This document shows positions 1-52,110 of a stretch of 52,110 nucleotides of DNA, piece by piece. The stretch is taken from contig JAQYWC010000018.1 of NCBI GenBank assembly GCA_030145245.1, forward strand, positions 1 to 52,110. Reading direction: 5' to 3'. The notes beneath the pieces were generated by a model. The model had not been told where the DNA came from. It worked only from the letters and a program-made list of their open reading frames with translations, and did no database searches. A program made the position numbers and the translations under genes. The stretch's first letter is position 1; every line of letters starts with the position of its first letter. Source of the DNA: Desulfobacterium sp. (GTDB lineage: Bacteria; Desulfobacterota; Desulfobacteria; Desulfobacterales; Desulfobacteraceae).

Positions 1-282
1 AACGACGTGGTGGAGGCCATAGCAGACTCCGTTGAGGAGCAGGCCCAGACCACCGATGAGATAGCCCAGAACATCAACCAGGCGGCCACCGGAATCCAGG
101 AGGTCAATGAAAACGTCTCCCAGACATCTGCCGTTGCCCAGACCATCTCAATGGAGATGGTGGAGGTGGATGGATCGTCAACCACAATTTCCGGCAGCAG
201 CGTAAAGATCCAGACAAGCAGCAACGAGCTGTTCGCCCTTGCGGAAAACCTCAGAACCGTTGTTCAGCGGTTCATCATTTAG
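1..282 (+). CDS. Methyl-accepting chemotaxis protein, C-terminal fragment
   Basis: This is the last 93 codons of a chemotaxis receptor whose start lies before the window; the frame is open from base 1. The residues form a long amphipathic helix rich in Gln, Glu, Ala, Asn and Thr. The pattern VEEQAQTTDEIAQNINQAA followed by IQEVNENV is typical of the membrane-distal half of the cytoplasmic signalling coiled coil, downstream of the hairpin tip that contacts CheA and CheW. The end, ELFALAENLRTVVQRF, matches the usual end of the receptor after the last adaptation helix. No CheR-tethering pentapeptide (NWETF-like) is present. The input domain cannot be judged. Family assignment is secure, ligand unknown. 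Confidence 0.9.
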   Translation, partial: NDVVEAIADSVEEQAQTTDEIAQNINQAATGIQEVNENVSQTSAVAQTISMEMVEVDGSSTTISGSSVKIQTSSNELFALAENLRTVVQRFII

Positions 283-287
283 CCATT

Positions 288-325
288 AAAAAAGGAGGCT
301 GCACCCGGGTGCAGTCTCCTTTTTT
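288..325. terminator. Bidirectional intrinsic terminator between the chemotaxis receptor and nikO
   Basis: Arms 293-306 and 307-320 pair over 14 positions with one G-T wobble and almost no loop. An A-run precedes the stem and a T-run follows it, so it can act in both directions. It lies 10 bases after the receptor stop codon and about 45 bases beyond the nikO stop on the other strand. Confidence 0.85.
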
Positions 326-366
326 GTCTTTCTTGCCAACATAACACGAAACTCAGAGATAAGAAG

Positions 367-1092
367 CTAATGGTGTTTATGGGGATGGTTGCCGAGCTTG
401 TGCATGTGCTCGTGCTGGTGGACCCGGACCTCTTCGTCCGCGAGAATCTTCCCGTTTTCCATGGAGAAAACCCGGTCGGTGATGGCGGTCAGGAAATTGA
501 ACTCATGGGAGATCACCACATAGGAGATATCAAGGCTGTTCATGATCTTGACCAGCTTATCCTTGACGCCGTTGTCAAGGCCTGCGGTGGGCTCGTCAAG
601 GAGCAGCACCCTGGGTTCCATGGCAAGGACGGAAGCCAGGGCAACGAGCCGTTTCTGGCCGCCCGAGAGCCTGTGGGTAATGGTGGTTTCAAGGTCAGCA
701 ATGCCAAGGGTGGAAAGCATTTCCCGGGCCCTGTCCAGGGCCTCGTCAGCTGAAAGGCCGAGATTGAGAGGCCCAAAGGCCACATCATCCACCACCGTGG
801 GACAAAAGAGCTGATCATCGGCATCCTGGAACATCAGTCCGATCTTCGACCGGACCGCCTGGAACTCCTGCTCGGTTGAGACAGGCCTGCCAAAGATCTC
901 GATCTTGCCGGCATCGGGCCGGCACAGCCCCATGATGGTGTGAAACAGGGTGGTCTTTCCGCTGCCGTTGGGGGCCATCATACCGATGCGGTCGCCCGCA
1001 TAGACTTCCAGGTCAAGACTGTCAAGAACCTTGACGGTTGAACCGGGATAGGCAAAACAGATATTTTCAAGCTTGATAATTGGATTTGTCAC
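367..1092 (-). CDS. nikO: NikO/CbiO, ATPase of ECF-type nickel (cobalt) importer
   Basis: ATP-binding subunit of a group I energy-coupling-factor transporter; 241 aa, the normal length. Visible motifs: Walker A GSGKTT at about residues 43-48, signature LSGGQKRL near 143, Walker B VLLLDEPTAGLD near 160, and an H-loop in VISHEF. The last 17 residues are His-rich (HQHEHMHKLGNHPHKHH), a likely metal-buffering tail that supports a transition-metal substrate. It is the last gene of the minus-strand operon nikK-M-L-Q-O, 3 bases after nikQ. NikO would work as the cytoplasmic motor on NikQ and NikM. Nickel rather than cobalt is inferred from the accompanying nikK and nikL; the motifs themselves do not separate the two metals. 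Confidence 0.92.
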   Translation of the reverse strand: MTNPIIKLENICFAYPGSTVKVLDSLDLEVYAGDRIGMMAPNGSGKTTLFHTIMGLCRPDAGKIEIFGRPVSTEQEFQAVRSKIGLMFQDADDQLFCPTVVDDVAFGPLNLGLSADEALDRAREMLSTLGIADLETTITHRLSGGQKRLVALASVLAMEPRVLLLDEPTAGLDNGVKDKLVKIMNSLDISYVVISHEFNFLTAITDRVFSMENGKILADEEVRVHQHEHMHKLGNHPHKHH

Positions 1093-1095
1093 AGT

Positions 1096-1851
1096 CTACT
1101 TCCAAAGGATTTCGGTCACAACAAGCATCAGGGTCAAAGCCGAGACACCTGTCATGAACACGGGGTTGAGTCTGTTGGACGAAGGGGAATCAAGGGAACG
1201 AAAGGTGCCGTTGAACCCCCGGCAAAGCATGGCGTTGTGGACCCGTCCGGCCCTTAATGAGGCCCGGACAAAGAGCATGCCGGCAAGATAGGCATAGGTC
1301 CTGTAGGAATGAATGTTGGTTCCGGGAACAAATCCACGGAACCGTGCGGCCCGGAGAAGCCTCTGATACTCCTCCTGGATCACGGCAATGTAGCGGTAGG
1401 TCATGAGCAGCAGGAACACAAGCTTGTCAGGAACCCTCAGCCTGTGGAGGGCCTGCCCCAGGGTCGCAACGGTCATGGTCGCCAGAAGCGCGATAAAAAC
1501 CATCAGAATGGAGACGGACTTGATGGTGATCCTGAGGCAGAGTTCCACCCCTGGCCGGGTCATGGTGAGGGGCCCGATGCGAACCAGGGGCTCTCCCCCA
1601 TGGGTGAAGGGCAGAATAACCCAGATCATGATAACAAAGAGCAGCACCGGCTTGAGCCGCTTCAGCACCGGCCCGGCCCCAAGGGAAGCAAGGAAAACCA
1701 GGGCCAGGGCAAAAACCAGATAAAGCCCCAGCACTTCAAACTGGGAGGACAGGGCCAGGGCAAAGGAGACCACCAAGGCGCACACCACCCTGACACAGGG
1801 ATCAAGCCTGTGAATAATGGAATCGCCCTGGGCCAGTTCCTCGCTAATCAT
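1096..1851 (-). CDS. nikQ: NikQ/CbiQ, transmembrane coupling (T) component
   Basis: Membrane subunit that transmits ATP hydrolysis from NikO to the substrate-binding NikM. The product, 251 aa, has about five hydrophobic segments. It carries the two Arg-Gly coupling motifs of EcfT proteins in the C-terminal half (AARFRG and AMLCRG). I place the start at 1851 because MISEELAQGDS resembles family N-termini. The longer frame to 1905 would add 18 residues that lie inside nikL. With this start the gene overlaps the end of nikL by 8 bases, indicating translational coupling. The specificity call rests on the operon. Confidence 0.9.
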   Translation of the reverse strand: MISEELAQGDSIIHRLDPCVRVVCALVVSFALALSSQFEVLGLYLVFALALVFLASLGAGPVLKRLKPVLLFVIMIWVILPFTHGGEPLVRIGPLTMTRPGVELCLRITIKSVSILMVFIALLATMTVATLGQALHRLRVPDKLVFLLLMTYRYIAVIQEEYQRLLRAARFRGFVPGTNIHSYRTYAYLAGMLFVRASLRAGRVHNAMLCRGFNGTFRSLDSPSSNRLNPVFMTGVSALTLMLVVTEILWK

Positions 1852-2341
1852 GGTGTTTTTTCCGCCGCCTGTTATTAACAATCCCTGCGCCAAAGGCCAG
1901 GGCAAAGATGATGCCGATGCCTGAGGCGATCCTCATAGCAGAAGGCCCCTTTTCAAGTTCGGCCTTTTGGGCCATGGCATCCCCATGGGCGGTCTTGGAT
2001 GCCGCCCCCTGCATCTCGTCCAGGGGAACCAGCCAGGTTGCCTTATGGCCCATGGAGGCATCCATGGTGATAAGAAGATCGGATCCGGGATTTTCCGGGA
2101 TTTTAAAGGAGTAGTTTCCCTGCTCGTCTGTGATACCCTTGGAAACCACGGCACCGCTTCCATCGGTTACCTCGACCTTGCCCTTGATCACCTTTTTGTC
2201 ACCAAAGCTGCTCTCCGAGTGGACAAACCCGTCTTCTGCCCAGGCAAACACATACACCTTGTGGGCAAAGGAAGGGGAACTCCATCCAAGAACCATAAGG
2301 ATCGCAAGGAAGCACCATTGTTTAACGTTTTTTTGTCTCAT
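1844..2341 (-). CDS. nikL: NikL-type accessory subunit of the nickel ECF importer
   Basis: Small periplasmic protein with a membrane anchor, 165 aa. Residues 1-26 are a signal peptide with a likely cut at SFA-H, so the mature protein would start with His (HKVYVFAW). A CbiL/transthyretin-like beta domain follows at about 28-105, with the 'TDEQGNYSFKIP' strand typical of carboxypeptidase-regulatory folds. A hydrophobic helix at about 136-155 and a basic tail (NNRRRKKHHD) end the protein. The layout of two membrane-spanning ends around an extracytoplasmic domain resembles CbiN/NikN. NikL with NikK replaces NikN in NikKMLQO systems described by comparative genomics. It overlaps nikM by 4 bases (ATGA) and nikQ by 8. 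Confidence 0.82.
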   Translation of the reverse strand: MRQKNVKQWCFLAILMVLGWSSPSFAHKVYVFAWAEDGFVHSESSFGDKKVIKGKVEVTDGSGAVVSKGITDEQGNYSFKIPENPGSDLLITMDASMGHKATWLVPLDEMQGAASKTAHGDAMAQKAELEKGPSAMRIASGIGIIFALAFGAGIVNNRRRKKHHD

Positions 2342-2949
2342 GAATTACTCCTTCCCCGGGGCAGAATCTCAGGATAGACCTTATGAAAAAATGTCACACA
2401 AAAACCCGTGACAATCCCTTCGATGATCATCACGGGCAGATTGGCCGTGACCACAAGCAGGGAGACCTCAAGAAAACTCTTTTCCGTAAGATAAAGGGAA
2501 AATCCCAAAAGGAGGCAGGAGATAAAGACGGATCCTGCGCCTGCCAGGAACGATGCCGCAAACACCGTCTTCCTGCCCTTGTTCAGGAACGGGGAAAAGA
2601 GATAGTAACAGATAACGGCGGGCGTCGCCATGATCACGGAGTTGACGCCAAGGGCCGTGATGCCGCCGTACTGGAAGAACACAGCCTGGAGAAGAAGGGC
2701 CACCAGGATGGCGGGAAAAGCGGCCCACCCGAGCAGCAGCCCCACCACACCGTTGAGGATGAGGTGGACGCTGGAGGGCCCCAGATTGACATGGATCAGG
2801 GAGGCCACAAAGAAGGCTGACGACAGGATCGCCACGTGGACAATCCTGTCATAATCTATCTTTTTAAGCCCGACTGCGGTTCCGGCAACTGCGAGTGCTG
2901 CACCTGCCATCATCACCGGACCCGATAATACGCCTTCTGATATGTGCAT
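2338..2949 (-). CDS. nikM: NikM/CbiM, substrate-binding membrane component
   Basis: Membrane S-component that captures Ni(II) or Co(II). The start at 2949 is chosen because the mature protein must begin MHISEG: in this family the amino terminus and His2 are metal ligands. The longer frame to 2997 would bury them. The motif HVNLGPSSVHL (about residues 52-62) supplies another conserved His. About six hydrophobic helices; 203 aa, the usual length for CbiM without a fused N domain. It begins 1 base after the nikK stop and overlaps nikL by 4 bases. Family assignment is secure; the nickel preference is inferred from context. Confidence 0.92.
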   Translation of the reverse strand: MHISEGVLSGPVMMAGAALAVAGTAVGLKKIDYDRIVHVAILSSAFFVASLIHVNLGPSSVHLILNGVVGLLLGWAAFPAILVALLLQAVFFQYGGITALGVNSVIMATPAVICYYLFSPFLNKGRKTVFAASFLAGAGSVFISCLLLGFSLYLTEKSFLEVSLLVVTANLPVMIIEGIVTGFCVTFFHKVYPEILPRGRSNS

Positions 2950-2950
2950 C

Positions 2951-3736
2951 TTAGTTCCTTGTCTGCCATTTCTGAAATTCAACCCATAATACGGCACCCA
3001 GTTCTATATCCTTTTTCTCTCCATTATGCACCATTTTTTTATCGGAGGTATTAAGTGCTGCAAATCCCCACCACCCGTCAACCGGTGCGGCATAGGAGAA
3101 GACGCCGTTCTGGTCGGCCTTGACGGTCTGGGTCACCATGTAGTCGGAGGGGGCAACGGCCTTGGCAGTCTTGTTGTAGTACTCGATCTCCACCTCGGCA
3201 TTGGGAACGGCCTTGCCGTCCAGCATCACAACGCCCTGGAAGATGTTGCCGGCATAGAGCCCATAGGGTTTTGACAGGGGAACGATCTCTGTCTTGAGGC
3301 CAACCGGCTCATCCCAGCCGTCCTCTCCGCCAAAGGCGGCTACAATGGTCTTTGTGTAGTGAACGATGAAGCAGTCCTCAGACGGCTCCCAATAGGGTTG
3401 GGGAGTCATGCAGAAGGCGTAGGCCCCGGGGCGCTTGACACTGTAGTTTGTGGCCCAGGCACCATGGTCCATCACCTTGGAGGCCTTGAGAGCGGGAAGA
3501 AGGTCCTCCCTTGCGCCGTCCTTGGCAACAAAGAATGAGGCCGGTTCCACAAGCTCCATGCCTATAATCTCAAAGGGGTGGGAAAAGGAAAGATCAACGT
3601 TAAGGGTCCGGGAATCACCCTGCATCACCATGCTGTCCGAGGGAATCACCATACCAAAATGAGCAAAAGAGCTGCCTGCCGCAACCATCATAAAAAGAGC
3701 CGTAAAAACCGATACTTTCACTGAAAAAGACCTCAT
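2951..3736 (-). CDS. nikK: NikK, periplasmic DUF4198 protein of the nickel importer
   Basis: Secreted DUF4198 protein, first gene of the nik operon. The start at 3736 is preceded by GGAGG with a 6-base spacer; a longer frame to 3763 lacks a good site. Residues 1-25 are a signal peptide ending at SFA-H, so the mature N-terminus is His-Phe-Gly-Met. The 261-aa product is a beta-rich periplasmic protein containing 'SFSHPFEIIGMEL' and a C-terminal peptidase-regulatory-like region 'GVMLDGKAVPNAEVEIEYY', both characteristic of DUF4198. DUF4198 proteins next to CbiM-type transporters are thought to assist extracytoplasmic metal capture. Expression probably depends on the structured leader just upstream. 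Confidence 0.85.
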   Translation of the reverse strand: MRSFSVKVSVFTALFMMVAAGSSFAHFGMVIPSDSMVMQGDSRTLNVDLSFSHPFEIIGMELVEPASFFVAKDGAREDLLPALKASKVMDHGAWATNYSVKRPGAYAFCMTPQPYWEPSEDCFIVHYTKTIVAAFGGEDGWDEPVGLKTEIVPLSKPYGLYAGNIFQGVVMLDGKAVPNAEVEIEYYNKTAKAVAPSDYMVTQTVKADQNGVFSYAAPVDGWWGFAALNTSDKKMVHNGEKKDIELGAVLWVEFQKWQTRN

Positions 3737-3817
3737 TGTTTCCTCCATAAGCAAAAAAACCACAAAGGGTTGCAGGTCATGGATATATGACCGTCAATTG
3801 GCAACCTTCGTGGTTTT
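3737..3817 (-). promoter_or_regulatory. Structured leader of the nik operon (hairpin plus U-tract)
   Basis: Reading the minus strand, the 5' arm at 3817-3801 pairs with the 3' arm at 3773-3756 with one or two bulges, and a run of seven U residues follows (3759-3753). Inside is a second perfect 6-bp hairpin (GGTCAT, 3792-3787; ATGACC, 3780-3775). The nikK Shine-Dalgarno lies about 10 bases after the U-tract. The layout matches an intrinsic terminator placed between promoter and first gene, so attenuation is likely. The inner palindrome could instead be a repressor site. I do not recognise it as a known cobalamin or NiCo riboswitch. Confidence 0.6.
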
Positions 3818-3818
3818 A

Positions 3819-3847
3819 ATTATAAGTTTCTACTAATTGTTTTTTAA
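3819..3847 (-). promoter_or_regulatory. Sigma-70-type promoter of the nik operon
   Basis: On the minus strand a perfect -10 TATAAT (3824-3819) sits 17 bases after a -35-like TTAAAA (3847-3842). Transcription would start near 3812-3817, at the 5' arm of the leader hairpin. A second candidate, TTGACA at 3920-3915 with a poor -10, lies further upstream. Confidence 0.55.
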
Positions 3848-3920
3848 TGCTTTATGCTTCAGGTCCGGGCTTCAGCCAGGAATTACTACTATGCATATAC
3901 TTAGATTCTGCCTGTGTCAA

Positions 3921-4286
3921 TTACTTTTTATACCAGGCCCCGGATTCGTTTTTCAGAAACTCCCCTTTTTTTGCCCGGTTTGCAATCTGGAGCGCCCGTC
4001 GCTTCTCCACCGTTGCAATGCCCACACCCTGCTGGGCGGCAATGGCCGAATAGACGGTTTTCCTGTCCCTGTTCTCGCTTGCCACAACATCCGCATGGGC
4101 ACGCGCTGCCGTGACAAACTCCAGGTACCCCTTGGCATTTTCCCCGACAATTCCCTGGCTCTTCATATTGACAATCACGGGAAGCCGCTGCTTCATCCGC
4201 TGTTTGATGTCGTTTGCAAAAGCCCCCTGGGCAACAAACACAGAGGCAATCATCAACGCTATTCCCAACACTGCAATTCGTTTCAT
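3921..4286 (-). CDS. ydbL: YdbL-family (DUF1318) periplasmic protein
   Basis: Small secreted protein, 121 aa, with a signal peptide ending near AQGAFA and a DUF1318 domain. Typical features are 'IKQRMKQRLPVIVNMKSQGIVGEN' spread over about residues 28-52 and the Tyr/Trp-containing end GAWYKK. YdbL works with the lipoprotein YnbE and the AsmA-like YdbH in an envelope lipid-transport complex in enterobacteria. Here it follows ynbE by about 17 bases, but no ydbH is nearby. The start at 4286 gives an 8-base spacer from GGGGGAG; an ATG at 4292 is too close to that site. Confidence 0.82.
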   Translation of the reverse strand: MKRIAVLGIALMIASVFVAQGAFANDIKQRMKQRLPVIVNMKSQGIVGENAKGYLEFVTAARAHADVVASENRDRKTVYSAIAAQQGVGIATVEKRRALQIANRAKKGEFLKNESGAWYKK

Positions 4287-4303
4287 GTTCATATCTCCCC
4301 CTG

Positions 4304-4504
4304 CTACTCCTTTATCTGACTCTCGGTCTCATCAATATCATCGAAAAAACTGTCCAGCGCCCTGTCCACCTTGACGTTCACATCAATGGTGATGTGAATC
4401 GGCTTCACCTCCACCGGCGCCACCTGGACCTCATGGCTCGTGCTGCACCCCGATACCCAAAAAACGGCAAGTACCAGGGCCAGCATGATCGTTCTGTTCT
4501 TCAT
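4304..4504 (-). CDS. ynbE: YnbE-like outer-membrane lipoprotein
   Basis: Short lipoprotein of 66 aa. The signal segment ends in the lipobox VSGC (Cys20), followed by a short mature region with 'VKPIHITIDVNVKVDRALDSFFDDID'-type content (about 35-60) typical of the YnbE family. The start at 4504 has an ideal AAAGGAGATACC in front; a longer frame to 4603 is unsupported. First gene of a two-gene operon with ydbL. In E. coli the homologue bridges YdbH to the outer membrane; the absent ydbH must be elsewhere or replaced by another AsmA-like protein. Confidence 0.8.
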   Translation of the reverse strand: MKNRTIMLALVLAVFWVSGCSTSHEVQVAPVEVKPIHITIDVNVKVDRALDSFFDDIDETESQIKE

Positions 4505-4533
4505 GGTATCTCCTTTAATTGTTGACATCTGCA

Positions 4534-4563
4534 ATAGTATGCACAACAGCCCCCAAAAGTAAA
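4534..4563 (-). promoter_or_regulatory. Possible promoter of ynbE-ydbL
   Basis: On the minus strand TTTACT (4563-4558) is followed after 18 bases by TACTAT (4539-4534), about 30 bases before the ynbE start. Both hexamers are only partial matches to the sigma-70 consensus. Confidence 0.35.
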
Positions 4564-4671
4564 TACCAGGCGGCGCTCCCCGACGGTGGCATCTCTTTTT
4601 CAATTATGCTATATAAAACATCGGACTTTGAGGTCATGGCTTATCTTATTTAATAAAAAAAAGTTGGTAGT

Positions 4672-7347
4672 GTGAAAAAAAACAATTACAGTCTCGATAA
4701 AAATTTCTTGTCCATCAAAACAGAGTGTGGTGAATACAGGTTTAAAGTTGATGGTGATACAGGCTTGGCCAATGCACAACGGATTGCAGAGGTAATGGTC
4801 AGCGAAATGGAAAAAATCGAAAACAAATTTCAAACCGCCAGGGAAAAAACGAATCCATACGCAAAGTTACTGCTGTCAAACTTAAACATTTCCGACAAAT
4901 ATATTCAACTTGAGAACAAATACAACCTTCTCCTTCAAAAACATGAAGAGATGAAGGCGTTATACCAGCGCCAGGAAAAATCAGGCGACGCATACAAGCA
5001 GAGGCTGAAACAGAACAGATCACCCCTGAAAACACAGCCATCTGACGACCTGCCTCCTTCCCGGGAAAAACAACCGGTTAAAGAGACAGGCCGGACGCTG
5101 CCCGGTGAAATCCGGAAAGAAACGTCCATCTCACCGCCACAGCCATCGATTAAGCCACAACCTGAGACTCCGGTAAAGCCGCCTGTAGCGCAACCCATAA
5201 AACCGTTGAAAAAGCCGGAGCCTGCCGCAAAGAGAACGGAAGTGCCTCCGACAAAGACAGAGGCCCCGATAAAGCCCCTGGAGCAGAAGCAGGACCAGGC
5301 AAAGACTGAGGTTCCAACCCCTTCCCTGGAGCAGGAGCAGAGGCAGGCGAAACCGGCTGTTCCGGCACAGCCAGAGACTGCGGTAAAGCCACCTGTAACG
5401 CAACCAACAGAGCCTCTGGAAAAACCTGAGCCTGCTGCAGAAACGCCGGAACAGACGCCGGCAAAACCAGAGGCCCCGATAAAGCCCCTGGAGCAGAAGC
5501 CGGACCAGGACCAGGCAAAGACTGAGGTCCCGACCCCTTCCCTGGAGCAGAAGCTGGCGAAACCGGCTGTTCCGACACAGCCAGCGCCCCTGGTAAAACA
5601 GATATTAGAGCAGTTGGAAAAGTCACAGCCATCTACAAAAACCCAGGAACAGACGCCGGCAAAAACAGAGGCCCCGGTAAAGCCTCTGGAGCAGGACCAG
5701 GCAAAGGCTGAGGTCCCAACCCCTTCCCTGGCGCAGGAGCAGGCAAAACCGGCTGTCCGGCCACAACCCGAGCCGCCGGTAAATCCACCTGTGGAGCAAC
5801 CGGTAGAGACGTTGGAAGAGCCCCAGGAAGAACAGTCCTCTCAACTGAGAATTAATACGCCGGGAAGAATTCCAAATAGTGCCATTGAATCCGGTAATAA
5901 TTATAGTGATGAATTTCAGTTGCCTTCCCTGGATTTTCTTAAACGCGCCGACAAGGAGATAGAGGTTGACCATGAGGCCATAAGAAGGGATGCAGAGCTG
6001 CTTGAACAGAAACTCGGTTACTTTGGAATCAAGGGAGAGGTCATGGAGGTCTCGCCAGGGCCTGTTATCACCACCTTTGAATATAAGCCGGCTCCTGGTA
6101 TCAAGATCAGCAAGATCGTGAATCTGGCAGATGATCTGGCCCTGGCCTTAAGCGCCCTGAGTATCCGCATTGTTGCACCCATTCCCGGCAAAGACGTGAT
6201 CGGCGTTGAAATTCCCAATGCCAAGATGAGCATTGTTCCCTTTATTGACATTGTCGGCTCTGACGAGTTCAAAAATAATGATTCCCGTACCCCGGTCTGC
6301 CTTGGCAAGGATATCATCGGCAATCCCGTTGTTGTGGGACTTGACAAAATGCCCCATCTTTTGATCGCAGGGGCCACGGGAACCGGAAAAAGCGTTGGCC
6401 TGAACGCCATGATAGCAAGCATCCTGTATAAATCATCCCCTGACAGGGTAAAATTTATCATGATCGATCCCAAGCGCATCGAGCTGTCACTGTTCAATGA
6501 TATTCCCCACCTGATCACGCCGGTGATCACGGACATGAAAAAAGCCAATACAGCCCTCCAATGGGTGGTAAGGGAGATGGAGCGCCGTTATGAGATGCTT
6601 GCCAAGCTACAGGTGAGAAACATTGAACAATATAATCAAAAGATAAAGAGTTCGGATCTGTCTGAGTATGAGGAAGATGAATGTTTTGAGGAGTTTTCAT
6701 ACATTGTCATCATAATCGATGAGCTGGCGGACCTGATGATGACCGCAAGCAAGGATATTGAATTTTCCCTCACCCGGATTGCCCAGATGGCAAGGGCTGC
6801 CGGCATCCATCTGATCCTTGCCACCCAGCGTCCTTCGGTGGATGTGCTCACCGGCATCATCAAGGCCAATTTTCCCACACGGATATCCTTCCAGGTCTCA
6901 TCCAAAACCGATTCCAGGACAATCATCGATTCCAACGGCGCTGAGACCCTTCTGGGCAGGGGAGATATGCTCTTTGTCCCCCCGGGAACCGCAAGGCTTA
7001 CCCGGGTTCATGGCACCTATCTCTCAGAAGAGGAGCTCATCACCATAACCACTTTTCTGAAAGCCCAGGGAAAACCCCGGTATGTGCTTGACGTGACCAC
7101 GGAAAAAGAGGAAGAACCGGCCGTGGAGATCAGCGACGATGATTATGATGAAAAATACCAGGCTGCCCTGGAATACGTCCTGTCCACCAGACAAGCGTCC
7201 ATATCAAGTGTTCAGCGCGCCCTCAGGGTCGGATATAACCGGGCGGCAAGGATCATTGACCTGATGGAGAAGAAAGGCATTGTCGGCCCCTCCGACGGAG
7301 TGAAACCCCGCCAGGTCTTAATCGACCGCATGGAACAGACCTTCTGA
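4672..7347 (+). CDS. FtsK/SpoIIIE-type DNA translocase with a ZapA-like N-terminal domain
   Basis: 891-aa ATP-driven double-strand DNA pump. Residues about 8-80 resemble ZapA: a beta strand pair (ECGEYRFKVDGD), a helix with AQRIAEVMVSEMEKI, and the hallmark YAKLLLSNLNISDKY. A short coiled coil and a Pro/Glu/Lys-rich linker (about 115-400) follow. The motor starts near 425: Walker A GATGTGKS at 567-574, Walker B VIIIDELADL with Asp683-Glu684, then LATQRPSVDV. A winged-helix gamma domain (about 825-885, SSVQRALRVGYNRAARI) ends it; in FtsK this domain reads polar DNA motifs. No transmembrane segment is visible, unlike FtsK. GTG is the only start upstream of the conserved region, and its ribosome site is weak. 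Motor assignment is secure; the ZapA homology is by eye. Confidence 0.88.
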   Translation: MKKNNYSLDKNFLSIKTECGEYRFKVDGDTGLANAQRIAEVMVSEMEKIENKFQTAREKTNPYAKLLLSNLNISDKYIQLENKYNLLLQKHEEMKALYQRQEKSGDAYKQRLKQNRSPLKTQPSDDLPPSREKQPVKETGRTLPGEIRKETSISPPQPSIKPQPETPVKPPVAQPIKPLKKPEPAAKRTEVPPTKTEAPIKPLEQKQDQAKTEVPTPSLEQEQRQAKPAVPAQPETAVKPPVTQPTEPLEKPEPAAETPEQTPAKPEAPIKPLEQKPDQDQAKTEVPTPSLEQKLAKPAVPTQPAPLVKQILEQLEKSQPSTKTQEQTPAKTEAPVKPLEQDQAKAEVPTPSLAQEQAKPAVRPQPEPPVNPPVEQPVETLEEPQEEQSSQLRINTPGRIPNSAIESGNNYSDEFQLPSLDFLKRADKEIEVDHEAIRRDAELLEQKLGYFGIKGEVMEVSPGPVITTFEYKPAPGIKISKIVNLADDLALALSALSIRIVAPIPGKDVIGVEIPNAKMSIVPFIDIVGSDEFKNNDSRTPVCLGKDIIGNPVVVGLDKMPHLLIAGATGTGKSVGLNAMIASILYKSSPDRVKFIMIDPKRIELSLFNDIPHLITPVITDMKKANTALQWVVREMERRYEMLAKLQVRNIEQYNQKIKSSDLSEYEEDECFEEFSYIVIIIDELADLMMTASKDIEFSLTRIAQMARAAGIHLILATQRPSVDVLTGIIKANFPTRISFQVSSKTDSRTIIDSNGAETLLGRGDMLFVPPGTARLTRVHGTYLSEEELITITTFLKAQGKPRYVLDVTTEKEEEPAVEISDDDYDEKYQAALEYVLSTRQASISSVQRALRVGYNRAARIIDLMEKKGIVGPSDGVKPRQVLIDRMEQTF
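5150..5820 (+). repeat. Degenerate tandem repeat encoding the FtsK linker
   Basis: Three units of about 200-210 bases share near-identical blocks, for example AGGCCCCGATAAAGCCCCTG at 5261 and 5471 and a diverged copy at 5669. They encode Pro/Glu/Gln/Lys-rich text (EAPIKPLEQ, TEVPTPSLEQ, AKPAVP). This is a low-complexity, length-variable linker between the ZapA-like domain and the motor. Confidence 0.75.
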
Positions 7348-7409
7348 GGTTTATCCTCTTGAGATAGATCAGGAGTATTGAAGCGCTGGCTTATTAAGGA
7401 GACATGGAT

Positions 7410-8609
7410 ATGCTTTACAGAAAGATCCCAAAAACAGGAGACAAGCTCTCCATACTGGGTTTCGGCTGCATGCGCCTTCCGGTCAGGGACGGCGGCATCG
7501 ATGAAGAGCGGGCGACCCGCCAGATCCGCCATGCCATCGACAAGGGCGTCAATTACCTGGATACGGCCTGGCCCTACCATGGGGGTGAAAGCGAACCCCT
7601 GCTCGGCCGCGCCCTTTCCAGCGGCTACCGGGAAAAGGTGAAGATCGCCACCAAGCTCCCCTCCTGGATGATCAAAACCCGTGAAGAGATGGACCAATAT
7701 TTCGCCTCCCAGCTGGAGCGGCTCAACACGGACCATATCGACTATTACCTGCTCCACGCCCTTTCAGGCCCAATGTGGGACCGGCTTGAGCAGTTGGGCG
7801 TCATGGAATTCCTGGACAGCCTCAAAGCAGAAGGAAGCATCAGGAATGCGGGTTTCTCCTTCCACGGCACCCTGGAAGACTTTAAAAAGATCGTGGATGC
7901 ATACCCCTGGGAATTCTGCCAGATTCAGTACAACTATCTGGATGAAGAGAACCAGGCCGGCACAGAGGGCCTGGAATATGCCGCCCAAAAGAACCTTGGC
8001 ATCATCATCATGGAACCCCTGCGGGGCGGCAACCTGGGCATGCCCGAGCCGCCCCCTGCCATTGCACCCATCTGGAAAAAGGCGGAAAAGGAGCGAACTC
8101 CGGTGGAGTGGGCGCTTCGCTGGATCTGGAACCGCCCGGAGGTAACCGTGGTGCTTTCCGGAATGAACGACGAGACCCACATACAAGAGAACCTTGCCAT
8201 TGCAGAAAAGGCCCTGGAAAAGTCCCTAACCAAAGCTGAGCTTGCGCTTGTGGCAGAAGCAAGCCAAAAGTACAAGGAGCTCATGAAGGTGGGCTGCACC
8301 GGATGCGGATACTGCCTGCCCTGCCCCGAAGGGGTGGCAATCCCCAACTGCTTTGAGGTGTACAACAAGCTTCATCTGTTCGGCAATGCGGAAGCGGCAA
8401 AGGCAACCTACACCATAAGAATGAGCGGCATACTCGCGGGGGGAGATCCCTCCTATGCCTCCCGTTGTACCCAGTGCGGCGAATGCCTGGAAAAATGCCC
8501 CCAGAATCTCGAAATCCCGGATTTTCTTTCCAATGTCGCCCAAGAGCTGGAGGGACCGGATCTCAGGGAAAGGGAAGCCATGGCAAAAAAGATGCTCAAC
8601 ATCGAATAA
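7410..8609 (+). CDS. Aldo/keto reductase with C-terminal dicluster ferredoxin domain
   Basis: 399-aa predicted oxidoreductase. The N-terminal TIM barrel carries the aldo/keto reductase tetrad: Asp51 and Tyr56 in LDTAWPYHGGE, Lys82 in IATKLP, His116 in YYLLHAL. The C-terminal part (about 285-390) has two cysteine clusters, CTGCGYCLPCPEG and CTQCGECLEKCPQ, that should bind iron-sulfur centres. This architecture is common in strict anaerobes and suggests coupling to ferredoxin rather than only NAD(P)H. The substrate is unknown. I prefer the ATG at 7410 (8 bases after GGAG; family members start MLYRKIPKTG) over the ATG at 7404. Monocistronic: it converges with a kinase gene and follows the translocase by 62 bases. 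Confidence 0.9.
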   Translation: MLYRKIPKTGDKLSILGFGCMRLPVRDGGIDEERATRQIRHAIDKGVNYLDTAWPYHGGESEPLLGRALSSGYREKVKIATKLPSWMIKTREEMDQYFASQLERLNTDHIDYYLLHALSGPMWDRLEQLGVMEFLDSLKAEGSIRNAGFSFHGTLEDFKKIVDAYPWEFCQIQYNYLDEENQAGTEGLEYAAQKNLGIIIMEPLRGGNLGMPEPPPAIAPIWKKAEKERTPVEWALRWIWNRPEVTVVLSGMNDETHIQENLAIAEKALEKSLTKAELALVAEASQKYKELMKVGCTGCGYCLPCPEGVAIPNCFEVYNKLHLFGNAEAAKATYTIRMSGILAGGDPSYASRCTQCGECLEKCPQNLEIPDFLSNVAQELEGPDLREREAMAKKMLNIE

Positions 8610-8634
8610 CGAACTCTTAATTAGGATGAATCAA

Positions 8635-10947
8635 TCAGGTTTTTTCTCTTTTCAGGGGCAGGCGGATGATGAATTTCGTACCGGTTCCGGGAGCGGACTC
8701 CACCTCCATGGTTCCGGAATGGTCCTCGGTGATGATGAAATAGGAGACAGAGAGTCCGAGGCCTGTGCCGATGCCCACATCCTTTGTGGTAAAAAAAGGC
8801 TCAAACACACGCTTGCGGATCATCTCATCCATGCCCGGGCCGTTGTCCCCTATTTCAATGCGGGCCATCTCCCCCTCCGGCATCACGCCCAGGGAAAAAC
8901 AGGGTTGCTCTGCCGACCTGCCCGCGTCTGCCATGGCCTGGGCCCCGTTCTTGAGGATGTTGAGAAAAACCTGCTGGAGTTTGGAGGCATCACACAATAC
9001 CCGGGGCATATTCCCTTCATATCGCCGAATAATTTTAATTTGGCGAAAATCATATTTCTTTGTCAGGTCATAGTCGCTTGAAGCAAGCTCAATGGCCTTG
9101 TCCAGCAGTTCCCCCAGATCTTGCAATGCAAACCCGAAATCACTCTTACGGCTGAAACTGAGCATATTCTCCACGATATTCGCCGCCCGCCGGCCCGCCT
9201 CCATGATCGCCCGGAACATCTTAGATATATCCCGCTGGTCCATGTAGTTTTTAATCATCTCCATTGAGGTGCCGCACTCCTCGGCAACGCACCTGTTTCC
9301 CGGCAGATCGCCATAAAGGCGGTTCCGCATGACCAGGACATTCTGAAGAATGCCGGCCAGGGGATTGTTGATCTCGTGGGCCATGCCCGCAGCCAGCCCG
9401 CCCACGGACATCATTTTTTCCGTCTGGATCATGAGTTCTTCCATGCGAACCCGCTCGGTCACGTCATCCACGCGAATAACGGCACCCTGAACTTTATCGG
9501 TTATCAGGGGATAGATGGTCAAATCGACGTAGCGTATTTCATCGCCTGTTTTCCAGGGGATCTTTTCACTCTTCCCTGGCTCGCTGTCCCGGATCGCCTG
9601 CCGGACCTTATCCATCTCTTGTCCCAGTTGCGGAAACACCCTTGAGATCAATTCTCCCTGGGCCTGGTAAGGGGAGACCCCGGTGGCCTTCTCGGCCCCA
9701 AGGTTCCACTGCATGACCCGGCCCTCCGGATCAACCCCCACAAGTACCGACGGCATGGAATCGATGATATTTTTCAGAAGGTTCCTCAAACGACGCAGTT
9801 CCTCCTCCGCACGTCCCCGCTCAACGATCATATTATTAAAGGTGCGGGCAAGAATCCCCAGCTCATCATCCGTCTCGATCTTCGCCCTTACGGTCAAGTC
9901 TCCGCCGGCCATTAACGCCGTTGTTTCTGTCAGTTTCACAATGGGACGGGAAATGGTTCTGGATAAAAACAGGGCGATCATGATCCCAATAATCATGGTT
10001 ACGATTCCCATCAGTAAAAACCACCTTGTCTGCTTGAAAACCGGGGCAAAGGCTTCTTCAATATCCTTTTTCACAACCATGCCCACCTTTAAGAAAGGCA
10101 GGTATCTCCATGCGGCCAGCACCTTTTTCCCCCGGTAATCATCATATACGCCAACCCCATTTTCCCCAAGCACGGCCTTCTGGATCGGCAATGCTTTCAG
10201 CGACCCGATAGCCACCTTTCTTTTTAATGCTGCTTCCGCATCATACCGGAGAGGGGTAAGGAATACCGCGCTTTCATCCATTTTTGAAGCAATCAGGGCT
10301 TCGCCAGTTTCCCCCAGGCCCGTATAATCCAGGGCCACCCGGTAGATCGCCCCGGCCCCCACCTGCACCGCAACAACTCCGATTATTCTTCCATCTTTAA
10401 AGACAGGGGATGCTATAAATGTGGCCGACGCCTGGGATGGGATGTAATAATAAAACCCGGATGGCTCTGTCTTCAACGAAGCGATCGCCTTGCTGAAAAC
10501 CTCGGCCAGGGGGGAATCCTTATAGGGCCCCGACACCAGGTTGGTACCGAAATCATCTTCACGGAGCACGGTAAAAAAGATATCGCCCGAGGTAGAGATA
10601 AGGAACAGGTCATAATATCCGTAGGTCTCCTTAAAATGACTCAAAAAAGCCCCAAGCGTCCCGTCAACCGTCATATACTTCCGGGTCGGTTCCAACAGGG
10701 CCAGGGAATCGACGACCTTTGAACTGCGCGCCAGCACGGCAAGATCTTTTCCTGCTTTCTTGAAATAGCTGTTTATGTAATCGACTTTCCGTTGGGCAAT
10801 GGTTTCAAGGTTGTTTGTTACGACCGTTCTCAGGGTTTCAACGGAATGATTGTAGGCGATATAACCAAACACCAGCAGGGGCACCAATGCCGACAATAGA
10901 AACCAGCTCAGTAATCTGTGGGCGATGGCCGGTTTTATGAAGGGCAT
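8635..10947 (-). CDS. Membrane sensor histidine kinase, Cache-HAMP-PAS-HisKA-HATPase
   Basis: About 770 aa. A transmembrane helix (about 15-33) is followed by an extracytoplasmic dCache-like sensor (about 35-300), a second helix near 305-328, a HAMP linker, a PAS domain starting at LKNIIDSMPSVLVGVDPEG, and a HisKA domain with phospho-accepting His in GMAHEINNPLAGIL (about residue 520). The HATPase domain has an N-box-like NILKNGAQAM, DNGPGM and GTGLGL. No receiver domain is attached and no separate response regulator lies nearby. The ligand is unknown. ATG at 10947 has AAGG at a 5-base spacer; a GTG two codons earlier is possible. The related hybrid kinase ends 184 bases upstream on the same strand. 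Confidence 0.88.
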   Translation of the reverse strand: MPFIKPAIAHRLLSWFLLSALVPLLVFGYIAYNHSVETLRTVVTNNLETIAQRKVDYINSYFKKAGKDLAVLARSSKVVDSLALLEPTRKYMTVDGTLGAFLSHFKETYGYYDLFLISTSGDIFFTVLREDDFGTNLVSGPYKDSPLAEVFSKAIASLKTEPSGFYYYIPSQASATFIASPVFKDGRIIGVVAVQVGAGAIYRVALDYTGLGETGEALIASKMDESAVFLTPLRYDAEAALKRKVAIGSLKALPIQKAVLGENGVGVYDDYRGKKVLAAWRYLPFLKVGMVVKKDIEEAFAPVFKQTRWFLLMGIVTMIIGIMIALFLSRTISRPIVKLTETTALMAGGDLTVRAKIETDDELGILARTFNNMIVERGRAEEELRRLRNLLKNIIDSMPSVLVGVDPEGRVMQWNLGAEKATGVSPYQAQGELISRVFPQLGQEMDKVRQAIRDSEPGKSEKIPWKTGDEIRYVDLTIYPLITDKVQGAVIRVDDVTERVRMEELMIQTEKMMSVGGLAAGMAHEINNPLAGILQNVLVMRNRLYGDLPGNRCVAEECGTSMEMIKNYMDQRDISKMFRAIMEAGRRAANIVENMLSFSRKSDFGFALQDLGELLDKAIELASSDYDLTKKYDFRQIKIIRRYEGNMPRVLCDASKLQQVFLNILKNGAQAMADAGRSAEQPCFSLGVMPEGEMARIEIGDNGPGMDEMIRKRVFEPFFTTKDVGIGTGLGLSVSYFIITEDHSGTMEVESAPGTGTKFIIRLPLKREKT

Positions 10948-11131
10948 TTTCACCTTCCTTGATCCGTTCGTTTGGAAATGGTGCGATAAACACGAAAAAA
11001 ATATTGTAGCATAGGCTTATGCGGGATTCCAGCGCCTTTAAGCCGACAAAAAAAATTAAAGGTTGGAACAAGAGGAACAGGGGCTGACAGGGGCGGGACA
11101 AGGCAACGGAAAAGAGCTATTTACATTGAGT

Positions 11132-13288
11132 TCATTCGACCGGTTTTCCTTCAAACAGATCCCTTATAATTTTGACAAAGCTCTCCAGTTCAATGGGTTT
11201 TGTTATAAACTTTTTAATCCCGGCCTCATTTACAATTTCAGGGGTTAAAGATTTATTAAAGCCTGTACACATGATAACCGGAATTTCCGGGCGGATCTCC
11301 AATATTTTTCTGGCAAGCCTGTCGCCTGTCATCTCGGGCATCATATAGTCGGTTATGACCATATCAAATCTCCCATGATTCTCTTTAAAAGTTGCAAGGG
11401 CAACATCGGGATTTGTCACACTTTCAACCTCGTAACCATAATCTTCGAGCATTACTTTACCTAAATCTGCGAGACATTTTTCATCATCTACAAAAAGTAT
11501 TCTTTCATTCCCTGCAAGTACGGAATCAGGGTTTTCATCAACCTCTGTTTTCACTTCTCTTTTATCTGTGACGGGAAGGTAGACATGGAAGGTCGTTCCC
11601 ATGCCCGGCTGACTGTCCACCAGGATAGCGCCCTTATGCTCTTCAACAATTACATGAACCATTGCCAGTCCGAATCCAGTCCCTTCACCAACCTTTTTGG
11701 TAGTAAAATAGGGTTCAAAAATCCGGTCAATTTTTTCGGGGTCAATACCGGGCCCGGTATCCGTTACGGACAGTTTCAAATAGCGGCCCTGCTTTAAGTT
11801 CATATGTATGTTGGCACGATCGGAAGGGATGGTTTCCGGTTCCAGGGTTATTTCAAGCCGCCCCCCCTCTTTTTCCATTGCCTGATACGCATTGGTACAC
11901 AAATTCATCACCACCTGATGGATCTGTGACGGGTCTGCCAGGACACTGCCCAGGCCGGTCTTTATATGATGGCTTATTTCAATGGTAGGGGGAATTGAAG
12001 CATGGAGCAACGTTAATACCTCCTCAACCATGGCGCCAATATCCAGGGGTAGCACCTCAGCCTTTGGTTGCCTGCTGAAGGCCATCATATTCCGGATAAG
12101 ATCCGTTGCCCGATTGCTTGCCCCCAGGACCTGGTCTACATAATGCGATAATTTAACATCCTGGAAACAGTGGTTCCGGATGATTCCCATATATCCGTTT
12201 ATCGCACTGAGCACATTGTTAAAATCATGGGCAAGACCGCCTGCCAATGTGCCGATGGCCTCCATCTTCTGTGCCTGCCTCAAGGAGTTTTCCAACCGCT
12301 TCCTCTCTTCTTTGGCCTGCACCCGTTCCGTGACATCCACGGTTGTTCCGGAAAATATTTCAGGATTTTGAGCCCCATCCCATTTGGCTATCTTCCCACA
12401 GGAACGCAGCCAGCGCCAGGTTCCGTTTTTTGTTCGCACCCTGTATTCGCTGTCAAAAACCGGAATTTCTCCACGCATATGGGAACGCATCTGTTCTTGA
12501 ATAATGGGATAATCTTCCGGATGATGTAAATACGCTGCGCCCTCCACGCCTGTTTGGAGTTCATCCCTTTCATATCCCAGGATTTTTAATGTCCTGTCAT
12601 CCAGAAAGAGTTTCTCCTTTTTAATATCCCATTCCCACACACCGGAATTGCTGGACTCCAGTGCCAGTTCAAGTCTTTCCCTGCTTTCTCTGAGCTCGTT
12701 TTCAGTTTGTTTACGATGGTCTATATCTTCAATAAGCTTTTTATTGGTTTCTGCAAGTTCGGTTGTGCGTTCCCGGAGTTTATCTTCCAATACCGCTTTG
12801 GACTGCCTGAGTTCATTTCCCATTTGCCACTTCACACTCAAAGCTGCCCCAAGCTGTGTTATTTCAACGTTACAAAATGGTTTTTTAAGATACAACAGTC
12901 TGTGGGCGGGCGGAACTCTTTGGGTTATTTCTGCCGGATCAAGATCAGAACAACCGGTTACAAAGACAATATCAATATATGGGTCTATCTTTCTGATCTC
13001 TTCAGCCGCCCATGCACCATCCTTTCCAGGAGGCATGAGCACATCAATAAACGCCACGGAAAAGGGATGCTTACCGGCAACAGCAGACCGGACCGCTTCA
13101 ACCGCTTCATTTGCCTGCCGGCATAATGTCAGGTCATAGGACAATCTGGCAGGAACAGAGGTATCCATTTCAGCGCTACGGAGTTCAGTGCTGTCTTCCT
13201 GGTCAAACACCTCCCGGTAGATATCCAAAATAGCTTCATCATCATCTGCCACAAGAATTCTGAACGTATTGGTACTCACTTTTTTCAT
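11132..13288 (-). CDS. Soluble hybrid histidine kinase, REC-PAS-HisKA-HATPase-REC
   Basis: 718 aa with no membrane segment. An N-terminal receiver (about 8-135) has the acidic pair in VADDDE, a phospho-acceptor Asp in FIDVLMP and Lys in LKKPF. A coiled coil leads to a PAS-PAC domain (about 205-325, SNSGVWEWDIKKEKL). HisKA carries His near 354 in GGLAHDFNNVLSAI, and the HATPase has DTGPGIDP and GTGFGLAM. A C-terminal receiver has FVDDEK, Asp in MVITDYMMPE near 645, and Lys in FITKPI. Two receivers flanking a kinase core suggest phosphorelay input and output within one protein. No DNA-binding domain is present. ATG at 13288 preferred over the GTG at 13294 because of AGGG spacing. Confidence 0.88.
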   Translation of the reverse strand: MKKVSTNTFRILVADDDEAILDIYREVFDQEDSTELRSAEMDTSVPARLSYDLTLCRQANEAVEAVRSAVAGKHPFSVAFIDVLMPPGKDGAWAAEEIRKIDPYIDIVFVTGCSDLDPAEITQRVPPAHRLLYLKKPFCNVEITQLGAALSVKWQMGNELRQSKAVLEDKLRERTTELAETNKKLIEDIDHRKQTENELRESRERLELALESSNSGVWEWDIKKEKLFLDDRTLKILGYERDELQTGVEGAAYLHHPEDYPIIQEQMRSHMRGEIPVFDSEYRVRTKNGTWRWLRSCGKIAKWDGAQNPEIFSGTTVDVTERVQAKEERKRLENSLRQAQKMEAIGTLAGGLAHDFNNVLSAINGYMGIIRNHCFQDVKLSHYVDQVLGASNRATDLIRNMMAFSRQPKAEVLPLDIGAMVEEVLTLLHASIPPTIEISHHIKTGLGSVLADPSQIHQVVMNLCTNAYQAMEKEGGRLEITLEPETIPSDRANIHMNLKQGRYLKLSVTDTGPGIDPEKIDRIFEPYFTTKKVGEGTGFGLAMVHVIVEEHKGAILVDSQPGMGTTFHVYLPVTDKREVKTEVDENPDSVLAGNERILFVDDEKCLADLGKVMLEDYGYEVESVTNPDVALATFKENHGRFDMVITDYMMPEMTGDRLARKILEIRPEIPVIMCTGFNKSLTPEIVNEAGIKKFITKPIELESFVKIIRDLFEGKPVE

Positions 13289-13451
13289 AAACACCCTGCT
13301 TCATCCTTCGCAACATCAGCTTGATTGCACTATGTTTCCAATCCTTTTAAGAACCAGAGGCACCTTTAATTCCCCGGCCAATTCAAAGATTTTCAACATA
13401 CAACATATGGTTGACCAAAACAAATCAAATCTCAGAAAGAGAACCCAGGTT

Positions 13452-14594
13452 TTAAAAAGAATCGATTATTTTTCTCAACAGGGGCGTTTTGAGTTGAATG
13501 GCGCTTTCCGGGCAGATTTCCTGGCAGCAAAAGCAGCTGATGCAACGATCATAATCATAAACCGGCGGGTTTGACTTATCATCGTCCTTGAACAGCAGGG
13601 CTTTGGGTTTGGCTGGGCACATCTTTACGCAGATCCCGCATTTGACACATTTTTCCCCGACAATATAGGGTTTGGGCACCAGCCGGTTGTTCAAACATCC
13701 TGTCAAACCGCTGGACGTATGAGGTTTTAAAGGCGTCCTGTCGATATTAAAGTCTTTATCTATAAAATCGCTGAAATCATCTCCAAGGAGCTGGATCTCC
13801 TGTTCCAGGAAGGTTCCGGCACAGGCTTCCATGCCATATTTTACGGTGGGTACATATTCCGGGTTCAGATCCACCAGCCGGCAGGCCGTTGCATCCAGAG
13901 CAACCGGATCTGCTGAAAAAAGAAGCAGGTTCATTTTTCTGGGCGTCCCGCCCCGGGGTCCGTTCCCTTCCATTCCATAGATTGCGTCCATAACATAGAG
14001 CCTTGGATTGACAAAGGCATTCAAATCCACAAGCATCTTTGCAAATGCTTCGGCATCCGGCAGCCTCACATGGAACTCTCCCTTGAGAACACCGGGAATG
14101 CAGCCAAACTGATTCTTGATGGCCCCTGTTAATTTCTCCAGTCCATGGGTCTTTAATTTCGGCAGACTGATAACACCGTCGGTATCAAGGATTGCTTTGG
14201 CAATGGTGAATTTCCTGTTCTGAATGCCCTTATCAAAAAAAACATCCACCCCACTCCTGAAATCTGCCAGGGGCACATTGAGTCTGGCTGCGATTTCAGC
14301 GATCCCCGCTTTTTGGGCGACCTTTGGGGTGGTTCCCAATGCAGGGGAATCACCAAAGGAGACATTCACTCCGGCATGGATCAACGATTGTGCAACCGCC
14401 TCAAACACCATGGGATGGGTGGTGACGCACTTTCCAGGCGCTTCGCCTGCCAGGAGATTGGGTTTGAGTAAAATATTTTCGCCTTCCCGGACAAAGGAGG
14501 AGATGCCTCCCAAAAGGGCAAGCCCTCTTTCCACGGCGTTTTTTACTTCATCACGGTCGTATGACTCACATCTGATAAGAGCAACTTTTGCCAT
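13452..14594 (-). CDS. DUF362 protein with C-terminal 2[4Fe-4S] ferredoxin domain
   Basis: 380 aa. The DUF362 domain fills about residues 1-300: MAKVALIRCESYD start, LLKPNLL, FGDSPA, and a conserved LPKLKTHGLEKLTGAIKN region. Two cysteine clusters (CVKCGICVKMCP and CISCFCCQEICP) at about 315-360 are typical of bacterial-type ferredoxins. Such proteins are abundant in anaerobes; some are annotated as ferredoxin-like electron carriers, but the reaction is not established. It sits 40 bases upstream of the truA stop and is probably co-transcribed with truA. Start has AGGTG at about the right distance. Confidence 0.87.
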   Translation of the reverse strand: MAKVALIRCESYDRDEVKNAVERGLALLGGISSFVREGENILLKPNLLAGEAPGKCVTTHPMVFEAVAQSLIHAGVNVSFGDSPALGTTPKVAQKAGIAEIAARLNVPLADFRSGVDVFFDKGIQNRKFTIAKAILDTDGVISLPKLKTHGLEKLTGAIKNQFGCIPGVLKGEFHVRLPDAEAFAKMLVDLNAFVNPRLYVMDAIYGMEGNGPRGGTPRKMNLLLFSADPVALDATACRLVDLNPEYVPTVKYGMEACAGTFLEQEIQLLGDDFSDFIDKDFNIDRTPLKPHTSSGLTGCLNNRLVPKPYIVGEKCVKCGICVKMCPAKPKALLFKDDDKSNPPVYDYDRCISCFCCQEICPESAIQLKTPLLRKIIDSF

Positions 14595-14634
14595 TACACA
14601 CCTTTCATTCGCAGTTCAAATAAGCGGCCAGGAA

Positions 14635-15408
14635 TCAATGGAAATCGATTCTATTCAACATCAACCCTGATGAAGGGGCGATGTGCCTCAGGGGGGTATG
14701 GTTATTCTCCCTGAGGGAGGACCTGATATCATCCAGCCCGATCTCTCCCCTTCCAAGGGAGAGCAGCTGCCCCATGATCAACCGCACCTGATACCGCATG
14801 AACCCCTTTGAACGGATCTGGTATGCATAACTTTTTGCCGGGAAGAAATTGGCCTGAAAAGTAGTGTTCTCTTCGATCCTGCTGACCAGTATTTCCCGGT
14901 CAAATTTTGTTCCGGGTTTTGGTTTGGTGCAATAATTCCTGAAATTGTGGCGGCCTTGGAACAACAGGGCCCCTTGTTTCATCAGACCGATATCAAGATG
15001 GTCCTGGAAGGAACAGATCAGGGGCGCACAGAAGGGGTGGCTCTTTTCTCCAAAGGCGAACAGGTAGATGTACTCCTTGGTTTTCGGGGAGTTGATGATA
15101 CTGAAGTTCCGGTCCTTTTCTTCGACTTTAAGAACCCTGATATCGTTGGGCAGATTTTGATTGAAGTCTGTGAGCAGCTTTTCCGGATCCAACGGATCAT
15201 GGACAAAAAGCTCAAACGCCGAGTGATTGGCAGAAACTTTTGAATCGGTCCGGCTGCTTCCGAGGATTTTAAAGTCGGAATGGCCAAGGATGTATTGAAC
15301 GGTTTTTTCGACCATGGACTCAACGGTTTTTAATTTGGGTTGCTTAAGCCAGCCGTGGTATCGAAATCCCAGGTACTGTATATGAACCAGATAGTAATAT
15401 TTTTCCAT
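14635..15408 (-). CDS. truA: tRNA pseudouridine synthase A family protein (divergent)
   Basis: 257 aa, the normal TruA length. The N-terminus has the YLGFRYHGWLKQP signature. The catalytic Asp is Asp55 in SSRTDSKVSA, where classic TruA has GRTDxGVHA. A second conserved element, KSYAYQIRSKGFMRYQVRLIMG, spans about 190-212 and corresponds to the FLYHMVR region. TruA converts U38-40 of many tRNAs to pseudouridine. The altered loop and short central region point to a paralogue subgroup whose RNA target may differ. First gene of a minus-strand pair with the DUF362 gene; it diverges from the MarR gene. Confidence 0.8.
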   Translation of the reverse strand: MEKYYYLVHIQYLGFRYHGWLKQPKLKTVESMVEKTVQYILGHSDFKILGSSRTDSKVSANHSAFELFVHDPLDPEKLLTDFNQNLPNDIRVLKVEEKDRNFSIINSPKTKEYIYLFAFGEKSHPFCAPLICSFQDHLDIGLMKQGALLFQGRHNFRNYCTKPKPGTKFDREILVSRIEENTTFQANFFPAKSYAYQIRSKGFMRYQVRLIMGQLLSLGRGEIGLDDIRSSLRENNHTPLRHIAPSSGLMLNRIDFH

Positions 15409-15497
15409 TGCATACCCATACTGCTATTCGTGAAAAGAGTAAACAACTATTAGACCCTAATACCAATTCGCACAACAGAACATCGTTATCTTTATCC

Positions 15498-15545
15498 TTG
15501 ACATCCTAATGTTCGTTTGCTAACGAACATTCGTATGTATACGAA
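15498..15545 (+). promoter_or_regulatory. Promoter and two palindromic operators of the MarR-acyl-CoA synthetase operon
   Basis: A consensus -35 TTGACA (15498-15503) lies 17 bases before TAACGA (15521-15526), which has an upstream TGC as in extended -10 elements. Two palindromes overlap this: 15509-15530 with perfect 9-base arms around TGCT, and 15530-15545 with perfect 7-base arms around GT. Their cores, TTCGTTTGCTAACGAA and TTCGTATGTATACGAA, share a consensus and start 18 bases apart. The position fits autorepression by the adjacent MarR protein. Confidence 0.65.
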
Positions 15546-15969
15546 CCCGATCGCACCCAAACACTTCATATGCACCCAGGCCCTTCAAGCCGTAAGAACC
15601 ATGGTTAACTACTATAACCGGGCCTTTGAACCCCTCGGCCTGACCGCCCAGCAGATGATCGCACTGGCTGTTCTGTTCCAGGAAGACGATCTCAGGCTGG
15701 GGGTTTTCGCCACCCGGGCCAGAATCGGAAAAGCCGCGGCCGTCACAATGATCAACCGGTTGGAAGCCATGGGCCTTGTCACCCGCAGGACCGCTTCCCA
15801 AGACGGCCGCTTGACCATCATCAAGCTGACGGACAAAGCCTGGGAACTTGCCCCAAGGGCGAACAGAATCGCAGCTGAACTTGAAAAACGAATCGAGGCG
15901 ACCCTGGGAAAAGAGACCCTGGAATCCATGCTCAAAGGATTATCCCTGGTCCGTGACCTCCAATTGTAA
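15535..15969 (+). CDS. MarR-family transcriptional regulator
   Basis: 144-aa winged-helix regulator. The order is an N-terminal dimer helix (TQALQAVRTMVNYYNRAF), GLTAQQMIALAVL, a recognition helix region KAAAVTMINRLEAMGLVTRRT, and a wing with SQDGRLTIIKLTDKA, all standard MarR features. The protein likely represses its own operon, which encodes the acyl-CoA synthetase subunits starting 22 bases downstream, and should be released by an acyl or aromatic ligand. The start is uncertain: ATG 15535 falls inside the second palindrome, very near the predicted transcription start, and has no ribosome binding site. A TTG at 15517 and an ATG at 15601 are alternatives. Confidence 0.85.
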   Translation: MYTNPIAPKHFICTQALQAVRTMVNYYNRAFEPLGLTAQQMIALAVLFQEDDLRLGVFATRARIGKAAAVTMINRLEAMGLVTRRTASQDGRLTIIKLTDKAWELAPRANRIAAELEKRIEATLGKETLESMLKGLSLVRDLQL

Positions 15970-15990
15970 GCACGTTAAAAAGGGGAAACA

Positions 15991-16659
15991 ATGGAAGTGA
16001 TTCAAACTGCTTTGGAACGGGGCGTTCCCGCACTTTCGGAACATCAGTCAAAGGTGGTGTTGGGCGCCTGGGGGATTCCAACCACCCGGGAAGAACTTGT
16101 CCACGGCGCGAAAGAAGCGGTGGCAGCAGCCGACACCATCGGCTATCCCGTTGTGTTAAAGGCCTGTTCGCCCTACCTGATGCACAAGAGCGAAAAAGGC
16201 TGCATCCGGTTCAACCTCAATACGCCTAGGCAGGTACAGCAGGCATACCATGACATCACCGGCAGCGTTGATGTCGAGATCGACGGAATCCTTGTCCAGG
16301 AGACCATCCAGGGCCAGCGGGAGTTGGTGATGGGGCTGACCCGGGATCCCCAGTTCGGGCCCTGTGTCATGCTGGGGCTGGGGGGAACCGCAACGGAGAT
16401 CTTCAAGGACTCGGTGTTCCGGGTCGCCCCCTTTGACCGCATTGAAGCACTGGACATGATTAACGAGTTACGGTCAAAAGCCATGCTGGGCCCGTTCCGG
16501 GGACAGGAGCAGGCAGATCTTTTGACCATCTGCCAAGCCCTTGTGGCCATCGGCACCATGGCACTTGACCATCCGGAGATCTCAGAAATAGACATCAACC
16601 CGTTGATCATCGATCCCAAGGGCCGTGTCACCGCCGTGGACGCCCTGGTCGTACTTTAG
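15991..16659 (+). CDS. ADP-forming acyl-CoA synthetase, ATP-grasp (beta) subunit
   Basis: 222 aa, an ATP-grasp domain of the ATP-grasp_5 type. Visible elements: GYPVVLKACSPYLMHKSEKGCIR, QGQRELVMGLTRDPQFGPCVMLGLGG, FKDSVFRVAP and EIDINPLI, all in family order. This subunit would pass phosphate from the alpha-subunit phosphohistidine to ADP while acyl-CoA is cleaved, conserving energy as ATP, or run in reverse to activate an acid. It is preceded by AAAAGGGG and followed 56 bases later by the alpha subunit, so the enzyme is split, beta gene first. The acyl group is unknown; the MarR partner hints at an organic-acid substrate. Confidence 0.88.
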   Translation: MEVIQTALERGVPALSEHQSKVVLGAWGIPTTREELVHGAKEAVAAADTIGYPVVLKACSPYLMHKSEKGCIRFNLNTPRQVQQAYHDITGSVDVEIDGILVQETIQGQRELVMGLTRDPQFGPCVMLGLGGTATEIFKDSVFRVAPFDRIEALDMINELRSKAMLGPFRGQEQADLLTICQALVAIGTMALDHPEISEIDINPLIIDPKGRVTAVDALVVL

Positions 16660-16715
16660 CAAGAGAATCAGAACACTTTTTGGGAGCTGGCTTGTCCAGG
16701 TTAGGAAACCATAAA

Positions 16716-18182
16716 ATGACACCGTCGTCCATAGAAGAAAGCGTGATCCACCCCATTGCAAATCCCAGGAGCATCGCCTTTTTCGGCGCCTCAAACAACT
16801 TTACCGCCATGGGAACCGCTATCATGGGATCCATACTCTCCCTGGGATACAAGGGCAACCTCTATCCCATCCATCCCAAAGAGGAGACGGTACAGGGTAT
16901 CCAGGCCTTTAAACAGGTCTCGGACCTTGCCCACGCCCCGGATCTGGCATTTATCGTGCTCCCCACCAAAATTGTCTGCCAGACCCTGGAGGCCTGCGGC
17001 CAAAAGGGAATCCGCCATGCCATCATTGTTTCCGCGGGGTTCAACGAGGTGGGAGGCGACGGAAAAGCGCTGCAAAACAAACTCACCGCCATTGCAGACA
17101 AATACGGTATCCGCTTTCTCGGGCCAAACTGTATCGGCGTGGTCAATTCCCACCAGAACCTCAATGCCACCTTTTTACCCTATGAAGCATCCAAGGGGTT
17201 CATCGGCATGGCCTCCCAGAGCGGCAGCTTCATCACCCAGATGTTCTCCTATATGGCCAGGTTCGGAATCGGTTTCAGCACGGGATTCAGTGTGGGCAAC
17301 GAAGCCAATGTGGACATTGTCGACTGCATGGAATACCTGGGTGCCTGCCCCCACACAAAGGTCATTGCCCTTTACATCGAATCCATCAGACGGGGACGCG
17401 CCTTTATCGAGGCAGCCAAAGCCATCATTCCCCACAAGCCAATCGTGGCCTTTTATGTGGGCGGATCGGAAGAAGGCGGACGGGCCGGTTTTTCCCATAC
17501 AGGCGCCCTTGCCGGACCCGATCCCCTGTACAACGGCGTGTTTCGCCAGAGCGGCATCATCCGGGCCCGGTCCATTGAAGAGATGTTTGATCTCTGCTAT
17601 GCCCTGGGTGCCTCCCCCCCTGCCCCGGGCAACCGGGTGATCATCCAGACCCATTCCGGCGGCCCGGGAGCTGTGGCAGCCGATGCCTGCGGCCGCAATG
17701 GGATAAAGCTGCCCCCCCTATCCCCCAAAACCCTGGAGAAATTAATGCCCCTTGTCCCCCACACGGGCAGTATGGCAAACCCGGTGGACCTGACCTTTTC
17801 GAAAAATCCACTGGATTTCTTTCAAACCATCCCCGGGATACTGCTGGAAGATGAAAACACGGACGGGCTTCTGGTCTATTTCCTGGCTTCCCCCGGCATG
17901 ATCCAAGTGGCGTTAAAAGGAATGGGGGTGCCCGGCGACCAGGCAGAAGAGCAGGCCAACGCCATCATCACCCAACAGGCCCACGCCATCGCAAACCTGC
18001 AGAAAGGCTCTCCAAAACCGATCATCGGCTATTCCTTCCTGACCCGGGACGACTCATTGCTCATCCGGGCGCTCCAGGATGCGGGAATGGTGGTTCTGCC
18101 AAGCCCTGAACGGGGGGCCCGGGCCATGTGGGCCCTGACAGAGTATAAACGGCTGAAAGAGAAGCTCCTGGCAAGCACCTGA
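16716..18182 (+). CDS. ADP-forming acyl-CoA synthetase, CoA-binding (alpha) subunit
   Basis: 488 aa. A CoA-binding Rossmann domain (about 10-140, NPRSIAFFGASNNFTAMG and FLGPNCIGVVN) is followed by two succinyl-CoA-ligase-like domains. The phospho-accepting His lies in GFSHTGALAG. GGPGAVAADACGRNG marks the second ligase domain. Start ATG 16716 is supported by AGGA at about 9 bases; a TTG at 16680 would add 12 residues without support. Forms a heteromer with the upstream ATP-grasp subunit. Acetyl-CoA, aryl-CoA or other acyl-CoA substrates cannot be told apart from sequence. Confidence 0.9.
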   Translation: MTPSSIEESVIHPIANPRSIAFFGASNNFTAMGTAIMGSILSLGYKGNLYPIHPKEETVQGIQAFKQVSDLAHAPDLAFIVLPTKIVCQTLEACGQKGIRHAIIVSAGFNEVGGDGKALQNKLTAIADKYGIRFLGPNCIGVVNSHQNLNATFLPYEASKGFIGMASQSGSFITQMFSYMARFGIGFSTGFSVGNEANVDIVDCMEYLGACPHTKVIALYIESIRRGRAFIEAAKAIIPHKPIVAFYVGGSEEGGRAGFSHTGALAGPDPLYNGVFRQSGIIRARSIEEMFDLCYALGASPPAPGNRVIIQTHSGGPGAVAADACGRNGIKLPPLSPKTLEKLMPLVPHTGSMANPVDLTFSKNPLDFFQTIPGILLEDENTDGLLVYFLASPGMIQVALKGMGVPGDQAEEQANAIITQQAHAIANLQKGSPKPIIGYSFLTRDDSLLIRALQDAGMVVLPSPERGARAMWALTEYKRLKEKLLAST

Positions 18183-18288
18183 ATGGATTCTGATCGCTCA
18201 GGGCGTCATTGCGCTTCCGGCAAGCACATGGAACATCTTCGTATCAAAGGGACCTGTGGCACAGGATCGGCATTACTAGCACAATGGG

Positions 18289-19071
18289 CTATTCAAATGG
18301 CGAGGGATTTATCGGTTTTCTCATTATCTTTTCAAAAGTACCGTCTTTTTGCATCTGTAACAGGGTCCTGTCGATGTCTGACAGCCTTGGGGCGAGGAAT
18401 GACTTTTTGGATATCCCGAAATACAATGTGTTCCTGTAAATGGGTTTGCCGGCAGCTTTTAATTTACCCCTGCATTGAGGTCTTATTTTCATGAGGGAAT
18501 CTGCATTTGCCTGACCCAGGAGAATAAGATCGACTCTTCCTGACAGTAATTTATCAATATTCATCAGGTCGGTTGGCACTTCCTGAGTTTTAAACTGATA
18601 TTTCCTCACTGCATCCTCCCAGGCTTTTCCGTATTGGTATCCGATTACGGTACCGATCTCATATTCTTTTAAGTCCTCCCACCCATGCCATTCAAATTTT
18701 ATCCATTTGGCGGGATAGTAGATAAGTATATCCTCTTTTACTATCGGGACTGTGGGGAAGAGCATATACCCGGCCCGTTCTTCATTTTTCCCCACCATCA
18801 GGACAACATCGCTCATCCCGGTTTCGATTCTCGTTAATGCCCGCTTAAACGGATAAATGGTGACAACGGTCCGGAGATCAAGACGGCTGAAGAGCTCTTC
18901 CACAAGTTCAACGGCTATCCCTCCGGTGGGGGTCCCTGTTTTTCCTTCTGTCCACGGCGGCCAGGGATCAGTTGCAACCTTGACAACAGGAGGATCTGCA
19001 GCAGTTGTGCAAAAGACATAACAGATCAGAAAAAACAAATTACATATCAGGAAAAGGATTGTTCTATTCAT
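18289..19071 (-). CDS. Periplasmic solute-binding protein, family 3 type, orphan
   Basis: 260-aa secreted binding protein. A signal peptide (about 1-25, MNRTILFLICNLFF start) precedes a PBP type II fold beginning VVKVATDPWPPWTEGKTG and TGGIAVELVEELFSRL, the usual family 3 opening. Conserved second-lobe text includes EYEIGTVIGYQYGKAW. No permease or ATPase is adjacent, so it may feed a distant transporter or a sensor kinase rather than an importer. Start has AGGAG at 5 bases. It diverges from the gene at 19336 with a 264-base spacer in which I see no clear operator. Confidence 0.8.
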   Translation of the reverse strand: MNRTILFLICNLFFLICYVFCTTAADPPVVKVATDPWPPWTEGKTGTPTGGIAVELVEELFSRLDLRTVVTIYPFKRALTRIETGMSDVVLMVGKNEERAGYMLFPTVPIVKEDILIYYPAKWIKFEWHGWEDLKEYEIGTVIGYQYGKAWEDAVRKYQFKTQEVPTDLMNIDKLLSGRVDLILLGQANADSLMKIRPQCRGKLKAAGKPIYRNTLYFGISKKSFLAPRLSDIDRTLLQMQKDGTFEKIMRKPINPSPFE

Positions 19072-19335
19072 GTCTGCTCCTGCTTATATTTAAGCGGTAT
19101 AACATATACATAACATGAACCGGACATCCTGGCCAGCGGAGGATGGCGTTCACCAGATCACAGGTTCTCTTGCCCCAGGGCATTCCTTAAGGCCAACCCG
19201 AAAAGATCCTTATACATGGGGAAACATCTGATTGTTTTTTCATCTTGATATCCTGTTTTCAATTATGTTATCTATTCAAATACCTGTCGCGAAATACAAA
19301 ACAGATTCAGAGACTTGCCTCTATGGGGAGACACC

Positions 19336-20328
19336 ATGAAGATAAATTCCTTTTATATTTTGTTGCCTGCCATTTTTTTGTTCTTGTTTAACAGTGCTGC
19401 AATATCAGGAGACAGGTCCATCCTGATCATTGAAAGCTACCACACTGAAAACCCCTGGGACAAAAGTTACATCCAGGGCATCAAGGAAAACATGCCGGGA
19501 AATTATGTGTTTCACATATTTCAGATGGACACCAAGCGTATTCCTGAATCTGAGTATGAAAAAAGCGCCCAAAAAGGCTGGGATTTTTATCTTGAAAAAA
19601 AACCGGATCTTGTTTTTCTCGGGGATGACAATGCCTTAAAGTTTTTAGCTTATCGGTTTGCCAGGGAGAAAACCCCTGTTGTCTTTTTAGGAATCAACAA
19701 GAACCCGAGAACCTATGGCGTTACAGCATCAGCCAATTTTACCGGTGTCCTTGAAAGGCCCCTGTTGAAAAGATCCATCGTTGAAATGAATAAACTTTTA
19801 AAGTTTAAAAAGGTTATGGTTTTATTTGATTCAGGGGAAACCGCCAGGGTTACGCTTGACGAAACATTCTACGGACAGAAAAAAATAACAATCAGCAATA
19901 TCGACATTCATTTAAAACTGATTGGATCTTGGGAAACCTGGCAGAAAACCGTTAAAGAAGCTAAAAACAATGGGTATGATGCCATGATAATCGGGCTATA
20001 CCATACCATTATGGATAAAAACAACACTCATATTGATGCTGAAAGCGTTCTTAACTGGACGTCAAGAAACACGCCGATTCCGCCTTTCGCATTCTGGGAT
20101 TTTGCAGTGGGCCCGGGAAAGGCGATCGGCGGCCTGACTCTTTTCGGCAAAACACAAGGACAGACTGCGGCAGAGATGGCCAATAAAATCCTGAATGGCA
20201 CACCACCCAATACGATTCAGGTCATCCATGGAAAAAAAGGCAAGCTGTTATTTAGTAAATCTCAATTGAAAAAACATCACATCAGGCTGCCGGAAGAAAT
20301 TGCTTTAAAGGCAACATTGATTGATTAG
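19336..20328 (+). CDS. ABC-transporter-type periplasmic substrate-binding protein (PF04392-like), orphan
   Basis: 330-aa secreted protein with signal peptide MKINSFYILLPAIFLFLF. The mature part starts RSILIIESYHTENPWDKSY, with 'FHIFQMDTKRIPESEYE' and 'KPDLVFLGDDNALKFLA', typical of ABC substrate-binding proteins of the PF04392 group that often accompany sensor kinases. No transport subunits are adjacent. GGGGAG at 5 bases supports ATG 19336; a frame from 19315 exists but has no ribosome site. It could deliver a signal to one of the nearby kinases; that is speculation. Confidence 0.75.
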   Translation: MKINSFYILLPAIFLFLFNSAAISGDRSILIIESYHTENPWDKSYIQGIKENMPGNYVFHIFQMDTKRIPESEYEKSAQKGWDFYLEKKPDLVFLGDDNALKFLAYRFAREKTPVVFLGINKNPRTYGVTASANFTGVLERPLLKRSIVEMNKLLKFKKVMVLFDSGETARVTLDETFYGQKKITISNIDIHLKLIGSWETWQKTVKEAKNNGYDAMIIGLYHTIMDKNNTHIDAESVLNWTSRNTPIPPFAFWDFAVGPGKAIGGLTLFGKTQGQTAAEMANKILNGTPPNTIQVIHGKKGKLLFSKSQLKKHHIRLPEEIALKATLID

Positions 20329-20332
20329 CTGA

Positions 20333-20812
20333 TCACAGGGTATCTTGCCTCAGGGCATTTCTTGTGGCCCTGTCCACAAGGGAGAAAAGCCTGTCGATCC
20401 CATCTTTTTGATTCGAGGCCTTATGTCCGTGCACTTTCACAAAAGTGCAGTCCAAGGGATCGGTCACCCTGTAAAATTCCCGGTACAGCTTAGAATTGGT
20501 GAGTCGCTTATTTTTCTTTGACCGGTAACCATTCCGCTCAAACCGGCCCCGCCTGCCCGGTAAGCCAATGATGTTCTGGGAATCCGTATAGGCAATCACC
20601 CTGCGCCCTGCTGCCGGGATATCGCCCAGGGCCCATAACAGGGTCTGCAATTCCAGTTTTGTTGAAGAGGTCTGCTCAAATCGTTTCACCTTCACCCTCG
20701 TTCGCAAGGAATCCAGGGAATGCTCCTCTTCAGGCACGGCCAGGTACGCTCCATATCCGATATTTGAATGGGGGTTCACGCTTCCATCGGTGAACAGAAT
20801 CAGATCCCCCAT
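20333..20812 (-). CDS. Ribonuclease HI-like nuclease
   Basis: 159 aa with an RNase H fold: FTDGSVNP (first Asp), STKLELQTLLWAL (Glu), IAYTDSQNI (Asp) and a final Asp in FSLVDRATRNAL, so the four metal ligands are all present. It would cut RNA in RNA-DNA hybrids. It differs from classic RnhA in the middle, with a basic stretch (FERNGYRSKKNKRL) and KVHGHKA. Start 20812 has AGGAG at 7 bases; a longer frame to 20839 lacks one. It follows the permease gene by 36 bases on the same strand and converges with the binding-protein gene, 4 bases away. Confidence 0.85.
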   Translation of the reverse strand: MGDLILFTDGSVNPHSNIGYGAYLAVPEEEHSLDSLRTRVKVKRFEQTSSTKLELQTLLWALGDIPAAGRRVIAYTDSQNIIGLPGRRGRFERNGYRSKKNKRLTNSKLYREFYRVTDPLDCTFVKVHGHKASNQKDGIDRLFSLVDRATRNALRQDTL

Positions 20813-20848
20813 AAAAAAGCTCCTGGACAAGGAGCGCACACACCGTTA

Positions 20849-22645
20849 TCAGCTTGCATATTTCCGTTCAAGTTTCCTTGCCCCAAGACTCATGCTGTAA
20901 CAGCATACAAAGTAGAGGAATCCGATGGAGATATAGAACTCAAAGGGATAGATCATGAGTCTGCTGCTGATGGTTTGGGAAACGGTGGTCAGCTCGAATA
21001 CGCCGATGATATAGGCAAGGGAGGTGTCCTTGAAAATGGTGATAAACTGTCCCACAATGGCAGGAATCATCAGTTTAAGGGCCTGGGGCAGAACAACATG
21101 ACGCATGGTCTGGAACCCTGAAAGCCCGGATGCCCTTGCCGCTTCGGTCTGGCCGGATGGTATGGCCTGGATGCCGGCTCTCACGATCTCGGCAAGATAG
21201 GCGCCTGAAAAGATGATGAAGGCAAGGGTTGCGCTCCAGAACACATTGATATCCATGCCCGTGATGATGGGAGAGAAAAAGTATACCCAAAAGATCACCA
21301 GGATAAGGGGATTGCCGCGGATGATCTCGATATAGAGCACTGCAGGGGTGTTGATGTAGGGATTTTTTGACAGCCGTGCAATGCCCACGGCAAGGCCGAT
21401 GAAAAAACTGACGGAAATTGAGATGACGGCCATGAGGAAACTGATGGAAAGACCGCCCAGTCCGTTAAAGAACTCGCCGCTTTCGGCTCCCGCAGGATAG
21501 ATCCAGATCAGCAGGGAAACAAAATTGCCTTTAATGACGCCCCAGTTGAAATTGATCAGCCCTTTGACGGAAAGCACCAGGATGGAGATAATGAGGGCAA
21601 GTAATATGCCCTTGAACGTCATGGTCAGAACGGCGATGACCCTGTTGAAAAAGAGCTTTAAGGGTGAGACCGTTGCTGAAATCTCTATCTCGTCATCGGT
21701 CTGGGAACGGATTTTCTGGGTAAAATACTGCATGGCGCCGGGCAGGATCCGGATCAGCATAAGAACAGGGGCGACCATTTTACTTAAAAGGATGTCAAAG
21801 AGATTGAGCTTCTTTGCCGGCCCGATCTTGAGATGATGGCCCACGGAGTTCATGACAAGGCTGATTCCCAGGGAAAGCGAAAGATAGATGACGCTTGCAG
21901 CCGTTGTTGCTTCAAATCCCTTGAAGGTAAAGGATTCGATCTGCTGGAACTGCCAGCACAGCTCTCCGACCCCAATGGTCATGGCCAGGGAGGAGTTTTT
22001 CATGTTGTTCAGAAATTCACTGCCAAGGGGCGGAATGATCACCCGGAACGCCTGGGGAAGAATCACATACCGCAAGGTCTGCACGGTTGAAAGCCCGGAA
22101 GCCACGGCTGCTTCAGTATGGCCTTTGGGTACGGACTGAATCCCTGCCCGCACGATCTCTGCAATATAGGCACCGGTATAGATGGAAAGCCCGAGGATGG
22201 ATGCCACGAATTCAAAATTGTGATTGTTGAGAAAGGAGACCCAGGCCTCCGGCAGCATCAGAGGAAATGCAAAATACCAGAAGAACATCTGCACAAGAAG
22301 GGGGGTGTTTCTGAACAGCTCCACATAACAGGTGGCAAGCCAGTTGAACGGCTTGAACAAAGAGAGCCGTCCGATTCCAAAGATGGTTCCCAGACCCAGG
22401 GCAAAAAGCGCGGAGATAACGGATATCTTTATGGTCAGCAACAGGCCGCGAAGCAGCCACAACCCGAAAATTTCCTTATAGGTCTGATTCTTTTCATAGA
22501 TCACGGCCCAATGAAAATCATACCCCATATCAGCATTGCTGAAAATGAGATAAATGATCAGAGCCAGTCCAACGACGACGCCGCACTGCTTAAGCAAGTA
22601 AATAAAGTTCGCCGAGCCCTCTCCTTTTACAGAAGCACTTCCCAT
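20849..22645 (-). CDS. Polar amino-acid ABC permease, two permease domains fused
   Basis: 598 aa, about twice the normal HisM/GltJ length. Each half holds a complete permease domain with its own ATPase-docking EAA loop: EAAVASGLSTVQTLRYVILP (about residue 178) and EAARASGLSGFQTMRHVVLP (about 505). An N-terminal hydrophobic helix and a central linker (about 300-330) separate the parts. The fusion lets one polypeptide form both membrane halves of the importer, replacing GltJ and GltK. It is downstream of the binding-protein and ATPase genes; a strong hairpin at 22694-22722 lies before it. Substrate is probably glutamate, aspartate or another polar amino acid. Confidence 0.9.
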   Translation of the reverse strand: MGSASVKGEGSANFIYLLKQCGVVVGLALIIYLIFSNADMGYDFHWAVIYEKNQTYKEIFGLWLLRGLLLTIKISVISALFALGLGTIFGIGRLSLFKPFNWLATCYVELFRNTPLLVQMFFWYFAFPLMLPEAWVSFLNNHNFEFVASILGLSIYTGAYIAEIVRAGIQSVPKGHTEAAVASGLSTVQTLRYVILPQAFRVIIPPLGSEFLNNMKNSSLAMTIGVGELCWQFQQIESFTFKGFEATTAASVIYLSLSLGISLVMNSVGHHLKIGPAKKLNLFDILLSKMVAPVLMLIRILPGAMQYFTQKIRSQTDDEIEISATVSPLKLFFNRVIAVLTMTFKGILLALIISILVLSVKGLINFNWGVIKGNFVSLLIWIYPAGAESGEFFNGLGGLSISFLMAVISISVSFFIGLAVGIARLSKNPYINTPAVLYIEIIRGNPLILVIFWVYFFSPIITGMDINVFWSATLAFIIFSGAYLAEIVRAGIQAIPSGQTEAARASGLSGFQTMRHVVLPQALKLMIPAIVGQFITIFKDTSLAYIIGVFELTTVSQTISSRLMIYPFEFYISIGFLYFVCCYSMSLGARKLERKYAS

Positions 22646-22693
22646 GGAGAATACCTTAAAAATTAGTCAATGGATATATCAATTGGACAAAGA

Positions 22694-22722
22694 CGGGACT
22701 GCCCCGGGGGGGGGCAGTCCCG
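22694..22722 (-). terminator. Strong hairpin between binding-protein and permease genes
   Basis: Perfect 12-base arms (22694-22705 and 22711-22722, CGGGACTGCCCC type) around a loop of five identical bases. The following T-run is poor, so it is more likely an attenuator or mRNA-stabilising element that keeps binding protein in excess over permease, a known pattern in such operons. Confidence 0.6.
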
Positions 22723-22759
22723 CAAAACAAACCGGAAACTTAAGATTAACCTGAGCTCC

Positions 22760-23611
22760 CTATGGCCACATTTCGATCTGCTCGGTCAGGGGGAAATAGT
22801 AGTCTGTGTCAGGACCATACCATTTGTTGTAAACGGCATGGTATGTACCGTCGTTCCACATATCCTGGAGTGCGAAGTTGATGGCGTCCCTCCAGGCACT
22901 GTCGTCCTGGGGAACTCCCATTCCGTAAGGCTCGTTGCTGATAAAATCGCCGATGAGCTCAAATTTGCCGGGCATTTTAGCAGCATAACCCAGAAGGATG
23001 GTGCTGTCCGTTGACCATGCTTCCACCTTACCCTGACTCAGGGCAAGAAAACAGTCGGCAGCGGTCTGGAAACTTACGATGTTCTTGTCGGTCTCTGTAT
23101 CACCAAGGGATTTATAAAGGTTGGCAAGGTTTTTCTCACTGGTGGTACCCTGCATGGCACAGGCCCGTTTTCCAACCAGATCTTTGATGCTGGCATATTT
23201 GCCTTTCTTGACCATGATTTTCTGGCCATCAAAGAAATAGGTGATGGAGAAATCAATGGACTTATCCCTCTCCCGTTTGTGGGTCATGTTGGAAGTACTG
23301 ATATCGATCCGGCCCGATGTCAGGAAGGAGATCCTGGTCTTGTTGTTCACCTTGACTTTTTTTAACTTAAGTTCTTTTCCCACATAAGGAGTAAGATGCT
23401 TTACTACTTCTGCCGCGACATCGACATCAAATCCAACCCACTGGTTCTTGGCATTGTAAAAGGCCGCCGGAATACTGTTGAACTGAAGTCCGATGTTTAC
23501 GACACCGGTCTCCTTAACACGGTCAAATACAGGACCGGCAAACGAGGTCCCAGCAAAAAACAGAGTAGAAATCAAAATCGAGAGCAATACAACTTTTCTT
23601 GTCATGCGCAT
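22760..23611 (-). CDS. Amino-acid ABC transporter periplasmic binding protein (family 3)
   Basis: 283 aa. Signal peptide MRMTRKVVLLSILIST... ends near FAG. The mature domain opens FDRVKETGVVNIGLQ, contains GFDVDVAAEVVKHL, RISFLTSGRIDISTSNMTHKRERDKSI and FFDGQKIMVKKGK, all typical of GltI/FliY-type binding proteins. Start 23611 has AAGGAG with an 8-base spacer; a frame to 23845 extends far upstream without support. The middle gene of an operon ATPase, binding protein, permease. Confidence 0.9.
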   Translation of the reverse strand: MRMTRKVVLLSILISTLFFAGTSFAGPVFDRVKETGVVNIGLQFNSIPAAFYNAKNQWVGFDVDVAAEVVKHLTPYVGKELKLKKVKVNNKTRISFLTSGRIDISTSNMTHKRERDKSIDFSITYFFDGQKIMVKKGKYASIKDLVGKRACAMQGTTSEKNLANLYKSLGDTETDKNIVSFQTAADCFLALSQGKVEAWSTDSTILLGYAAKMPGKFELIGDFISNEPYGMGVPQDDSAWRDAINFALQDMWNDGTYHAVYNKWYGPDTDYYFPLTEQIEMWP

Positions 23612-23696
23612 TAAAAAATCTCCTTCTATGGTGTTTTTGTATGTGTCGAACAAACCAAGGTCTCTTCGACTGATACTATCTATCTCCCCCTGGACA

Positions 23697-24425
23697 TCAG
23701 TGGGAAAGGATCTTACTGAGGAACTGTCGGGTCCGTTCATTTTCAGGATTATTGAAAAATTCCTCAGGGGAATTTGTCTCAACAATGACTCCTGAATCCA
23801 TGAAAACCACTTCATTGGCAACTTCCCGTGCAAACCCCATCTCATGGGTTACCACGATCATAGTCATCCCCTCCCGGGCAAGATTTCGCATGACATCCAG
23901 CACTTCGTTGATCATTTCCGGATCAAGGGCCGAGGTGGGTTCGTCAAACAGCATGATCTTGGGCTGCATGGCAAGCCCCCTTGCAATGGCCACCCGCTGC
24001 TGCTGGCCTCCGGACAATTGGGAAGGATAGGAGTCGGCCTTCTCATGGATCCCGACCTTTTCAAGGAGAGCCATGGCAATATCCTTTGCCTCGCCCTTGG
24101 AATACTTCCTCACCTTAAGGGGCGCAAGGGTTATGTTCTCAAGCACGGTCATGTGGGGATAGAGATTAAATTGCTGGAATACGAAACCGGCTTCGGTCCT
24201 GAGCCGGGTCAGGTTGGTCTGGGGATCATGGACCTTCATTCCATCAACGATTATTTCGCCGTTGTCAATGGGTTCCAGCTTGTTGATACAGCGAATCAAG
24301 GTACTTTTTCCGGAGCCGCTGGGCCCGCATACCACACTGACACCGCCAGGCGGAACATGGAAATCAATATCTTTAAGAACATGGAAAGGTCCGTACCATT
24401 TGTTAACTTTCTTAAACCGAATCAT
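23697..24425 (-). CDS. Amino-acid ABC transporter ATPase (GlnQ/GltL type)
   Basis: 242 aa ATPase. Walker [10 protein letters not shown] (about 34-42), Q-loop in [14 protein letters not shown], signature [16 protein letters not shown], Walker [16 protein letters not shown] and H-loop VVTHEMGFA are all intact. [16 protein letters not shown] is typical of polar amino-acid importers. First gene of the importer operon; the kinase gene at 24513-27737 lies upstream on the same strand, 87 bases away. An ATG at 24437 is an alternative start. Confidence 0.92.
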
Positions 24426-24512
24426 CTGTAAACACATCCTGACTTAGTAAGTTATGTTAAAAGCAATTCCCATTAAACGACCTACATTAGCAGAATCGGA
24501 GTCCACTGACAA

Positions 24513-27500
24513 TCACAAATCCAAAACGTTATGAACCCCGCATTGCCGGTTCTCCCCCAGGACCGCCCGCACCCGGGTCGCCATATCGGCCTGGGTATAT
24601 GGTTTACTTAACAGGTTTGAGTCGAACCGGGCCCTGGCATTCCTGGCCGTCGCCTTTGCCGTATACCCCGAGGTCAGCAGCACCTTAAGGTGCGGATACC
24701 GGGCGCAGGCCTCTTCAGCCAGCTCATAACCATTGATCCCGCCCGGCATCAGCACATCGCTGAACAGCAGGTCCACACAGGATTCTTCAGCCAGCCGGGC
24801 CAGGGCCTGGTGGCCGTTGGAGGCGGTCACAACCCTGTATCCCAGAGGCTCCAGGGTTGTACGGGCAAGCTCAAGCAGCTCTGCCTCATCATCCACCACC
24901 ATAAGGGTCTCGCACCCAAAGGGAAGAACGGCCGGTAAATCAGGCCCGGGCGCCAACGGCAGCACCTCCCCCTCAGTCCGGGGCAGATAGAGACGAAAAC
25001 TTGTGCCAATGCCAAGATCCGAACAGGCTTTGATATGCCCCCCGGAACGCTCAACAAAACCGAACACCATGGCAAGGCCGAGCCCGGTACCTTTGCCCTG
25101 GGGCTTTGTGGTGAAAAAAGGCTCAAAAATGCGATCAAGGTTCTCCGCCGGGATGCCTGAACCGCTGTCCCCCACCGTAAGCTGAACATACTCCCCGGGC
25201 GGGACGTCGGCAATTGAGGCGCATGGGTGGCCATCTAAAATGCGATTGGCGGTCTCGATAAAGAGCCTCCCCCCGCCGGGCATGGCGTCCCGGGCGTTGA
25301 GCACCAGGTTGAGCAGAGCGTCTTCAAAATAGCCAAGATCGATACCGGTGAGCCACAGGTTCTTCTCAAGACTGTATTCCACCACCACTTCCGGGGTAAG
25401 GGACCTCCCGATCAGGTTCCCCATGTCCCGGATCACCCGGTTGATATCCGTAACAGCAACATGCTCGGCCTGTCTCCGGGAGAAACCAAGGAGCTGTTTG
25501 GTGAGATCGGCTGCGCGGATGGCGGCCTTGCGGGCGGCTCCAATCCGTTTGCGGGCTTTTTTGTTACTCCCTGCCTGGAGCTTGAGCAGATCAAGGTTAC
25601 CGAGGATGACACCGAGGATATTGTTGAAATCATGGGCAATACCGCCGGTAAGCTGACCCACGGCTTCCATTTTCTGGGCACGGCGCAGGGCTTTTTCCGT
25701 CTGTTTCAGTTCCGTGATGTCGCTGTGGGTCCCCACAAAGCGTACGGGGTTGCCTTCCTCGTCACGGGAAACAACCTTTCCCCTTGCCATGATCCACATC
25801 CAGGTGCCATCTTTCTTCCTGAACCTGAATTCAGCCTTATAAGCAGAAGCCCGGCCGGCCAGGTACAGATCTATGGCACCCTGGGCTTTCCCGATATCAT
25901 CGGGATGAACCCGTTTCTTCCACTCTTCAAGAACCCCGGGGAATTCACCGGGCTCATACCCGGCCATGGTATAATAGCGGTCGTCAAAAAGCTCCTTGTC
26001 GGTCTTAATATCCCAATCCCATATGCCTTCATTGGCAACAGCCATGGCCAGCTCAAAACGCTCCTCGCTCTTCTTTAAGAATTCTTCCGCCCGTCTGCGC
26101 TCTGTGATATCAATGGCAAGCTCAAATCTGACGTCCCGGCCGTCCGGCCATTTTATGATGCGATCGACAATGGCAAAGGTTTTGCCATGGGTTGAATTAT
26201 GATACTCCCACTTATAGGGTTCAGGTTTCTGTTTCAGAATGATCTCGTTGGAACAGAAGTCACAAGGGGAGTCAAGCCCCTGGAACACCTTGTAGCAGAG
26301 CTCACCGATCAGCTCCTTGTCAAAGGACTTTTCCAGGGCCTGATTCACGTACAACAGCTCATTGGTGTCCGTATCAGACACATAGATAACCTCGTCTATG
26401 CTGTCGAAGATGGAAAGCAGCTGGGCCCTTTCAACCCGCAGCGCCTCAACAGCCTCCCACCGGAGGATGGCGGCGCCAATGGCATGGGCAATGGAACGAA
26501 TGATCTGGATATCCTCCGCCTGCCACTGCCGGGGAGTTTCGCAGTCGTCAAAACCAATGAAGCCCCACAGGTACTCTCCGGCATAGATGGGGAGGATTAA
26601 AAAGGATAGTACTCCCTGCGCCCTCATAATATCACGTTCCGGATCTGCAAGCTCCGAGACCAGATTGGCAAAAGGTTTTCCCGCCTGAAGTACGGTCAAC
26701 AACGACGGCGTGCCCAGGCTATAGGGCAAATGACGCAATTGGGGATTATCGATTTGCGGAACCACGTCATCAGCACAGGATTCATGCACCTGGGTCATGC
26801 AAAGCCCCAGCTCAGGATCGTCTTCGTTTTTAAAGATATAAGCACGGCTGACATCCACGACACTCCGAAGTATTTCAGTCACCCGGGACAGATTATCACC
26901 GGGATCCCCCAACTCCGCCAGTACGGCGATGCACTCACCAACGCCATGCTGGTATTCCAGTCGCTGGCGAAGGGCTTCTTCCGCCATCTTGCGCTCGGTG
27001 ATGTCCCGGACCGTTCCCTGAAATATGGTTCTGTCGCCAAGTTCCATCCGGGTGGCAAGAATCGTTGCCGGAAATTCCCGCCCGTCAAGCCCCCTGAACA
27101 GCCATTCAACGAGACCCGATCCATGTTCAAGGATCTTGGCGTTTACGATTCCGATAAGGTCTGCAGAGGAATGACCATCAGGCTGAAACCCAGGAGACAG
27201 GTCTGCCGGGGACAATAGACGAAACCCATCCTTTGATGGGACTGCGAACATTTTAAGTGCTGCCGGGTTGCAATCCAGAAAACCTTCATCCCTGTCAATG
27301 AGAATAATCGCGTCTTCCGAGGTCGTGAAAAGATTCCTGTATTTTTCCTCACTGCGGCCCTGGGCCTGCTCTGCCCGGCGTGAACGAACCAGGCAGTAGC
27401 CAAGCCCCAGAAGGACCGTGGTCATCAGCCCGAAAATCAGGATCACGTTCCACACCAGGCCCTTGTGCTGAAGGTAGAAGGAGGGGGGCCGGTAAAGGAT

Positions 27501-27737
27501 CCCGCTCTGCTGTGGCAGGGCTGAATCCGGAACCTCGTAGACCTGGAGCTGCCGCTGGCCGGAGCTTGGGACAGAGGCGCCGTAGGGTTTGTCAACCTCA
27601 GCCTCCCCAGCCTTCGCCATGTTGGAGAATCCGCACAAAAAAAGAATCAGTGCGGCAAGAGATACCCAAAAGAAAATTTTACAACCAAACGGTTCAGCAT
27701 GATTTCGCCCATGTACAGATTTCAGCTTCCAGTCCAT
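24513..27737 (-). CDS. Membrane hybrid histidine kinase, PAS-GAF-PAS-PAS-HisKA-HATPase-REC
   Basis: 1074 aa. A hydrophobic segment near 20-40 and a second near 98-120 bracket a small extracytoplasmic part. Then a PAS (EEKYRNLFTTSEDAI), a GAF-like domain (about 260-420, with VVDVSRAYIFKNED), a PAS with a CDFC motif, and a PAS-PAC (ERFELAMAVANEGIWDWDI). HisKA has His near 701 in GGIAHDFNNILGVI; the HATPase has GDSGSGIP and GTGLGLAM. A C-terminal receiver has VVDDEAE and Asp near 993 in LLFSDVLMPGG. Start 27737 has AGGA at 6 bases. It lies directly upstream of the amino-acid importer, so it may respond to the same nutrient; inference only. Confidence 0.87.
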   Translation of the reverse strand: MDWKLKSVHGRNHAEPFGCKIFFWVSLAALILFLCGFSNMAKAGEAEVDKPYGASVPSSGQRQLQVYEVPDSALPQQSGILYRPPSFYLQHKGLVWNVILIFGLMTTVLLGLGYCLVRSRRAEQAQGRSEEKYRNLFTTSEDAIILIDRDEGFLDCNPAALKMFAVPSKDGFRLLSPADLSPGFQPDGHSSADLIGIVNAKILEHGSGLVEWLFRGLDGREFPATILATRMELGDRTIFQGTVRDITERKMAEEALRQRLEYQHGVGECIAVLAELGDPGDNLSRVTEILRSVVDVSRAYIFKNEDDPELGLCMTQVHESCADDVVPQIDNPQLRHLPYSLGTPSLLTVLQAGKPFANLVSELADPERDIMRAQGVLSFLILPIYAGEYLWGFIGFDDCETPRQWQAEDIQIIRSIAHAIGAAILRWEAVEALRVERAQLLSIFDSIDEVIYVSDTDTNELLYVNQALEKSFDKELIGELCYKVFQGLDSPCDFCSNEIILKQKPEPYKWEYHNSTHGKTFAIVDRIIKWPDGRDVRFELAIDITERRRAEEFLKKSEERFELAMAVANEGIWDWDIKTDKELFDDRYYTMAGYEPGEFPGVLEEWKKRVHPDDIGKAQGAIDLYLAGRASAYKAEFRFRKKDGTWMWIMARGKVVSRDEEGNPVRFVGTHSDITELKQTEKALRRAQKMEAVGQLTGGIAHDFNNILGVILGNLDLLKLQAGSNKKARKRIGAARKAAIRAADLTKQLLGFSRRQAEHVAVTDINRVIRDMGNLIGRSLTPEVVVEYSLEKNLWLTGIDLGYFEDALLNLVLNARDAMPGGGRLFIETANRILDGHPCASIADVPPGEYVQLTVGDSGSGIPAENLDRIFEPFFTTKPQGKGTGLGLAMVFGFVERSGGHIKACSDLGIGTSFRLYLPRTEGEVLPLAPGPDLPAVLPFGCETLMVVDDEAELLELARTTLEPLGYRVVTASNGHQALARLAEESCVDLLFSDVLMPGGINGYELAEEACARYPHLKVLLTSGYTAKATARNARARFDSNLLSKPYTQADMATRVRAVLGENRQCGVHNVLDL

Positions 27738-27977
27738 GCCATGTCCTTTTAATTGTTCTGTGGATAGGTGATTGTTTTTTTGGGGATCAAGAGAAATAGA
27801 GCACAAAGAGAGCCCGAATTCAAGATTCACCTGAAAATATATTCCCATGAACCGGAAACAACCAATTTCGCGATTTTTAATTTTTATTAAAATAGATTTA
27901 CTGACATTCCTGTCCATGTTTTAGGGAAGTTCTACTGACCATATCAACCTGGAAAATATCGATCCAGGAAGGAAAAC

Positions 27978-28015
27978 TAAAAAGCCCCTGCCAGGAAATT
28001 TTCCGGGCAGGGGCT
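27978..28015 (-). terminator. Intrinsic terminator of the FadL-type porin gene
   Basis: Arms 27983-27992 and 28006-28015 (AGCCCCTGCC type) form a perfect 10-base stem, followed on the minus strand by TTTTTA. It starts about 23 bases past the stop codon at 28039. The rest of the 301-base gap back to 27738 holds the kinase upstream region, where I see no clear promoter. Confidence 0.85.
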
Positions 28016-28038
28016 GAAGAAAGTTTAGGAGAACTATA

Positions 28039-29361
28039 TTAAAAGGTGTAGCTGACGTTGATGCCGTATCCCCAGAGGATGCCTTCATCACCAAAGGATA
28101 CTTCCACGGTATCAGCTGGAATGGCTCCCCCGGTCCCGCCCGAGACAATCTGTCCGTAGTTGTGGTTGAGCTCACTGCTGTCCCCGCTGATCTTCCGGAC
28201 CGAGGTGCTCCTGACATGCTGAATTACGCCGTCAATGTGCCATCGCTCGGTGATGTCCCAGCCAAATCCCAGGTTGTAAACGTTGCGGTCGGTGTCGGGC
28301 CAGCCCAGATCAAAGGTGGAGTTGGGCACCGGCGTGGGATCATAGACGTAACCGGTTCTAAGGGCAAAGTAATCGGTGATCTTCCATTCCAGACCGACTT
28401 TATACTGGATCTCATTGGTCCAGTCGCGATCATGATGGACAGAGCCCCCCGGGAAGGCTGGGGATTCTTCCACCTGCTCATCAAGAATGTTCCAGCGGGT
28501 CCAGGTCATATCGAACTCAATGGAGAGATCCTTGTTGGCGAAATATCGAACACCCGCCTGAACGCATTCAGGATGGTCATAATCCATTGTTACCTTCCCG
28601 ACCTTATTACCGTTCATCAGCACATCACCCTCAAAATCGGCATCGGTCCGGCTCCGGTAGGTCAATCCCAGGGAGATCTGATCAATGGGACGATACATGA
28701 CACCCACGTTAAAGGACCAGTTGAAATCATCTTCGGATTCAAGCGTCAGATAGCTCGGTTCCGTGGTGCCCATGGTAGCATTCGGCGGATAGGTCTTACC
28801 GGCATCGGAGATGGATTTGCCAAGGCTGAGACCAAATCCAACGGAAAGCTTGTCTGAAATCTTATAACCAAAGCCGGGCGTCACCACAGTGCGGGCATAC
28901 TTGGACTCCCAGGCATAAAGGGCCCCGGGGTTCTTGGAGTACTCCTTGTCCCACTTAAGATGAAGGCCGTAGGGAGCGTAGGCTGCGATGCCAAAACCCC
29001 ATTTATCGTTAATGGGCATGGCAAAACCCATGTTGGGATTGATAATCAGGTCACCGTTGGACTCAAAATCACCAGGGCCGGTATTGAAATTAGTATCGCC
29101 CGCTACCGAGGAAGTCAGCTTAAAATCCGTAATTTTCACCTTGGCGTCATAAATCATGACACCGGTGGTCACCACGGGTTTCTTGATGAGGGTCAGACCG
29201 GCAGGGTTGTAGTACACAGCAAAAGGATCGTTGGCATGGGCCACCACAGCTTCTCCCTGTGACGTTGCGTTTGCGCCGATACCGAAGGTTTGGAGAAGAC
29301 CCGCATGGCTGTCGGTTGCAGCCAGGAGAACAACCGTCAATAACAAAACTAACTTTTTCAC
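28039..29361 (-). CDS. OmpP1/FadL-family outer-membrane transporter
   Basis: 440-aa beta-barrel porin for hydrophobic compounds such as long-chain fatty acids. Signal peptide MKKLVLLLTVVLLAATDSHA is followed by the FadL hatch start GLLQTFGIGANATSQGEAV and the conserved NDPFAVYYNPAGL. Many beta-strand repeats follow (GFGIAAYAPYGL, SVGFGLSLGKS, SLGLTYRSRTD) and the protein ends in an aromatic barrel residue, VSYTF. GTG start with GGTGGAAAG upstream. Monocistronic, with its own terminator. The substrate (fatty acid or hydrocarbon) cannot be settled here. Confidence 0.92.
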   Translation of the reverse strand: MKKLVLLLTVVLLAATDSHAGLLQTFGIGANATSQGEAVVAHANDPFAVYYNPAGLTLIKKPVVTTGVMIYDAKVKITDFKLTSSVAGDTNFNTGPGDFESNGDLIINPNMGFAMPINDKWGFGIAAYAPYGLHLKWDKEYSKNPGALYAWESKYARTVVTPGFGYKISDKLSVGFGLSLGKSISDAGKTYPPNATMGTTEPSYLTLESEDDFNWSFNVGVMYRPIDQISLGLTYRSRTDADFEGDVLMNGNKVGKVTMDYDHPECVQAGVRYFANKDLSIEFDMTWTRWNILDEQVEESPAFPGGSVHHDRDWTNEIQYKVGLEWKITDYFALRTGYVYDPTPVPNSTFDLGWPDTDRNVYNLGFGWDITERWHIDGVIQHVRSTSVRKISGDSSELNHNYGQIVSGGTGGAIPADTVEVSFGDEGILWGYGINVSYTF

Positions 29362-29537
29362 CTTTCCACCTTCCTTTCTTTGTTAAACATTAATAATGCA
29401 TCAGTATTAAAGATCGATATAGTAAACACTGTTATCTCCATAGGTATAGTTTTTCCTTACATAGCAATCGAACGTGATAGGCGGGATACTATGCATAGTA
29501 ATTCCATCTGTCAACAAAAAATCAACAATGGCTCTAA

Positions 29538-29590
29538 AATTAGAACAACCATTCTAATTCAAAAATATAACCACCTGATAAATCAGGTGG
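29538..29590. other. Two inverted repeats in the 469-base gap upstream of the porin gene
   Basis: The gap 29362-29830 has no convincing gene. It holds a perfect 8-base-arm palindrome at 29538-29559 (AATTAGAA / TTCTAATT) and a perfect hairpin at 29571-29590 (CCACCTGA, TAAA, TCAGGTGG). The first could be a regulator site for the porin gene; the second resembles a terminator with a T-run ten bases later. Apart from these the gap is AT-rich without recognised structure. Confidence 0.45.
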
Positions 29591-29830
29591 ATCCCACCCT
29601 TTTTTAATCCCAAACCAGACCATATCATCGACAAAAACAACAGTGATCCACCCCATGACTGTCATTCACACATAGAAAAAACAGTTCGCCGGAACAACCT
29701 GTGGATGGAAAGTCTTAAGGAAAAGCACCAATTGGGAGGGAAAGATTTCGGGAATGGATTGCTACCAGGAGGAAAGACCGTGCTCTCCCCCCGGCAGCAA
29801 ATCAGATCACCCGGGACAGGGTAGGAAAGA

Positions 29831-30817
29831 TCAGGAGTCGTACTTTACCGAACTGAAGCTCATCAGCTTGTCCCAGTTATGCCTGGACTCGATGATCCGT
29901 ATGGTGCCGGTCTTGCCGCGCATGCACATGGAGTGGGTGATGGCACCGTTTCCCGTATAACGGACGCCGGGAATAAAGGTGCCGCCGGAGATGCCGGTGG
30001 CGGCAAAATAGACATCGTCGCTCTTGACCAGGGTGTCCACCGTATGGGTCTGCTTAAGGTCGAGGCCAAACTCCATGACAGCCTTTTTCTCCGTTTCAAG
30101 CTGGGGATCAAACCTTGAGAGCATCTCGCCGCCAAGGGCCTTGATGGCGCAAGCCGCAAGCACGCCCTCGGGGGTTCCGCCGGTGCCCATCATCAGGTCC
30201 ACCTCGCAATCGGGATTCACCGCCATGAGGGCGCCTGCCACGTCCCCGTCGGTATGGAGCTGAATCCGTGCGCCGGCATCCCTGATATCCCGGATCAGCC
30301 CCTGGTGCCTGGGCTTGTCCAGAACAAAGACCACAAGATCGGTCACATCCTTGGACAAAGCCACCGCGACCTTCTTCAGGTTGTCCAGAACCGGTGCATC
30401 AAGATCCACAACCCCTTTTGCAGGTGCCGGAACCACCAGTTTTTTCATGTAATAGCTGGGACCGGGGTCGAGCATGGCGCCGGCCGGGGCCGCACTGACC
30501 ACGGCAATGGCATTGGGCCTGCCCGTGGCCAGAAGGTTGGTCCCTTCAACAGGATCCACGGCGATGTCCACCTTGAGGCCCTTGCCGTTACCCAGCTTTT
30601 CTCCATTGTAGAGCATGGGGGCATTGTCCTTCTCCCCCTCGCCGATGATGACGGTTCCGTCGATGTCAAGAGCCTTGAACGATACGCGCATGGCCTCAAC
30701 CGCTGCCTGGTCGCCGTTCTCCTTGTCCCCCTTGCCAAGCCATCGGCCCGACGAGAGCGCCGCGGCTTCGGTGGTTCTAACAAGGTCAAGGGCAAGATTT
30801 CTCTCTGGTGCTTCCAT
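29831..30817 (-). CDS. glpX: Class II fructose-1,6-bisphosphatase
   Basis: 328 aa, the usual GlpX length. It hydrolyses fructose-1,6-bisphosphate to fructose-6-phosphate in gluconeogenesis. Motifs: NGDQAAVEAMR, TVIIGEGEKDNAPMLYNGE, the metal/phosphate site DIAVDPVEGTNLLATG, LMMGTGGTPEGVLAA and FAATGISGG. Start 30817 has GGAG at 6 bases; an upstream ATG at 30838 is not needed. Consistent with an autotrophic or acid-oxidising anaerobe that must make sugars. No operon partner is evident. Confidence 0.95.
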   Translation of the reverse strand: MEAPERNLALDLVRTTEAAALSSGRWLGKGDKENGDQAAVEAMRVSFKALDIDGTVIIGEGEKDNAPMLYNGEKLGNGKGLKVDIAVDPVEGTNLLATGRPNAIAVVSAAPAGAMLDPGPSYYMKKLVVPAPAKGVVDLDAPVLDNLKKVAVALSKDVTDLVVFVLDKPRHQGLIRDIRDAGARIQLHTDGDVAGALMAVNPDCEVDLMMGTGGTPEGVLAACAIKALGGEMLSRFDPQLETEKKAVMEFGLDLKQTHTVDTLVKSDDVYFAATGISGGTFIPGVRYTGNGAITHSMCMRGKTGTIRIIESRHNWDKLMSFSSVKYDS

Positions 30818-30923
30818 TATTATCTCCTTAAGTTTCATGGATAGATCGAATCATTGAATTCACGCCATGAATACCATTTTTTGGAGCCCCTGGGAACAGG
30901 GTTTTTGGCACCCAAAAAGAATT

Positions 30924-31280
30924 TTATCCCCGTAACAAAACCGCCATGGCATGTTTCAGGCTATAACGCCCCTGGGATGCCCCCCGGGAGCCGGAAACGG
31001 CGGAACTGCCTTGGGTGCCGGAGCTGCCGCGGATGGGGCGGCTGGCGGAACACGGGGGTAACGGCTTGATGTCCGAGACCTTGCCAAGGGAAGTTTGTCC
31101 GGAGGTTTCGATCTGCCTTGCCATCACCACCGAGGCCCCGTAAAAGAGTGCAAGGCCGCCCAGGTTGCTCCAGGGCATATAAGGATTGTCACTGCCGGCC
31201 AGAAGAAGACCCGTTACCCAAAGGAGGCCCGCCATCATCAGCACCAGCTGCTCTTGAACCGTTTTCTTTTTCCGTTGCAT
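30924..31280 (-). CDS. Small membrane protein of unknown function
   Basis: 118 aa, not recognised. It starts MQRKKKTVQEQLVLMM, has two hydrophobic segments (about 11-28 and 38-54), and a Ser/Gly/Arg-rich tail (about 70-110). AGGAG at 7 bases supports the start at 31280, which makes a real gene likely. It stands 106 bases upstream of the glpX start. The tail is low complexity and might be non-conserved. Confidence 0.6.
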   Translation of the reverse strand: MQRKKKTVQEQLVLMMAGLLWVTGLLLAGSDNPYMPWSNLGGLALFYGASVVMARQIETSGQTSLGKVSDIKPLPPCSASRPIRGSSGTQGSSAVSGSRGASQGRYSLKHAMAVLLRG

Positions 31281-31352
31281 TGTGTATCTCCTGTTGTGAA
31301 TTTTTTAACCCAATGATGAAAAAACTAAACAACGCCTATAAATTTTTTTAAC

Positions 31353-32000
31353 CTACCTGTACTCCCTGCAACTCCATACCACCTTGCCGATGATCCGCAC
31401 CCGCTCCATCTCGTCCTGCTGGAGATAAATGGGCGTGTAATCCCGGTTATCGCTGCACAGGACCAGTTTATAAGGATGCTTCTCTATCCGCTTCACAAGG
31501 ATCGTCTCTTCCACGCCAACGGCATAAATGGCACCGGCAAGGATCTCGATCTGGGACTGATCGATCAATACGGTGTCCCCTTCCCTGAGCTCCGGCTCCA
31601 TGCTGTTCCCAAATACCTCCATGGCGACCATGGAGTTCGCCGCTCCCTTGGTGGCCAGCCACTTTGACTGGAATGAGAGATAGCCGGTCACATCCGACAA
31701 GGTATCAAAGGAACCGCTGCCGGCCGAAAGCCTGGCCATCACCTTGGGAATCTTCTTGAACTCCATGTCCTGGCAGCTCTCCTGGTTGAGAAACACACGG
31801 CCCACCCCGCTCTCTATCCACACGGGATTGAGACCGAATTTCCGATAGAGTTTAACGATCCATTTGTCGGGAATCCGGTCTTTTTTTCGTGCGTGGGTGA
31901 TACCGGAACGGTTGATTCCAAGGGCCTCGGCAAGCTCTGTCTGGGAGCTTATCCCGGTCACTTCAAGAATTCTTTGTATCAAACCGTCAATTTTATTCAT
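31353..32000 (-). CDS. CI-type repressor with S24 autoprotease domain
   Basis: 215 aa. An N-terminal helix-turn-helix of the phage CI/Bac_CI type (TELAEALGINRSGITHARKK) is followed by a LexA-like S24 domain. Ser of the catalytic dyad is in FGNSMEPELREGD; Lys is in ILVKRIEKHP. Such proteins self-cleave after RecA activation. No phage genes surround it, so it looks like a stand-alone regulator, possibly of the divergent gene at 32109 or of stress genes elsewhere. The last residues VVWSCREYR match the family end. Confidence 0.87.
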   Translation of the reverse strand: MNKIDGLIQRILEVTGISSQTELAEALGINRSGITHARKKDRIPDKWIVKLYRKFGLNPVWIESGVGRVFLNQESCQDMEFKKIPKVMARLSAGSGSFDTLSDVTGYLSFQSKWLATKGAANSMVAMEVFGNSMEPELREGDTVLIDQSQIEILAGAIYAVGVEETILVKRIEKHPYKLVLCSDNRDYTPIYLQQDEMERVRIIGKVVWSCREYR

Positions 32001-32108
32001 CTCGGACTCCTTTATGGGTTATGCTGTTCTATTTACTCCCACAGCTGATGAAAAAATGCAACATCTTTTTTTTGACTTTTTACAGCCACTCAGGTATGAA
32101 CATAAACC

Positions 32109-32807
32109 ATGTTTGGTAAAAAGAAAAAAAAGGCTGAAAAGGCTGACAGCGTCCCTGAACCGAAAAAGTCTGCCAAGGCAAAGAGGAAGGCAAAGAACGA
32201 GGCCCCGGAAACGCCGGCAAAACCGAAAAAAAAGCCACGTTTTCCCCTGAAAAAGGCCTTTCTTATCGTAACCCTGCTTGCGGTCCTGGCATCGGCCGGA
32301 TTTGCCGGTTACACCTTTTTCACTAAAAAGGAAACGGGCAGGACCTATGCAGCCCAGGACCTGCCCCATGTCACCCTGCCCCAGGAGATGGTAAGATTCA
32401 GCTTTAAGAATATTCCCGACCTCTATGACGCCCTTGTGCTGTTTAACAAGGAGATCACCCTGCTGGACAGGGAGATCCAACGGATAGAGGAGATCGGCGC
32501 AACCTATCCGGACCAGTCAGCCATTGCAGACAAGGAGAAAAAGATCTGGCAGGATGCAAGGAGAAAGAGCGTTCAGAGCTTTGCCAAGATCGAGAAAAGC
32601 GTCAAGGCCCTCTATGTCACCTTCCAGGTCAACCCGGAATCGGGAAGGACCCGGATGGAACAGGAGAAGACGGAACTTGCAACCAGCGCCAACAAGGCCC
32701 TGGAGCCTGTGATTGCATTAACGGATCGAATCAAGGCAACCACGGAAGAGGTTCCCCGGGGATTGGTCAAGGGAACCATTCACAAGCTTAAGAAAAAATT
32801 TATGTAG
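32109..32807 (+). CDS. Single-pass membrane protein of unknown function
   Basis: 232 aa, not recognised. A very basic cytoplasmic N-terminus (MFGKKKKKAEKADS, Lys/Pro/Ala rich, about 1-48) is followed by one transmembrane helix (about 50-70) and a helical extracytoplasmic domain (about 85-225) rich in Lys, Glu and Ala that may form a coiled coil (SFKNIPDLYDALVLFNKEITLL, KKIWQDARRKSVQSF). It diverges from the S24 repressor with a 108-base spacer; control by that repressor is possible. Confidence 0.65.
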   Translation: MFGKKKKKAEKADSVPEPKKSAKAKRKAKNEAPETPAKPKKKPRFPLKKAFLIVTLLAVLASAGFAGYTFFTKKETGRTYAAQDLPHVTLPQEMVRFSFKNIPDLYDALVLFNKEITLLDREIQRIEEIGATYPDQSAIADKEKKIWQDARRKSVQSFAKIEKSVKALYVTFQVNPESGRTRMEQEKTELATSANKALEPVIALTDRIKATTEEVPRGLVKGTIHKLKKKFM

Positions 32808-32850
32808 CCCTTGATAAACGATGCCGCACTTAATTTTATGGCCAGACTGA

Positions 32851-32880
32851 CAATAAGCTAATAAGTTAGGCCTGACCCCA
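32851..32880 (+). repeat. Solo half of a REP-like palindromic repeat
   Basis: The sequence CAATAAGCTAATAAGTTAGG followed by CCTGACCCC matches, with changes, the right arm of the palindromes at 37745-37890. No complementary left arm is seen nearby. It abuts the stop codon of the GTPase gene and may be a decayed copy. Confidence 0.5.
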
Positions 32881-32881
32881 C

Positions 32882-34279
32882 CTATAACTGCCTGAGCCGT
32901 TCCGCAATCCGGCTCACCATGGCGGACCTCGCCTCCTCCCTCTTTCTGCTGGTTCCGGCCACGGTTTTCTTAAAAAAGTCGTTACAGATCTTTTTGGTCC
33001 CTCTGTCCCATGACTGTGTCACGCCTGCGCCCTTTGTCTCCCCCTTGCCGGGATCGGTATAATCCCTTCGGCCGTGGGCCCAGTTGATCACCGTGGCGTA
33101 AAAGAGAAAGGCCCTGTCCAGTAGAACATACATGAACTGGGCATCCGGGGCCGGCCGGATAATGATCTGATCCTTACCAAGCCTGACCCCCTTAAGCTTC
33201 AGCCCTGCAATGCGGCTGCCCCCCAGGATGGCGGCTGCGGCTCCGGCAACCCCGCCCAGGGTTGAAAAGATGCCAAAGGTCAGGCCTGCTGCCGCCGTAT
33301 CCACAATGGCACCGGCACCGGCACCGGCAACGCCGGCAGCAACGGCCACCTCCCGTGGGCTTAAACCGAGAAACTTCCAGGTGGTTTCGCTGAAGAGATC
33401 TTCGTTGAGGATGGAGTTTCTGGGCAGCTCCACATTGAAGATGTTGTGCTTGAATAGCCGCCGGATGTCGCCATGGGCACTGTGTTCAATCTTTTTGACC
33501 TTGTTGATGAAATTATTTTCCAGCCTGGCCCTGAGCGCTTTGGGGTCTGCCCCCTCCCCAAGGGTTCCCTCGGTGGTGGCGCAGAGGATCTCCTCAACCA
33601 TGGTGACAATAATCAGGGAGGCAAGCACCATGCGGTGGTCCCAGTCCCGCTTAAAGGCATGGATCACCCGCAAAAGGGCCTCCTGCCAGTCCTGGTCCAC
33701 GCTCTTCAAACACTCCAGAAGCTCAATCCGTTCCCTGTAGGTGGCCCTGTGGGCATTGAACTCCCGAATGCTGTTGAACGTCCGGCGAAACTCGTTTTTC
33801 CAGGCGTCAAGATAGAGGGTGTCATCCTGCTTGCAGTTGATGATGGACATGCGGGGGCGGCCGGTGAGCCTCAATATCTCCATCTCGGCCCTGTCATCCC
33901 CCCTCACAGGCCTTGAGCCGTCAACCACATAGATGATGCCGGCGCCCCGGGCAACCGGGCCCAGGAGCTCGCACTCGTCCCTGAAGGACGGATCGTCCCT
34001 GTGGGCCTCGATAAAGGCCTGCACCATCCGGTCCTGGGGGCCCTTGTAGTTCTCAAACCAGCGAAGGGTCTGTTTCGGCTTCTGGAATCCCGGGGTGTCG
34101 GTGAACCGGATCACCTCGGCCTTGTCTATGGTCACAGGAAAGGTCTGGCAGTGAACCGTCTCTCCGGGATAGGGGCCGATCCTGACCCTGTCGTTTTCCG
34201 CCAGGGTCGATACCACCGAGGATTTCCCCTCGTTGGGGTGCCCTATAATGGCAAATTCGGGAACTTCTTTTACACTCAT
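32882..34279 (-). CDS. GTPase with DUF3482 domain
   Basis: 465 aa. The N-terminal GTPase has G1 GHPNEGKSS (about 13-21), G3 DTPG (61-64) and a G4-like NCKQD near 150. The DUF3482 region follows, with a glycine- and alanine-rich membrane-seeking stretch (about 315-357, GVAGAGAGAIVDTAAAG). GTPases with DUF3482 and neighbours with DUF2868 occur as pairs in other bacteria; their function is not known to me. The start overlaps the DUF2868 gene by 4 bases (ATGA), so the two are translationally coupled and likely act together. Confidence 0.88.
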   Translation of the reverse strand: MSVKEVPEFAIIGHPNEGKSSVVSTLAENDRVRIGPYPGETVHCQTFPVTIDKAEVIRFTDTPGFQKPKQTLRWFENYKGPQDRMVQAFIEAHRDDPSFRDECELLGPVARGAGIIYVVDGSRPVRGDDRAEMEILRLTGRPRMSIINCKQDDTLYLDAWKNEFRRTFNSIREFNAHRATYRERIELLECLKSVDQDWQEALLRVIHAFKRDWDHRMVLASLIIVTMVEEILCATTEGTLGEGADPKALRARLENNFINKVKKIEHSAHGDIRRLFKHNIFNVELPRNSILNEDLFSETTWKFLGLSPREVAVAAGVAGAGAGAIVDTAAAGLTFGIFSTLGGVAGAAAAILGGSRIAGLKLKGVRLGKDQIIIRPAPDAQFMYVLLDRAFLFYATVINWAHGRRDYTDPGKGETKGAGVTQSWDRGTKKICNDFFKKTVAGTSRKREEARSAMVSRIAERLRQL

Positions 34280-35856
34280 TGTTTCACCAAGGTTTCAACA
34301 TGGACCAGGGGATCTCCCAGGCTGTTGATCTTCATGTTCCAGATCTCCCTGTCCCGGGGATCTGTCGCTGTAAATATGGTATCGGGTCCGGGCTTTCCGA
34401 TGAGGACCACCACCAGGGGCATGGTCCCGCTGACACGCCGGATATGCGCTATGAAATCGAGGATCTCCCGGATGGGGGGAAGCCAGGCCTCCTGGAGCAG
34501 AAGGATGCCTGAAACAGGCGCCTCCTGTTCCGGCCCGGTGGGGTCGAGAACAGCGCCCATGGCATCGATCTCTTGGGAAAAGTCGAGGCCGATCCGCATG
34601 ATATCTCCAACATAACAGTTCATGGATTGCCGCACAATTGTTTTGAATCCATCCCCATGGCAGGCGTCGTCGTAGATATCATCGTGGACCAGGGCAAGAA
34701 ACCGGTCTGACAGATCCTCTGCCGCCTTCTCCCGGGGCGCTGCAGGCTCCCTGGATTCCGGAACCTGCGCTTGGGGGGTAAGGGGTTCTGTGGATACGAT
34801 GGGCGTCACAAGCCGGTTCACAAGCTTTTTCAGTTCCCAACGGTCAAACCCCTGGCCGTTGAGCGCCCGGGCCTGGGCCGCGGCACCCCAGGAAAGAAGG
34901 GCCAGCCTGGGCAAAAGGCCGTAAAACACCACGCTGAGGCAGAGAAACGGCCACCAGGATACAAGATCCTGGGTGGCAAGGTTGTAGATCCCGTCCTTGA
35001 GAATCAGCCGGGTCCCCTCAATCTGGGCAATGGATGGAAACCCGATGCCCTCCGGAAACGCCCAGGACCAGGGAAGGGCCACAAAAGAGACCGCCTTGAA
35101 CACGAGCCCATGGCCCAGGGCCAGGGTGGATTGCCAGCCAAAGGCCGTGTCAAAAAACGCGACCCGGCCAAGGAGGGTTGCGATCACCCCCATGTTGAAC
35201 CCCACACCAAAGAGCTGCATCAGAATAAACAACGGCCAGAAAAAGAGGAGGCCATAAGTTTTCCGGGACCTGCGCAACACCCCTAGGGCTGAGGCCAATG
35301 CCCCCTGCTTTTCCGGAGAAAGCCGATCCATGGCCCGTTGGTGAAGCCGTTTGACAGCCCGTTCCACCAAAAGTCCGAGAAGCGGGTACAACCCGAACCC
35401 AAATCCTTTGCCCGGCCGGGTCACCATCACAATGAGATATCCCAGGGTGATAAAAAGCAGCAGGGTCTGGGGGACCAGGGTGAGACCTAAAAAATAACTG
35501 ATGTTCAGGGGCAGCCTGCCGGTATAGGAAAAGAGCGACAGACTCAGAGCCAGACCCATGGCAATGCCCCCAACGAAAAAAGCCGTTCGCAACAACCGGA
35601 ATCCTTCGTCGCAGAGCTTTCCCGGAAAGATGCCGTTGTTTTTGCGAATCAGGGAGAGCCAGAGCCTGACAAGGATGCTGTGAAACGCCCTGGGCGATTT
35701 TTCCTTGTCAATGGCGGAGGTCAGCCGGGGTGCCACATGGTCCAGGTAGAGATCCCTGTCCCGCTGTTGAAGGCGATCCTCCTCCTGGCACCTTTTATCC
35801 TGCTCCAGGAGATATTCAAGATCGATGATATCCCCCAGGGTCCACTTCTTGTTCAT
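34276..35856 (-). CDS. DUF2868 membrane protein, partner of the GTPase
   Basis: 526 aa with about four hydrophobic segments (near 90-110, 125-148, 205-230 and 285-310). The N-terminus WTLGDIIDLEYLLEQD is typical of DUF2868. The C-terminal half is soluble and includes 'RVSGTMPLVVVLIGKPGPD', a beta strand ending near a Gly-Lys-Pro turn. No function is established. First gene of the two-gene unit with the GTPase, sharing an ATGA overlap. A complex that couples GTP hydrolysis to a membrane event is an inference. Confidence 0.85.
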   Translation of the reverse strand: MNKKWTLGDIIDLEYLLEQDKRCQEEDRLQQRDRDLYLDHVAPRLTSAIDKEKSPRAFHSILVRLWLSLIRKNNGIFPGKLCDEGFRLLRTAFFVGGIAMGLALSLSLFSYTGRLPLNISYFLGLTLVPQTLLLFITLGYLIVMVTRPGKGFGFGLYPLLGLLVERAVKRLHQRAMDRLSPEKQGALASALGVLRRSRKTYGLLFFWPLFILMQLFGVGFNMGVIATLLGRVAFFDTAFGWQSTLALGHGLVFKAVSFVALPWSWAFPEGIGFPSIAQIEGTRLILKDGIYNLATQDLVSWWPFLCLSVVFYGLLPRLALLSWGAAAQARALNGQGFDRWELKKLVNRLVTPIVSTEPLTPQAQVPESREPAAPREKAAEDLSDRFLALVHDDIYDDACHGDGFKTIVRQSMNCYVGDIMRIGLDFSQEIDAMGAVLDPTGPEQEAPVSGILLLQEAWLPPIREILDFIAHIRRVSGTMPLVVVLIGKPGPDTIFTATDPRDREIWNMKINSLGDPLVHVETLVKQ

Positions 35857-36085
35857 ACGATAATATCCATGTTCATGTTCAATAAAACCTGCAACGAAAA
35901 AATGTGATCAACTTACAGCGCAACCGCGGTTTCGTCAAGGGCCTGCGGCGCTCTTTGCGACCCTGTCCGGTGGCAGGAAAAATTTTCTTATAAAAAAATA
36001 CTGACAAACCATGAAAAATCTGAAATAAGAACTTACGTGACAACGCTTATTCATTCATAATTTTTAGGACATACAGGGTATCCCC

Positions 36086-37732
36086 ATGAACGACTATGTC
36101 AATATCTCATCCTGGCTGAAACGGAGCGCCGAGATCTACCCTTTTAAAAGGGCCGTTGTCTATCCCGATTCAAGGGACAGCAAGGGCCGGGTTCTCTATA
36201 GCCAACTTAATTTTCGCCAACTTGAAAAGGAGAGCGATCGCCTCGCCTTTGGCCTTGAAAAGACCGGGATCGTCCGGGGCACCCGAACCATCCTCATGGT
36301 TCCTCCGGGCATGGAATTTTTCACCCTTATCTTTGCCATGTTCAAGGTGGGCGCAGTGCCTGTGGTTGTCGATCCCGGCATGGGAATCGACCGCATGCTC
36401 TCCTGCTTTGAGCAGGGAAAGCCCGAGGCCTTTATCGGCATTGAAAAGGCCCATGTATTAAGGAAAATCAAACCCGGGTTTTTCAAGACGGTCAAAACCT
36501 GGATCACCGTGGGAAAACGGTGGTTCTGGGGCGGCTACAACCTGGACGAACTCAAGATCGATACGGACGAGCCCTTTCCTGTTGCGCGAACCACCAGCGA
36601 TGAAAACGCAGCCATCCTCTTTACAACGGGAAGCACCGGACCTGCCAAGGGAGTGGTCTACACCCACGGCAACTTCAATGCCCAGCTCACCCAGATCCAG
36701 GAGCACTTCAGGATCGAACCCGACGAGATCGACCTTCCCACCTTTCCTTTGTTCGCACTGTTTGACCCGGCCCTGGGCATGACGGCCGTCATCCCGGACA
36801 TGGACCCGACAAAGCCCGCCTTTGTCAACCCGGAACGGATCATCGAAGCCATCGAGAACCACGGGGTAACCAACATGTTTGCCTCCCCGGCCCTGTTGAA
36901 CCGGGTGGGAAAATTCGGCAAAGAGAACCAGGTCAAGCTGCCATCACTCCGAAGGGTGATCTCTGCCGGCGCCCCCGTAACCCCGGCAAACATCGAGCAG
37001 TTCTCCTCCATGCTCTCCGACACCGCCGAGATCCACACCCCTTACGGCGCCACCGAGTCCGTCCCCATTCTCTCCATTGGAAGCAACGAGATCCTGGAAG
37101 AGACGCGGTCCCTTTCCGAGCAGGGATACGGCATGTGCATCGGAAGGCCCATATGCAACACCCGGGTGGCCGTCATCAAACTGAGCGACGACCCCATCAA
37201 GCGCTTTTCCGAAGGGTTGGTGCTTGGGGAGAACGAGGTGGGCGAGATCATTGCCAAGGCCCCGCTGGTGACACGGCACTACTATAACAATCCCGAAGAG
37301 GACATGCTGGCAAAGATCGAGGACAAAGACGGTTTCTGGCACAGGATGGGGGACCTGGGATGGCAGGACACTAAAGGAAGAATCTGGTTTTGCGGAAGAA
37401 AGAGCCACCGGGTGGTGACCGGCAGCAAAAACCTCTATACCATCCCCTGTGAGGCGATCTTCAACAACCACGAGTCCGTGTTTCGAAGCGCCCTTGTGGG
37501 AGTGGGACCCAAAGAGGTGCAGACCCCGGTGATCTGCATTGAAATGGCTCCAAAGGTAAACAACAAAAAGAAGATGATCCGGGAGCTTAAGGAGCTTGCG
37601 GCTTCAAACGACCTGACAAAAAGCATCGAGCACATCCTGATCCATCCCTCGTTCCCCGTGGATATCCGGCATAACGCCAAGATATTCAGGGAGAAACTCA
37701 GGGTGTGGGCCACAAAGAAACTCGGCTTCTAA
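36086..37732 (+). CDS. AMP-binding enzyme of the OleC / fatty-acyl ligase type
   Basis: 548 aa adenylate-forming enzyme. The AMP-binding P-loop LFTTGSTGPAKGVVYTHGN (about 178-196) and TPYGATESVPILSIGS fit OleC, the beta-lactone synthetase of head-to-head hydrocarbon synthesis, better than classic acyl-CoA synthetases; the C-terminal LGWQDTKGRIWFCGRKSHRV and RHNAKIFREKL are also in that group. OleA, OleB and OleD genes are not in this window, so the pathway role is open. The gene may instead be a general fatty-acyl-CoA or acyl-AMP ligase. It is monocistronic, with AGGG at about 7 bases. Confidence 0.8.
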   Translation: MNDYVNISSWLKRSAEIYPFKRAVVYPDSRDSKGRVLYSQLNFRQLEKESDRLAFGLEKTGIVRGTRTILMVPPGMEFFTLIFAMFKVGAVPVVVDPGMGIDRMLSCFEQGKPEAFIGIEKAHVLRKIKPGFFKTVKTWITVGKRWFWGGYNLDELKIDTDEPFPVARTTSDENAAILFTTGSTGPAKGVVYTHGNFNAQLTQIQEHFRIEPDEIDLPTFPLFALFDPALGMTAVIPDMDPTKPAFVNPERIIEAIENHGVTNMFASPALLNRVGKFGKENQVKLPSLRRVISAGAPVTPANIEQFSSMLSDTAEIHTPYGATESVPILSIGSNEILEETRSLSEQGYGMCIGRPICNTRVAVIKLSDDPIKRFSEGLVLGENEVGEIIAKAPLVTRHYYNNPEEDMLAKIEDKDGFWHRMGDLGWQDTKGRIWFCGRKSHRVVTGSKNLYTIPCEAIFNNHESVFRSALVGVGPKEVQTPVICIEMAPKVNNKKKMIRELKELAASNDLTKSIEHILIHPSFPVDIRHNAKIFREKLRVWATKKLGF

Positions 37733-37738
37733 ACGGTA

Positions 37739-37890
37739 TACACCGGGGTCAGACTCAGCTTATTGGTGTAAGTGCTCATTATTTTAGTTTAGCCGCAATA
37801 AGCTAATACAATACACCGGGGTCAGACTTAGCTTATTGATATAACAACTCATTTCTTTGGGTTTAGTCGCAATAAGCTAAGTCTGACCCC
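37739..37890. repeat. Two tandem REP-like palindromic units
   Basis: Unit 2 has a perfect 21-base inverted repeat: arm 37818-37838 begins GGGGTCAGACTTAGC, and arm 37870-37890 is its exact complement, with about 31 bases between. Unit 1 (left arm 37745-37765, right arm 37796-37806) is a close copy whose right arm lacks the final GTCTGACCCC. The unit spacing is 73 bases. It fills the gap between convergent genes and could also fold into a terminator. Similar GGGGTCAGAC palindromes are often linked to Y1 transposases, though none is in the window. Confidence 0.75.
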
Positions 37891-37891
37891 A

Positions 37892-39190
37892 TTAATCGGG
37901 CAACAGATCGTAAAAGTAGAGCATGGCATCCGACCGGGTCACGATACCGATGATCTTGCCGTCTTCCATGACCGGCACCCGGCCGATATCATGCTTGATC
38001 ATCAGCCTTGCAGCATCAATGGCGCCCCTGTCCGGAGGGATGGTGACCACCTTCCGGCTCATGAACGCCTTGACCGGGGAACTCATGTGATTGGCCTTTC
38101 TGATCTTCCTGAAATCCCGCCTGGAGATCACCCCCACGAGTTTTTCATCATCGTCCACCACGGGAAGACCTGTGCACCCGAGATCCCGCAGGATCATGGC
38201 CACCTCCTCCACCGGGGTGGCATGGTTCACCGTGGTAACCGGGTAGGACATGATATCGCTGAGCATGACCGAGGTCTGCTGGTTGCCCTTGATCATCTCC
38301 TCGATCATCTCCCGGATAACGTCGGGATTGGTCTTTTTCAGCAGGGCTGATCCGGCACCCGGGTGCCCGCCGCCCCCCATACTCCGCATGATGACCCCCA
38401 TGTTGAGCTCATCCACGTTGCTCCGGCCGATCACCATGCAGCGGTCCCGGCTGGCATCCCTGAAGATGCCGAAGGCGGCATCCACATTGACGATCTCCCG
38501 GTACATCTGGACCACCATGGAGAGATTCTGGACATGGCCCTCCACCTCCATCACGCTGATGCTGACGCTGAAGCTGGAGATCTCACTGCGCTCGGCGTTC
38601 TGGATCATCTCGAACAAAATGGTCTTCTGCTTCTTACCGTAGGCCTGGCGCAGGAAGGTTGACAGGATATTCAGGTCCGCCTTTCTGTCCAGAAGATAGG
38701 CTGCGGCCCTGGCATCTTCGGCAAGGGTGGAGGGAAAGGAGAGGTTTCCCGTGTCCTCGTAAAGCCCCATCAGGAAAAGGGTGGCCTGGATGGGGGTCAG
38801 GATCTTGCGCTGCCTTAAAAGCTCCCGGATCATAAGGGTGATGGTGGACCCAATCTCCTCCCGGACCACCTCGTCCGCCTCGATGTCCCCCTCGACATGG
38901 TGATCCCAGAGGATGATGTTCAGATCATCCCGGTGCCTCAGGTCCCCCATCCCCTCCAGCCGTGACCAGGAGTTGGTGTCCACCACGATGAGGGTGTCCA
39001 CCTCGTCAAGGTCGATCTCCTTTGCCGTGTAGAAATCAAACAGATCCTTGTGGATGGAAAGAAATCCCTTGAGATTGGGGTTTATGGACATGGGAAGCAC
39101 GGGCAGTGCCCCTGGATAGACCAATGTGGCAGCCACCAGGGAGGCAAGTGCGTCAAAATCGGTTCCCTTGTGGGTCGTTACTATCTTCAT
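37892..39190 (-). CDS. DHH-DHHA1 phosphoesterase with two CBS domains
   Basis: 432 aa. The DHH part has TDFDALASL, VDTNSW and WDHHVEG as metal-binding motifs; DHHA1 has MGGGGHPGAGSA. Two CBS domains (about 305-425) each have the usual LPVVDDDEKLVGVISRRD and VPVMEDGKIIGIVTRSD strands. Longer relatives join the same DHH-CBS block to a tRNA nucleotidyltransferase; here the protein stops after the CBS pair. It may cleave nanoRNA or cyclic dinucleotides under adenine-nucleotide control. Stop codon is 1 base from the palindromic repeat. It overlaps the upstream membrane-protein gene by 4 bases. Confidence 0.87.
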   Translation of the reverse strand: MKIVTTHKGTDFDALASLVAATLVYPGALPVLPMSINPNLKGFLSIHKDLFDFYTAKEIDLDEVDTLIVVDTNSWSRLEGMGDLRHRDDLNIILWDHHVEGDIEADEVVREEIGSTITLMIRELLRQRKILTPIQATLFLMGLYEDTGNLSFPSTLAEDARAAAYLLDRKADLNILSTFLRQAYGKKQKTILFEMIQNAERSEISSFSVSISVMEVEGHVQNLSMVVQMYREIVNVDAAFGIFRDASRDRCMVIGRSNVDELNMGVIMRSMGGGGHPGAGSALLKKTNPDVIREMIEEMIKGNQQTSVMLSDIMSYPVTTVNHATPVEEVAMILRDLGCTGLPVVDDDEKLVGVISRRDFRKIRKANHMSSPVKAFMSRKVVTIPPDRGAIDAARLMIKHDIGRVPVMEDGKIIGIVTRSDAMLYFYDLLPD

Positions 39191-40008
39191 CTCTCTTTGT
39201 TCTCCTCTTCATCCTCGAATACCGGTTCCACATACCCCAGCATCTTGTGCTCTGTTCCGTCGTCGTAACCAAGTGCATTCACGTTTCCTGCGGCACGTTT
39301 GTACTCGAGTTGAAGCTCATATTTCCGGATCTCGGCCTGGGCCTCCATGCTCTTCTGGGCAAGCTTGTACTTCATATACATGAACCAGGCAAACAAGGAG
39401 AATACAGCCACCACCACGGCCAGGAAAAACCACTTGAAATCAACGATGGTTTCCATGCCGGTGCGGGCAATGAAAGTGATGAGGTTCGGCAGGACCCAGT
39501 AGAGGAACACAGCGGCAAAGATGAGAAAACCGATGATAAAGATATTGAACCGGCTGATGCGGAAAAAAAGGTTGTCGATCTTGTTTCCTTTGCCCTCCGG
39601 GGTCTTGCCCGACGCCTCATCCGGTTCTTCATTTCCCCGGATAAAGGTCATCACCGCCTTCAGCACAAACCCCAAAAGCAGCACCAGCCCCACGGGAAGC
39701 CCCACGGCAGCCGAGAACCAGGCCCTGAACGGAAAAGGAATATCCTTGGACACAAGCTTCACCCGATATTTCTCAAGGGGTCCAAAGGTGTTTTCAAAAT
39801 AGTATTTATTGAAATTGGTCATGGTTGATCCCTTGACTTCGTAAACGACCTCATTGGAATCATTCATCACCTGCATATAAGATTGATGCCCCGACCGCAT
39901 GGTGGCAAGGACAAAAACTTCAAGTTCCACAACAAAAAAGGCAACAACGATGATCACCAGCAGCAGCTTGTGCTCCTGCAAATGTTCTGACCAGCTTTTA
40001 ACTCCCAT
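39187..40008 (-). CDS. Membrane protein of unknown function
   Basis: 273 aa, not recognised. About four hydrophobic segments (near 14-34, 98-120, 155-177 and 193-212) and an extracytoplasmic loop (about 35-95). The end is a charged cytoplasmic tail with KMLGYVEPVFEDEEEN. Start 40008 follows GAAGAG, weak; an ATG at 40038 has none. It overlaps the DHH-CBS gene by 4 bases, so the two form a coupled pair and may act together at the membrane. Confidence 0.75.
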   Translation of the reverse strand: MGVKSWSEHLQEHKLLLVIIVVAFFVVELEVFVLATMRSGHQSYMQVMNDSNEVVYEVKGSTMTNFNKYYFENTFGPLEKYRVKLVSKDIPFPFRAWFSAAVGLPVGLVLLLGFVLKAVMTFIRGNEEPDEASGKTPEGKGNKIDNLFFRISRFNIFIIGFLIFAAVFLYWVLPNLITFIARTGMETIVDFKWFFLAVVVAVFSLFAWFMYMKYKLAQKSMEAQAEIRKYELQLEYKRAAGNVNALGYDDGTEHKMLGYVEPVFEDEEENKER

Positions 40009-40233
40009 TGACTCTTCTTTTCCCCTTATAGATTCCATGTAAAAATCAAACTAAAAAAAACCATAGCAGTATAATCATTGTTGTTTGAAACTTCAATATT
40101 TTAATTAAACCTGGATGTTTACCCCCCACCAACAGACTTCAGGCATAAACCCGAAAACATATTTTTGGTTTACCTTCAGCCATAAATATATTATGAACAC
40201 CCTTTTGAATCATGAATCAGGAGCTTGAAAATT

Positions 40234-40788
40234 ATGGACAAACTGATCATCACCGTCCTTGGAAAGGACAGGCCGGGAATCATCGCGGCAATCTCAAAAA
40301 GCCTCTACAATTTAGGCTGCAACCTTGAAAACGTCAACCAGGTGATCCTCCAGAACCAGTTTGCCGGGATCTTCATCGTACTTCCCCCAAAGGACAGCAG
40401 CGTTGAGGCCATCAAACAGACTCTGATAAAGGATTCAGCCGGTACCGGCCTTCACATCCATGTGGATGGGGCAGACACGGACCAGAACGGTGACCAGCCC
40501 GTTGACGGCGAAGATTTCGTCATCACCACCATCGGTCCCGACCAGAAAGGCCTTGTGTCAAGGTTCACCCAACTCATTGCCGACGCCAAGGTCAATGTGA
40601 CCAACCTTCGGGCGGTCTTTGAGGGGGGCGACACCCCGGAAGCCAACATCATGGTCTATGAGGTCTACATTACGCCGGATACGGACCAGAAGGGTCTGTT
40701 TTCCGCCCTCCGTGACAAAGCATCCGAGCTGGGGCTTGACATCAGCATCCAGCACAAGAACATCTTCCAAGCCATCAACAAAATTTAG
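40234..40788 (+). CDS. Tandem ACT-domain protein (GcvR-like)
   Basis: 184 aa with two ACT domains. The first starts MDKLIITVLGKDRPGIIAAI, the second near VITTIGPDQKGLVSRFTQL. ACT pairs of this type bind amino acids and regulate enzymes or transcription. ATG 40234 follows AGGAG by 10 bases. It is the first gene of a unit with the UPF0210 gene, 15 bases downstream. ACT proteins paired with UPF0210 occur in other bacteria, so a functional link is likely though unproven. Confidence 0.88.
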   Translation: MDKLIITVLGKDRPGIIAAISKSLYNLGCNLENVNQVILQNQFAGIFIVLPPKDSSVEAIKQTLIKDSAGTGLHIHVDGADTDQNGDQPVDGEDFVITTIGPDQKGLVSRFTQLIADAKVNVTNLRAVFEGGDTPEANIMVYEVYITPDTDQKGLFSALRDKASELGLDISIQHKNIFQAINKI

Positions 40789-40803
40789 GACGGGATACGA
40801 GCC

Positions 40804-42177
40804 ATGTTTAACGAAAAAGAGATTCTTTCCACCATTCAAATGGTAAAAAGCGAACACCTGGATGTCCGGGCAGTCACCCTCGGCGTCAACCTGTTTGACT
40901 GCGTGAGCCACGATCTTAAGGTGTTCAAGCAGAAGATCAGGGAAAAAATTGTCACCAAAGCCGCAGACCTTGTATCTGTCTGCGACACGGTGGGCGAAAA
41001 ATACGGCATCGAGGTTGTGAACAAGCGCATCTCCACAAGCCCCATCGGCCTGGTGGGCGCCCCGTTCAACGCCGATCAGATGGTGGAGATCGCCCATTGC
41101 CTGAACGACATTGCCAAAGAGGTGAACATCGATTTCATGGGGGGCTTTTCCGCCCTGGTGGAAAAGGGGATCGCCCCCGGAGACCGGGCACTCATTGAAG
41201 CCCTGCCCCGGGCCCTTGCCGAGACCCAGCGCATCTGCGCCTCGGTGAACGTTGCCACCACAAGAAGCGGTATCAACATGGATGCCGTCCTTGACATGGC
41301 AAAGGCCATCAAACTGGCGGCAGCCCTCACGGCCGACGACGACGGCCTTGCCTGTGCAAAGCTGTGCGTATTTGCCAACATTCCCCAGGACATGCCCTTT
41401 ATGGCAGGCGCCTACCTGGGCGTCGGGGTTGCAGACTCTGTGATCAACGTGGGCGTCAGCGGCCCGGGCGTTGTCAAGAGCGCCATTGAGCGGGCCATTG
41501 AGGAGTCCCCCGACCTGTCCCTCGGCAAGATCGCAGAGGTGATCAAGAACACGGCCTGCAAGGTAACCCGGGTGGGCGAGCTCATCGGCCGGGAAGTTGC
41601 AGACAACCTCAACACCCGTTTCGGCGTCGTGGACCTCTCCCTTGCCCCCACCCCCACGGTGGGCGACAGCATCGGTGAGATCTTCCAGGCCCTGGGGCTG
41701 ACCAGCATCGGCGTACCCGGCTCAACAGCAGCCCTTGCCATGCTCAACGACGCCGTTAAAAAGGGCGGTGCCTTTGCAAGCTCCCATGTGGGCGGTCTGA
41801 GCGGTGCCTTCATCCCCGTGAGCGAGGATCTCAACATCGCAGAAGCCGCGGAAAAAGGCTACCTGACCATCGAGAAACTCGAAGCCATGACCTGTGTCTG
41901 CTCGGTGGGCCTTGACATGGTTCCCATTCCCGGAGACGTCTCCGAAGAGACCCTGGCCGGCATCATTGCCGACGAGATGGCCATCGGCATGATCAACAAC
42001 AAGACCACAGCCACCCGTCTCATTCCCGTTCCCGGCAAAAAGGCCGGAGAGAGCGTCTACTTTGGCGGACTCCTGGGTGAGGCCAAGATCATGAACGTGG
42101 CCCATGCCACCAACACGGACTCGTTTGTAAAACACGGCGGACGCATCCCGGCCCCCATCCACAGCATGAAGAACTGA
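40804..42177 (+). CDS. UPF0210/PFL-family protein (DUF711)
   Basis: 457 aa, the standard length for UPF0210. Typical text: LDVRAVTLGVNLFDC near the start, RISTSPIGLVGAPF, VDLSLAPTPTVGDSIGEI and the C-terminal MINNKTTATRLIPVPGKK. The fold is glycyl-radical-enzyme-like but the reaction is unknown. The gene is coupled with the upstream ACT gene and precedes an MFS exporter by 18 bases. Confidence 0.92.
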   Translation: MFNEKEILSTIQMVKSEHLDVRAVTLGVNLFDCVSHDLKVFKQKIREKIVTKAADLVSVCDTVGEKYGIEVVNKRISTSPIGLVGAPFNADQMVEIAHCLNDIAKEVNIDFMGGFSALVEKGIAPGDRALIEALPRALAETQRICASVNVATTRSGINMDAVLDMAKAIKLAAALTADDDGLACAKLCVFANIPQDMPFMAGAYLGVGVADSVINVGVSGPGVVKSAIERAIEESPDLSLGKIAEVIKNTACKVTRVGELIGREVADNLNTRFGVVDLSLAPTPTVGDSIGEIFQALGLTSIGVPGSTAALAMLNDAVKKGGAFASSHVGGLSGAFIPVSEDLNIAEAAEKGYLTIEKLEAMTCVCSVGLDMVPIPGDVSEETLAGIIADEMAIGMINNKTTATRLIPVPGKKAGESVYFGGLLGEAKIMNVAHATNTDSFVKHGGRIPAPIHSMKN

Positions 42178-42195
42178 TCATCGTACAAAAGCTTC

Positions 42196-43356
42196 GTGGA
42201 TAAAAGACTTAACATCAAGATCATTGCGGCCCTTACCCTGGTCCATTTTACAGGCGACTTCTACAGTTCGTTCACAAGTCCGTTACTTCCGGTCTATGTG
42301 GACAAACTGTCCCTGTCAATGGCCCAGGTGGGGCTCTTGACCGGCGTGATCCGGTTACTGGCCTTTGTGGTCCAGCCCTGTGTGGGCTACCTGGCCGACC
42401 GTTACCAGACCCGGGGGTTCATCCTCGGGGGCCTGTTTTTAACGGTCACCTGCATCCCCTTTTCAGGGATCGCCCCAAACTTCATCCTGCTGCTCCTGGT
42501 GCTGGCCGCAGGATCGGTCGGGTCGTCCATGTTTCACCCGTCGGTGACGGGCATGCTCCCCCTCTACTCCGGTGCAAGACAGGGATTGTGCATGTCCATC
42601 TTCAACACCGGCGGCACCTTTTCCTTTGCCCTGGGCCCGGTCTTCATCTCCTGGTATGTGGGGCGCTTCGGCCTGGAAGCCATGCCGTACACCATTGTTT
42701 TTGGATTTCTCAGCATCCTCTTCTGCCTCAAGGCCATTCCCATGCCCATGAGCGAAGGATTCAAAAGCGCGGGCTTCTGGGGCTCCCTCAAAGAGACCCT
42801 GGGGGACGTGTGGAAGCCCATTGCCATGATCTGGGTGGTCATGGTGCTCAGGGCTGTTGCCGGCCAGTCCTTCATCACCTTCATGCCGGTCCACCTGGCA
42901 AAGATCGGCCACAACCTCATCTCCGTGGGATTCATCGTCTCCCTCTTTATCCTGGCCGGCACCATGAGCGGCCTGATCTCGGGATCCCTGTCGGACAGGA
43001 TCGGGTTCAAGCGGATATTCTTCATCACCCATCTCCTGATGACTCCGGCACTGCTGCTTTACCTTTACCTTCCGGGCTCCTGGGTTTATGTGGGCGCGTT
43101 CCTCGGCGGCTTCTTTGCCCTGGCAACCATGCCCCTGGGTGTTCTCATGGCCCAGCGCCTTGCCCCCAGGGGACGCTCCATGGTCTCAAGCCTCATGATG
43201 GGCCTTGCCTACGGCCTGGGCGGCCTTGTATCCCCCGTGGTGGGAAAGCTTGCCGACATCTACTCAATCGAGACCGTCCTGTGCTGGACCGCCTTTGTGC
43301 CCCTGATCACCCTGATCCCCATCATAAAATTCCCCAAGCTTGGCAAAGACGCCTGA
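42196..43356 (+). CDS. Major facilitator superfamily transporter
   Basis: 386 aa with about 12 hydrophobic helices. The N-terminus LVHFTGDFYSSFTSPLLPVY and the loop VGYLADRYQTRG fit the fosmidomycin-resistance-like (FSR) group. The second half has the paired loop GSLSDRIGFKR. GTG start at 42196. Third gene after ACT and UPF0210. Substrate unknown; efflux is the usual role of the group. Confidence 0.88.
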   Translation: MDKRLNIKIIAALTLVHFTGDFYSSFTSPLLPVYVDKLSLSMAQVGLLTGVIRLLAFVVQPCVGYLADRYQTRGFILGGLFLTVTCIPFSGIAPNFILLLLVLAAGSVGSSMFHPSVTGMLPLYSGARQGLCMSIFNTGGTFSFALGPVFISWYVGRFGLEAMPYTIVFGFLSILFCLKAIPMPMSEGFKSAGFWGSLKETLGDVWKPIAMIWVVMVLRAVAGQSFITFMPVHLAKIGHNLISVGFIVSLFILAGTMSGLISGSLSDRIGFKRIFFITHLLMTPALLLYLYLPGSWVYVGAFLGGFFALATMPLGVLMAQRLAPRGRSMVSSLMMGLAYGLGGLVSPVVGKLADIYSIETVLCWTAFVPLITLIPIIKFPKLGKDA

Positions 43357-43450
43357 CCCCATACAACTGAATACACTCTCATTTATTAACCTCTCCGGGC
43401 ATCACAGAAAATTCGGAATCCAGGGAACAACAATTAAAAATTGCATTGAT

Positions 43451-43472
43451 ATTAGGTTAAAATTACCCTAAT
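43451..43472. promoter_or_regulatory. Imperfect palindrome upstream of the type I secretion operon
   Basis: ATTAGG-TTAAAATTA-CCCTAAT style palindrome, 18 of 22 positions symmetric, about 66 bases before the TolC-like start. Could be an operator for the secretion operon. No clear promoter hexamers were found around it. Confidence 0.35.
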
Positions 43473-43537
43473 CTACTGCAAAATCACTTGCAATAAACAT
43501 TTTTATAGTTCTCTTGGAGATAACAGAAATATAAAAG

Positions 43538-44851
43538 ATGAAACCGACCTCTTTGGATTATCATAAAAACATTTTCATCCGTGCCGGTCTTTTCCTTTGC
43601 CTGACATTCCTATTCCCCCCGTCTCCCTGCTTTTCAGACCCCTTTGTCGATATTGCATCCTCCCTTATCAGCCGCTCGCCTGAAGTCAGGATCGCTTTGA
43701 AGGATCTTGAACTGGCCCGCACGGAAAAATCCATTGCAATGGCCAAATACCTGCCCACGGTATCGGGCACTGTGGGAACCGGGGAGAACCGGGAAACGTA
43801 CCAGGATCAATCAAACCATTACAGCGACCTGTCCGCAGGCCTGTCCCTGTCCCAGGAGATCTTCAACATGTCGAAACTCCATGGGATCAAGGGAGCTGAA
43901 AAGCGGATTGACACGGCCAGAGCCAAAATAGAACAGGCCAAGCAGGCGGTCATTATGGAGTTGGCCCTGGCATGGGGAGCCTATTGGAAGGCGCTCAGAC
44001 AATCGGAGGTCAGCGATGAAGACATCTCCATCCTTGAAGACTACCTTGAAAGTTCGAAGACAAGGTACGCCGCAGGGGTTCTCACCATCACCGATGTCCG
44101 CCTTGCCAGGACAAGACTCCAAGGGGCCCAATCACAGAAAATCATTTTTTCAAGGCAAGTCCACCGCACCAGGGAAGCCCTAAGGGAAATCATCAAAATG
44201 CCGGTTCCGGCAAAAGTGAATCTTTTCATTGCCGCCCTTGCAGAGACCACCCTGCCCGACCCTGGGCGCCTGGTCCAAACCCATCCGGCTGTCCGGCCGC
44301 TCATGATTGAAGTATCAGCCCTGGATGAGGACATTGACCGTGAAAAGGCCGACCGACTGCCCACGGTTCAACTCACCTCCACCTACACCTACGAGTGGGA
44401 CGGAGAATACCGTTCCAGCCGGTATCCCCATGAAGAGAGCCGGATAGGTGTTGAGTTAAACCTCCCCATTTATACCGGCGGCAGCGTCACCCATAATATC
44501 CGGAAAGCAGCTCAAAAAAAACAGCGTCATCTTATCGCCCTGCAGGAAAAAAGAGATGAAATCATGCGGGATGCCCGGGCCGCCACCTTTGATCTTGAGC
44601 AGAGCGCCCGGGAACTTGCCATCACCCGTAAGCAACTGGAGTTTGCACGGCAGACCCTCAGTGCCATGAACGAAGAGTATGAACTGGGAACAAGATCCTC
44701 CGTTGATGTTTTTCTGGCACAGGCTGATATGATCAATTCGAAACTGAGCCTCATCTCGGCCCGGGAGCAGCATGCCCGGTTCATATTCGCCTACCTGTTT
44801 GCCCTTGGGCAGCTGGATATACCCATTTTGAAAGATCAGCAGGACAGCTGA
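43538..44851 (+). CDS. TolC-family outer-membrane channel of a type I secretion system
   Basis: 437 aa. A signal segment (about 12-33) is followed by the TolC start DPFVDIASSLISRSPEVRIAL and two similar halves rich in coiled-coil helices (IALKDLELARTEKSIAMAKYLP, KTRYAAGVLTITDVRLARTRL, EYELGTRSSVDVFLAQADMI). It should form the outer-membrane exit duct for the adaptor and ABC proteins encoded downstream. First gene of the secretion operon; 10 bases to the next gene. Confidence 0.9.
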   Translation: MKPTSLDYHKNIFIRAGLFLCLTFLFPPSPCFSDPFVDIASSLISRSPEVRIALKDLELARTEKSIAMAKYLPTVSGTVGTGENRETYQDQSNHYSDLSAGLSLSQEIFNMSKLHGIKGAEKRIDTARAKIEQAKQAVIMELALAWGAYWKALRQSEVSDEDISILEDYLESSKTRYAAGVLTITDVRLARTRLQGAQSQKIIFSRQVHRTREALREIIKMPVPAKVNLFIAALAETTLPDPGRLVQTHPAVRPLMIEVSALDEDIDREKADRLPTVQLTSTYTYEWDGEYRSSRYPHEESRIGVELNLPIYTGGSVTHNIRKAAQKKQRHLIALQEKRDEIMRDARAATFDLEQSARELAITRKQLEFARQTLSAMNEEYELGTRSSVDVFLAQADMINSKLSLISAREQHARFIFAYLFALGQLDIPILKDQQDS

Positions 44852-44861
44852 AAGGCATGCC

Positions 44862-46568
44862 ATGACAATGGATCAAACCACACCTGAAAAAAACAAAGAT
44901 ATTCTCCAATTGCTCACCGGCAATTGGCTCCGATTATTGCTCACCATCCCCAAAGTCAGAGAGGATGCCCTGATGATGGTGGGGGCATCAGTGATGATTA
45001 ATCTGCTGGCCCTTGCCCTGCCCCTGTCTTTGATGCAGATCTATGACCGGATCATTCCCAATTCAAGTTTTTCCACCCTGACCTGGCTTGTAATGGGAGT
45101 GATGGTTGCCATCATACTTGAAACCGTTGTAAAAATCAGCCGAAGTTTTATCAGCAACTGGTTGTCCGCAAGATTGGAACATATACTAAACACCGAGGTT
45201 CTGAATCATTTCCTATCCGCCAGACTGGACCGGTTCGAACAGGACAAAGCCGGTGTCCATTTTGAACGGTACAACGCTATCCAAACCATCAAATCAAATA
45301 TTTCAGGCCAAACCCTGTTGGTACTGATCGATATCCCCTTCGCCCTCCTCTTCCTGGGCCTGCTCTACTATATCAGCAGTTTTCTTTGCTATTTAACCCT
45401 GGGAATCATCTGCCTTTTCGCTTTGATCGTGCTTATAACAAAAACACGATTGCAACGCAGCAACCAGGCCCAGGTCGACGCTACAAAGGAAAACCTGGAT
45501 TTCGTCCTTGAAACCCTTGACGGCATTCATACGGTAAAGTCCCTGGGCATGGAAGACAAAATGTTCCGGAAATTTGAAAATATCCAGGCCCGGATGTCAT
45601 GGGCGGAATTACGGTCAAACAGGTGGAAATCCCTACCGGAAAACTATGCCCCTTTCTTTACCCAACTGAATATGCTGGGAATCATTTTTCTTGGTGCCGA
45701 TCTTGTTATCCGGGGAGCCATGACCGTGGGCGGTATGACTGCCTGTACCATGCTGGCCACCAGAAGTCTCCAGCCGGTTATAAAGGTAGCCGGATTCTGG
45801 CTCCGCTTTTCAGAGGTGAAAATTGCCCGGCAACAGCTTGAAGAGATCATTGCATTACAGCTCCCGGAAGACCTGAGCCGGATTCCCGTCGTCCGTGACA
45901 TTGAAGGTACGGTCTGCTTTGATGACCTCACCCTGGAAAAAGAGTCGGATGCCACCCCCCAAAGGTTCAATGCCCTTATCCAGGCCGGTGAAGCGGTAGG
46001 GATCACCGGGGATAATCCGGAACAGACCACAGCACTCATGCTCACCATCTGCGGCATGTACAAGCCCGTATCAGGCCACATTTTCATTGACGAGTACCGG
46101 ATATCGGCCATGGATCATTCATACTTTGACGGAAGGGTGGAATACCTGCCCAGAAAAGGATGGCTGTTCAACGGCACAATTCTGGACAACATCTCCATGT
46201 TCAATGAAAATAAACGTCAAGTGGCCCTGGATACTGCAGCCCTTCTTGATCTGAATAAATTTGTGGCCGATCTGCCAAGCGGATACGAAACAATGGTAGA
46301 CCAGCGATCCAATGCTTCCCTTCCCCAGGGATTGATCCAACGGACCTGTTTTGCCAGGGCATTGGTGACCATCCCACGGGTATTGATCATCGACCGGACA
46401 TTGAGCAGCATGGATCAGGAGACCCATGATCTGATATGCACCATACTCAGAAAACTCAAGGGCCGGTGCACCTTTTTCATTGTCTCGGATTACGGTGTGT
46501 TTCCCTTTGAAATGAACCAGACCATCGAATGCGGCCCGGATGGTATGAAATTAACCGCCGCGCAATAG
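44862..46568 (+). CDS. ABC exporter half 1, degenerate ATP-binding domain
   Basis: 568 aa with a type I exporter membrane domain (about 25-310, MINLLALALPLSLMQIYDRIIPN) and an ABC domain lacking the usual catalytic residues. In the Walker A position (380-392) GxxGxxGxGKST has become GITGDNPEQTTAL, so the Lys is Thr389. The Q-loop Gln is Arg431, the signature is LPQGL (487-491) instead of LSGGQ, Walker B ends Asp511-Arg512 instead of Asp-Glu, and the H-loop His is Asp543. It has no C39 domain. The membrane part looks intact and the frame is open, so it is a functional pseudo-ATPase rather than a pseudogene. It probably pairs with the ABC protein at 47919. Gap to the hemerythrin gene is 17 bases. 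Confidence 0.88.
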   Translation: MTMDQTTPEKNKDILQLLTGNWLRLLLTIPKVREDALMMVGASVMINLLALALPLSLMQIYDRIIPNSSFSTLTWLVMGVMVAIILETVVKISRSFISNWLSARLEHILNTEVLNHFLSARLDRFEQDKAGVHFERYNAIQTIKSNISGQTLLVLIDIPFALLFLGLLYYISSFLCYLTLGIICLFALIVLITKTRLQRSNQAQVDATKENLDFVLETLDGIHTVKSLGMEDKMFRKFENIQARMSWAELRSNRWKSLPENYAPFFTQLNMLGIIFLGADLVIRGAMTVGGMTACTMLATRSLQPVIKVAGFWLRFSEVKIARQQLEEIIALQLPEDLSRIPVVRDIEGTVCFDDLTLEKESDATPQRFNALIQAGEAVGITGDNPEQTTALMLTICGMYKPVSGHIFIDEYRISAMDHSYFDGRVEYLPRKGWLFNGTILDNISMFNENKRQVALDTAALLDLNKFVADLPSGYETMVDQRSNASLPQGLIQRTCFARALVTIPRVLIIDRTLSSMDQETHDLICTILRKLKGRCTFFIVSDYGVFPFEMNQTIECGPDGMKLTAAQ

Positions 46569-46585
46569 AATTACCGGAGGAGGAT

Positions 46586-47908
46586 ATGGACCAGCAACGA
46601 TGGCAACGATGGGTCATGCATACGGCAACAGTTTGGGAAGACATAAGTGATATTGTTAAGGAAACCGGTATCGAACGGATCGACAGGGAGCACCAGCGGC
46701 TGATCGAGTATCTCCTGGATATGGATGAGGTGGTCAGCCGGGCCGGCGGCCCGGAATTCGACTCGGAAAAACTCAAGGCACAGACCCTGTTGTTCAATCG
46801 CTTTTTAACCGCTCTCAAAGCCCATTTCAAAACAGAAGAATCCTTAATAGAAAAGTACCGGTTACCGGGGGAAAAACTCCAGCACCGGGAGCATCAGTCT
46901 ATTCTGGAAAATTTCGACACTATTTTTTCCGATTTTAAGGAAGGAGTTCTCAGCATTTTTCACCACCTGAGAATAGACATTCTGTCGGAAATGGTGAACC
47001 ATATCAACGGCATCGACCACCAGACCTTTTTACTCGAAAATTTCCGACCAACGTTGGAAAGGGCCACAAAATGGGAAGATATCCGGGAGATCATCAAAAC
47101 CACGGGCCTGCCCTTTGTGGACAAGGAACACCAACACCTTACCGAAAAAATCATAGAACTTAAAATCCACTTATCCGGCATAAATTTTAAGATTACAACC
47201 CGGTCCCAGAAAGAAGAGATCCTATCACACCTTAAAGACCTGTTCGGTTATTCCGAAGCCCATTTCAACCATGAAGTGGTTTTTTTAAAAAAATACCACC
47301 TGGGCGAAGAAAACCAGAAGGGCCTGCACCATTATTTTCTAACGGAGGTTCACGATCTGTCCCGGAAGATCCGGAACAATCGGCAAACCGATTTAAAGGA
47401 ATTCATCGCATTTCTCCTCTCCTGGTGGGTGGAGCACATCAACGGAACAGATTATGCCGAATTTCATTTTTCGAAGATTGCCGGACCAGTATTCAACCAT
47501 TCAAAGACATCGGATGATTTTGAATGGTTGATCCGGAAAACGGGTATCCCGGAGGTCGATAACGAACATGCCTGCCTGATCGGCCTGCTGCTGCAACTTG
47601 AAAAACAAGACGACCCCGACACCCCTTCCGTTGATACCAAGACAGAACTGGGCCGAATCGCCAAATTTGTCGGCCAGCATTTCAGACATGAAGAAAAAAT
47701 CATGGCTGAGCAGAACCTCAGGGGCCAGGAAATTCATAAAGAAGCCCACGCCAAGCTGCTCCGATATGTGGAGGAGGCAATGACCCATGCTGTTTCGGGA
47801 AGGTCACGAATTTCACCGGCCTTTCTGAAAAGAATAATGCGGTGGTGGGTCGAACATACCAATGGCATGGACTATGATACATTTGTTTTAAACCGACCAC
47901 TAACATAG
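46586..47908 (+). CDS. Triple-domain bacteriohemerythrin
   Basis: 440 aa with three hemerythrin domains (about 10-155, 155-300, 305-440), each starting near a W/F, GI, D-x-EH pattern. Domain 3 keeps all seven di-iron ligands: His in VDNEHACL, HFRHE (H-x3-E), HKEAH (H-x3-H) and HTNGMD (H-x4-D). Domains 1 and 2 keep HFKTE and HFNHE plus HINGID and HINGTD, but lack the first His of the H-x3-H pair (Gln in domain 1, Lys or Gln in domain 2). So one full and two altered sites. Start 46586 has GGAGGAGG in front; a frame to 46529 lies inside the ABC gene. No signal peptide, so cytoplasmic. Hemerythrins bind O2, NO or serve in iron or redox sensing; the role here is inferred from the operon. Confidence 0.9.
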   Translation: MDQQRWQRWVMHTATVWEDISDIVKETGIERIDREHQRLIEYLLDMDEVVSRAGGPEFDSEKLKAQTLLFNRFLTALKAHFKTEESLIEKYRLPGEKLQHREHQSILENFDTIFSDFKEGVLSIFHHLRIDILSEMVNHINGIDHQTFLLENFRPTLERATKWEDIREIIKTTGLPFVDKEHQHLTEKIIELKIHLSGINFKITTRSQKEEILSHLKDLFGYSEAHFNHEVVFLKKYHLGEENQKGLHHYFLTEVHDLSRKIRNNRQTDLKEFIAFLLSWWVEHINGTDYAEFHFSKIAGPVFNHSKTSDDFEWLIRKTGIPEVDNEHACLIGLLLQLEKQDDPDTPSVDTKTELGRIAKFVGQHFRHEEKIMAEQNLRGQEIHKEAHAKLLRYVEEAMTHAVSGRSRISPAFLKRIMRWWVEHTNGMDYDTFVLNRPLT

Positions 47909-47918
47909 ACGAAACCAT

Positions 47919-49991
47919 ATGGATACAGATTACAAAAAAGAAAGAATCTCGGGAAGCCTTGGCAGGTGTATGCTCCCTTTATTGGACACCCTGGGCTGGA
48001 AAGGCGGCAAAAGAACCTTTCTCAATGCCCTGCCCTATGATTACCGGGATTTCGATATCCACGACATGATGAACACCATGGCCAACCTGGATTTCAAGGT
48101 GAATACCAGCCGGGGCACCCTGAACAGGCTGGACATCCGCCTGCTGCCCTGTCTTTTCGTGGACAGCAACCAAAATCCCCATGTGCTCATCAGCCGTGAA
48201 GAAAAAGGACTGTTCTGTTTTGAAGGAGCCTCCAGCTCATTTCAAAGCCTGCCCCTACCCGGCAAATCAGGGGATTTTTATTTTTTCGACCACCTGGACG
48301 ACACCGTTAAAAATCCGGAAAGGGAGCAGAGCAACTGGTTTTCCAATTTTTTTACCAGGTTCAGAAAACCAATATTCATGGCATTTTTCATTTCCCTGCT
48401 TCTGACATTTACCGCGCTTGCCTCCCCATTCATCGTCATGGGGATCTACACACAGATCAATACGGCGGAAACACTGGACGGATTCTGGATCATCGGCGCG
48501 GGGATTTTAGGTATCCTTCTGGTTGATCTCTCATTTCGCCTTTTCCGGCACCGGATCTTAAGTTTTCTCGGGGCAAGAATGGGCTATCTTGTTTCCACCC
48601 AGGTCTTCAAGAGGATTCTTTCCTTCAGTCCTTCGGCAACGGAAAATGCCTCCGTGGGATCCCAGATCGTCCGCATGCGAGATTTCAACAGTGTCCGCGC
48701 GTTCATCGAAGGCCCGGGCATGGTCTCGGTCATGGAACTGCCTTTTCTGGTTATCCTGTTTGTAGGACTGATCGTAATGGCAGGCTATCTGGCCTTTATT
48801 CCCGCTGTTACCGGCCTGCTCCTCTTGTTTTTTTCAGCCCTGATCCTCCCCTTTGTCAAAAAAAACAACACGGAAGCTGCAACATCGGGCAGCCGGAAGC
48901 AGGCCTACCTAATCGAATTTTTTTCCGAATTCAGGGATATCCGCATGAGCGGCCTGTCAAACAAGTGGCGGAAAAAATACGAAACTATCTCAGCGGATGC
49001 AGCCATGGATACATGCAAAACCGCTAACATCAATGCCGTGATCAACCATGTTTCCCAGGCAACCGTATCCATGGCAGGCGCCCTGACCATCGCCGTCGGG
49101 GTTTTCGGAGTCCTGAACGGCCAGTTCAGCGGTTCAGTGCTCATCGCAGCAATGATGTTAGTCTGGAAAATCCTGACTCCGATCTCCTCGGGATTTTCGG
49201 TTTTTTCCCAGACCATCCGTATAAAAAAATCCCTGGGCCAGCTGAACCGCCTCATGACCATGCCCCTGGAAACCGTTGACGACAATATGCCTTCCATCCG
49301 TTTCAACGGCCGGATCAAGATCAAGGGAATTTCCCTCCGATACAAGCCCGAATACTATCCAGCCCTCCTCGGCATGGACCTGGATGTAGATAAAGGGGAA
49401 TTCGTTGTTATAAAAGGCCATGACGGCGCTGGAAAAACCAGCCTTCTAAAACTGATCATGGGAATGTACAAAGCCCAGACCGGTGTGATAACCCTGGACG
49501 GCACAAACATCCAGCAACTGCCCCCGGCCTTGCTGAGACGCTCTATTAGCTACCTTCCCCAGGAAGAGACCCTGTTTAACATCAGCATTGAAAAAAATTT
49601 AAAATACTATTCCCCGGCGTCAACCCATAAGGAAATTCTGGAGATCCTGGACCGGCTGGGGCTGACAGAGGAAATCGATATGCTGCCCCAGGGTCTGGAC
49701 ACCCCGGTCTCCCAACTGGATACCGTTAAAAATCATACATCCTTCCGGAAACGGCTCTCCGTTGCCCGCTCGTTACTAAACCCATCCCGCATCATCCTGC
49801 TCGACGAACCATCCAGGGGAATGGAAACAGATCGTCTCCAGTTGCTGATCGATATCCTCAGGTCCGTAAAATCCAAAAAAACCGTGGTGGTGGCCACCAA
49901 CCATCCTGGGTTTATCCCATTGGCCGACAAAGTCGTGACCATGAACATGGGCAGCATCACGAACCTGGAGTTCCCCGGAAAAAACCAGTAG
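47919..49991 (+). CDS. ABC exporter half 2 with C39-like domain
   Basis: 690 aa. An N-terminal C39-like region (about 1-145, 'LGWKGGKRTFLNALPYDYRDFD') lacks an obvious catalytic Cys and would only bind substrate. The membrane domain spans about 155-440. The ABC domain keeps Walker A GHDGAGKT (500-507), Q-loop Gln in YLPQEETLF, Walker B LLDEPS with Asp629-Glu630, and an H-loop His662 in TNHPG. The signature, however, is NHTSF (605-609) in place of LSGGQ. With half 1, it would complete one asymmetric transporter. Starts 10 bases after the hemerythrin gene and ends 11 bases before the adaptor gene. Confidence 0.9.
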   Translation: MDTDYKKERISGSLGRCMLPLLDTLGWKGGKRTFLNALPYDYRDFDIHDMMNTMANLDFKVNTSRGTLNRLDIRLLPCLFVDSNQNPHVLISREEKGLFCFEGASSSFQSLPLPGKSGDFYFFDHLDDTVKNPEREQSNWFSNFFTRFRKPIFMAFFISLLLTFTALASPFIVMGIYTQINTAETLDGFWIIGAGILGILLVDLSFRLFRHRILSFLGARMGYLVSTQVFKRILSFSPSATENASVGSQIVRMRDFNSVRAFIEGPGMVSVMELPFLVILFVGLIVMAGYLAFIPAVTGLLLLFFSALILPFVKKNNTEAATSGSRKQAYLIEFFSEFRDIRMSGLSNKWRKKYETISADAAMDTCKTANINAVINHVSQATVSMAGALTIAVGVFGVLNGQFSGSVLIAAMMLVWKILTPISSGFSVFSQTIRIKKSLGQLNRLMTMPLETVDDNMPSIRFNGRIKIKGISLRYKPEYYPALLGMDLDVDKGEFVVIKGHDGAGKTSLLKLIMGMYKAQTGVITLDGTNIQQLPPALLRRSISYLPQEETLFNISIEKNLKYYSPASTHKEILEILDRLGLTEEIDMLPQGLDTPVSQLDTVKNHTSFRKRLSVARSLLNPSRIILLDEPSRGMETDRLQLLIDILRSVKSKKTVVVATNHPGFIPLADKVVTMNMGSITNLEFPGKNQ

Positions 49992-50002
49992 AGGAAATTA
50001 TC

Positions 50003-51358
50003 ATGAATACCAATGAATCCAACAATAGTTTGAAAAACTTTGGAACTTTTCCAGGAAAAATACAGAACAGGCATCTTGACCGGTCGATTCTTTTACGGGA
50101 AACCGGCAGCGAATCGACGATAAAGAGAATTCTGTTTTTAATCGGTGCCATTGTCGTGGCCTTCATCGTTTGGGCCAATTTCCTGGAAATTGCCGAAGTG
50201 GCCTCCACCACCGGGAAAATCACCCACCAGGGAGATGCTGTCATGGTTCAGCACCTCATGGGCGGTCGGGTAAAAAAGGTCCTTGTACGCAACGGCACGT
50301 TTGTCAAGGAGGGCCAGGCATTGATTCTACTGGACCCGATCATATCAAAACTGGAACGGGAATCCATCCGGGGCCGGAAATATCTGCTTTCTGCCGTTAA
50401 AATCAGACTTGAGGCCCTGCTTTCCGAGAATGAACCCGATTTTTCATTGATAATAGATCCCAATGTAGCTGGGGCACAACGCCGGTTGTACAGGAACGAA
50501 CTGACGACCTATGCCCTGGAGGGAAATGTACTCATCAATCAGATTGAACAGGTGGAATCTGAAATCCGGCTTCAAAAAAAACAACAGGTAAAACTTAAAA
50601 AATCCGTTGACCTGATCAAAGAAGAACTGGACATCAGAAAGAAACTGGGCTCAAAAGGACTCAATTCACGGGTCGCCATACTCCAACTTGAAAAAGAGTA
50701 CAACAATGCCTTTTACAGCTTAAAACAGGTTCCGGCCGCCATTAACAAACTGAGTTCCCGGAAACAGGAAATTCAAAATGCCCTTGCAGGCATGACCGCC
50801 AAACATATGGAAAATTATGCAAGGGAATTGAGTGAGGTCAACAATGAAATCACCACCCTGGAGAAGAGCATAAACATATTCGACAGCAACATTGATGCCC
50901 TTGAGGTAAAGGCACCGGTGGAAGGATACGTCCATGACCTACGCCTGCAGGGTCCCGGCAGGGTGGCCCAGCCCGGCGATCTCCTGCTCACCATTATTCC
51001 CACCAGGAAACCCCTGGTGGCCAAGGTCAAAATCGACTCAAAGGATATCGGCCACATCAAAACCGGCCAGACCGCCACAATGCGGGTCGCCACCTATGAT
51101 TCAAGGCGGTACGGGGTCTTAAAAGGTAAATTGATCCGAATATCTCCCTCCGCCCTGATACCCGGGGATCAATCCGCCCCTTATTATGAAGGCATCATTC
51201 AGTTGGAAAAACCGTATCTGGGGGAAACAGAAGGCCGAATGAACGTTTTCTCGGGCATGACATTAACGGCGGACATCCGAACTGGTTCCAAATTATTCAT
51301 CGACTACCTTCTCAAACCGATTCATATCGCAACCCAGACCTCATTCCATGAAAGATAA
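50003..51358 (+). CDS. HlyD-family membrane-fusion adaptor of a type I secretion system
   Basis: 451 aa. A short cytoplasmic N-terminus, one transmembrane helix (about 42-62, ILFLIGAIVVAFIVWANF), a biotinyl-lipoyl-like half (GRVKKVLVRNGTFVKEGQ), a long coiled-coil hairpin (about 155-300), the second lipoyl half (ALEVKAPVEGYVHDLRLQGPG), and a beta-barrel tail. It joins the ABC pair to the TolC-like duct. The gap to the large-protein gene is 101 bases. Confidence 0.93.
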   Translation: MNTNESNNSLKNFGTFPGKIQNRHLDRSILLRETGSESTIKRILFLIGAIVVAFIVWANFLEIAEVASTTGKITHQGDAVMVQHLMGGRVKKVLVRNGTFVKEGQALILLDPIISKLERESIRGRKYLLSAVKIRLEALLSENEPDFSLIIDPNVAGAQRRLYRNELTTYALEGNVLINQIEQVESEIRLQKKQQVKLKKSVDLIKEELDIRKKLGSKGLNSRVAILQLEKEYNNAFYSLKQVPAAINKLSSRKQEIQNALAGMTAKHMENYARELSEVNNEITTLEKSINIFDSNIDALEVKAPVEGYVHDLRLQGPGRVAQPGDLLLTIIPTRKPLVAKVKIDSKDIGHIKTGQTATMRVATYDSRRYGVLKGKLIRISPSALIPGDQSAPYYEGIIQLEKPYLGETEGRMNVFSGMTLTADIRTGSKLFIDYLLKPIHIATQTSFHER

Positions 51359-51389
51359 AACCGATTTTTCGTGCAATCAGGCCGCCCAG

Positions 51390-51421
51390 GGGTTGAAACA
51401 ACCCAAGGGAATCATTAGTAT
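51390..51421 (+). promoter_or_regulatory. Hairpin and possible promoter before the adhesin gene
   Basis: A small stem (GGGTTG, AAA, CAACCC; 51390-51404) overlaps a sigma-70-like pair TTGAAA (51393-51398), 17 bases, TAGTAT (51416-51421). This may give the downstream gene separate expression from the exporter genes. Confidence 0.35.
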
Positions 51422-51459
51422 AAGAGTTATGTTTATCAAGAACATCCAGGAGATGAAAG

Positions 51460-52110
51460 ATGTCAGACAAAAATGATTTCCATGATAAGGACGTCTTAGA
51501 AGCCTTACTCAACCCGCCCGAAACCGAAGAGATCCTAGGCAAAGCCAAGGATTATTCGGGGATCAACGTTTCCGAATCCGACAAACGACATGCCCAGGAT
51601 GTAACGGCCCAGGTCCAGGTCAGTTTCAACACCGGCGCAAATGGGGAGGCTATCATAAGGACCGAAGATCTTCTCCAGGACAGGCCCGATCCAGACCCCG
51701 GCAATGCTATAATCCTTGAACCGTCTGTTCCCCGGACATTGGGACGTTTGGAAGACAGGGGAGACGGAACCTATTTATTCGAGCCAGGCCCCGGATTTCA
51801 GGGCAATACGCTTCCTGTATCGTTCAAACTGGCAGAACCGCCGGTAACACCCGGGAGCACCACGGATAATGAACCCAGCGACACCAGGCAAAGCACACCT
51901 GAAGAAATCATTCCCCCGGCAGAGTCCACAATAGAACCCCAACCTGACGTTGACGAGGGGAAGGATACCACCCCCACACCTTCGGAACCCGGCCCGGCAG
52001 AGTCCACGATAGAACCCCAACCTGACGTTGACGAGGGGAAGGATACCGCCCCCACGCCTTCGGAACCCGGCCCGGCAGAGTCCACAATAGAACCCCAACC
52101 TGACGTTGAC
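51460..52110 (+). CDS. N-terminal part of a large repeat-containing secreted protein (partial)
   Basis: The frame opens at ATG 51460 (MSDKNDFHDKDVLEALLNP) and stays open through the window end, 217 codons. AGGAG lies 9 bases before. There is no signal peptide, as expected for a type I substrate. Residues about 88-128 contain GDGTYLFEPGPGFQGN, which resembles a cadherin-like strand pair common in RTX adhesins. From residue 153 a 26-residue acidic, Pro-rich repeat (PAESTIEPQPDVDEGKD...) begins. The context, right after ABC, HlyD and TolC genes, makes this the likely export substrate, possibly a biofilm adhesin. RTX repeats and the secretion signal would be downstream, outside the window. Confidence 0.8.
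   Translation, partial: MSDKNDFHDKDVLEALLNPPETEEILGKAKDYSGINVSESDKRHAQDVTAQVQVSFNTGANGEAIIRTEDLLQDRPDPDPGNAIILEPSVPRTLGRLEDRGDGTYLFEPGPGFQGNTLPVSFKLAEPPVTPGSTTDNEPSDTRQSTPEEIIPPAESTIEPQPDVDEGKDTTPTPSEPGPAESTIEPQPDVDEGKDTAPTPSEPGPAESTIEPQPDVD
51916..52110 (+). repeat. 78-base tandem repeat in the secreted-protein gene
   Basis: Units start at 51916, 51994 and 52072, each 78 bases (26 codons), nearly identical; differences seen are single bases such as ACC/GCC and ACA/ACG. The last unit is cut by the window end, so at least 2.5 copies exist. Low divergence suggests recent slippage or recombination. Confidence 0.9.

Follow-up and report, generated by a model that had tools for sequence, protein, structure and literature searches.

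A bacterial locus resembling a secretion system for a giant adhesin, with one ABC half apparently working and the other apparently dead

Introduction

The available part of PMC7756269 describes degenerate-site ABC exporters as having one canonical ATP site, with the deviating signature serving the degenerate site, and reports that in Pdr5 the Walker A Lys, the Walker B Glu, the H-loop His and one signature are all changed. It still regards the role of the degenerate site of asymmetric ABC exporters as enigmatic. In MARTX type I secretion, two ABC proteins, RtxB and RtxE, are both reported to be needed (available part of PMC3034196). Among giant adhesins, SiiE comes with accessory control by SiiA/B (available part of PMC6272769), and LapA and DvhA are under c-di-GMP control (available part of PMC13090378).

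Here we analyze a stretch of 52,110 nt, hereafter the window. Judged from its sequence, it seems to encode a bacterial secretion machine for a very large adhesion protein, one half of whose engine works while the other is dead. As far as the available descriptions go, it resembles TAP, TM287/288, TmrAB, BmrCD and Pdr5 in that one composite site appears dead, the other is the presumed motor, and the dead site is under selection. It is likened to MARTX, again from the text available, by its gene set, a pair of ABC genes and one for HlyD that serve a presumably giant substrate, and not by RtxB/RtxE sequence. By contrast with the degenerate-site exporters, LSGGQ is absent from both halves in the examined rows of its family and the presumed motor half is often without an H-loop His; unlike in the five exporters named, a hemerythrin accompanies the dead half in the window's clade.

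Results

A type I secretion gene set with two different ABC halves

The window carries, in the following order and all on the (+) strand, the genes of a TolC-type protein, a first ABC half (ABC1), a hemerythrin, a second ABC half (ABC2), a HlyD-type protein and a repeat protein:

43538..44851, +, TolC-family outer membrane channel, 437 aa (PF02321, 186 bits; TIGR01844, 201 bits, under the cut-off of 225)
44862..46568, +, ABC1, 568-aa half transporter with no N-terminal CLD and a predicted pseudo-ATPase NBD (PF00664 and PF00005)
46586..47908 (frame open from 46529), +, hemerythrin with three HHE domains (PF01814, 52.7 bits; TIGR02481, 153.4 bits, and NF033749, 138.6 bits, both above cut-off)
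47919..49991, +, ABC2, 690-aa half transporter with a CLD-like N-terminal region (TIGR03375, 393.5 bits over profile positions 3-679, cut-off 693.1)
50003..51358, +, HlyD-type membrane fusion protein, 451 aa (TIGR01843, 309 bits, cut-off 208.65)
51460..52110, followed by the contig end, +, start of a repeat protein, the presumed adhesin substrate (Cadherin_5, 22.6 bits, under the cut-off of 26.5)

The genes for an ABC exporter, a HlyD adaptor and a TolC channel, which make up a type I secretion gene set, thus lie together at the locus, the TolC-family gene scoring above the Pfam cut-off and below that of TIGR01844. Both ABC open frames described in an earlier note on this DNA are present. The last gene contains a 78-bp tandem repeat, and its product, cut by the contig end, is probably an adhesin. 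In genome G1069, a 2832-codon open frame (stop to stop) adjoining the operon has cadherin-like repeats by Pfam and a C-terminus that is RTX-like by eye; the operon-side counterparts in G1069 and G1027 both end in RTX-like repeats, likewise judged by eye.

For both halves the top-scoring NCBIfam model is that of the LssB-type T1SS permease/ATPase, TIGR03375. Compared with this model, ABC1 lacks the N-terminal region, its match (338.4 bits) beginning at profile position 126, and the window system has two different subunits. An ordinary LssB-type member was rejected, as 338.4 and 393.5 bits do not reach the cut-off of 693.1. An NHLP tandem bacteriocin exporter was also rejected: against TIGR03796/TIGR03797 (cut-offs 853.3/709.4), ABC1 scores 177.7/165.5 bits and ABC2 154.3/140.6 bits.

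ABC1 has lost its catalytic residues and ABC2 keeps most of them

Aligning both halves with canonical type I exporters gave the following assignment of motif columns:

46008..46031, +, ABC1 Walker A remnant GDNPEQTT (383-390), with Thr389 in place of Lys and Thr390 retained
46152..46154, +, ABC1 Q-loop position, Gln replaced by Arg431
46320..46334, +, ABC1 signature LPQGL (487-491), matching the LPxG[ILV] pattern frequent in the family
46392..46397, +, ABC1 Walker B, Asp511 retained, Glu replaced by Arg512
46488..46490, +, ABC1 H-loop position, His replaced by Asp543
49416..49439, +, ABC2 Walker A GHDGAGKT (500-507), intact, including Lys506
49731..49745, +, ABC2 signature position, NHTSF (605-609)
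49806..49808, +, ABC2 Walker B Glu630, intact
49899..49904, +, ABC2 H-loop, the His column occupied by Asn661 and the next column by His662

The alignment confirms that Thr389, Arg431, LPQGL, Arg512 and Asp543 of ABC1 occupy the respective motif columns, as the earlier note had read them. Its statement that ABC2 keeps all motifs except the signature holds for Lys506, the Q-loop Gln548, Glu630 and the deviating NHTSF, and fails at the H-loop, where the His is displaced. In an AF2 model the fold of the ABC1 NBD is preserved (pLDDT 80.8, pTM 0.54), and the best Foldseek match of the ABC1 model is HlyB (8dck_A, TMq 0.77).

In an ABC1-ABC2 heterodimer, which the two proteins probably form in the membrane, ABC1 Arg512 would face ABC2 NHTSF, yielding a degenerate composite site that appears fully dead, in line with the earlier claim. 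Walker A and B of ABC2 would face the variant LPxG signature of ABC1, leaving at most one hydrolytic site and making ABC2 the presumed motor half; this putative single active site departs from the consensus (LSGGQ, His), with LPQGL on ABC1 and Asn661 on ABC2. In the hemerythrin-carrying clade to which the window belongs, the H-loop column of ABC2 lacks His in 20 of the 25 covered rows, and the remaining ATP site may therefore be slow or inactive. The best reading of ABC1 is a pseudo-ATPase half, presumably retained because it supplies a membrane domain, a signature and an NBD with a regulatory role.

Dead Walker motifs mark a clade, variant signatures the whole family

A contig scan with ABC1 as single query returned no relative; an alignment query returned 163 relatives, of which the best 80 were used. 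Tandem ABC genes for type I secretion form a wide family, of which the window pair is a member. Left out of the motif tally were L025, L104, L108, L174, L175 and L176, which repeat other loci, and L195, whose genes are shortened. For L048, the first frame supplied Walker A of ABC1; its Walker B and signature come from inspection by eye of the second frame piece, the tally letters in these two columns not being meaningful.

In all 27 loci with a hemerythrin gene, ABC1 lacks both the Walker A Lys and the Walker B Glu, the latter being replaced by Lys (13), Arg (12) or Gln (1) in 26 rows and by Lys in L048. These proteins have Ser or Thr after the Walker A Lys position in 25/27 and the Walker B Asp in 26/27. 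Since the Q-loop Gln is retained in 19/27, its loss in the window is local. The affected clade includes Desulfamplus, Desulfovibrionales, Magnetococcales, SAR324 and Nitrospinaceae. ABC1 of the loci without hemerythrin has the Walker A Lys in 73/76 and the Walker B Glu in 67/76. Normal motifs in close homologues, which the earlier note had named as evidence against its reading, are thus found in the sister group and not in the window's own clade, and its alternative of an error in one genome falls, Lys and Glu loss being common to 27 loci.

Degeneration also occurs elsewhere. Nine Desulfobulbaceae-type rows without hemerythrin have Asn in place of the ABC1 Glu; again without hemerythrin, the ABC1 Lys is gone in L094, L103 and L105, and both Lys and Glu are gone in L103. 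L195, within the hemerythrin clade, has no Lys, no Glu and no hemerythrin. The asymmetry is reversed in L181-L183, where ABC1 is intact with LSGGV and the ABC2 Walker A Lys is replaced by Arg.

Among the examined rows, LSGGQ is found in neither half, even with intact Walker motifs; Gln at the fifth signature column of ABC1 occurs in 0 of the 102 rows covering it, and LSGGV in 3. Typical signatures are LPxG[ILV] for most ABC1 and LP[ST]S[FM] for most ABC2. The loss of both signatures, which the earlier note had ascribed to this locus, is therefore a family trait.

Selection and gene order favor a maintained heterodimer

Could ABC1 simply be decaying or mis-sequenced? It lacks nearly all catalytic residues, frames are broken in L048 (ABC1) and L186 (ABC2), and the ABC genes of L195 are shortened. 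However, the dead state is common to the 27 loci across several phyla, and ABC1 of L196 and L171, with 60% TMD identity to that of the window, has lost the same Lys, Gln, Glu and His. Seven closely related pairs from the dead clade had a finite dS; their NBD dN/dS is 0.05-0.16, and the dead ABC1 NBD is under purifying selection. The NBD value exceeds that of the TMD in 7/7 of these pairs, and likewise in 4/4 pairs of the other group. Decay or error is highly improbable, and the motif tally over loci together with the NBD dN/dS led us to reject a sequencing error or pseudogene. The earlier assertion that selection kept both halves stands on dN/dS for ABC1 and on conservation for ABC2.

Where hemerythrin is absent, ABC2 directly follows ABC1 in 70/76 loci, is fused to it in one frame in four and is cut by a contig end in two; the four one-chain fusions support a heterodimer, as does the tandem arrangement throughout the family, in agreement with the earlier heterodimer reading. 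TMD distances of ABC1 and ABC2 correlate with r=0.955 (4950 pairs, 101 loci), the loci being related and the pairs not independent. An ABC2 homodimer as the exporter, with ABC1 as a separate inhibitory or decoy subunit outside the pump, would fit the intact Lys and Glu and the CLD-like region found in ABC2 alone. This arrangement is improbable, given the fusions and the near-constant gene adjacency, an ABC1 TMD that tracks ABC2 and is conserved like the ABC1 NBD, and intact Walker motifs that would meet NHTSF, with neither the Ser nor the Gly of LSGGQ in place.

A hemerythrin with one complete diiron set lies between the ABC genes

Hemerythrins are iron proteins, often oxygen-binding, and bacteriohemerythrins are known chiefly for binding oxygen. 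The window protein matches the bacteriohemerythrin family profile and has the seven diiron ligands; its ligand sets are HHEQHHD, HHEQHHD and HHEHHHD for domains 1 to 3, the full set standing in domain 3 only and Gln being the fourth ligand in domains 1 and 2. Its start is likely at 46586, given the ABC1 stop and the layout of L196. Exactly one complete seven-ligand domain is present in 25/27 hemerythrins (62 domains), and L028 and L172 have no complete set. The window protein differs from bacteriohemerythrins of NF033749/TIGR02481 in being a fixed exporter partner and in the Gln variants of domains 1 and 2.

The gene lies between both ABC genes in 25/27 loci; in L028 it is upstream of ABC2, and in L194 the hemerythrin is fused to the ABC1 C-terminus. 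In a model of the L194 fusion, the hemerythrin part, whose 10-residue confidence means reach at most 60, is too uncertain to give a docking on ABC1. The earlier note had passed over this gene, which is present with a dead ABC1 in 27/27 hemerythrin loci.

In a tree with an outgroup, two changes were required for the 27 hemerythrin rows, since the outgroup joined next to the window group; long-branch attraction is the probable cause. A second, quick tree leaves out the long branches L094, L098 and L172 and the outgroup, its 'HHE' group comprising 26 hemerythrin loci and L195. In this second tree, hemerythrin and the dead Walker motifs share a single branch (SH-aLRT 96), so that they count as associated only once, and coincidence could explain it.

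This single branch also fits a reading in which, in the same heterodimeric adhesin exporter, the hemerythrin is a co-transcribed oxygen or iron buffer with no direct effect on the transporter and the dead half reflects ordinary drift of one site, known from other asymmetric ABC exporters too. Such a reading is possible, though it falls short of the one we prefer: it agrees with the main known role of bacteriohemerythrins and with degeneration elsewhere without hemerythrin, including the Lys lost from ABC2 in L181-L183. It accounts poorly for the fusion of hemerythrin to ABC1 in L194 and its place between the ABC genes in 25/27 loci, for the one complete diiron set in 25/27 hemerythrins, and for an ABC1 Glu changed to Lys or Arg in 26/27 with low NBD dN/dS.

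Discussion

We favor, with a probability of roughly 45%, a heterodimeric type I system that exports a giant adhesin of cadherin-like/RTX type and in which ABC2 would be the motor, ABC1 the regulator half, and the hemerythrin would act on ABC1. The diiron hemerythrin, which has no membrane part, would bind ABC1 and convey the oxygen or redox state to the exporter, and surface display of the adhesin would depend on the state thus relayed; that oxygen is the signal, and in which direction it controls export, is conjectural. Because dead-half relatives nearly always have an adjoining hemerythrin, secretion may be oxygen-controlled, which is suggested and not proven. The bacteria carrying hemerythrin-type exporters, of several phyla, mostly live at low oxygen. 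A stricter version, in which secretion is directly oxygen-gated, the hemerythrin docking on the pseudo-ATPase half and gating the single ATP site and adhesin display in a pump with no LSGGQ, is doubtful.

According to the available texts, SiiE, LapA and DvhA are, as is proposed here for the window substrate, repeat adhesins exported by type I secretion with regulated display, but the control reported for them acts on retention or release, through other proteins. Hemerythrin has 0 mentions in PMC13090378. Among the titles and abstract beginnings listed in searches of one open-access library, none links hemerythrin to a type I exporter; three papers contain hemerythrin, type I secretion and ABC transporter, naming hemerythrin 1, 1 and 3 times, and in PMC11784015, one of the three, the mention is a row of a proteomics table.

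Should the hemerythrin work by way of the dead half, the pseudo-NBD would be an input port, a concrete job for such a domain, and oxygen would be tied to adhesin secretion at the protein level. The lack of LSGGQ in both halves makes the family a test of how much signature drift is tolerated in a working exporter. The family also forms a natural series, from LSGGV with an intact ABC1 and Walker A Arg in ABC2 (L181-L183), through LPxG alongside intact Walker motifs (the majority of the 76) and the Glu-to-Asn group, to the dead clade, nearly always with its candidate regulator. One genome bin, G772, contains both kinds of ABC pair, the hemerythrin type and the intact type.

The exporter operon encodes a hemerythrin

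The two ABC half transporters that the earlier note placed at 44862-49991 are both present in the window, but the note made no mention of the hemerythrin gene that lies between them. The operon is composed as follows:

43538-44851, TolC channel
44862-46568, ABC1, first half transporter, 568 aa
46586-47908 (frame open from 46529), hemerythrin with three domains
47919-49991, ABC2, second half transporter, 690 aa
50003-51358, HlyD adaptor
51460 to contig end, repeat protein, 5' part only

Since the window is one entire contig, the continuation of the last gene is beyond reach. A 78-bp tandem repeat (2.5 copies, 51915-52110) occupies the contig end within this presumed adhesin gene, and the assembly probably stopped there.

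Motif columns were read from a joint alignment of ABC1, ABC2 and canonical type I exporters. This alignment confirmed the motif losses first noticed in ABC1, with Thr389 for the Walker A Lys, Arg431 for the Q-loop Gln, Arg512 for the Walker B Glu, Asp543 for the H-loop His, and LPQGL (487-491) in the LSGGQ columns. ABC2, said in the note to keep all but the signature, indeed retains Lys506, Gln548 and Glu630 and carries NHTSF in the signature columns, but its H-loop column holds Asn661, with His at the next residue, 662. The exporter fold is retained by ABC1 in its predicted structure (pLDDT 80.8, pTM 0.54), and the three best solved-structure neighbours of this model are chains of the HlyB/D complex.

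The LSGGQ signature is absent throughout the family examined

A contig scan, queried with three aligned ABC1 proteins, yielded 163 relatives; the best 80 were retained. Further searches covered 58, 86, 389, 395, 7, 48, 52, 24 and 297 genomes, in partly overlapping sets, and 28 stretches around matches were taken in, plus two more for substrates. With the strict search cut-offs used, figures for presence per genome are minimum values. After removal of six loci that repeated others and of L195, a locus with shortened genes, the tally comprised 103 ABC1 rows, 27 with a hemerythrin beside or inside ABC1 and 76 without.

Most ABC1 signatures fit [LIMV]-P-x-G-[ILVM]. The second residue, Pro in 94 of the 103 rows, is Ser in L181-L183, the three rows with LSGGV, and in six rows from hemerythrin loci (L052, L172, L173, L186-L188). 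The ABC2 signature is mostly L-P-[ST]-S-[FML], and none of the 102 ABC1 and 96 ABC2 rows covering the fifth column has Gln. Because most of these proteins have intact Walker motifs, the alignments indicate that the absence of LSGGQ is a family variant, not decay of the window operon, and they do not support the loss of both signatures once ascribed to it. Among the 76 loci without hemerythrin, ABC2 follows ABC1 within 300 bp in 70, contig ends cut two, and four (L070, L084, L097, L099) carry both as a single frame of ~1300 aa, in which each half keeps its identity, the ABC1 part with LPAGV or MPAGV and the ABC2 part with FSASF or LPNGF as signature. On contig G773:C93, a 1316-aa open frame, examined in its first half, surrounds an ABC1 match.

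A dead but maintained ABC1 accompanies the hemerythrin

The Walker A Lys is found in 0/27 hemerythrin-locus ABC1 (Thr 20, Ala 5, Ser 1, Met 1) and in 73 of the 76 others (Arg 2, Val 1). At the Walker B Glu column, 26 hemerythrin-locus rows show Lys (13), Arg (12) or Gln (1), and the 27th, L048, has a broken ABC1 frame whose second piece, read on its own, shows Lys; loci without hemerythrin have Glu in 67 cases and Asn in the other nine, a Desulfobulbaceae-type group. The H-loop His is missing from all 26 hemerythrin-locus rows covering the column and present in 34 of the 76 others. Hemerythrin-locus ABC1 proteins mostly retain Ser/Thr after the Walker A Lys position (25/27), the Walker B Asp (26/27) and the Q-loop Gln (19/27). 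On the aligned sequences, the basic residue replacing Glu in 26/27 is a pattern; it is speculative that Lys/Arg512 might substitute in contacting phosphate. Their ABC2 partners keep Lys in 26/26 covered rows and Glu in 23/25, with an H-loop column of Asn in 18/25 and His in 5/25, the latter reaching 62/69 in the remaining loci.

The dead ABC1 NBD is maintained, as judged from substitution rates: eight close pairs of the dead clade were tried, and the seven with finite NBD dS (>1 in three of them) gave NBD dN/dS of 0.05 to 0.16. The NBD value was somewhat above that of the TMD in each of these seven pairs, and likewise in 4/4 pairs of the other group; the NBD/TMD ratio of mean pairwise identity was 1.02 (17 hemerythrin rows) versus 1.00 (14 others).

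In a quick TMD-only tree of 101 rows, one branch (SH-aLRT 96) split off 26 hemerythrin loci together with L195. L172, omitted from this tree, falls within the hemerythrin group in a larger tree with an outgroup, where this group is separated from the 76 other rows with support of 95 and the outgroup attaches inside the hemerythrin side. Dead motifs and hemerythrin seem to have arisen one time, so that their association would count as a single event. L195, inside the dead clade, has no hemerythrin match and shortened ABC1 and ABC2, and is probably a decaying copy.

Possible gating or buffering by the hemerythrin

In 25/27 loci the hemerythrin gene separates the two ABC genes; it is upstream of ABC2 in L028, and in L194 it forms the ABC1 C-terminus within one 762-aa frame (HHE at 632-751). 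Twelve of the proteins have a single domain, ten have three and five have four. The diiron ligand set HHEHHHD is complete in 25/62 domains, and Gln replaces the fourth ligand, the others being intact, in 31/62. Since exactly one domain is complete in 25/27 hemerythrins (none in L028 and L172), including that of the window, where domains 1 and 2 carry Gln and domain 3 is complete, we read this as selection for one working diiron centre per protein. In L177 (Magnetococcales order), a second small, diverged hemerythrin-like frame (8159-8746) lies directly upstream of ABC1.

In the mechanism that we propose, ABC2 would be the motor, its Lys506, Gln548 and Glu630 forming one competent composite site with LPQGL of ABC1, while His662 possibly substitutes for the H-loop His and the second composite site would be dead. 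The hemerythrin, joined to ABC1 as in L194, would inform the pump of oxygen or redox state; such gating and its direction are our inference. Alternatively, the hemerythrin may be a buffer rather than a gating regulator, which we put at about one third given the single event, the dead-clade member L195 without hemerythrin, the absence of the H-loop His from most ABC2 proteins of the clade, the uncertain predicted model of the fused L194 domain, and L181-L183. These three loci (Magnetococcales order), which branch beside the remaining non-hemerythrin group in the larger tree, have no hemerythrin and an ABC1 with Lys, Gln, Glu and His intact; Arg replaces the Walker A Lys in their ABC2, showing that either half can be the degenerate one. 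Buffering is also favoured by degeneration elsewhere without hemerythrin. In the nine Desulfobulbaceae-type loci (L026, L071, L072, L083, L086, L090, L092, L100, L103), ABC1 has Asn for Glu, Glu for Gln and Asp for His, and the Walker A Lys is missing in L094, L103 and L105, L103 having lost both Lys and Glu.

The components are of known kinds, namely type I secretion, asymmetric ABC pairs and bacteriohemerythrin; their combination was absent from the titles and abstract openings searched in one open-access library. The nearest precedent for a four-motif change is Pdr5, in which all four motifs of one site are changed but the other site is canonical (PMC7756269), and RtxB/RtxE is a precedent for two-ABC type I systems (PMC3034196).

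Origin and substrate of the window exporter

In two other genomes of the window's genus, no ABC1 relative was close enough to reach E 1e-55. Among the relatives found, the nearest, L196 (genome G1027) and L171 (genome G1069), come from the Desulfovibrionales search, with 60% TMD identity, and not from same-family Desulfamplus (42%), which suggests horizontal transfer of 44862-49991. Giant frames with Pfam matches to cadherin-like, Big_9 and related repeats adjoin both operons; that of G1069 is open over 2832 codons, stop to stop, and ends, by eye, in RTX-like glycine-rich repeats. The window fragment gave one weak Cadherin_5 match, below cut-off, and a Pfam search of the large frames neighbouring L185, L186 and L188 gave no match. 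The substrate of the window exporter is likely a cadherin-like RTX adhesin. Downstream of the L173 operon, a 970-aa frame (6312-9221) starts with a Nif11-type domain, reminiscent of the leaders of NHLP exporters.
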